DNA from: a virus
IMG/VR virus record: IMGVR_UViG_3300034418_008524
Location: 1 to 25,299 of that record
DNA: 25,299 bases
Reading direction: 5' to 3' (one strand)
Part shown: in pieces, positions 1-25,299 of the stretch
How the letters are laid out: every line of letters begins with the position of its first letter
Position numbering within the stretch: position 1 is the first letter of the stretch
Notes under the pieces: generated by a model
The model's database searches: none
What the model saw: only the letters and a program-made list of their open reading frames with translations
What the model was told of the DNA's origin: nothing
Translations under genes and position numbers: made by a program

Positions 1-589
1 TAGCAATAGCTTTATTTTTAAGTTTAGCTCCACGTAGTCTAATCTCAATGTCTTCATCTTGACTAGATATATAATGAGTAGCTTTAGGTTTTAAATGCTT
101 ACGATATTGGTCTAGCGAAGTAGCAACCAAGGTGTGGTCAAAAAAGGCATAGTACCTTATTTCATCATCTTGATTAGCCGTATCTAGAATAGTAGTTCCG
201 TCAGATAAGGGCAACTTTAACTTCTGCATATAAGTTTTTGCATCAGCTGGTTGTCCTGTAACCCCTTTTTTATTTGTATAAAAATTTCGAGGTTTGCCGT
301 GTTTAAATTCTAAATACTCTTGTCTAGTAATTTCTTTTTTGTCAGATAGATATTCCCAATCTTTTCCTAATTCTTCTTTGGATTTTCCAAACTCAGGATT
401 TTCAATAATGTCTAGCATCTTTCCTGTGTTCAAATTACCTCCTAGACGTTTAGAAGGAAAAAGGCAATATTCGTCTTTCGCATTACCTACTTTAGATTTA
501 CCTAAAGGTTTATGAGTGTTTTGGTCTGTCCACTCATGAATTTTACTGGCGGTCTCCCTGCCAGGTATTGTTTTTATCTGTACTTTCAT
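1..589 (-). CDS. Partial hypothetical gene downstream of major capsid protein (3' end outside window)
   Basis: A reading frame starts with ATG at 589 and stays open for 196 codons to the left edge, so the C-terminus lies outside the window. The product begins MKVQIKTIPGRETASKIHEW and is hydrophilic, rich in Lys, Asp and Glu, with no membrane segment or signal peptide. It follows the major capsid gene by 88 nt on the same strand. In tailed phages this position is usually held by head-completion, connector or minor head genes, so a virion-assembly role is a reasonable guess from position only. I recognise no family. The start has the same A/T-rich, Shine-Dalgarno-free upstream context as its neighbours. 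Confidence 0.7.
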   Translation of the reverse strand, partial: MKVQIKTIPGRETASKIHEWTDQNTHKPLGKSKVGNAKDEYCLFPSKRLGGNLNTGKMLDIIENPEFGKSKEELGKDWEYLSDKKEITRQEYLEFKHGKPRNFYTNKKGVTGQPADAKTYMQKLKLPLSDGTTILDTANQDDEIRYYAFFDHTLVATSLDQYRKHLKPKATHYISSQDEDIEIRLRGAKLKNKAIA

Positions 590-614
590 AATAAAAGCTC
601 CCCAACTCTCCCGT

Positions 615-666
615 AGCCGTTATAGGGATAAAGTGGGAATTATTGTTTATATAAATGTAAACGGCT
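615..666 (-). other. Intergenic inverted repeat between capsid gene and next gene
   Basis: A perfect 6-bp inverted repeat (AGCCGT at 615-620, ACGGCT at 661-666) encloses about 40 nt. A competing inner hairpin (GTTTA/TAAAC) overlaps its right arm. It lies 11 nt past the capsid stop codon. It could be a processing site or a weak transcription-level control on the very abundant capsid transcript. No U-run follows, so I do not call a terminator. Confidence 0.3.
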
Positions 667-677
667 TATTCTGTGTC

Positions 678-2135
678 TTATTCGTATTCGAAGATAAGTT
701 CACCACTTCTAGTAGCATCTACTAGCTGGATACCTGCAGTACCTTGTACGAATCGTTTGTATGCTCCAACTAACTCAGTAGTAGCGCCTCCTGAAATAGG
801 GCCATTAGGACCTACAGTACCAGTAACATATCCATGTGTATATGTATTAGCAACTTCTAAATAGTTTAAGTTAGAACCGAATCCGCTATTTTTAGGAGCA
901 GAATAATCCATTACGGTCATTCTCCAAGAATCGATTGGACGATTAGTTTCATCCGGATGTGTCTTCTTACAATACTTAAGATCATCGTATAAAGGATTAT
1001 ACATCAAATCTACTTCGATACCTTCAGCACCTTGGTAGTGTGTAAATTGAGCACCAAATGAAAGGTGGCGAGGAGAAGAACCTACTCTCTCAATATAATT
1101 ATGATCTACTGTAAGGAATCCACGAGCTGAATTAGCTAACATTCTATGGAACATAATAGAAGCCATTGTACCAGTCATGAAAGTGACTTTACGCTCAGAG
1201 CGATCTGTACGGCTAAAGAAAATGTCCATCAAATATGATTCTAGTTCAGACTCAGTAATATCCGAGTTGAAGTACTTAATCCAACCATCGCGTAGTTGTT
1301 GGCGAAGTCCTGGACCAGTTTTAATCCAGTAACCACGAGGACCTGGCTTAGTAGAACGCTTACCATATGTAAGCTGCACTTCCTTGCTCATTTCCAATTC
1401 GTCAAACATCATTTGTTCAGCCATAGGAATGAACCGTTCAACCATCCTACCTTCACGATCTTGAAGCTTAACTCCAATACGTCCGTGTTCACGTAACGCT
1501 TTATCAGTGATTTTAAGTTTTTGTGCGAACGCTCCTACTTGAGATTCAAGCATGTAAGAACTTGGGTACTCTTGTCCGCCAAATTCATCGTTCATTTCAG
1601 ACGAAACTGAAGTCCAAGACTTACAGAATTCACGACCTGGTTCCAGTAATTCTACTGGGAAGAACCTAGAAGTATCATCATCTTCGATGTAAACCTCATA
1701 GATAAAGCCATCACCATCAGGGATAGGACCATTAACGATACGGACACTGTAATCATTGTCCTCACCCATTAGTACTTCGGGAGCACCTACCCAATCCTGA
1801 TCTAACTTGATACGGAATGTACCGCCACCAATACCTGGTGCTGCGTTAGCGGATTCAAGATTTTCAACAACCCTTAAAGATTTATAGTCTGCGCCTTGCA
1901 AAAACCATCTGAAGACTTCTACAGGAATAGTTTTTACATTACCAACCCCACGAGTAGAACCTATAAGAGGCTTGTCTTTAAACTTGTTTTGGGCAGAATA
2001 AATCTTTACAAACAGGTCATCAAAAACATGTGGCTTGCCTGTATCTAATGATGCGGCAAGGTAGTCAGAATCGATGAAGTTACCTCCAAATTCTGAATAC
2101 TTTTTAATAACAAATTGACTTTGTAAAGAACTCAT
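678..2135 (-). CDS. Major capsid protein (probable)
   Basis: This 485-residue protein would form the icosahedral shell of the head. The call rests on position, length and character. It follows an acidic scaffold-like gene in a packaging operon running terS-candidate, terL, portal, chaperonin, scaffold, capsid. Its length fits the 450-500 residues usual for capsid proteins of crAss-like and related Bacteroidota phages. The sequence is soluble, mixed alpha/beta, lacks Cys-rich or enzyme motifs, and has Gly-rich turns typical of shell proteins. The A/T-rich gap before its ATG fits Bacteroidota-style initiation. No residue-level signature proves the HK97 fold by eye. Another abundant head protein is the main alternative. 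Confidence 0.72.
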   Translation of the reverse strand: MSSLQSQFVIKKYSEFGGNFIDSDYLAASLDTGKPHVFDDLFVKIYSAQNKFKDKPLIGSTRGVGNVKTIPVEVFRWFLQGADYKSLRVVENLESANAAPGIGGGTFRIKLDQDWVGAPEVLMGEDNDYSVRIVNGPIPDGDGFIYEVYIEDDDTSRFFPVELLEPGREFCKSWTSVSSEMNDEFGGQEYPSSYMLESQVGAFAQKLKITDKALREHGRIGVKLQDREGRMVERFIPMAEQMMFDELEMSKEVQLTYGKRSTKPGPRGYWIKTGPGLRQQLRDGWIKYFNSDITESELESYLMDIFFSRTDRSERKVTFMTGTMASIMFHRMLANSARGFLTVDHNYIERVGSSPRHLSFGAQFTHYQGAEGIEVDLMYNPLYDDLKYCKKTHPDETNRPIDSWRMTVMDYSAPKNSGFGSNLNYLEVANTYTHGYVTGTVGPNGPISGGATTELVGAYKRFVQGTAGIQLVDATRSGELIFEYE

Positions 2136-2165
2136 TTTTTAATAATTATTTAGTTAATTTTTAAT

Positions 2166-3251
2166 TTATTTTGCCAAGTCTACTGATTCCCAATCAAAGT
2201 TTCCAGATCTGTGGTTTTTACTTTTCCTAGTTTGTTTACCAGGAGTATACACATCCTTTAGCTTTTTCTTTAAATCTTTAGTAGCTTGCGTTTTATTAGC
2301 TGTTGTTAACGCGCTAAAATCAAAATCTGAATCTAATATCTTAGCAATAGCTGCAACTTTCTTTGGATCTTGCATAGCTAAATTATACTGATATTCATAT
2401 TTTGTAGTAACAGTACCGTCTTGTAGTCTAATAGGTTCAAATATATTATTGACTAGAGACAAATCTGTTTTTCTAATAGGTATTCCAAAAACATTATTGT
2501 TTGTAGATAGTACCTGGGCTAATTCGGTTGAGGCTTCTTGAACTCTTTGGTTATAAGCTTCGCGATCTTTTGCAGCTTTTTCTTCTAATGCTTGAAGACT
2601 TTCTTGTTTTAAACTTTTTAAAGTTTGTACAGCCTCTCCGGCTTCATCTTCAAGTTTATCATTTAAAAAACTGTTTTCTACATAATCGCTGATTTTATCT
2701 TCAGAGAAAGATGTAGTTTTTCGTAACATTTCTGCTACGGCTTCTCGCTGACCTTCTTCAGTACTTACATCAAATGTATCAGTCTGTGCTGCTACTTGAG
2801 TAAACTCATTGATATTAGTACCTCCTTTTAAATAGAAGTTTAATAATGCTCGTCCTTCATCATTTAGTCTGGAGAACATATCTTCAACTATAATCTCTTG
2901 AATTTGATTACTGTTGTCTTCTAAAGCTTTTTCCCAACCTTTTGATCCTGGAGTAAATTCGTAATCATCTGGAAGCATTAAATACCCAGAATCTTTTAAG
3001 AAGCTAAAATTAGCCTCGTAAAACTCAGGAGTAAACTCGTCTTCCTCATCACCATCCTCATCATCATCCGTAGTATTTACGTCTTCATAAGGATTTTTAA
3101 TTTTATTAGGATCGTCTTCGTCTGTATCATCAGTCTCCTCAACAGGAGTATCATCTGTTTTAGCCTCTTTAGAGGAATCGTGTTGTACAAACTCGCCTGA
3201 AGTCTCATCTAAGATCCACTCCAAGCCTTCGTTAGTTTCATTATTTTCCAT
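2166..3251 (-). CDS. Acidic, coiled-coil head scaffold-like protein
   Basis: The 361-residue product has a very acidic first 75 residues, with runs of Asp and Glu (for example DEDGDEEDEF). A predicted coiled-coil rich in Glu, Lys, Gln and Ala follows near residues 195-245. The C-terminus is basic (KQTRKSKNHRSGNF). An acidic N-terminus, helical middle and basic capsid-binding tail directly upstream of the capsid gene is the standard layout of a scaffolding protein, which directs procapsid assembly and then leaves the head. I see no Ser-His-Asp protease domain fused to it, and no separate prohead protease is visible in this window. The call is from architecture and position, not from a recognised family. 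Confidence 0.6.
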   Translation of the reverse strand: MENNETNEGLEWILDETSGEFVQHDSSKEAKTDDTPVEETDDTDEDDPNKIKNPYEDVNTTDDDEDGDEEDEFTPEFYEANFSFLKDSGYLMLPDDYEFTPGSKGWEKALEDNSNQIQEIIVEDMFSRLNDEGRALLNFYLKGGTNINEFTQVAAQTDTFDVSTEEGQREAVAEMLRKTTSFSEDKISDYVENSFLNDKLEDEAGEAVQTLKSLKQESLQALEEKAAKDREAYNQRVQEASTELAQVLSTNNNVFGIPIRKTDLSLVNNIFEPIRLQDGTVTTKYEYQYNLAMQDPKKVAAIAKILDSDFDFSALTTANKTQATKDLKKKLKDVYTPGKQTRKSKNHRSGNFDWESVDLAK

Positions 3252-3303
3252 GCAAAGTTAATAATTTTTATTTAAAAGTTAAATAAAAAAGTGTTATATA
3301 AAT

Positions 3304-3645
3304 TTATCTCTCTTTAATATGGCTCTTTTTCTCTAGAGTCCACAGTTCATAATTCAAATTTCCTGTTTCGTGGTAAGATTCTATGATTTCTAGTATCAAA
3401 TTATCTAGTTCAGAATCTTTTTCAACTACTATCAAAAAATCTTCTAGTACGTATAGTATTTCTATAGTGTGTGTGTCCGCGGATACTTTTAAAAGTTTAT
3501 TACAAAGAGCTTTAGTCAGTTTTAGGTTTTTGTTAATACGGGATACCCTCTCCCTTTTAGTTTCTTTTTTAATATGTTTCTTAGGTTTGTAAATCTTTAC
3601 TTTACGTACGTTTTCACGCCTGAGGAATTTGTTGATGTCCTGCAT
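3304..3645 (-). CDS. Small basic hypothetical protein overlapping the 3' end of groEL
   Basis: This 113-residue protein has a strongly basic N-terminal third (KVKIYKPKKHIKKETKRER) and an acidic, helical C-terminal half. Its ATG lies inside groEL: the two genes share 32 nt in different frames, which suggests translational coupling. A basic first half could bind DNA, RNA or an acidic partner such as the scaffold encoded next. I recognise no family. The overlap and continuous operon spacing support it as a real gene. Confidence 0.65.
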   Translation of the reverse strand: MQDINKFLRRENVRKVKIYKPKKHIKKETKRERVSRINKNLKLTKALCNKLLKVSADTHTIEILYVLEDFLIVVEKDSELDNLILEIIESYHETGNLNYELWTLEKKSHIKER

Positions 3646-5221
3646 TATTAAAATTGGTTATAATAGTAACTTCTGTAGTAAGTAACAGGCTAGCAATACT
3701 TACAGCATTTTCTAGTGCGATACGGCTTACTTTAACAGGATCGATTACACCCGCGTCAATTAAATTTTCGAATTTCTCTGTTTTAGCATTAAATCCATGG
3801 TTACGTTTATTGCGTTTAACACGGTCTAAGACTGCTGAACTTTCTAATCCGGCATTATCTACTATAATACGTAATGGCATTTCTAAAGCAGTACGCACAA
3901 TCTCTATACCTCTAGCTTCATCAGAATTTAGTACGCTAAGTTTATTCAATCCTGTACTAGCTCTTATATAAGCAACTCCACCACCTGAGACAATACCTTC
4001 ATCTAAAGCTGCTCGCGTAGCATTTAAAGCATCTTCTATACGGTCACGCTTCTCTCTAATCTCTACAGTATTAGCTCCGCCTACACTAATGACGGCTACA
4101 CCACCGCTAAGTTTAGCTAATCTTTCATGAAGTTTATCGGTATCATAACCAAACTCTTCTGAGCCTATTTGAGCCTTAATCTCTTCAATTCTATCTAATA
4201 CTCTAGTATTTCTATCATTAACTACAATAGTACAGTCATCTCTAGTTACTACAATACGGTCAGCTTTTCCTAAATGGGCTAATTGCGTGTCTTTAATATG
4301 CATACCTTTAGACTCCGCAATAACATAACCATCAGTAAGACATGCTATGTCTTCCATTACTTGCTTACGCCTATCCGCATAATTAGGAGCACCAACCACA
4401 CAGGTCTGTATAACACCCCTCAAATGATTCTGTATTAATGTAGCCATAACTACACCGCCTATATCAGAAGCAATTAATAATAAGGGTTTGCCTTCTTGAC
4501 TAATAGATTCTAATAATCTTAGAATATGATTGATTTCCAATATCTTATCTTCACATAAAAGAATATATGGATTTTCAAGAATACATTTCTGAGACTGCTT
4601 ATCTGTTATAAAATGAGGCGATTCGTATCCTCTAGGAAAAGACATACCATCTACTTTATTAATAACTGTCTGCGAAGTCTTATTCTCATCTACGGTAACT
4701 ACTCCGTTAGTCCCTACGGAATTAATTGCGTCAAATACAAGTTGTCCAACTTCTTGTTCATTATTTGCTGAGATAGTTGCTATATCTAAAATCTTAGCCT
4801 CATCGTCAATAACTTCGGTAATAAGTTTAAGATTACTTACTACATGTTTGACTGCTTTATCCATACCGCGTTTTAAATCAATTGGATTAGACCCGTTCGC
4901 AATACTTTTTAAGCCTTCTGTAAACATTGATTGTGCTAAGACTGTAGCAGTAGTTGTACCGTCTCCGGCTAAACTATTTGTTTTAGAGGCTACCTCTTTT
5001 ACCATTTGGGCCCCCATGTCTTCAACACTATCTTCTAAATTAATTTCTCTAGCGACAGTAACACCATCTTTAGTAATGTGGGGCATACTGCCAGGTTTTT
5101 GAATAATTACATTTCTACCTCTAGGGCCTAATGTAACTTTTACAGCATTAGCTAGTGTGTCTACACCTTTCTTTAGCTTACTGCGAGCTTCTTCATTAAA
5201 GAATACTTCTTTGTACGTCAT
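3614..5221 (-). CDS. groEL: Phage-encoded GroEL chaperonin (Hsp60)
   Basis: This 535-residue protein is a full-length group I chaperonin, an ATP-driven barrel that folds proteins, here most likely phage head proteins. Hallmarks sit at E. coli-equivalent positions: LGPRGRNV (31-38), ITKDG with Asp52, GDGTTT (86-91) with Asp87, ISANN (150-154), and RIEDAL, whose Asp397 matches catalytic Asp398. The GIVSGGG loop is near 409-415. In the substrate-binding apical domain Tyr199 and Phe204 are kept, while the usual Tyr203 is His. The C-terminus ends without the Gly-Gly-Met tail of cellular GroEL. The gene sits 2 nt after the portal gene inside the head operon. A GroES-like gene lies about 5.6 kb upstream in the same operon. 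Confidence 0.97.
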   Translation of the reverse strand: MTYKEVFFNEEARSKLKKGVDTLANAVKVTLGPRGRNVIIQKPGSMPHITKDGVTVAREINLEDSVEDMGAQMVKEVASKTNSLAGDGTTTATVLAQSMFTEGLKSIANGSNPIDLKRGMDKAVKHVVSNLKLITEVIDDEAKILDIATISANNEQEVGQLVFDAINSVGTNGVVTVDENKTSQTVINKVDGMSFPRGYESPHFITDKQSQKCILENPYILLCEDKILEINHILRLLESISQEGKPLLLIASDIGGVVMATLIQNHLRGVIQTCVVGAPNYADRRKQVMEDIACLTDGYVIAESKGMHIKDTQLAHLGKADRIVVTRDDCTIVVNDRNTRVLDRIEEIKAQIGSEEFGYDTDKLHERLAKLSGGVAVISVGGANTVEIREKRDRIEDALNATRAALDEGIVSGGGVAYIRASTGLNKLSVLNSDEARGIEIVRTALEMPLRIIVDNAGLESSAVLDRVKRNKRNHGFNAKTEKFENLIDAGVIDPVKVSRIALENAVSIASLLLTTEVTIITNFNNAGHQQIPQA

Positions 5222-5223
5222 AA

Positions 5224-7641
5224 TTATTTCTTAGTTTTGGGAGTGTTTTTAGCTTTTACCCTCTCCTTTTGTAAATCGTTTGCCATTTTTTTATCTGCAA
5301 TCCTCTCATTAGAGGCGATATTTTTATCAGCTATTCTTTCGTTAGCCCTTACTTTTTCTAATTCTAGTTGATCCGGTACATTATTATCATTAACATCTTG
5401 ATCTTCTGCAAATGTAAATGATCTAATCTCTGCAATTCTTTCTTGAGACTCTCTGTCAAGCTTATTCTCCCTAGCAGTAAATTCTTTCTCACGCATATCT
5501 TTACGTTCCTCTGCAGCGGTTTGTTCTTTAATCTGCTGCATTTGAGCTTCTTGAGCCCTGCGTTCTGAATCTTCTACATACTTCTCAAACTTCTCTATCT
5601 CTCTAGTAAGTTCCTCAATAGAGCTTTTTTGCTTAAGCATCTTAATAACATGAGACAATTTACCTTTATCTCTTTGTAAGATTACTTGAGACATCATTTT
5701 AAGATCATTATAAACTTGTGTAGATCTAGGATCATTTGTAACAAATACACCAAACTTCGCATTATCAAACTCTCCAGGCTCTATATTAATATGTCCACGT
5801 TCCATAGAACTGTTTAATGTAGCTCTATTCACACCTTCATCATCTGCTACCCTAATAGCTAAATCTACAAAATCATTTAGTATATTTTCCCAATGGCTGT
5901 TATGCGTAAAGTGTAGTATTTCTGTAATAGTACTAGACTGCATAATAGACTGTTGGTTATTAGCTACAGCCTCGTATGGAGAAGTTTGCCCTTCCCTAGG
6001 TCTAGTAACTCCAGCAACATCACCAATCTGCTCATCTAACCATTGTAGTATATTAATATACTGCATGATTTGATTAGTATTAGATCTACTTAGAGAGTTA
6101 TGCGAGGCACCTCTTTGGGCAGCTCCAGGCTTTTCTGCATTAGCTAATGAGTTATAGAACTCAACATCTAACTCATCTAAATAGTACATAGTTTCCTCAA
6201 GACCTAATTCTGGATCTAGTTTAGAAACATCTACACTAATAATACTACCTCTATCTCTAGATATCAATTTCTTTAGTTTATGCATTACAACTAAGTAAAG
6301 CATTAAGAAAGGACGCATACGCTCCATAGTAGAGATCGGCGTGGTATTCGTGTTATCATATATGATACCTTTATAACTTAAAGGCTGTCTTAATGGATCT
6401 TCTGGGTCTACATACTGAAACGGTACAGAGCCTATATTAGTATAAATTGAATTATCTATCCTAACACCTTCCCATCTTTCTGGTATCCATTCCCACTCAA
6501 TAGAAATATGTCTGGGGTCCTCTTTATTAAACGGGAATAATTCATCCACTAATGTCTGTTCTAGTTCTCCCTTTTCGTTTAAATAAGAAAAGAATCCTAC
6601 TTTACGCTGACTTCTCCATTCCACATGGGCAACTTCTACATCATCCATATACACACCACCATACTGTCCACGATTACCTGCTTGTGTACTTCTTATATAA
6701 CGTTCATAAGAATCGTCTCTGGTACGTTTCCACTCACCATTATATGAACTGTTTCTAATATGTTGATACTTATCTTCTAAAGATTTGATATCCTCTTTAG
6801 AAAGATCTCGGAATGTATCTAGAATGTCGGCTACACTCATATAAGTTATATACCCTGCAAAATCACCGTCTTGGATATACTTAATATCAGGAGATTTGTG
6901 GTAAATTACATTAGGAGAATTAAGCACTTTTATAGTAGGAGTATTATTTACTACACCTACCCAAGCATGCTCTTCCGCAGAAAGCAGTCCGTGTTTAAAT
7001 GAATCTTTCTTTTTATCGTCTATATGCAATCTAAGCAGGTTATCATCTAATAGTTTGTTAGCTTTAATCTCTCTAGGTTCCAGATAGTCCATTTTGAGAT
7101 ACTCTTCAATCTGTTCCGGATTCTTAATCTGAGCAAACTGTTGTTCTACTTCCTGTATCTTTTGCTGCTTCTGTTGGTCATCTAGTTCAGACGCATTAAT
7201 CTTCTCCAGTATCTGTGCTTTCGCAACTTGTCCTTCAACATATTCTCGAAGCAACTCTTTACGCATAGCCCAAACAGCTCTAGCACCTTCTATATTAGTA
7301 AGTACTGCTTTGAATGAGAAAGGCCTTTTAATCATTTCTCCTAATAATACATTAATCTTGTTATGTGCTTTATTATAAGGAGCAATCTTATCCTTCCTAT
7401 GCGACAAGTCATACTTAACACTATCGAAGTATTCCTCAAAATCCACATCATTAATCTGGTTGTTGTATAATTCATACGACCTAATCATCATATTAAGTCT
7501 AGAATCTCTAGCGTATTCCTGTCCCTGACTATGCCAATCCCCTAGATTACCGTCTAGTATAGCATCGATTTCTTCTTTAGCCCATTCATAATCATTGGCT
7601 ATTTTCTTTTTATAAGAAATACGTTGTTTTAAATGTTTCAT
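5224..7641 (-). CDS. Portal protein
   Basis: The 805-residue product should form the ring at the head vertex through which DNA is pumped. Features resembling portals of crAss-like Bacteroidota phages include the N-terminal helical region, the segment around residues 230-260 (VIYHKSPDIKYIQDGDFAGY), the middle IGDVAGVTRPREGQ motif and a helical C-terminal half. The last 120 residues are highly charged coiled coil. They hold two copies of NERIADK and a calcium-loop-like stretch, DQDVNDNNVPDQLE. The gene shares its start base with the terL stop and is followed closely by groEL. It is longer than typical 450-600 residue portals but near the usual crAss-like length. Position beside terL strengthens the call. 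Confidence 0.88.
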   Translation of the reverse strand: MKHLKQRISYKKKIANDYEWAKEEIDAILDGNLGDWHSQGQEYARDSRLNMMIRSYELYNNQINDVDFEEYFDSVKYDLSHRKDKIAPYNKAHNKINVLLGEMIKRPFSFKAVLTNIEGARAVWAMRKELLREYVEGQVAKAQILEKINASELDDQQKQQKIQEVEQQFAQIKNPEQIEEYLKMDYLEPREIKANKLLDDNLLRLHIDDKKKDSFKHGLLSAEEHAWVGVVNNTPTIKVLNSPNVIYHKSPDIKYIQDGDFAGYITYMSVADILDTFRDLSKEDIKSLEDKYQHIRNSSYNGEWKRTRDDSYERYIRSTQAGNRGQYGGVYMDDVEVAHVEWRSQRKVGFFSYLNEKGELEQTLVDELFPFNKEDPRHISIEWEWIPERWEGVRIDNSIYTNIGSVPFQYVDPEDPLRQPLSYKGIIYDNTNTTPISTMERMRPFLMLYLVVMHKLKKLISRDRGSIISVDVSKLDPELGLEETMYYLDELDVEFYNSLANAEKPGAAQRGASHNSLSRSNTNQIMQYINILQWLDEQIGDVAGVTRPREGQTSPYEAVANNQQSIMQSSTITEILHFTHNSHWENILNDFVDLAIRVADDEGVNRATLNSSMERGHINIEPGEFDNAKFGVFVTNDPRSTQVYNDLKMMSQVILQRDKGKLSHVIKMLKQKSSIEELTREIEKFEKYVEDSERRAQEAQMQQIKEQTAAEERKDMREKEFTARENKLDRESQERIAEIRSFTFAEDQDVNDNNVPDQLELEKVRANERIADKNIASNERIADKKMANDLQKERVKAKNTPKTKK

Positions 7642-9908
7642 TATTTTCTTTTTATATGGAAATGCTCTCTTAAAGCTCCGAAAGCGTTACTCTGTGAACT
7701 ATGTGTTTTATCATATTTCTCTGCTTCAAACTCATTGTAAGTTTCTTCGAGAGCTATAATCACTTGTATAAACGCCATTACACGGTCAAAGTTACCATCT
7801 CTATTATATTGTATTAATTCCTTTACTAATCCTGGATCAGGTAGTAAATCTAAGTTCTTTATCATACGTCCATCTACAGACAGCCCACGTTCTTCTAAAA
7901 GCCAGTCATATAAATATAACTCTCCTTGAGGTTTTAACTTGGGGTTATCCATGGTTGTACCCTTAATACGCGTACCGGCATATTTCTTACCAGTAAGTTT
8001 AGTCATTGTGTATCCAGGTTCATCCATTAATAGATGTAGTTTCCTTCTTTTACTAAAGTATTCTAATACAGACCCTCTAGTATTCTCAAACATTATCTCT
8101 GCATTACCGTAGTACATACTTAATTTCTCTAAATTAGTATTATACACAGTCATACTATTACCTCCTGACGGTCTACCCACATACGAAGCTACTATCTTAT
8201 TGTACCCATACTTCCTATATTTATTAGAAAGCAATACATAAGCAGCTCCTAATGACTCCCCAGTGTCTGTATTTAATCCATAAGGGTCATGTCCTATAAT
8301 ATAAGCATCTTTAGGCACCTCTCCATTATCTAATATAATAGGAGACTCATAAAGTACTATACATCCTGTTCTATCTTCATCAACCTTTACCGGATAATGA
8401 TATAGAGGGTTTAGTTTCTCATTTAAATCCGGCTCAAACCTTAACCCATTTATACTATCTGTTTTATCAGAGAAGACTAATTCTCCAGGAGTTCCAAGAT
8501 ATTTATACATCTTATCACTCTCTAATACAGTAAGTCTCTCGTATAGCTCTGCTGTAGGGAAGATGTTACCATCAGGTACTAAGAAAGCTTCTGCAGGAGT
8601 CTTACAATACTGTGTTAAGTTATCTAGGTAGGTTTTTCTATCTCCTCTACGAGTTAACTCTCTAGCTAGTTCTAAATCATGTTCTGAAGCCCATCTCAAA
8701 GGGTTACCATTGGAATCTACTTGTTCATAAGTCCTATCTCCTACGATAACCTTACCAGGTCTATACCACATCTCATCGACAAAGAATCCACAATTACCTA
8801 CTTTATCTTTATCGTAAATATTTTCATACGCACGTAACTGGTGTTTTTCAGGATTCTTAAACATCTTTGCAAAATCCTGCGTTCTACCACTCATATCTCC
8901 ACCCGTTCCAAATATAATAGGAATACCAATCATGATATTACCATCCATAAATAGAGGCTTTGATATAGCGTAAGCTGTTTCTAGGTTCTCAAATAGACCG
9001 GCTTCTTCAAATAAGAATCGTGTAGCTGATTTACCTGCTGATTTAAAGGCTGAACTCTTAAAAGTCATTACCTTAATAGTAGACTTATATCCCTTTCTAA
9101 CCTTTCTACCATCAATTACTTCTTCGTAACCACTCATGATAGTACCGTTAGCCGGCTTATCTACTAATCTACCATGTTTAAATGGTGTGTGTTCTTCTAA
9201 GAAGGATAACATCTCCAGAACAAACCCGAAAGTAGTCATTGCGTAATCTTCTAGGAATGCTCCAATAATACAATAACTCTTTTTAAAGAATGTATACTTC
9301 CAAGCTAACCCTGCAGCATTCTTAAATGACCAACCCTTTCTACGAGCTTTAGCCATAATCATGCCATACTTCTTATCCTCTCCGTATTTACTAGGATTTT
9401 CACAACGTTCTAACTCTAAGAACCAGTAATAATCCATTAACATAAAGTCTGGAAAGTCCAGGTTCTTAACTTCTTCACCGCTAGGAAGCTTAATACGCTT
9501 ATCTATACGTGCGTAATTCAAATAGAAATAGTGTTCCCCCGTTATCCTTACTCCACAAGGCTTACCATCTACTATAGGCTCGTATCCATGTAGGATTCTT
9601 TTCCGTTCTTGTTTCCAAAAAGAAAAGTATTCAGCCGTCCCTTTAATAGCATTGGTGTATTTACCTTCACCAGTCTTCTTCTCTATTGCTTTAAAAGCGT
9701 TAGCAGCAGGTGAAAATACACTGCTGTCTGTAAAGTTTATATATTCCCAAGGTAAATTAGCTACTGGATTGTGTAATCCAGCAAAACTAACGTTAGCTTC
9801 TTCCGGAACATCTAGAATAAGGGATTCCATAGAATAGGCTATTGGAGAATCTTTAAATACTCCACGTTTACCTACAGTAGCTTTCTTTATTTGAGCTTCA
9901 GTTACCAA
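7641..9908 (-). CDS. terL: Terminase large subunit (packaging ATPase/nuclease)
   Basis: This 755-residue protein is the motor that cuts and pumps phage DNA into the head. The ATPase half has a deviant Walker A, KARRKGWS (187-194), like the lambda gpA type: Lys five residues before Gly, Arg two before, and an aromatic after it. Walker B is FLFEEAG (298-304) and a motif III-like segment is FGTGGD (333-338). The RNase H-like nuclease half starts with GHDPYG (Asp541 as first metal ligand). A further acidic residue is in FENTRGS near 605-612, and there is a late Asp in the helix before the C-terminus. It follows the gene in the small-terminase position with a 7-nt overlap and abuts the portal gene. 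Confidence 0.93.
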   Translation of the reverse strand: MVTEAQIKKATVGKRGVFKDSPIAYSMESLILDVPEEANVSFAGLHNPVANLPWEYINFTDSSVFSPAANAFKAIEKKTGEGKYTNAIKGTAEYFSFWKQERKRILHGYEPIVDGKPCGVRITGEHYFYLNYARIDKRIKLPSGEEVKNLDFPDFMLMDYYWFLELERCENPSKYGEDKKYGMIMAKARRKGWSFKNAAGLAWKYTFFKKSYCIIGAFLEDYAMTTFGFVLEMLSFLEEHTPFKHGRLVDKPANGTIMSGYEEVIDGRKVRKGYKSTIKVMTFKSSAFKSAGKSATRFLFEEAGLFENLETAYAISKPLFMDGNIMIGIPIIFGTGGDMSGRTQDFAKMFKNPEKHQLRAYENIYDKDKVGNCGFFVDEMWYRPGKVIVGDRTYEQVDSNGNPLRWASEHDLELARELTRRGDRKTYLDNLTQYCKTPAEAFLVPDGNIFPTAELYERLTVLESDKMYKYLGTPGELVFSDKTDSINGLRFEPDLNEKLNPLYHYPVKVDEDRTGCIVLYESPIILDNGEVPKDAYIIGHDPYGLNTDTGESLGAAYVLLSNKYRKYGYNKIVASYVGRPSGGNSMTVYNTNLEKLSMYYGNAEIMFENTRGSVLEYFSKRRKLHLLMDEPGYTMTKLTGKKYAGTRIKGTTMDNPKLKPQGELYLYDWLLEERGLSVDGRMIKNLDLLPDPGLVKELIQYNRDGNFDRVMAFIQVIIALEETYNEFEAEKYDKTHSSQSNAFGALREHFHIKRK

Positions 9909-10435
9909 TCTTCGTCTTCGTCTATATTATGATCTGTGAGTATATCACTTTTAAATCCTACTTTCTTACCGGCTTTACGCATATCTTCTTCTAACGCTTT
10001 AGTAGTTTTACTACCTACTTCAATAATTTCCGGTATTCCTCGTATGGTAGACAGCATTTTATTAATACTCTCGTTATTAATGTCAGTCTCATCTAGATAT
10101 CTAGCTATCTTATACATACCATTCTTAGCTGATTCGTGCAATAGCTCTGTCGCAGACCTTCCAGCTTTGATAGTATCAATAGCATTCTGTAGTTCTAGGT
10201 CAATATCAGTTCCCAATAGAAAAGCTTGTTTACACTGCTCCAATCTTGTAGCGTCTGGTAGAGATGCATAAGCACTAGAGGGTTGGGTATAATGATACAG
10301 GAACACTAATTTTTGTGTAGCATTGATCTTATCAGGATCCGTATCTGCATCCCAGATCCTTTTAAGCTCCGGTATATATAAGGAGGACACCTTAATTATA
10401 GGGTCCCCCTTTACTATATCAAAGAGATCAAGCAT
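9902..10435 (-). CDS. Hypothetical protein in small-terminase position
   Basis: The 177-residue product is mostly helical with no membrane segment. Its acidic C-terminus (DHNIDEDEDW) overlaps the terL start. The N-terminal 60 residues contain KLVFLYHYTQPSS. The protein is the last gene before terL, the usual place of the small terminase subunit, which recognises phage DNA and hands it to the large subunit. I see no clear helix-turn-helix, so the role comes from position and size only. Its ATG overlaps the preceding gene by 8 nt (ATGCTTGA), typical of translational coupling. A head accessory protein is the alternative. Confidence 0.65.
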   Translation of the reverse strand: MLDLFDIVKGDPIIKVSSLYIPELKRIWDADTDPDKINATQKLVFLYHYTQPSSAYASLPDATRLEQCKQAFLLGTDIDLELQNAIDTIKAGRSATELLHESAKNGMYKIARYLDETDINNESINKMLSTIRGIPEIIEVGSKTTKALEEDMRKAGKKVGFKSDILTDHNIDEDEDW

Positions 10436-10646
10436 CTGTAACTAATATTGTGAGTAGAGTATCGATTAACATCTGACGCTCATCTCCTTTTATATCGAAA
10501 TCTATTGAGGAGGTGAAATGACCTTCATCATCCGTCCCCGATGAGGGGTTCCCCAGTGTCAGTGCGTCCATTATCAGTTTCGCTCTGCTCTCCTGCGTCA
10601 TCTGTAGATGGGCCGGTACTGAGTTTAAGTTTTTCAATTCGTCCAT
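10428..10646 (-). CDS. Small hypothetical protein, overlaps neighbour gene out of frame
   Basis: I chose the ATG at 10646 (product MDELKNLNSVPAHLQM..., 72 residues) because the preceding bases, AATAATA, match the start context used elsewhere. A longer start at 10688 is possible. The protein is acidic and helical. About 120 nt overlap the 3' part of the previous gene in another frame. Without this gene the operon would have an unusual gap between 10435 and 10528. It overlaps the next gene by 8 nt. No family is recognised. Confidence 0.55.
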   Translation of the reverse strand: MDELKNLNSVPAHLQMTQESRAKLIMDALTLGNPSSGTDDEGHFTSSIDFDIKGDERQMLIDTLLTILVTDA

Positions 10647-10827
10647 TATTATTCTGTTCAGAACCTGTAGCCTGTAGAAACTCTTCAATCTCTTTCATAC
10701 CTTCAGATCCGTACGTTTTGTAAATTTTAGTGTATAGATTCAATAGTTTACGCCTACGTCTATACTGTTCCATAGTCTCCCCATCCTGTCTAGCTGGAGA
10801 TGTAGCGTTATATTCAGTCTTCTTCAT
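10528..10827 (-). CDS. Small hypothetical protein with low-complexity acidic tail
   Basis: The 99-residue product has a basic helical first half (EQYRRRRKLLNLYTKIYKTY). The second half is low-complexity and rich in Gly, Thr, Ser, Asp and Glu. Its start overlaps the GroES-like gene by 14 nt. Its 3' third is read in a second frame by the next gene. The overlap DNA is visibly richer in GC than the surroundings, as expected when two frames are constrained. The disordered tail may exist only to tolerate the overlapping frame. No family is recognised. Confidence 0.6.
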   Translation of the reverse strand: MKKTEYNATSPARQDGETMEQYRRRRKLLNLYTKIYKTYGSEGMKEIEEFLQATGSEQNNNGRIEKLKLSTGPSTDDAGEQSETDNGRTDTGEPLIGDG

Positions 10828-11308
10828 TCCAAACTACTTGTATATATGACTCAGGTATTAAGAAAAAGTTTCCTTCATCTTCCCCTTTTATAATAGTAGG
10901 AACATATTGCATAGCCATTAAGCTGTTAGTGGCTTTAACATCAATCATAGTTCCTCTAGTATACTTTGTTGTAACACCATCTCCTGTTGAAATAACTACA
11001 GCTCTAGTAGTGAGCTCTTGTTCTTTTAGCTTAGGTATAAGTTTTTCACCAGAATCACTGGGAATTAACTCAATAGAAGGAATTATAATATTACCTGTAG
11101 TTATAGGTATTAAAAATCTAACTAATAGATTATTACCTTTAATGGTAATCTTATCTACAAAGTCTGGTAATTCGGTTACTAATCGTTTGTTATACTCGCC
11201 AGGCGTAATCTTATCTAATTTTACTTCTGTGCTAGCCTTAACAGTTTCCATACTCTCTTCTTTATTTAAAGAAATAGAATGGTTTCTTTTATCATAATCT
11301 TTATTCAT
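10814..11308 (-). CDS. GroES-like co-chaperonin
   Basis: The 164-residue product carries a GroES-type beta-barrel after an extra 50-residue N-terminus. NNLLVRFLIP (59-68) matches the first barrel strand. GNIIIPS (72-78) matches the mobile-loop hydrophobic tripeptide of GroES (commonly GGIIIPD). RAVVISTGDG (102-111) matches the VVAVGPG strand, and NFFLIPESYIQVVW (147-160) matches the C-terminal strand (VLIMSESDILAIV in E. coli). The segment after the mobile loop is longer than in host GroES. Co-chaperonins cap GroEL during folding; T4 gp31 is the known phage precedent and helps GroEL fold the capsid protein. The partner is probably the phage GroEL in the same operon. Confidence 0.82.
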   Translation of the reverse strand: MNKDYDKRNHSISLNKEESMETVKASTEVKLDKITPGEYNKRLVTELPDFVDKITIKGNNLLVRFLIPITTGNIIIPSIELIPSDSGEKLIPKLKEQELTTRAVVISTGDGVTTKYTRGTMIDVKATNSLMAMQYVPTIIKGEDEGNFFLIPESYIQVVWNEED

Positions 11309-11642
11309 TATTAATTCTTAACTGTATAAATTTTTGTCTTAATGCCCATAATGCGCTTACTTTATCTACACAGTACTTTCTATCAATCTTATTTTGTCTA
11401 TAAGCCTCTATCCAAAGCCTAATATGTTTATTTGCACCTGCTAAACTTGCAGTAAATGTTCCAAAAGAGTGTAAGTATATGCTAGGTTCCTCTAAATTAG
11501 AAATAGCCATCCTTATATAGCTAAAAGGATGGGCAACTACGCTTTTCACTAAAGCTTCGTCCTTACCGGTAATCTCGGCAGCCATCCTATAAACGTCCTC
11601 TACACTCGTAGGATTATATTTATCTAGGTGATCTCTTATCAT
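11301..11642 (-). CDS. HU/IHF-like DNA-binding protein (probable)
   Basis: The first 70 residues of this 113-residue protein read like the N-terminal half of HU/IHF. There is a helix-turn-helix pair (VEDVYRMAAEITGKDEALVK) and then a second helix. A strand follows, ending in IYLHSFGTFTA, which corresponds to the conserved GFGTF of HU. The usual basic DNA-wrapping arms and their conserved RNP motif are not seen. Instead there is a Trp- and Lys-rich helix. HU-like proteins bend DNA; IHF-like genes are known in crAss-like phages, and IHF helps lambda terminase. A packaging or nucleoid role would fit. It overlaps its neighbours by 8 and 4 nt. Confidence 0.5.
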   Translation of the reverse strand: MIRDHLDKYNPTSVEDVYRMAAEITGKDEALVKSVVAHPFSYIRMAISNLEEPSIYLHSFGTFTASLAGANKHIRLWIEAYRQNKIDRKYCVDKVSALWALRQKFIQLRINNE

Positions 11643-11863
11643 ACAAACTCTAAGAGAGGTTCATCTTGGTTTATATTAACCAAAACTGAAAAACCCTTCC
11701 AAGTATGGATGTCATGTTCGAAATCTTCTTCCTCATACCCTAACGCAATCTTTAATTCCATGTATGCATACGGGTCTAAAAGTAGTCTTTTAGGAGCTTT
11801 ACCGAATTCTTCGATGTATTCCTTCAACTTAGTGTCTAATTTATCAAAAATAAACTGTTCCAT
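11639..11863 (-). CDS. Small acidic hypothetical protein
   Basis: This 74-residue protein is acidic, with alternating helix and strand tendency (EQFIFDKLDTKLKEYIEEF at the start). It is fitted into the operon by a 4-nt overlap downstream and a 1-nt overlap upstream, which supports translation. No motif or family is recognised. Confidence 0.6.
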   Translation of the reverse strand: MEQFIFDKLDTKLKEYIEEFGKAPKRLLLDPYAYMELKIALGYEEEDFEHDIHTWKGFSVLVNINQDEPLLEFV

Positions 11864-12249
11864 TATTCTTCCTCCTTTAATCTAAAGCCAACAAAGAATG
11901 TATACTCCTTTCTATTATTGTCAATAACCTTTTTTAAACTATGATGTACATCTATTACACCATCTTCATCTGTAACTAGTATTCCTTTCTTACTTAACGA
12001 GTCTATTACTCGCGAAAATCCTTGCGGTGACAGCTTCCAACCTGCATAATCGAACTGTTTTACCAGATATTTCCTTGCTGCAGTGCTAAATCTGCTATAT
12101 TTAAACTTTTCAGGCAACATTAACACCTCTACAAGGAATTGTAACTCCTTTTTAGTAAGTGTATAGTCGTCTGTAAGCAGTGTATTCCACAATCCGAAGA
12201 ATTTTATAAGAAATTCACGCCTAGACAAATGTTCATAAACTTTTCTCAT
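11863..12249 (-). CDS. Possible winged helix-turn-helix protein
   Basis: The 128-residue product has helices followed by LSPQGFSRVIDSLSKKGILV (residues about 75-95). This resembles a recognition helix leading into the wing of a winged-helix domain. A basic segment precedes it. It could be a regulator of this operon or a DNA-recognition component for packaging, since it is second in the operon. The fold is inferred from the pattern; no family match is claimed. It overlaps the previous gene by 4 nt. Confidence 0.55.
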   Translation of the reverse strand: MRKVYEHLSRREFLIKFFGLWNTLLTDDYTLTKKELQFLVEVLMLPEKFKYSRFSTAARKYLVKQFDYAGWKLSPQGFSRVIDSLSKKGILVTDEDGVIDVHHSLKKVIDNNRKEYTFFVGFRLKEEE

Positions 12250-12461
12250 GCCTTGTAACTCTCAGATTTATAGATATCTAAGAATGCTAGTAAATGATTT
12301 CCCTTTTCTTTAGCCTTTTCCTCGTTAATAATCACTGTATACTCCTTCCCATCGTCCATTATAGTGTAATAATAGTCTATTTTCCTACCATTTTCTACAG
12401 CACGGTCTACTTTCTTATCAAATAAGTACTTTTTACCTTTATCTCTCTTTTCGTATATCAT
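12246..12461 (-). CDS. First gene of the leftward head operon, hypothetical
   Basis: This 71-residue protein is highly charged, with many Lys, Asp and Glu and a YYYTIMDDGKEYTVIINEE beta-hairpin-like stretch. It is the first ORF after the long structured leader and the promoter at about 12.8 kb. There is no Shine-Dalgarno. A 6-bp hairpin with a 4-nt loop (GATAGG/CCTATC, 12478-12493) ends 16 nt before the ATG and may affect initiation. Function unknown. Confidence 0.6.
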   Translation of the reverse strand: MIYEKRDKGKKYLFDKKVDRAVENGRKIDYYYTIMDDGKEYTVIINEEKAKEKGNHLLAFLDIYKSESYKA

Positions 12462-12766
12462 ATTTATCTCAGTTTTTGATAGGCATACCTATCCCCTTTG
12501 GTGGTTTCTCTTTAATTTAGAATTTCGGAATAGCCAGTGCTACTTTTCAGTTACCCGAGGATGATAATACGCTGTAAACTCAGCAGAAATTATCGGTTTC
12601 TAATCCATCCTCACGCCCATTCTTTATATCTAAACAATTTGTGTTACTATTGGGGACAACTCCATCACTATGTTGATTCTTAGTTTCATAATCTGTGATT
12701 TACAACCCAACTTCTGATCCTATAACTACCTTTCGGCCCTCTAGGATGATTGGTGATAAACCAGTA
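12462..12766 (-). promoter_or_regulatory. Long structured 5' leader RNA of the head operon
   Basis: Between the predicted transcription start (about 12766) and the first ATG (12461) lie about 300 nt without a credible gene. By eye the minus-strand RNA folds into at least four elements. One is a hairpin with CCAA/TTGG and ATCCTA/TAGGAT stems capped by a GAAA tetraloop (12707-12753). Another is a nested stem GAGGAT/ATCCTC, GATAAT/ATTATC, GCTG/CAGC (12557-12612). There is a TAGC-ACTG-GCTA hairpin near 12530, and GATAGG/CCTATC lies beside the start codon (12478-12493). It may control, stabilise or process the late transcript. Confidence 0.5.
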
Positions 12767-12772
12767 ACGATG

Positions 12773-12803
12773 CAAAGATACAAAAAAATATGTAAAAAAC
12801 CAA
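12773..12803 (-). promoter_or_regulatory. Bacteroidota-type promoter for the head operon
   Basis: On the minus strand TTG (12801-12803) is followed after exactly 20 nt by TATCTTTG (12773-12780). This matches the Bacteroidota consensus TTTG/TTG, 19-23 nt, TAnnTTTG used by the primary sigma factor. Transcription would start near 12766. It implies that the host RNA polymerase reads this operon. Confidence 0.75.
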
Positions 12804-12953
12804 CCATATTTAACATAAAATATTAAAGAAAAGTAAGATTGTTGTATAATATGGCGAAAGTTGAAATTTTTTTTCAAATTTTTTTTTCAAAATTTTTGTA
12901 AATCTGTGTGTTTAGGTACCTCCTTATAAAAAACCCGTGTGCAGACTGGCCAT

Positions 12954-12987
12954 TTTTTGAAGGCGGTAGCCTGATAAATAAATTTTT
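12954..12987 (+). promoter_or_regulatory. Weak candidate promoter for the rightward gene at 13009
   Basis: TTTTTTG (12954-12960) and TAAATTTT (12980-12987) are spaced by 19 nt, close to the Bacteroidota pattern but with a mismatch at the last base of the -7 box. A short A-rich leader would lead to the ATG at 13009. Upstream (12841-12953) is T/A homopolymer-rich DNA with no gene. Confidence 0.3.
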
Positions 12988-13008
12988 AAACAAAAAAACA
13001 GTAATCTT

Positions 13009-13626
13009 ATGGTAACAATTATTAGCGCAACGCAAAGCGATAAAGCGTATCCTGATTTAAATAATCCAGGACAGGAACAAAAGCCTTACATCATCAAGTG
13101 TAAAGCTACTGCAAGTAGCAGTACAAATCGTAACTCTGCATTCTTTGAAATGATTGGTGCAAGTGGCTCTACATTTACACCAAGTATGTTTATCAACGAA
13201 GATCGTATTCAACGTGTGTTGGATAAGTTCGAAGCTGACACTGTTGAACAACTGGTTGGTAAGGAATTTGACACGCTTGGCGCACGATTTGAAGTTATGC
13301 ACCCTAATGCACCACAGTATGATGATACTGAAGCTGGTGTTGGTGGTTGGTATGCAAGCCGTGATAATGAAGATGTTCTCTTCCGTCTGTCTATCGTGCC
13401 TATCGAAGACGCTCGCGTTGTACAGTATGGTACAGAAGAAGGTGTTGAGAACCCATTCGAGTTAGGAAACCAAACCAAACCTGAAGCAAAATCTAACACA
13501 GATTATGCATCTATGCGAGTTAACGACCTAAAGGCGTTAATTACCGATGAACTTGGTGCTGATTCGCTTAAGGGTGTTTCCGGTAAAGCTGCGTTGGTTG
13601 CGCTTGCGGAAGAAGAGATAGGGTAA
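13009..13626 (+). CDS. Probably abundant phage protein with SAP/HeH-like C-terminal domain
   Basis: The 205-residue product has an N-terminal domain of unknown type (about 1-150). A Pro/Lys/Asn-rich linker follows. The C-terminal 35-40 residues (MRVNDLKALITDELGADSL...) resemble the small helix-extended-helix SAP/HeH/Rho-N DNA- or RNA-binding fold. The gene is clearly richer in GC and in preferred-looking codons (GGT, CGT, GAA, AAC) than its neighbours. It is followed directly by a strong terminator, so it is a single-gene transcript. Both points suggest high expression. A single-stranded DNA-binding or nucleoid protein is possible, but I recognise no family for the main domain. Confidence 0.75.
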   Translation: MVTIISATQSDKAYPDLNNPGQEQKPYIIKCKATASSSTNRNSAFFEMIGASGSTFTPSMFINEDRIQRVLDKFEADTVEQLVGKEFDTLGARFEVMHPNAPQYDDTEAGVGGWYASRDNEDVLFRLSIVPIEDARVVQYGTEEGVENPFELGNQTKPEAKSNTDYASMRVNDLKALITDELGADSLKGVSGKAALVALAEEEIG

Positions 13627-13650
13627 CAATGGACCCTTGCAAACCATATA

Positions 13651-13692
13651 GGGGAGATAGGAGCTGTAACACAGTTTCTATCCCTCTTTTTT
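13651..13692 (+). terminator. Rho-independent terminator after the 13009 gene
   Basis: The stem pairs GGGG(A)GATAG (13651-13660) with CTATCCCTC (13678-13686), with one bulged A and one G-U pair. An inner CTGT-AAC-ACAG hairpin lies inside, and a run of six T follows. It is 25 nt past the stop codon. Confidence 0.8.
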
Positions 13693-14470
13693 AATTCCCT
13701 TGCTCGTTGGATTGAAAGTTTTCTACTATAACTCACATTTCTCACCACATCTCCTTATAACTCAGTGTTATTGGGGGTTGAGAGAGATTATATGTTTTGG
13801 TAGCAGGAACTATCCATACCTTTTTCTACTTATTCTCACAAATACAAATTCACCAAGCTATTAATATATAGCCTAAACTACATAATTAATTGGTTTATCC
13901 ATATAACCTTCGTGTCAGCGTAAAATAATGGTTGAGATGCTGTCTCTTTCAGCACATGCCCTGCTTTTATACTCAAGTTCAAGGGATTAAACATGGTTGT
14001 AAACTGAGTACTGGTGGTTCCGGACAAAACCACAGGGTGATGCTATTTTTAGTATCACTGACATGGTAGATTAATGGTGTTGCCTTGCAATACGCTTAGT
14101 TTGTGGAATGAATGCTGGCCGTAAGGCAGATCGGCGTTCATGATGAAACTTACTGAGAATGTTAATGACTTATTTATGTAAGCATTGATGTATTAAGTAC
14201 CATATTGTCTAAACAAAAGCCTTTATCTCGGAGCGTGAGCAGACGTGAAGGTCACTAGCATAAGGTGAACAACAATGCGGCCCTAGATGCGGGGTATAGG
14301 GCGGAAATAGCACACTATGTAGGAAACCGTCCATTTTTAACAAAAAACTCTCATCCAATTGCAGGAGAATCTAAGATGCTTCGGCACACAATAGTGGCAA
14401 ATAAAAATAGATTGCCATAGTCAAGGATTGCAACCTTGTGAGAGTTCATCTTTAAACCCTTTAAATATTA
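13693..14470 (+). ncRNA. Candidate large structured non-coding RNA
   Basis: These 780 bases hold no ORF of note. From about 13855 on they contain a dense row of stems. They are GCTAT/ATAGC (13857-13872), TGCTG/CAGCA (13938-13954), and TACTCA(A)GTT/AACTGAGTA (13970-14010). Next come GTGGTT/AACCAC (14014-14033), a 9-bp GTGATGCTA/TAGTATCAC (14037-14058), and a 7-bp stem with a CTT loop (14077-14093). An 8-bp ATGAATGC/GCGTTCAT (14108-14141) is capped by a GCC-GTAA-GGC tetraloop hairpin. A long-range GCATTG/CAATGC (14182/14273) and GCCCTA/TAGGGC (14280-14302) follow. Last is a closed multi-arm domain at 14346-14446. GC is higher than in nearby genes. Strand is inferred from context. Size and style recall the GOLLD and ROOL large RNAs of phages, but I cannot assign a class. 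Confidence 0.6.
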
Positions 14471-14474
14471 TATT

Positions 14475-14678
14475 ATGAAAGCCTTACAAGCATTTGCTTT
14501 TTTTGGAGTTTTAATTTTAGGATGTGTTGTACATCTATTATCTTTCTTTTTTGTTGGAGGTGATGGAAGAGAATTATACAATCTACAAGATTATTCAATT
14601 CCTGGGATTGTATTTTTCATTTTATATTACACTATAATTATCTGTCTAGCATATATTGCTGCAGATGATGTTGAATAA
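14475..14678 (+). CDS. Small two-helix membrane protein
   Basis: The 67-residue product has two hydrophobic segments: about 5-30 (AFAFFGVLILGCVVHLLSFFF) and about 42-62 (IPGIVFFILYYTIIICLAYIA). A short polar loop joins them and the tail is acidic. It is probably a host inner-membrane protein. It lies between two structured RNA stretches, starts with ATG in the A/T-rich context common here, and has no Shine-Dalgarno. Function unknown. Confidence 0.65.
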   Translation: MKALQAFAFFGVLILGCVVHLLSFFFVGGDGRELYNLQDYSIPGIVFFILYYTIIICLAYIAADDVE

Positions 14679-14702
14679 TTAGAATGGTGGCGACTAGCCT
14701 AG

Positions 14703-14884
14703 TACAGTTAAAGTAAGAATAGCTGTATGAAACCCAAATCTTATATGTCAATAAGATTATGGACTAAATGTTCTTGCAACAGGTTGATTCTGTTATCCAA
14801 TCATCTTTAGAAGAATGTACAATCTTGTAGAGCTCTGAGAGTTACAAAAAGTAAAAAGGGTATATTATAGCTGACAACTATAAT
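14703..14884 (+). ncRNA. Second structured RNA stretch or structured 5' leader
   Basis: The 299 nt between genes contain TACAG/CTGTA (14703-14727) and a perfect 8-bp AATCTTAT/ATAAGATT with a 6-nt loop (14737-14758). ATGTTCTT/AAGAATGT (14768/14811, two G-U pairs) encloses AACAG/CTGTT (14778-14794). A perfect 7-bp ATTATAG/CTATAAT (14864-14884) follows. They could be a separate RNA or the leader of the gene at 14978. Strand is inferred. Confidence 0.45.
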
Positions 14885-14977
14885 GAATTATTCCCAAGTG
14901 CCAATGAAACAAGTAAACAACTGCTTGTGAAAGGGTTTTATAATGACAGAGGATTTTTAAATTTTAAATTAAACACT

Positions 14978-15682
14978 ATGAAACAACCAATAAACATAAT
15001 AGCATTACCTTATGGGTATTTTTATACTTATGAAGAAGGTAAACTAATAGCTCATCAAAAAGTAGATCCTTCTGAAACAGCTTACATTTATGTAACTTCA
15101 GATGTAGAGCCTATTAAGGAAGGTGATTGGTTTTATGTAGAAATGGAACAACAAGGTCACTTAATTATGCAGTTGGTGAAAAATATGGAGGTTTCCGATA
15201 GTATTCATTCTCATAAAACAGATTGGGTTATACCTGCTGGAGCTAAAAAAATCATAGCAGCTAATAACCCTAAACTAACTAAATGTAGTATGTGTGGGAT
15301 GGAAGATGGTGAACATAAAATGAGTTGTAAAACACCTTCGTTAAGAACATGTATACCACAAGTTTCACAGACATTTTTAGAAGAGTTTGTTAAAAATCCT
15401 AATGAAGAGTGGGAAGTTGAGTATGGTCTAATTAAAGATAGAATATGTATGCCTAATTGTAAATGTGAAGAAGAATGTTTAATGATGGATAAAATATTCC
15501 TTAAACTAAACAAAAACAATACTGTCAATATTACTTCTATGAATAAGAAATCAAATATTATTTCAAGATTAGATAATCTAATAGAAGATTTTGAAATGTT
15601 ACGAGATGGTAAATGGCAACCTGATAAACACAGCATTACAGCATCTATAGATAATATTAATTGGATTAAAGAAAACTTATAA
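14978..15682 (+). CDS. Cys-rich phage protein of unknown function
   Basis: I chose the ATG at 14978 (234 residues, MKQPINIIALPYG...) because AAATTAAACACT before it matches other starts here. A GTG at 14927 would add 17 residues. The first 80 residues contain IYVTSDVEPIKEGDWFYVE. Further on come PAGAKKIIAANNPKL and IPQVSQTFLEEFVKNPN. As far as I recall, this order of motifs is common in unnamed proteins of Bacteroidota phages. Two Cys clusters (KCSMCGMEDGEHKMSC and CMPNCKCEEEC) look like metal-binding inserts, perhaps zinc. The protein is cytoplasmic. Role unknown. Confidence 0.75.
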   Translation: MKQPINIIALPYGYFYTYEEGKLIAHQKVDPSETAYIYVTSDVEPIKEGDWFYVEMEQQGHLIMQLVKNMEVSDSIHSHKTDWVIPAGAKKIIAANNPKLTKCSMCGMEDGEHKMSCKTPSLRTCIPQVSQTFLEEFVKNPNEEWEVEYGLIKDRICMPNCKCEEECLMMDKIFLKLNKNNTVNITSMNKKSNIISRLDNLIEDFEMLRDGKWQPDKHSITASIDNINWIKENL

Positions 15683-15691
15683 ATAATTAAC

Positions 15692-15730
15692 ATGGAAAAA
15701 AGAAATACCCACATTGGAATGGACATATAG
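15692..15730 (+). CDS. Possible 12-codon leader peptide
   Basis: ATG-starting ORF encoding MEKRNTHIGMDI, preceded by AATAATTAAC like genuine starts in this block. It sits just before the long hairpin at 15740-15824. It may be a leader peptide or a chance ORF. Confidence 0.2.
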   Translation: MEKRNTHIGMDI

Positions 15731-15739
15731 TTTTTATAT

Positions 15740-15824
15740 AATCCTAAAATCATTAGTATCAGAAGGCTAAATCCTGTACAACGTGTGACTGTTTGGCGTG
15801 TCACAGCTAATGATTCTTAGGATT
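15740..15824 (+). promoter_or_regulatory. Long hairpin / three-way RNA structure covering a start codon
   Basis: AATCCTAA (15740-15747) pairs with TTAGGATT (15817-15824), and ATCATTAG (15749-15756) pairs with CTAATGAT (15807-15814). Together they form a 16-bp stem with one small internal loop. The stem closes two hairpins: AGG/CCT (15764-15775) and TGTGAC/GTCACA (15784-15805). The 3' arm includes the ATG at 15810, so the structure could block translation of the next gene or act as a small RNA. Confidence 0.55.
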
Positions 15825-16076
15825 TTAATTAAAAAACAAGAAGCTGTAGTAGTATCTTTTAAGCCAACAACAATTAAAAAGAGGCTACTTAGACTTAGCA
15901 CAAGTAGCATTGATTGGAACCGAAGATCAGACAGTCACATTGGTAGTTCCATAAATTATGATATTGGTTTTTCTGTTGTAATAGATTACTCTTACACAGT
16001 AATTAATTGTAAACATCCTGAACTAGGTCAACTTACCTTAGAAAGTAAAGATATTATTTCTAACTCTAAATTATAA
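15810..16076 (+). CDS. Small hypothetical protein
   Basis: The product (88 residues from ATG 15810, or 92 from GTG 15798) has a basic first third (FKPTTIKKRLLRLSTSS). A beta-rich part follows (INYDIGFSVVIDYSYTVINC). Both possible starts fall inside the hairpin at 15740-15824, so expression may depend on that structure. No family is recognised. Confidence 0.5.
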   Translation: MILRILIKKQEAVVVSFKPTTIKKRLLRLSTSSIDWNRRSDSHIGSSINYDIGFSVVIDYSYTVINCKHPELGQLTLESKDIISNSKL

Positions 16077-16103
16077 CCTTTTATTAACCTTAAAACATTT
16101 ATT

Positions 16104-16331
16104 ATGTATTTAATCGCTAATTTTTTAATCATTTTTACTCCAGTACTGCTTTATTTAAGGACAGGAAATAAAGAACTTTTTATACTGGCTTCAGGTATAG
16201 CCTTCATCTTAACTATCAGATTAGCATGGAGGGTATATAAACAAACAGTACTTATGTATCGCTTTAGAGAACATATGTTAATGATAATGTTATTCGGAAT
16301 GTCAGCATTATTAGTATTACTTTACTTTTAA
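16104..16331 (+). CDS. Small multi-pass membrane protein
   Basis: This 75-residue protein has three likely membrane helices: about 2-18, 25-42 and 56-74. Basic residues lie between them (WRVYKQTVLMYRFREH). It opens a run of tiny membrane-protein genes. It could act on the host envelope (superinfection exclusion, lysis control), but nothing specific is seen. Confidence 0.6.
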   Translation: MYLIANFLIIFTPVLLYLRTGNKELFILASGIAFILTIRLAWRVYKQTVLMYRFREHMLMIMLFGMSALLVLLYF

Positions 16332-16341
16332 ACTTTAACTT

Positions 16342-16518
16342 ATGATAACATTATCAACAATTGTTACTCACTATTTACTGCAAAGTAAAACTAGCGGAGC
16401 AACATTTATTTCATTAAAAAACTTAAGCAAAACTCATCCTAATTATCAAGTAATTGGTATTAAAAAAACAGAAATTATTATTTCAGAAGGAGAGAATTTA
16501 CCAGAATCAGATAATTAA
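16342..16518 (+). CDS. Small hypothetical protein (58 residues)
   Basis: ATG at 16342, product MITLSTIVTHYLLQ..., ending at TAA 16516-16518. It reads like a compact alpha/beta protein (SGATFISLKNLSKTHPNYQVIGIKKTEIIIS), soluble and basic. It lies 10 nt after the previous gene, with the A/T-rich start context of this block. No family is recognised. Confidence 0.5.
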   Translation: MITLSTIVTHYLLQSKTSGATFISLKNLSKTHPNYQVIGIKKTEIIISEGENLPESDN

Positions 16519-16537
16519 TGTATAAAATCCTAACACT

Positions 16538-16642
16538 ATGGCAATTTTTGAAATCGTAGGACTAAGTGTCCTTATAGCTGGTTGTATTACCGGTATTTTA
16601 TTTTTCATTTTATTGTATAAAAGTTCTTCAGACACTCTTTAA
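16538..16642 (+). CDS. Tiny single-pass membrane protein (34 residues)
   Basis: ATG at 16538; one hydrophobic helix covers residues 5-27 (EIVGLSVLIAGCITGILFF) and the tail is short and polar. The IAGC tetrapeptide resembles a lipobox, but no basic residues precede it and the helix continues beyond it. A simple membrane anchor is therefore more likely than a lipoprotein. Coding status rests on context and regular spacing. Confidence 0.4.
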   Translation: MAIFEIVGLSVLIAGCITGILFFILLYKSSSDTL

Positions 16643-16657
16643 ACCTTTAAAATTATT

Positions 16658-16801
16658 ATGGAAATCAATAATACAACAGAATTAATTGCAGTCATATGCT
16701 CAGGCGTAGTTTGTGGCACTGTAATTATTTTCTTTATATGGATTGGCTACAATTTAATAAAGCCTCACGATCCTGATGACGATTTTTTAACGGAAGATTA
16801 A
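16658..16801 (+). CDS. Tiny single-pass membrane protein (47 residues)
   Basis: ATG at 16658 follows TTTAAAATTATT, a typical start context here. One membrane helix covers about residues 8-31 (ELIAVICSGVVCGTVIIFF). An acidic C-terminal tail follows (PHDPDDDFLTED), probably cytoplasmic. It resembles the preceding 34-residue protein in layout but not in sequence. Function unknown. Confidence 0.45.
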   Translation: MEINNTTELIAVICSGVVCGTVIIFFIWIGYNLIKPHDPDDDFLTED

Positions 16802-16817
16802 AAACCTAAAATAATAC

Positions 16818-17069
16818 ATGTTGAATCAACAGTTTTATGTTACTCATGACAATTCTTATTTAACTGTAAATAGCCGCATCTATTCTTTAAAAACAAATAA
16901 AGAAGAAGCTACTAAGTTTAGCTCTGTACAAGAAGCAATACTTGCCGCGTTACAGTTAAATAGGTTCATGGGAGATTCTTATGCTCAAGTACATGATACC
17001 TTAACTAATTATTGTGTCTGGACTAGAAATAATTTACAAACTCTTAAAAGTATTAACAATGAAACTTAA
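16818..17069 (+). CDS. Small hypothetical protein (83 residues)
   Basis: The product begins with a beta-hairpin-like stretch (QFYVTHDNSYLTVNSRIYSL). An amphipathic helix follows (SVQEAILAALQLNRFM) and then a polar C-terminus. It has no membrane segment. It overlaps the next gene by 11 nt. No family is recognised. Confidence 0.6.
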   Translation: MLNQQFYVTHDNSYLTVNSRIYSLKTNKEEATKFSSVQEAILAALQLNRFMGDSYAQVHDTLTNYCVWTRNNLQTLKSINNET

Positions 17070-17322
17070 ATCATTAACTAACTCATTCTTAAACTTTTTC
17101 AACTTTGCTAAGTTTTTTAAAAGATTAAGGCTTAAAAAGACAACTAGTAAGACTATTGATGTCAATGACTTACCTGAAAACTCAGTATTTATGACGCCGG
17201 ATGGTATGCGTTGGGGTAAAAGGAATTCAAATGTAATTAGAGCTAAAGATAGCAAATCTTACAAAAAAAAGAAGCGTAGACAAGCTAATTTCAACAGGCA
17301 ATATAATTACAATCATGCCTAA
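17059..17322 (+). CDS. Small strongly basic hypothetical protein
   Basis: I chose the ATG at 17059 (87 residues, MKLKSLTNSFLNFF...), preceded by AGTATTAACA, over the GTG at 17014. The product has an amphipathic Phe/Lys-rich N-terminus (FLNFFNFAKFFKRLRLKK). The middle contains VFMTPDGMRWGKRNSNVIRA and the tail is Lys/Arg-rich (KSYKKKKRRQANF). It could bind nucleic acid or the membrane. It ends 42 nt before the ribonucleotide reductase start. Confidence 0.55.
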   Translation: MKLKSLTNSFLNFFNFAKFFKRLRLKKTTSKTIDVNDLPENSVFMTPDGMRWGKRNSNVIRAKDSKSYKKKKRRQANFNRQYNYNHA

Positions 17323-17335
17323 TTTAAAAATATTT

Positions 17336-17371
17336 ATGGTTGAGTACAATCATAAAAATACAATTTGTTAA
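17336..17371 (+). CDS. Short upstream ORF overlapping the nrdJ start
   Basis: ATG at 17336 encodes MVEYNHKNTIC and stops at 17369-17371, overlapping the TTG start of nrdJ by 7 nt in another frame. One extra base between 17336 and 17365 would fuse it to nrdJ. It is therefore either a coupling leader or the true N-terminus broken by a sequence error in the A-rich DNA. Confidence 0.3.
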   Translation: MVEYNHKNTIC

Positions 17372-20067
17372 AAAGACATTTTACAAAAGAAGGTATTTCA
17401 CCTTATGATATGTTTGAATATGACATTAGAACATCTATTATTAAAGATATAGACGGCTCTATCGTATTCGAAATGAATAATGTAGAAGTACCAAAAGGGT
17501 GGAGTCAGGTTGCTACTGATATTCTAGCCCAAAAATATTTTAGAAAAGCTGGTGTACCAGAACTTGAATTTGAATCAAGTATTAAACAAGTAGTACATCG
17601 CTTAACAGAGACTTGGACTCATTGGGGACTTAAGGAAGGTTATTTTAAGAAGAAAGAGGCTGAAATCTTTAAAGATGAATTAGCTTATATGCTTCTTAAT
17701 CAAATGGCTGCTCCAAATAGTCCTCAATGGTTCAATACCGGACTATATCATGTATATGGTATTAAAGGAAAAGCTCAAGGTCATTATTATTACAACACTG
17801 ACTCAAATGCTGTAGTGAAGTCTAAATCAGCTTATGAAAGACCTCAACCACATGCATGCTTTATTCTTAGTGTTGATGATGATCTTGTCAATTCTGGAGG
17901 AATTATGGATTTATGGACTCGTGAAGCACGTATTTTTAAATATGGCTCAGGGGTAGGAAGTAATTTCTCTAATTTAAGAGGGAAAGGTGAAAAATTATCT
18001 GGAGGTGGAACTTCTTCAGGCTTAATGTCTTTCCTCAAAATTGGTGATGCTGCTGCAGGTGCCATCAAAAGTGGAGGTACAACTAGAAGAGCAGCCAAAA
18101 TGGTTTGTCTTGATGTAGACCACCCAGAAATTAAAGATTTCATTACTTGGAAAATGAATGAAGAAACAAAAGTTCAAGCACTTATCGATTATGGTTATGA
18201 TTCACATTATGAAGGAGAAGCTTACAGAACAGTATCAGGACAAAACTCTAACAATTCAATAAGAGTTTCTGATGAGTTTTTAAAAGCTGTACAAAATAAT
18301 AGTACTTTTAATCTTATAAATCGTTCAGATGGAGGAGTTTATAGTACTGAAAGTGCTAAAGAAATTTGGGATTTAATATGTGAAGCTGCTTGGAAATCAG
18401 CAGATCCTGGTCTTCAATATGATGACACTATTAATAAATGGCACACATCACCAGAAGGAGGACGTATCAATGCATCTAATCCATGTAGCGAGTACATGTT
18501 CTTAGATAATACTGCTTGTAATCTTGCGTCATTAAATCTTAAAAAGTTTTTAAAACCGAATTTAGAATTTGATGTGGAAGGTTTTATACATGCTACAGAA
18601 TTGTGGACTACTGTATTAGAAATATCAGTAGCTATGGCACAATTTCCAAGTAAAGAAGTAGCAGAACTATCATATAAATATCGTACACTAGGTTTAGGAT
18701 ATGCAAACTTAGGCGCATTGTTAATGACAAAAGGTATTGCATATGATAGTAAAGAAGCTAGAGATTTTGCAGCTAAAATTTCAGCTTTAATGCAGGCAAC
18801 TGCATACAAACAATCAGCTTTAATGGCTGAAAAACTTGGCATGGCTCCTGGTCATGTAGATTCAGAAGATAGGGCAACAATGCTCTCTATTGTTCAAGAT
18901 CATTATGAAGAATGGGGTAGATTAGAATACCCTCTAGATACTCCACTTCATAATATGATCGAGCACCAATTTGATTTGGCAATACAGCATGGAACCAAAT
19001 CTGGATTTCGTAATGCCCAAGTTACAGTTATTGCTCCAACGGGTACTATTGGATTGTTAATGGATTGCGATACAACAGGTATTGAGCCTGACTTCGCCTT
19101 AATGAAATATAAAAAACTTTCAGGTGGAGGATATATCCAATTAGCTAACAATAGTGTTAAAACTGCTTTACAAACTTTAGGATATAATGAAATGGAAATT
19201 GATATTCTATTAGATTATCTTAAAGAACATCAACATTTTGAAGGTAGTATTTTAAACCCTAAACATTTATCAGTATTTGATTGCGCTAATAAATGTGGTA
19301 ATGGAGAACGTTATATACATGCAAATGCGCATGTTGATATGATGGCTGCTGTACAACCATTTATTTCTGGAGCTATTTCTAAAACTGTAAATCTTCCTAA
19401 CGAAGCTACAGTAAAAGATATTTCTGATATATATATCAGGGCTTGGGAAAGTGGTGTAAAAGCAATCGCAATTTATCGAGATGGTAGTAAATTATCTCAA
19501 CCATTAAATTCTAAAAAAGAGGAAGAAACCGATTCTACATTCATTCCTCCTAAAGAAAAGAAGCTTCCAAATAAACGTAAAGGATATACATGGAAAGCTA
19601 AAATTAATGGACAAACCATATTCATTAGGACCGGAGAATACGATGACGGTACATTAGGTGAACTATTTATTGATATGTACAAAGAAGGAGCTACAGTTAA
19701 GTCATTACTTAATACAGTTGCTATTTCTATATCACTAGGTTTACAACACGGTGTACCGCTGAAAGATTACGTAGACAAGTTCTCTTTCTCTAAATTCGAT
19801 CCTTCCGGTATAGTGCAAGGTCATTCACAAATTAAATTTGCAACCAGTGTTGTAGATTTTGTTATGAGATTATTGGCTAATGAATATTTAAACGATCAAA
19901 CTATGGTTCATATCCCTAATGAATCTATAGTAGTAGAAGAAACAAACAAATTTGAGCTAGTTCAAAACTCCGATTCGCCCGCGTGTCCAAAATGCGGTCA
20001 CATAACTGTAAGGAATGGTACTTGTTATAAGTGTCTTAACTGCGGTGAGAGTTTGGGCTGTAGCTAA
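17365..20067 (+). CDS. nrdJ: Class II (adenosylcobalamin-dependent) ribonucleotide reductase
   Basis: The 900-residue enzyme reduces ribonucleotides to deoxyribonucleotides for phage DNA synthesis, using vitamin B12 to make the radical. Motifs in order are APNSPQWFNTGL (116-127), HACF with Cys165, and GSGVGSNFSNLRGKGE (195-210). NPCSE (372-376) carries thiyl Cys374 with Asn372 and Glu376. Cys385 in TACNLASLNL is the partner of Cys165. PTGTIG (558-563) is the phosphate-binding loop. A TSCPD-type domain lies near residues 725-835, and a C-terminal Cys-rich tail (PACPKCGH, CYKCLNC) probably relays electrons. The frame begins at a TTG; no in-frame ATG lies near the conserved N-terminus. No nrdB-like partner is needed or seen. 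Confidence 0.95.
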   Translation: MLKRHFTKEGISPYDMFEYDIRTSIIKDIDGSIVFEMNNVEVPKGWSQVATDILAQKYFRKAGVPELEFESSIKQVVHRLTETWTHWGLKEGYFKKKEAEIFKDELAYMLLNQMAAPNSPQWFNTGLYHVYGIKGKAQGHYYYNTDSNAVVKSKSAYERPQPHACFILSVDDDLVNSGGIMDLWTREARIFKYGSGVGSNFSNLRGKGEKLSGGGTSSGLMSFLKIGDAAAGAIKSGGTTRRAAKMVCLDVDHPEIKDFITWKMNEETKVQALIDYGYDSHYEGEAYRTVSGQNSNNSIRVSDEFLKAVQNNSTFNLINRSDGGVYSTESAKEIWDLICEAAWKSADPGLQYDDTINKWHTSPEGGRINASNPCSEYMFLDNTACNLASLNLKKFLKPNLEFDVEGFIHATELWTTVLEISVAMAQFPSKEVAELSYKYRTLGLGYANLGALLMTKGIAYDSKEARDFAAKISALMQATAYKQSALMAEKLGMAPGHVDSEDRATMLSIVQDHYEEWGRLEYPLDTPLHNMIEHQFDLAIQHGTKSGFRNAQVTVIAPTGTIGLLMDCDTTGIEPDFALMKYKKLSGGGYIQLANNSVKTALQTLGYNEMEIDILLDYLKEHQHFEGSILNPKHLSVFDCANKCGNGERYIHANAHVDMMAAVQPFISGAISKTVNLPNEATVKDISDIYIRAWESGVKAIAIYRDGSKLSQPLNSKKEEETDSTFIPPKEKKLPNKRKGYTWKAKINGQTIFIRTGEYDDGTLGELFIDMYKEGATVKSLLNTVAISISLGLQHGVPLKDYVDKFSFSKFDPSGIVQGHSQIKFATSVVDFVMRLLANEYLNDQTMVHIPNESIVVEETNKFELVQNSDSPACPKCGHITVRNGTCYKCLNCGESLGCS

Positions 20068-20098
20068 AAATACCTAAAAAGGGTTTAGGGTTAATAGT

Positions 20099-20132
20099 AA
20101 GGAGAGGTGAATTAAGTAGCCTTTCCTTTTTT
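20099..20132 (+). terminator. Rho-independent terminator after nrdJ
   Basis: AAGGAGAGG (20099-20107) pairs with CCTTTCCTT (20120-20128) over 9 bp with one G-U pair, and more T residues follow. It lies 32 nt past the nrdJ stop and ends that transcript. Confidence 0.85.
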
Positions 20133-20156
20133 AAACAAGTATAAATAAGCCAAAAT

Positions 20157-20309
20157 ATGACAAAATTATTATTTTTTTACATTGTTATTAGTTATCCACT
20201 AATGGCAGGATATTTAAGAAATAGATATCCAAATAAATCTTTAATTACTTCAATAGATTTTATCGCATCTCCAGTAACTTTTTTATTTTTACTGGGGGAA
20301 AAATTATAA
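20157..20309 (+). CDS. Small membrane protein (50 residues)
   Basis: ATG at 20157, product MTKLLFFYIVISYPLMAGYL... There are two hydrophobic stretches, residues 4-19 and about 33-46, with a basic loop between (RNRYPNKS). The gene lies just after the nrdJ terminator and 3 nt before the next small ORF. No family is recognised. Confidence 0.5.
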   Translation: MTKLLFFYIVISYPLMAGYLRNRYPNKSLITSIDFIASPVTFLFLLGEKL

Positions 20310-20312
20310 GTT

Positions 20313-20417
20313 ATGAGAATTTACGAAGTAAGAGAATACTATGATGACGGGCCTAATGATATTGGAGAATCAAATCATATAAACCTGCCTATCAGTACTA
20401 TATCGTCATTCATTTAG
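20313..20417 (+). CDS. Tiny hypothetical protein (34 residues)
   Basis: ATG at 20313, product MRIYEVREYYDDGPNDIGES..., ending with TAG. The first residues look like a beta-strand followed by an acidic loop. It starts 3 nt after the previous stop codon. It is too short to place. It could be a remnant of a longer gene. Confidence 0.35.
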   Translation: MRIYEVREYYDDGPNDIGESNHINLPISTISSFI

Positions 20418-20457
20418 TTAAATACGAATAAAAAAATTATCATTTAAATATAAAATT

Positions 20458-20655
20458 ATGGAACTATTTGCCTTAAATCAAGAAGATTTTTCAATCTTTG
20501 AGAAAATGAAAGATCGCAGACCTAATCTAAGTTTACAAGGATTAAGTAATAAAATTGTTGAACCTTTTCAAAAGAAAAAAACTACTAAAAAAACTATTCC
20601 AGTAAAGGTTGTTTTTATGGGAAAACATAAAATACAAGTTTATACACCAGAATAA
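20458..20655 (+). CDS. Small basic hypothetical protein (65 residues)
   Basis: The product begins with a soluble helical segment (ELFALNQEDFSIFEKMKDR). A Lys/Thr-rich stretch follows (FQKKKTTKKTIPVKVVFMGK), then a short strand. The A/T-rich start context matches the neighbours. Two hairpins lie after the stop, the second being a terminator. Function unknown. Confidence 0.5.
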   Translation: MELFALNQEDFSIFEKMKDRRPNLSLQGLSNKIVEPFQKKKTTKKTIPVKVVFMGKHKIQVYTPE

Positions 20656-20668
20656 CACAGATAGTTTT

Positions 20669-20692
20669 AGGGCACTATGTAAAAAAAGCCCT
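20669..20692 (+). other. Hairpin in intergenic region
   Basis: AGGGC (20669-20673) pairs with GCCCT (20688-20692) around an A-rich loop. It precedes the terminator at 20718 and may be part of the same 3' end structure. Confidence 0.35.
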
Positions 20693-20717
20693 GCTTTGGT
20701 CAAGATAAAGACTCCCA

Positions 20718-20748
20718 GAAGGGGATAGGGTTACCCCTTCATTTTTAT
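20718..20748 (+). terminator. Rho-independent terminator before the 3D-domain gene
   Basis: GAAGGGG (20718-20724) pairs perfectly with CCCCTTC (20734-20740), followed by ATTTTTATTT. It separates the gene at 20458 from that at 20764. Confidence 0.75.
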
Positions 20749-20763
20749 TTAAAATCAAACATT

Positions 20764-21126
20764 ATGTTTATTTTTATTGTAAATTTATTTTTAGCATTAT
20801 TCTCTATTGAGAGTAATTCAGTAATTATTACTGTATATAATGCTACAAAACAACAATGTGATGATACTCCATTTATCACAGCTAGTGGTTTTAATATTAA
20901 TCATAACGATCAATATCATCACCGAATATTAGCACTTTCAAGAGATTTAGAACATAACTATAATCTTGAATTTGGAGACAGTGTTTATGTAACAGGAACA
21001 CTTTATGATGGGTGGTGGTATTTTGAAGATAGAATGCACCATCGTTGGACTAATAAGGTAGACTTATTAATAAACCAAAATATGCCTATTGGAAAATGGC
21101 ATGGAACTATTTTAATAACTAATTAA
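20764..21126 (+). CDS. Exported 3D-domain (double-psi beta-barrel) protein
   Basis: The 120-residue product starts with a short hydrophobic signal or anchor (FIFIVNLFLALFSI). A domain follows that resembles the 3D family, a double-psi beta-barrel named for three conserved Asp. VYNATKQQCDDTPFITASG (about 25-43) matches the usual AYNPTxxQCDxxPxxTASG. Next come RILALSRDL, FGDSVYVTG and a YFEDRMHHRWTNKVDLL segment carrying later Asp residues. Members are found in lytic transglycosylases such as MltA and in exported wall-active proteins. A role at the host cell wall, for example lysis or entry, is plausible. The catalytic Asp is not certain by eye. Confidence 0.72.
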   Translation: MFIFIVNLFLALFSIESNSVIITVYNATKQQCDDTPFITASGFNINHNDQYHHRILALSRDLEHNYNLEFGDSVYVTGTLYDGWWYFEDRMHHRWTNKVDLLINQNMPIGKWHGTILITN

Positions 21127-21136
21127 TCTTTTCATT

Positions 21137-21577
21137 ATGAAGACTTTTGTTCAATCTATTTTACCAGGAAAATCACGGATTACTTTTTGTGCAATATTAA
21201 ATCAAAATACAAACATTATTGATGTTGGGATTTCTGTATGCGCTAAAAAATATATTTATAAGAAAAAGTTCGGTAACGCTATAGCTTATGATAGAGCAGT
21301 GATAAATCCTGTATTTAGTTTTAGGAGAGATTCTAATATTAAATTTCATAGAAATGTGAATAATGTTATACAAGAACTACTTGCACGGATAAACCCTTCA
21401 ATCTTACTTGAAGCAATTGCTCATAAAGATAGTGAAGGCACTATTGTAGAAAAAGTAATTCGAGATACAAGACGATTAACTTTAAACCGTTTTGTAGAAG
21501 ATATTACACAAGAACAGTTAGTACAACCGGAACAACCAAGACAACTAATTAAATTAGAAGCAGAAGAAGCTGCGTAA
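21137..21577 (+). CDS. Hypothetical protein (146 residues)
   Basis: The product has a beta-rich N-terminal half (ITFCAILNQNTNIIDVGISV, with KKYIYKKKFGNAIAYDRAV). The C-terminal half is helical and ends in an acidic, Gln/Pro/Glu-rich tail. It is soluble with no signal. It starts 10 nt after the 3D-domain gene and could share its transcript. No family is recognised. Confidence 0.6.
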   Translation: MKTFVQSILPGKSRITFCAILNQNTNIIDVGISVCAKKYIYKKKFGNAIAYDRAVINPVFSFRRDSNIKFHRNVNNVIQELLARINPSILLEAIAHKDSEGTIVEKVIRDTRRLTLNRFVEDITQEQLVQPEQPRQLIKLEAEEAA

Positions 21578-21629
21578 CTTAAATAAAGTGCCGTAATGAT
21601 TCATAATAATCGATCACCTTAATACAAAA

Positions 21630-21815
21630 ATGGAAACTTTAATAAATAACCAAAAAAATAACAAACTATTAGATGAAATAAGAAAACTAAACCCTAGATA
21701 TACTATTAACTTTTTAAATGATAAAAACTTGATAGTTATTAAAAATTCACGAAATATTCAAATTGTGTCTATTGAAGACACTATTAAAAAATTAAAAGCT
21801 AATGAATATTTATAA
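21630..21815 (+). CDS. Small hypothetical protein (61 residues)
   Basis: A short, charged, helix-and-strand product (METLINNQKNNKLLDEIRKL...). Its last 14 nt overlap the start of the next gene in another frame, which supports coupled translation. Asn/Lys/Ile-rich, like most genes in this A/T-rich block. No motif is recognised. Confidence 0.55.
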   Translation: METLINNQKNNKLLDEIRKLNPRYTINFLNDKNLIVIKNSRNIQIVSIEDTIKKLKANEYL

Positions 21816-22371
21816 TATACCAGAATATTTTGCGATTAGTAAAGAAACTTTAAACAAAATATCTGATTTGTGTATTTTAATGTTCCCAGGTAAATTAATT
21901 TTATTTGGAGAACCGCCTGATAGTGATACATCGGGTCATTTAGTATTTATTTACGATGACCCATCATCAACTAAAAAGGTAACTATAGAATTAATTTCTT
22001 TTTTAACTTTTATCCTATGGCCTAAAGTTATTGAGGAATTACAAACAAATTTTAATTTAAAGAATAATGCAGAAGATTTAATACCTTCTTTATTCAATAA
22101 ATTACTAATAAAAAAAAATTTATTAACCGGAGAAGCTTTAGCAAAACACATTTTAAGTTTTGGACTTTCAGCCACTTCTGCGTCAACTATTAAACCAGTA
22201 ACGCATTCTGAAAAAGAAAGTACTCTACCTGTTAAGGTGAGTGATACCAAATTTAAAATTACATACGAAGGTTCTCAATTAAAAATAATAAAAAACGATA
22301 TAAATACAGCGCCCAGAAAAGTACAGATAGAAAAGAAGATAGAAAATGCAGCGGTTTATGGTAAGAAATAA
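21802..22371 (+). CDS. Hypothetical protein (189 residues)
   Basis: The product has an N-terminal mixed domain containing FGEPPDSDTSGHLVFIYDDP. A hydrophobic stretch follows (VTIELISFLTFILWPKVIEEL), probably a buried helix and not a membrane segment. The C-terminus is polar and basic, ending with beta-strands (KFKITYEGSQLKIIKND). It overlaps the preceding gene by 14 nt and ends 2 nt before the next. No family is recognised. Confidence 0.6.
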   Translation: MNIYNIPEYFAISKETLNKISDLCILMFPGKLILFGEPPDSDTSGHLVFIYDDPSSTKKVTIELISFLTFILWPKVIEELQTNFNLKNNAEDLIPSLFNKLLIKKNLLTGEALAKHILSFGLSATSASTIKPVTHSEKESTLPVKVSDTKFKITYEGSQLKIIKNDINTAPRKVQIEKKIENAAVYGKK

Positions 22372-22373
22372 TT

Positions 22374-22721
22374 ATGTACGTATTACGCGACAAAAAAGAT
22401 CACAGAATTATGGGAATGTCTTATACAAAAGACGGACTCAGATGGGTAACCAATAAAGCAGGTAAATTAATCTATTATAAAAATGCTAGATTAGTCTATG
22501 ATGTAGAAACTCAACAACAAAAATTAAAAGGGGATGTAAATCCCACTACTAGATTTTATATTGAACAATATTGGCCCAATAATTCAAAACAATTTAAAAA
22601 TCCTACTCTAAATAAATATGAAGAGAGGTGGAAAAAAAGATTTTATCAAATGTATTATACCTCATCCTTTCCGGAAGAAATTGCAGAAGTAGATAGATGG
22701 TTAAATACGAAAAGACATTAA
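22374..22721 (+). CDS. Hypothetical protein (115 residues)
   Basis: The product starts with short strands (MYVLRDKKDHRIMGMSYTKD). It is rich in Tyr, Trp, Arg and Lys, with aromatic-basic helices near the C-terminus (YEERWKKRFYQMYYTS). Tight spacing of 2 and 3 nt to its neighbours shows a co-transcribed block. It could bind nucleic acid. No family is recognised. Confidence 0.6.
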   Translation: MYVLRDKKDHRIMGMSYTKDGLRWVTNKAGKLIYYKNARLVYDVETQQQKLKGDVNPTTRFYIEQYWPNNSKQFKNPTLNKYEERWKKRFYQMYYTSSFPEEIAEVDRWLNTKRH

Positions 22722-22724
22722 TTT

Positions 22725-23168
22725 ATGATAGAATTATCAGATGAACTTTGGCTAGAAATCGAAATAACTGAAGTAGATTCTCATAATGAGATTACTACTT
22801 TCAAAAATCTAGTATCAATTAGTGAAGAGTTTTTAGACTTTTACAATAGTATATCAGATTCGATAGATTTAGAAAATGTTACTGATCTAAATGATTTATT
22901 TAAATCTGTAGTAGATTATAGAAAACAGGTTTTAGATAAAGAAGATGAGTATATTTTTGACACTTTTTCCGGAACTGAGACATACACTGCAGATCAAGTA
23001 TTTTTTACAGGTAAATTTTATAGAGTTTTTGATGTAGTTACTTCACCATTAATTTTAAGTAATGGATTACATTTATATCCTAATGTAGATAGCATAGTAC
23101 CTATATTAAATGACTCTAAATATGTTACTTTAGAATTAGAATCTTTTTTTGAGGAGCAGAAGACTTGA
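22725..23168 (+). CDS. Acidic hypothetical protein (147 residues)
   Basis: The product is strongly acidic (MIELSDELWLEIEITEVDSH...), with mixed strands and helices, no Cys clusters and no signal. The C-terminus ends in FFEEQKT. The stop overlaps the next start in the TTGA tetranucleotide. The high negative charge could suit a DNA mimic or a protein-binding role, but this is only a charge-based remark. Confidence 0.6.
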   Translation: MIELSDELWLEIEITEVDSHNEITTFKNLVSISEEFLDFYNSISDSIDLENVTDLNDLFKSVVDYRKQVLDKEDEYIFDTFSGTETYTADQVFFTGKFYRVFDVVTSPLILSNGLHLYPNVDSIVPILNDSKYVTLELESFFEEQKT

Positions 23169-23557
23169 GATATAAAGAAAATGAAATAGTAGATGCATTT
23201 ATTTTTCCTCAAACAAAGGAGAAATATATAGGTAAAGTTAAACTTTTACAGTTTAAAGAATTAGGATTACCTTACACATTAAATGACACTATTTCTATAA
23301 AAATTAGACCTGTTTTTATTAATGAGATATGGAAAGCAGAAATAGTCGAAAGTTCTTTATATTCTAAAGGTTTTAAGCTTTTAGTAAAATTAAGAACTAT
23401 TCAATCTATCGGATCTAAATCTAAACAAAAAACTAATGATGCAAGAATCAATAATAATCCCGTTATTTTGGATAGGTTTGATATACTTCCTAATTATAAT
23501 ACTGATTACTGGGACAAACAGGTTGATGGCAGCGAAACCTCCGGACACCAATTCTAA
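23165..23557 (+). CDS. Hypothetical protein with TTG start (130 residues)
   Basis: The frame begins at TTG 23165, sharing TTGA with the preceding stop, so the start is set by translational coupling. The product is beta-rich (ENEIVDAFIFPQTKEKYIGKVK...), with a basic linker and a polar C-terminus. The small-barrel look of the first 80 residues is a weak impression only. No family is recognised. Confidence 0.55.
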   Translation: MRYKENEIVDAFIFPQTKEKYIGKVKLLQFKELGLPYTLNDTISIKIRPVFINEIWKAEIVESSLYSKGFKLLVKLRTIQSIGSKSKQKTNDARINNNPVILDRFDILPNYNTDYWDKQVDGSETSGHQF

Positions 23558-23570
23558 AAACTTTAAAAAT

Positions 23571-23837
23571 ATGGCTAAGAAAAAAGTAACAGTACAGATA
23601 ACGGCAGTAGTTGTAGAAGGAGATTCAATAGCTTTATATGGTAAAGCTTATTATAGTCATAATATCTTTATAAAATTTAAGTTTTTTAAAACAAAAGCTA
23701 CAAGAAAAATCTTGAAAGTAACTGTGCCAAAAGATTATGAAGTACATTATAATTCATTATCTAATAACCGTAAAAAAAAGATTGCAAATGTTATTACTAA
23801 CAGATGTGATGGAGTTTTACAAATTTATAAATTTTAA
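23571..23837 (+). CDS. Small basic beta-rich hypothetical protein (88 residues)
   Basis: I chose the ATG at 23571 (MAKKKVTVQITAVVVEGDS...) because it avoids a 120-nt overlap with the preceding gene and follows AAAAAT. The product alternates hydrophobic and basic residues, suggesting an all-beta fold, and has a Lys/Arg-rich surface. It could bind nucleic acid. No family is recognised. Confidence 0.6.
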   Translation: MAKKKVTVQITAVVVEGDSIALYGKAYYSHNIFIKFKFFKTKATRKILKVTVPKDYEVHYNSLSNNRKKKIANVITNRCDGVLQIYKF

Positions 23838-23842
23838 ATATT

Positions 23843-24310
23843 ATGACTATAACTCAGCCGGATATTAAAACAACATTTCATGATGAAAAACTAGTAGGAG
23901 GAGGCATAGTATTTTTAGTTGAAATGTTTAATACTTCAAAAGGTAATTATGACGTATTAATAGTAAAAAAGAGAGGTCTAGATAACATTTTTGAACTTCC
24001 TTCATTATTATGTCCTGACTCTTTACCTCCTAAACTTAGTTTAGGAAAGGAGTTAATACCTTATGCAGCAGATAAATTAAACATAGATGTACGTAGTTTA
24101 AAAATTAAATCACGTAGTATCGTTGTTTCGCCGTACACTTTACTTGGAAATCCAATAAAGATTATGTGGGCAACTGTATGCGCAACAATTCCATATATAA
24201 AGTTAACGAAAGATCAAAAACTGGTTAATGGAAAAGAGTTAGGCAAATATTTAACTTCGGAAGATTTCAAACTATTTGAAAAAATAACTGAGGAAGAAAT
24301 ACCTTTTTAA
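23843..24310 (+). CDS. Possible degenerate Nudix-fold protein
   Basis: The 155-residue product opens with GGGIVFLVEMFNTSKGNYDVLIVKKRG in two strands and continues with IFELPS. This is the order of a Nudix domain (AGGxIF..., LLVKRRG, WxLPGG). The catalytic Nudix box GX5EX7REUXEEXGU is not present: the region after IFELPS has SLGKELIPYAADKLNID in its place. If Nudix-like, it would be a non-catalytic or changed member that binds a nucleotide. The call is from pattern only. Confidence 0.35.
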   Translation: MTITQPDIKTTFHDEKLVGGGIVFLVEMFNTSKGNYDVLIVKKRGLDNIFELPSLLCPDSLPPKLSLGKELIPYAADKLNIDVRSLKIKSRSIVVSPYTLLGNPIKIMWATVCATIPYIKLTKDQKLVNGKELGKYLTSEDFKLFEKITEEEIPF

Positions 24311-24332
24311 AAACTTATAAAAATGACTTAAA

Positions 24333-24788
24333 ATGCCATCAAAAATATTAAAACGTAAAAAACCTACTTTTAAAAATTTATTATGTTTATCGAAGGAAGC
24401 TCCTCCTAGAAAAGCTATCGGTAGCGTAAAATCTTTTATTTATAATTATTTTGAAAGAGGCGCGCCAGCAACTTATTATCTAAGTGGAATAAAACAATGT
24501 GTAAATGGAAAGCGAAGAAGTATCGCAGATTTGTACAATTTATGTTTATATTACTATCCTACTCTTACTGAAAAGACTTTTTTTAAAGCTATACAGTCAT
24601 TAGGAGAAGAAGAATATCTACGTATCAATCATTGTGCTATTGTACACAAATTGGTTATTAGAAAAATAAGTGCTAATAGTAGGTATAAAGGCTTTCCTTT
24701 AGCAGAACGTTATTCGAAAGTTATGCATAATGACTCTATTCAAGATAAGTATACTCTAGATTATATGATAAAGGTAGTTAATGAATAA
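24333..24788 (+). CDS. Basic hypothetical protein (151 residues)
   Basis: The product is rich in Lys, Arg, Tyr and Cys (MPSKILKRKKPTFKNLLCLS...). A region YLSGIKQCVNGKRRSIADLYNLCLYYYPTLTEKTFFKAI (about 50-88) looks like helix pairs and may be a helix-turn-helix. Its stop overlaps the next start by 8 nt. A DNA-binding role is possible, not shown. Confidence 0.5.
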   Translation: MPSKILKRKKPTFKNLLCLSKEAPPRKAIGSVKSFIYNYFERGAPATYYLSGIKQCVNGKRRSIADLYNLCLYYYPTLTEKTFFKAIQSLGEEEYLRINHCAIVHKLVIRKISANSRYKGFPLAERYSKVMHNDSIQDKYTLDYMIKVVNE

Positions 24789-25083
24789 AAATATTAACAT
24801 TTTTCCTAATATAGATTTAGATATTTTAGATGAAGAAGGATATAAAAAAGAAAAATATTCTCTTGAATTAGAAAAAATTGAAAATAAATTTTACAGAGAT
24901 AGAGAAATACCGCATCGATATAAAGAGTTTATATCTGCTTTACCTTCTTTATCTAAAAAACGAGAAAGAAAAGGTTTTATACGAAAAAATAGAGCCTTTT
25001 CTACAAACAGACTACCAATTTCTATTAAGAAAAAATTGGATAGCGCTAAAAGAGAAGAATCTTACGGATCCTTACCTTTTTAA
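24781..25083 (+). CDS. Hypothetical protein, possibly frameshifted
   Basis: The 100-residue product is charged and helical, ending KREESYGSLPF. The alternate frame downstream of an A-run at 25030-25035 encodes a protein-like sequence (NWIALKEKNLTDPYLFKNLY) that runs on to the window edge without a normal start. The two may be one gene broken by a one-base error, a programmed +1 shift, or two overlapping genes. Confidence 0.5.
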   Translation: MNKNINIFPNIDLDILDEEGYKKEKYSLELEKIENKFYRDREIPHRYKEFISALPSLSKKRERKGFIRKNRAFSTNRLPISIKKKLDSAKREESYGSLPF

Positions 25084-25299
25084 AAACCTTTATGTAACGG
25101 CTTCAGGGATAACTTTATTAGAAGAATGTACTGATGCCCCAAAATTTGATTTATTTAGCTTAGAACAGCCTAAAATACCTCCTAAGGAGACATGGATTAA
25201 TGATTGGAGAAATCTATGGCCTAAAGGAGTAAAATCTGGTGGATATCCTGTAAGATCAAATACAATAGATATTCATAATAAGATGATTAAGGTTATGAA
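25028..25299 (+). CDS. Partial gene at right edge, start unclear
   Basis: A frame different from that of the 24781 gene is open from before 25028 to the edge. Its product includes LYVTASGITLLEECTDAPKF and ETWINDWRNLWPKGVKSGGY, which reads as a real protein. I find no ATG, GTG or TTG in frame before position 25260. The start marked is where protein-like sequence begins, not a start codon. Best explained as the second half of the preceding gene. Confidence 0.45.

Follow-up and report, generated by a model that had tools for sequence, protein, structure and literature searches.

The 25,299-nt stretch of viral DNA analyzed here (the window; IMG/VR record IMGVR_UViG_3300034418_008524) leaves about 780 bp between two genes, 13693-14470, that an earlier note had taken from the letters alone for a large structured RNA between phage genes. 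What does this stretch encode, and is it a single RNA or several?

Position and coding content of the locus

The 25.3-kb record is a viral fragment that its sequence assigns to a crAss-like (Bacteroidota-type) phage. The minus-strand genes encode the major head protein, portal and terminase, with PHROGs common to crAss-like and Flavobacterium/Cellulophaga phages, and the same block encodes GroEL, whose gene lies between the portal and head genes (3614-5221, minus strand). A further minus-strand protein (10814-11308) gives a weak, sub-threshold match to GroES (Cpn10). The plus-strand block begins at 13009, includes ribonucleotide reductase and diverges from the minus-strand block at 12462-13008; by likeness to crAss-like phages it may be called the early arm, a label by analogy. 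The putative RNA locus lies on this arm, just beyond the divergent intergenic region (Table 1). The divergent DNA is itself conserved with several relatives (nhmmer E = 9e-9 for L005 and 4e-6 for L024; 84% over 43 nt against G006).

Table 1. Features of the locus in the window and of the corresponding early arms in relatives (L numbers).
Feature	Position	Strand	Basis or description
First early-arm gene, 205 aa, orphan	13009-13626	+	ORF list; directly 5' of the RNA
Intrinsic terminator	13656-13690	+	Between 205-aa gene and RNA; 12-bp stem 13656-13682, 3-nt loop, then CCTCTTTTTT
RNA locus, whole	13693-14449	+	Probable limits: from the terminator to the next gene's leader
Domain A	13706-13816	+	Long imperfect stem-loop; z = -2.6
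CCTTATAACTC	13753-13763	+	Candidate long-range partner of motif C (AUAAGG); weak
Domain B	14060-14209	+	Closed multibranch, three hairpins, one with GUAA tetraloop; MFE = centroid
Motif C, CACTAGCATAAGGTGAACAACAATG	14253-14277	+	Conserved in other crAss-like phages
Domain D, tRNA-shaped	14346-14446	+	8-bp acceptor-like stem, two further hairpins; z = -2.7
Next gene, 67 aa, membrane-protein-like	14475-14678	+	ORF list
GOLLD	L028 1394-1768; L029 2257-2639; L033 94-475; L045 1743-2133; L052 509-884; L068 1333-1730	-	Rfam
Pistol ribozymes	L028 2077-2143; L033 837-912; L038 1222-1283	-	Rfam
Hatchet ribozyme	L074 352-564	-	Rfam
Phage tmRNAs	L029 202-612; L024 629-999; L139 6285-6768	-	

The genes flanking the RNA are complete and unrelated to each other. 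The 205-aa gene has no Pfam, PHROG or tblastn match and shows no homology with the 176-aa gene that precedes GOLLD in relatives; the 67-aa gene matches no family. Homologues of the 205-aa and 234-aa neighbor proteins were sought in named phages and in relatives and none was found, and ribonucleotide reductase, used as query for closer relatives, returned only the same phage. Past the 67-aa gene there is a second ORF-less stretch of about 300 nt (14679-14977), for which no homologue was found; the segment 14626-14775 folds with a z of -3.6.

The stretch is noncoding, as the earlier note had it: under table 11, 13693-14470 contains no ORF of at least 60 aa on either strand, the longest being 54 aa. 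Coding under alternative codes was rejected for lack of a convincing gene, TAG read as glutamine giving 87 aa at most across two read-through stops and table 4 (TGA as sense) adding nothing new. Nor was there any coding or known intron match, which the note had named as counter-evidence. GC content had been described as higher than in nearby genes; the value for the region (38.2%; whole window, 33.4%) is above that of the downstream gene (29.7%) but below that of the upstream gene (42.7%).

The start right after a strong terminator is borne out, and no 3' terminator is visible before the 67-aa gene. The promoter of its own that the note had thought probable did not emerge: sigma-70-like matches near the RNA are no more frequent than in shuffles, and the Bacteroidota-type -7 box TAnnTTTG is absent from 13401-14500. 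The RNA probably ends near 14449, with 14450-14474 forming the leader of the next gene. Its only full copy, identical at 784/784 positions, is on another contig of this phage, IMGVR_UViG_3300034374_009450, which begins exactly at the RNA 5' end (13691); the first two bases of that contig differ, perhaps because assembly broke off at a strain variant.

Predicted structure

Folding energy was compared with that of shuffled sequence, as the note had proposed. The whole region is formally better than its shuffles on the plus strand (z = -2.6, 0/150 as good; minus strand, z = -1.4), but coding segments of the same phage score lower still (z = -4.6, -3.7 and -3.6), so whole-region energy is a weak, non-discriminating argument. 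Local folding is distinct: the segment 14026-14175 (z = -5.6) is the lowest of all 150-nt segments on both strands of the contig, and domain B, with z = -5.3 (0/200 shuffles), ranks as the window's most stable local fold. The many stems listed earlier are there, helices with pair probability >0.9 in at least one folding context measuring 10 bp (14036/14059 and 14108/14141), 9 bp (14159/14191), 8 bp (14219/14252 and 14346/14446) and 7 bp. The GTAA tetraloop was correctly seen and caps the helix 14118-14127. The UUCG tetraloop is present as a string, C(UUCG)G at 14379-14384, but the predicted fold pairs those bases otherwise.

In domain D, a T-arm-like hairpin (5 bp, 7-nt loop) is stacked on the acceptor-like stem; the domain has no T-loop consensus and no CCA, and neither ARAGORN nor the Rfam tRNA model detects it. 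The best fold of the locus is rich in long-range pairing. One possible contact is between CCUUAU (13753-13758) and motif C (14260-14265), a candidate showing no covariation; the CCTTATAACTC string also occurs 3' of motif C in phage G007 and pairs with the motif in the predicted fold there. Motif C could also form GCAU-(AAGGNNAACAACA)-AUGC. The covariation check gave two pairs, the homologues being one identical copy and fragments, and on so small a basis the overall fold stands as an unproven prediction.

Recurring pieces and the GOLLD locus in relatives

A terminase alignment yielded 80 relatives; an earlier terminase-only search had given nine loci, too few. All relatives are metagenomic fragments, so a piece missing from any one contig is weak evidence. 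A 17-base string from the RNA matched seven other contigs, and motif C is identical at 25/25 positions in two distant crAss-like phages, G006/L101 and G007/L100; by our estimate, the eight-base extension of the 17-base match would arise by chance with a probability of about 1.5e-5 per contig. G008/L096 has two near-copies, with a match to the motif at 26/27 positions, and G009-G011 carry the motif as GCATAAGGNNAACAACAATG, a relaxed pattern having added L136, L138 and L139, where an ORF-less stretch of about 250 nt around the motif is conserved.

Every copy of motif C lies in ORF-less sequence, sense to the early genes in all carriers whose orientation can be judged. The terminase family is present in four carriers (G006/L101, G007/L100, G009/L136 and G010/L138), and wherever the structural module is visible the motif is on the strand opposite terminase, about 4-9 kb upstream of its gene. 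G008/L096, a fragment with replication genes, has the motif on the strand of those genes, and G011/L139 is related to G010. Motif C was absent from the records of 16 other relatives tested, among them the GOLLD carriers L028, L029, L045 and L068, and GOLLD was not found in the scanned stretches of motif C carriers. Rfam placed no fitting known family in the motif C-bearing stretches, and the sequences that surround the motif in other phages have folding energies no better than those of shuffled controls. Matches set aside were those of the pattern TGTAGGAAACCGTCC in 32 other contigs, none with further similarity; and six of motif C in bacterial genomes, in coding or gene-start sequence and judged chance, the Bacteroides match (L149) lying within a short open frame. 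Named phages held no copy of motif C, domain B or domain D.

Domain D also recurs. A model built from the window sequence alone (R2) found a homologue in G006 (L159 16868-16986; E = 0.0016 in 17 kb, unfiltered), which on L101 reads AACTCTCATCCAATTG ... CAAGG..CCTTGTGAGAGTT and folds with a z of -4.7. The two phages agree in acceptor and T-arm, and the hairpin before the T-arm is in the same place with a different sequence. Two pairs changed on both sides, a count from two sequences only that 115/500 shuffles reach. The refined model found no third copy over 1.1 Mb. No homologue was found for domain A. The domain B model gave nothing convincing over 1.3 Mb or, unfiltered, over the motif C loci, and single-sequence covariance models of domains B and D had no match in terminase relatives. 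Domain B also had a weak match in phiKZ (E = 0.04), which falls in a coding gene and was discarded.

These pieces bear on whether the locus is one RNA. Domain D precedes motif C in G006 and follows it in the window, with different spacing; circular permutation was rejected as the cause, the order of three elements not fitting. Since the order is swapped and domains A and B are without homologue, separate modules fit these data as well as one large RNA does. The locus might then consist of small RNA modules in series, each independent of the others (motif C, domain D, hairpins), in the untranslated region of an early operon; they would act in cis on translation or mRNA processing and be shuffled among crAss-like phages. 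Other short elements (ACAACTGAGTGCAGAGGG and GGTATGGGACTGAGGCCC) are found repeatedly in early arms (L051, G007 and G009-G011), ATG and tiny ORFs come after motif C, and the missing 3' terminator would suit such an arrangement. Against it are the continuous 750 nt without ORF, the terminator at the head and the long-range pairing of the best fold, and the tiny ORFs are not conserved in sequence. We regard the module explanation as possible, though not probable.

The core of motif C, AAGG(U/A)G, resembles a Shine-Dalgarno sequence. AAGGUG or AAGGAG was seen at 0/154 gene starts of these phages, so the motif is not their usual start signal. The Shine-Dalgarno reading is weakened by two bases that vary (UG, AG, GC, GU).

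In many terminase relatives, gaps of 400-1400 nt without an ORF flank the divergent region on its early side. Some are conserved among the relatives themselves, and Rfam matches account for part of the gaps. Six relatives (terminase ~44-46% identical) carry GOLLD on the same arm and strand as the window RNA (198-222 bits), in all six on the strand opposite terminase, and in L029 the layout of gene, terminator, GOLLD and next gene is that of the window. In a literature search that mostly did not extend to subscription journals, we found no paper describing GOLLD at this place in crAss-like phages or tying these phages to large structured RNAs. The note's comparison with GOLLD was apt as to place, in a way it did not foresee. 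A GOLLD diverged past Rfam recognition would explain the shared locus, strand and length class, and the conserved GOLLD sequence GAAAGGUGACUAAUG is loosely like motif C. It is nevertheless unlikely and already disfavored: RF02032, the conserved 3' core of GOLLD, is silent on the window RNA at E ≤ 10 against the high scores in relatives, nhmmer over all relatives' loci, GOLLD included, gave nothing convincing, 0 GOLLD signature strings are present, and the upstream genes are not homologous.

Other RNAs share these arms. The ribozymes of L028 and L033 lie just upstream of GOLLD, and L164 10708-10849 (minus strand) also belongs among the self-cleaving Pistol and Hatchet ribozymes of crAss-like early arms. 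A second conserved ORF-less element, ATTACAACTGAGTGCAGAGGG, occurs at L051 2906 (minus), L162 13093 and 13591 (both plus) and L164 9586 (minus), and a third, GGTATGGGACTGAGGCCC, at L164 9151 (minus), L166 14527 (minus) and L168 9510 (plus); no Rfam match covers either. Phage tmRNAs are common in the crAss-like group. Directly upstream of GOLLD in L068 is a tmRNA-like element of about 83 nt (2143-2225, minus strand), its tag domain seemingly missing.

A tmRNA or tRNA remnant or derivative, with domain D as its leftover tRNA-like end, would draw on these tmRNAs of relatives and on the acceptor/T-arm stacking. We think this very unlikely, given that neither tmRNA nor tRNA matches at E ≤ 10, that the T-loop consensus and CCA are lacking, and that domain D is separately conserved in G006 with no tmRNA neighbor at that locus. 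That the stretch is plain AT-rich intergenic DNA, or what is left of a gene, with stems due to chance, would be allowed by the whole-region energy by itself. It is scarcely credible beside the 25 nt shared without mismatch with ORF-less early-arm sequence in distant phages, the homologous domain D close by, and a local fold lower than any other in the window.

Reading of the locus and comparison with known RNAs

With moderate confidence, we read 13693-14449 as encoding a noncoding, structured RNA that runs sense to the early genes, belongs to no Rfam class and occupies the early-arm locus where related phages carry GOLLD. The best description is that this locus holds either a large noncoding phage RNA of a new class or several mobile RNA modules. 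Of the large structured RNA outside known classes that was first proposed, the noncoding nature, the blank Rfam search, the stable domain B and the two recurring pieces stand; covariation of the fold is minimal. What is added is a further large phage noncoding RNA with homologous pieces in other phages, not something categorically new.

From position and structure we infer how such an RNA might be transcribed, processed and used. Its synthesis would fall early in infection and start at a promoter of its own or of an early operon, with the terminator insulating it from the 205-aa gene. Domain D would set the 3' end, cut by host RNase P or tRNA 3'-end enzymes, and cutting would separate the downstream mRNA from a stable RNA about 650-750 nt long. 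Domains A and B may form a rigid body and motif C a working surface that docks to the host 30S subunit through its Shine-Dalgarno-like core. The RNA would then match GOLLD in function, as an abundant and structured phage RNA that acts in its own right. A more general idea, which we consider doubtful, is that the early-arm locus is a slot for large host-facing RNAs, GOLLD in some lineages and this unrelated RNA with motif C in others, with release by tRNAs or tRNA-like domains and motif C engaging the ribosome.

GOLLD, ROOL and similar large phage RNAs form RNA-only assemblies, and to our knowledge nobody has established what they do. That one lineage has GOLLD where a sister lineage has another RNA offers a comparative handle: the job they share should show in the traits common to the replacements (position, timing, motif C, tRNA-like end). 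Since Bacteroides and Flavobacterium-type hosts support the growth of some crAss-like phages, a discrete transcript and a knock-out phenotype are testable.

Among known classes, Rfam 15 gives no family within the RNA at the gathering threshold or at E ≤ 10, OLE, tRNA and tmRNA included, in line with the earlier note's reading of no known class, intron core or tmRNA; group I and II intron cores have no covariance-model match, and no gene is interrupted. With GOLLD (RF02032) the window RNA shares a large ORF-less phage RNA of 700-800 nt in total, the early-arm locus and strand, and the position after a gene with a terminator; it differs in having no GOLLD signature strings, another local architecture and a tRNA-shaped 3' domain. 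GOLLD is reported to assemble as a 14-subunit RNA cage, to bind ribosomes in pull-downs and often to lie near tRNAs (PMC12286853), a reasonable analogy for the window RNA and not evidence about it. ROOL is alike in size class and phage setting (PMC12286853), whereas the window RNA has no Rfam match at E ≤ 10 and no adjoining tRNA island. Like tRNA-like 3' domains and tRNA punctuation, domain D places an acceptor-like stem and a stacked T-arm-like hairpin at the RNA 3' end, and it shares with tRNA the shape only.

Abundantly transcribed lncRNAs are described in two other phages: an ORF-less one of ~800 nt between gp139 and gp140 of ICP1 (PMC7567579) and two of the ~800-nt class in phage K (PMC9241854). 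We found no sequence relation to them in the phage collection. They are demonstrated transcripts, whereas the window RNA is predicted from its sequence; all are ORF-less, of similar length and members of no known family.
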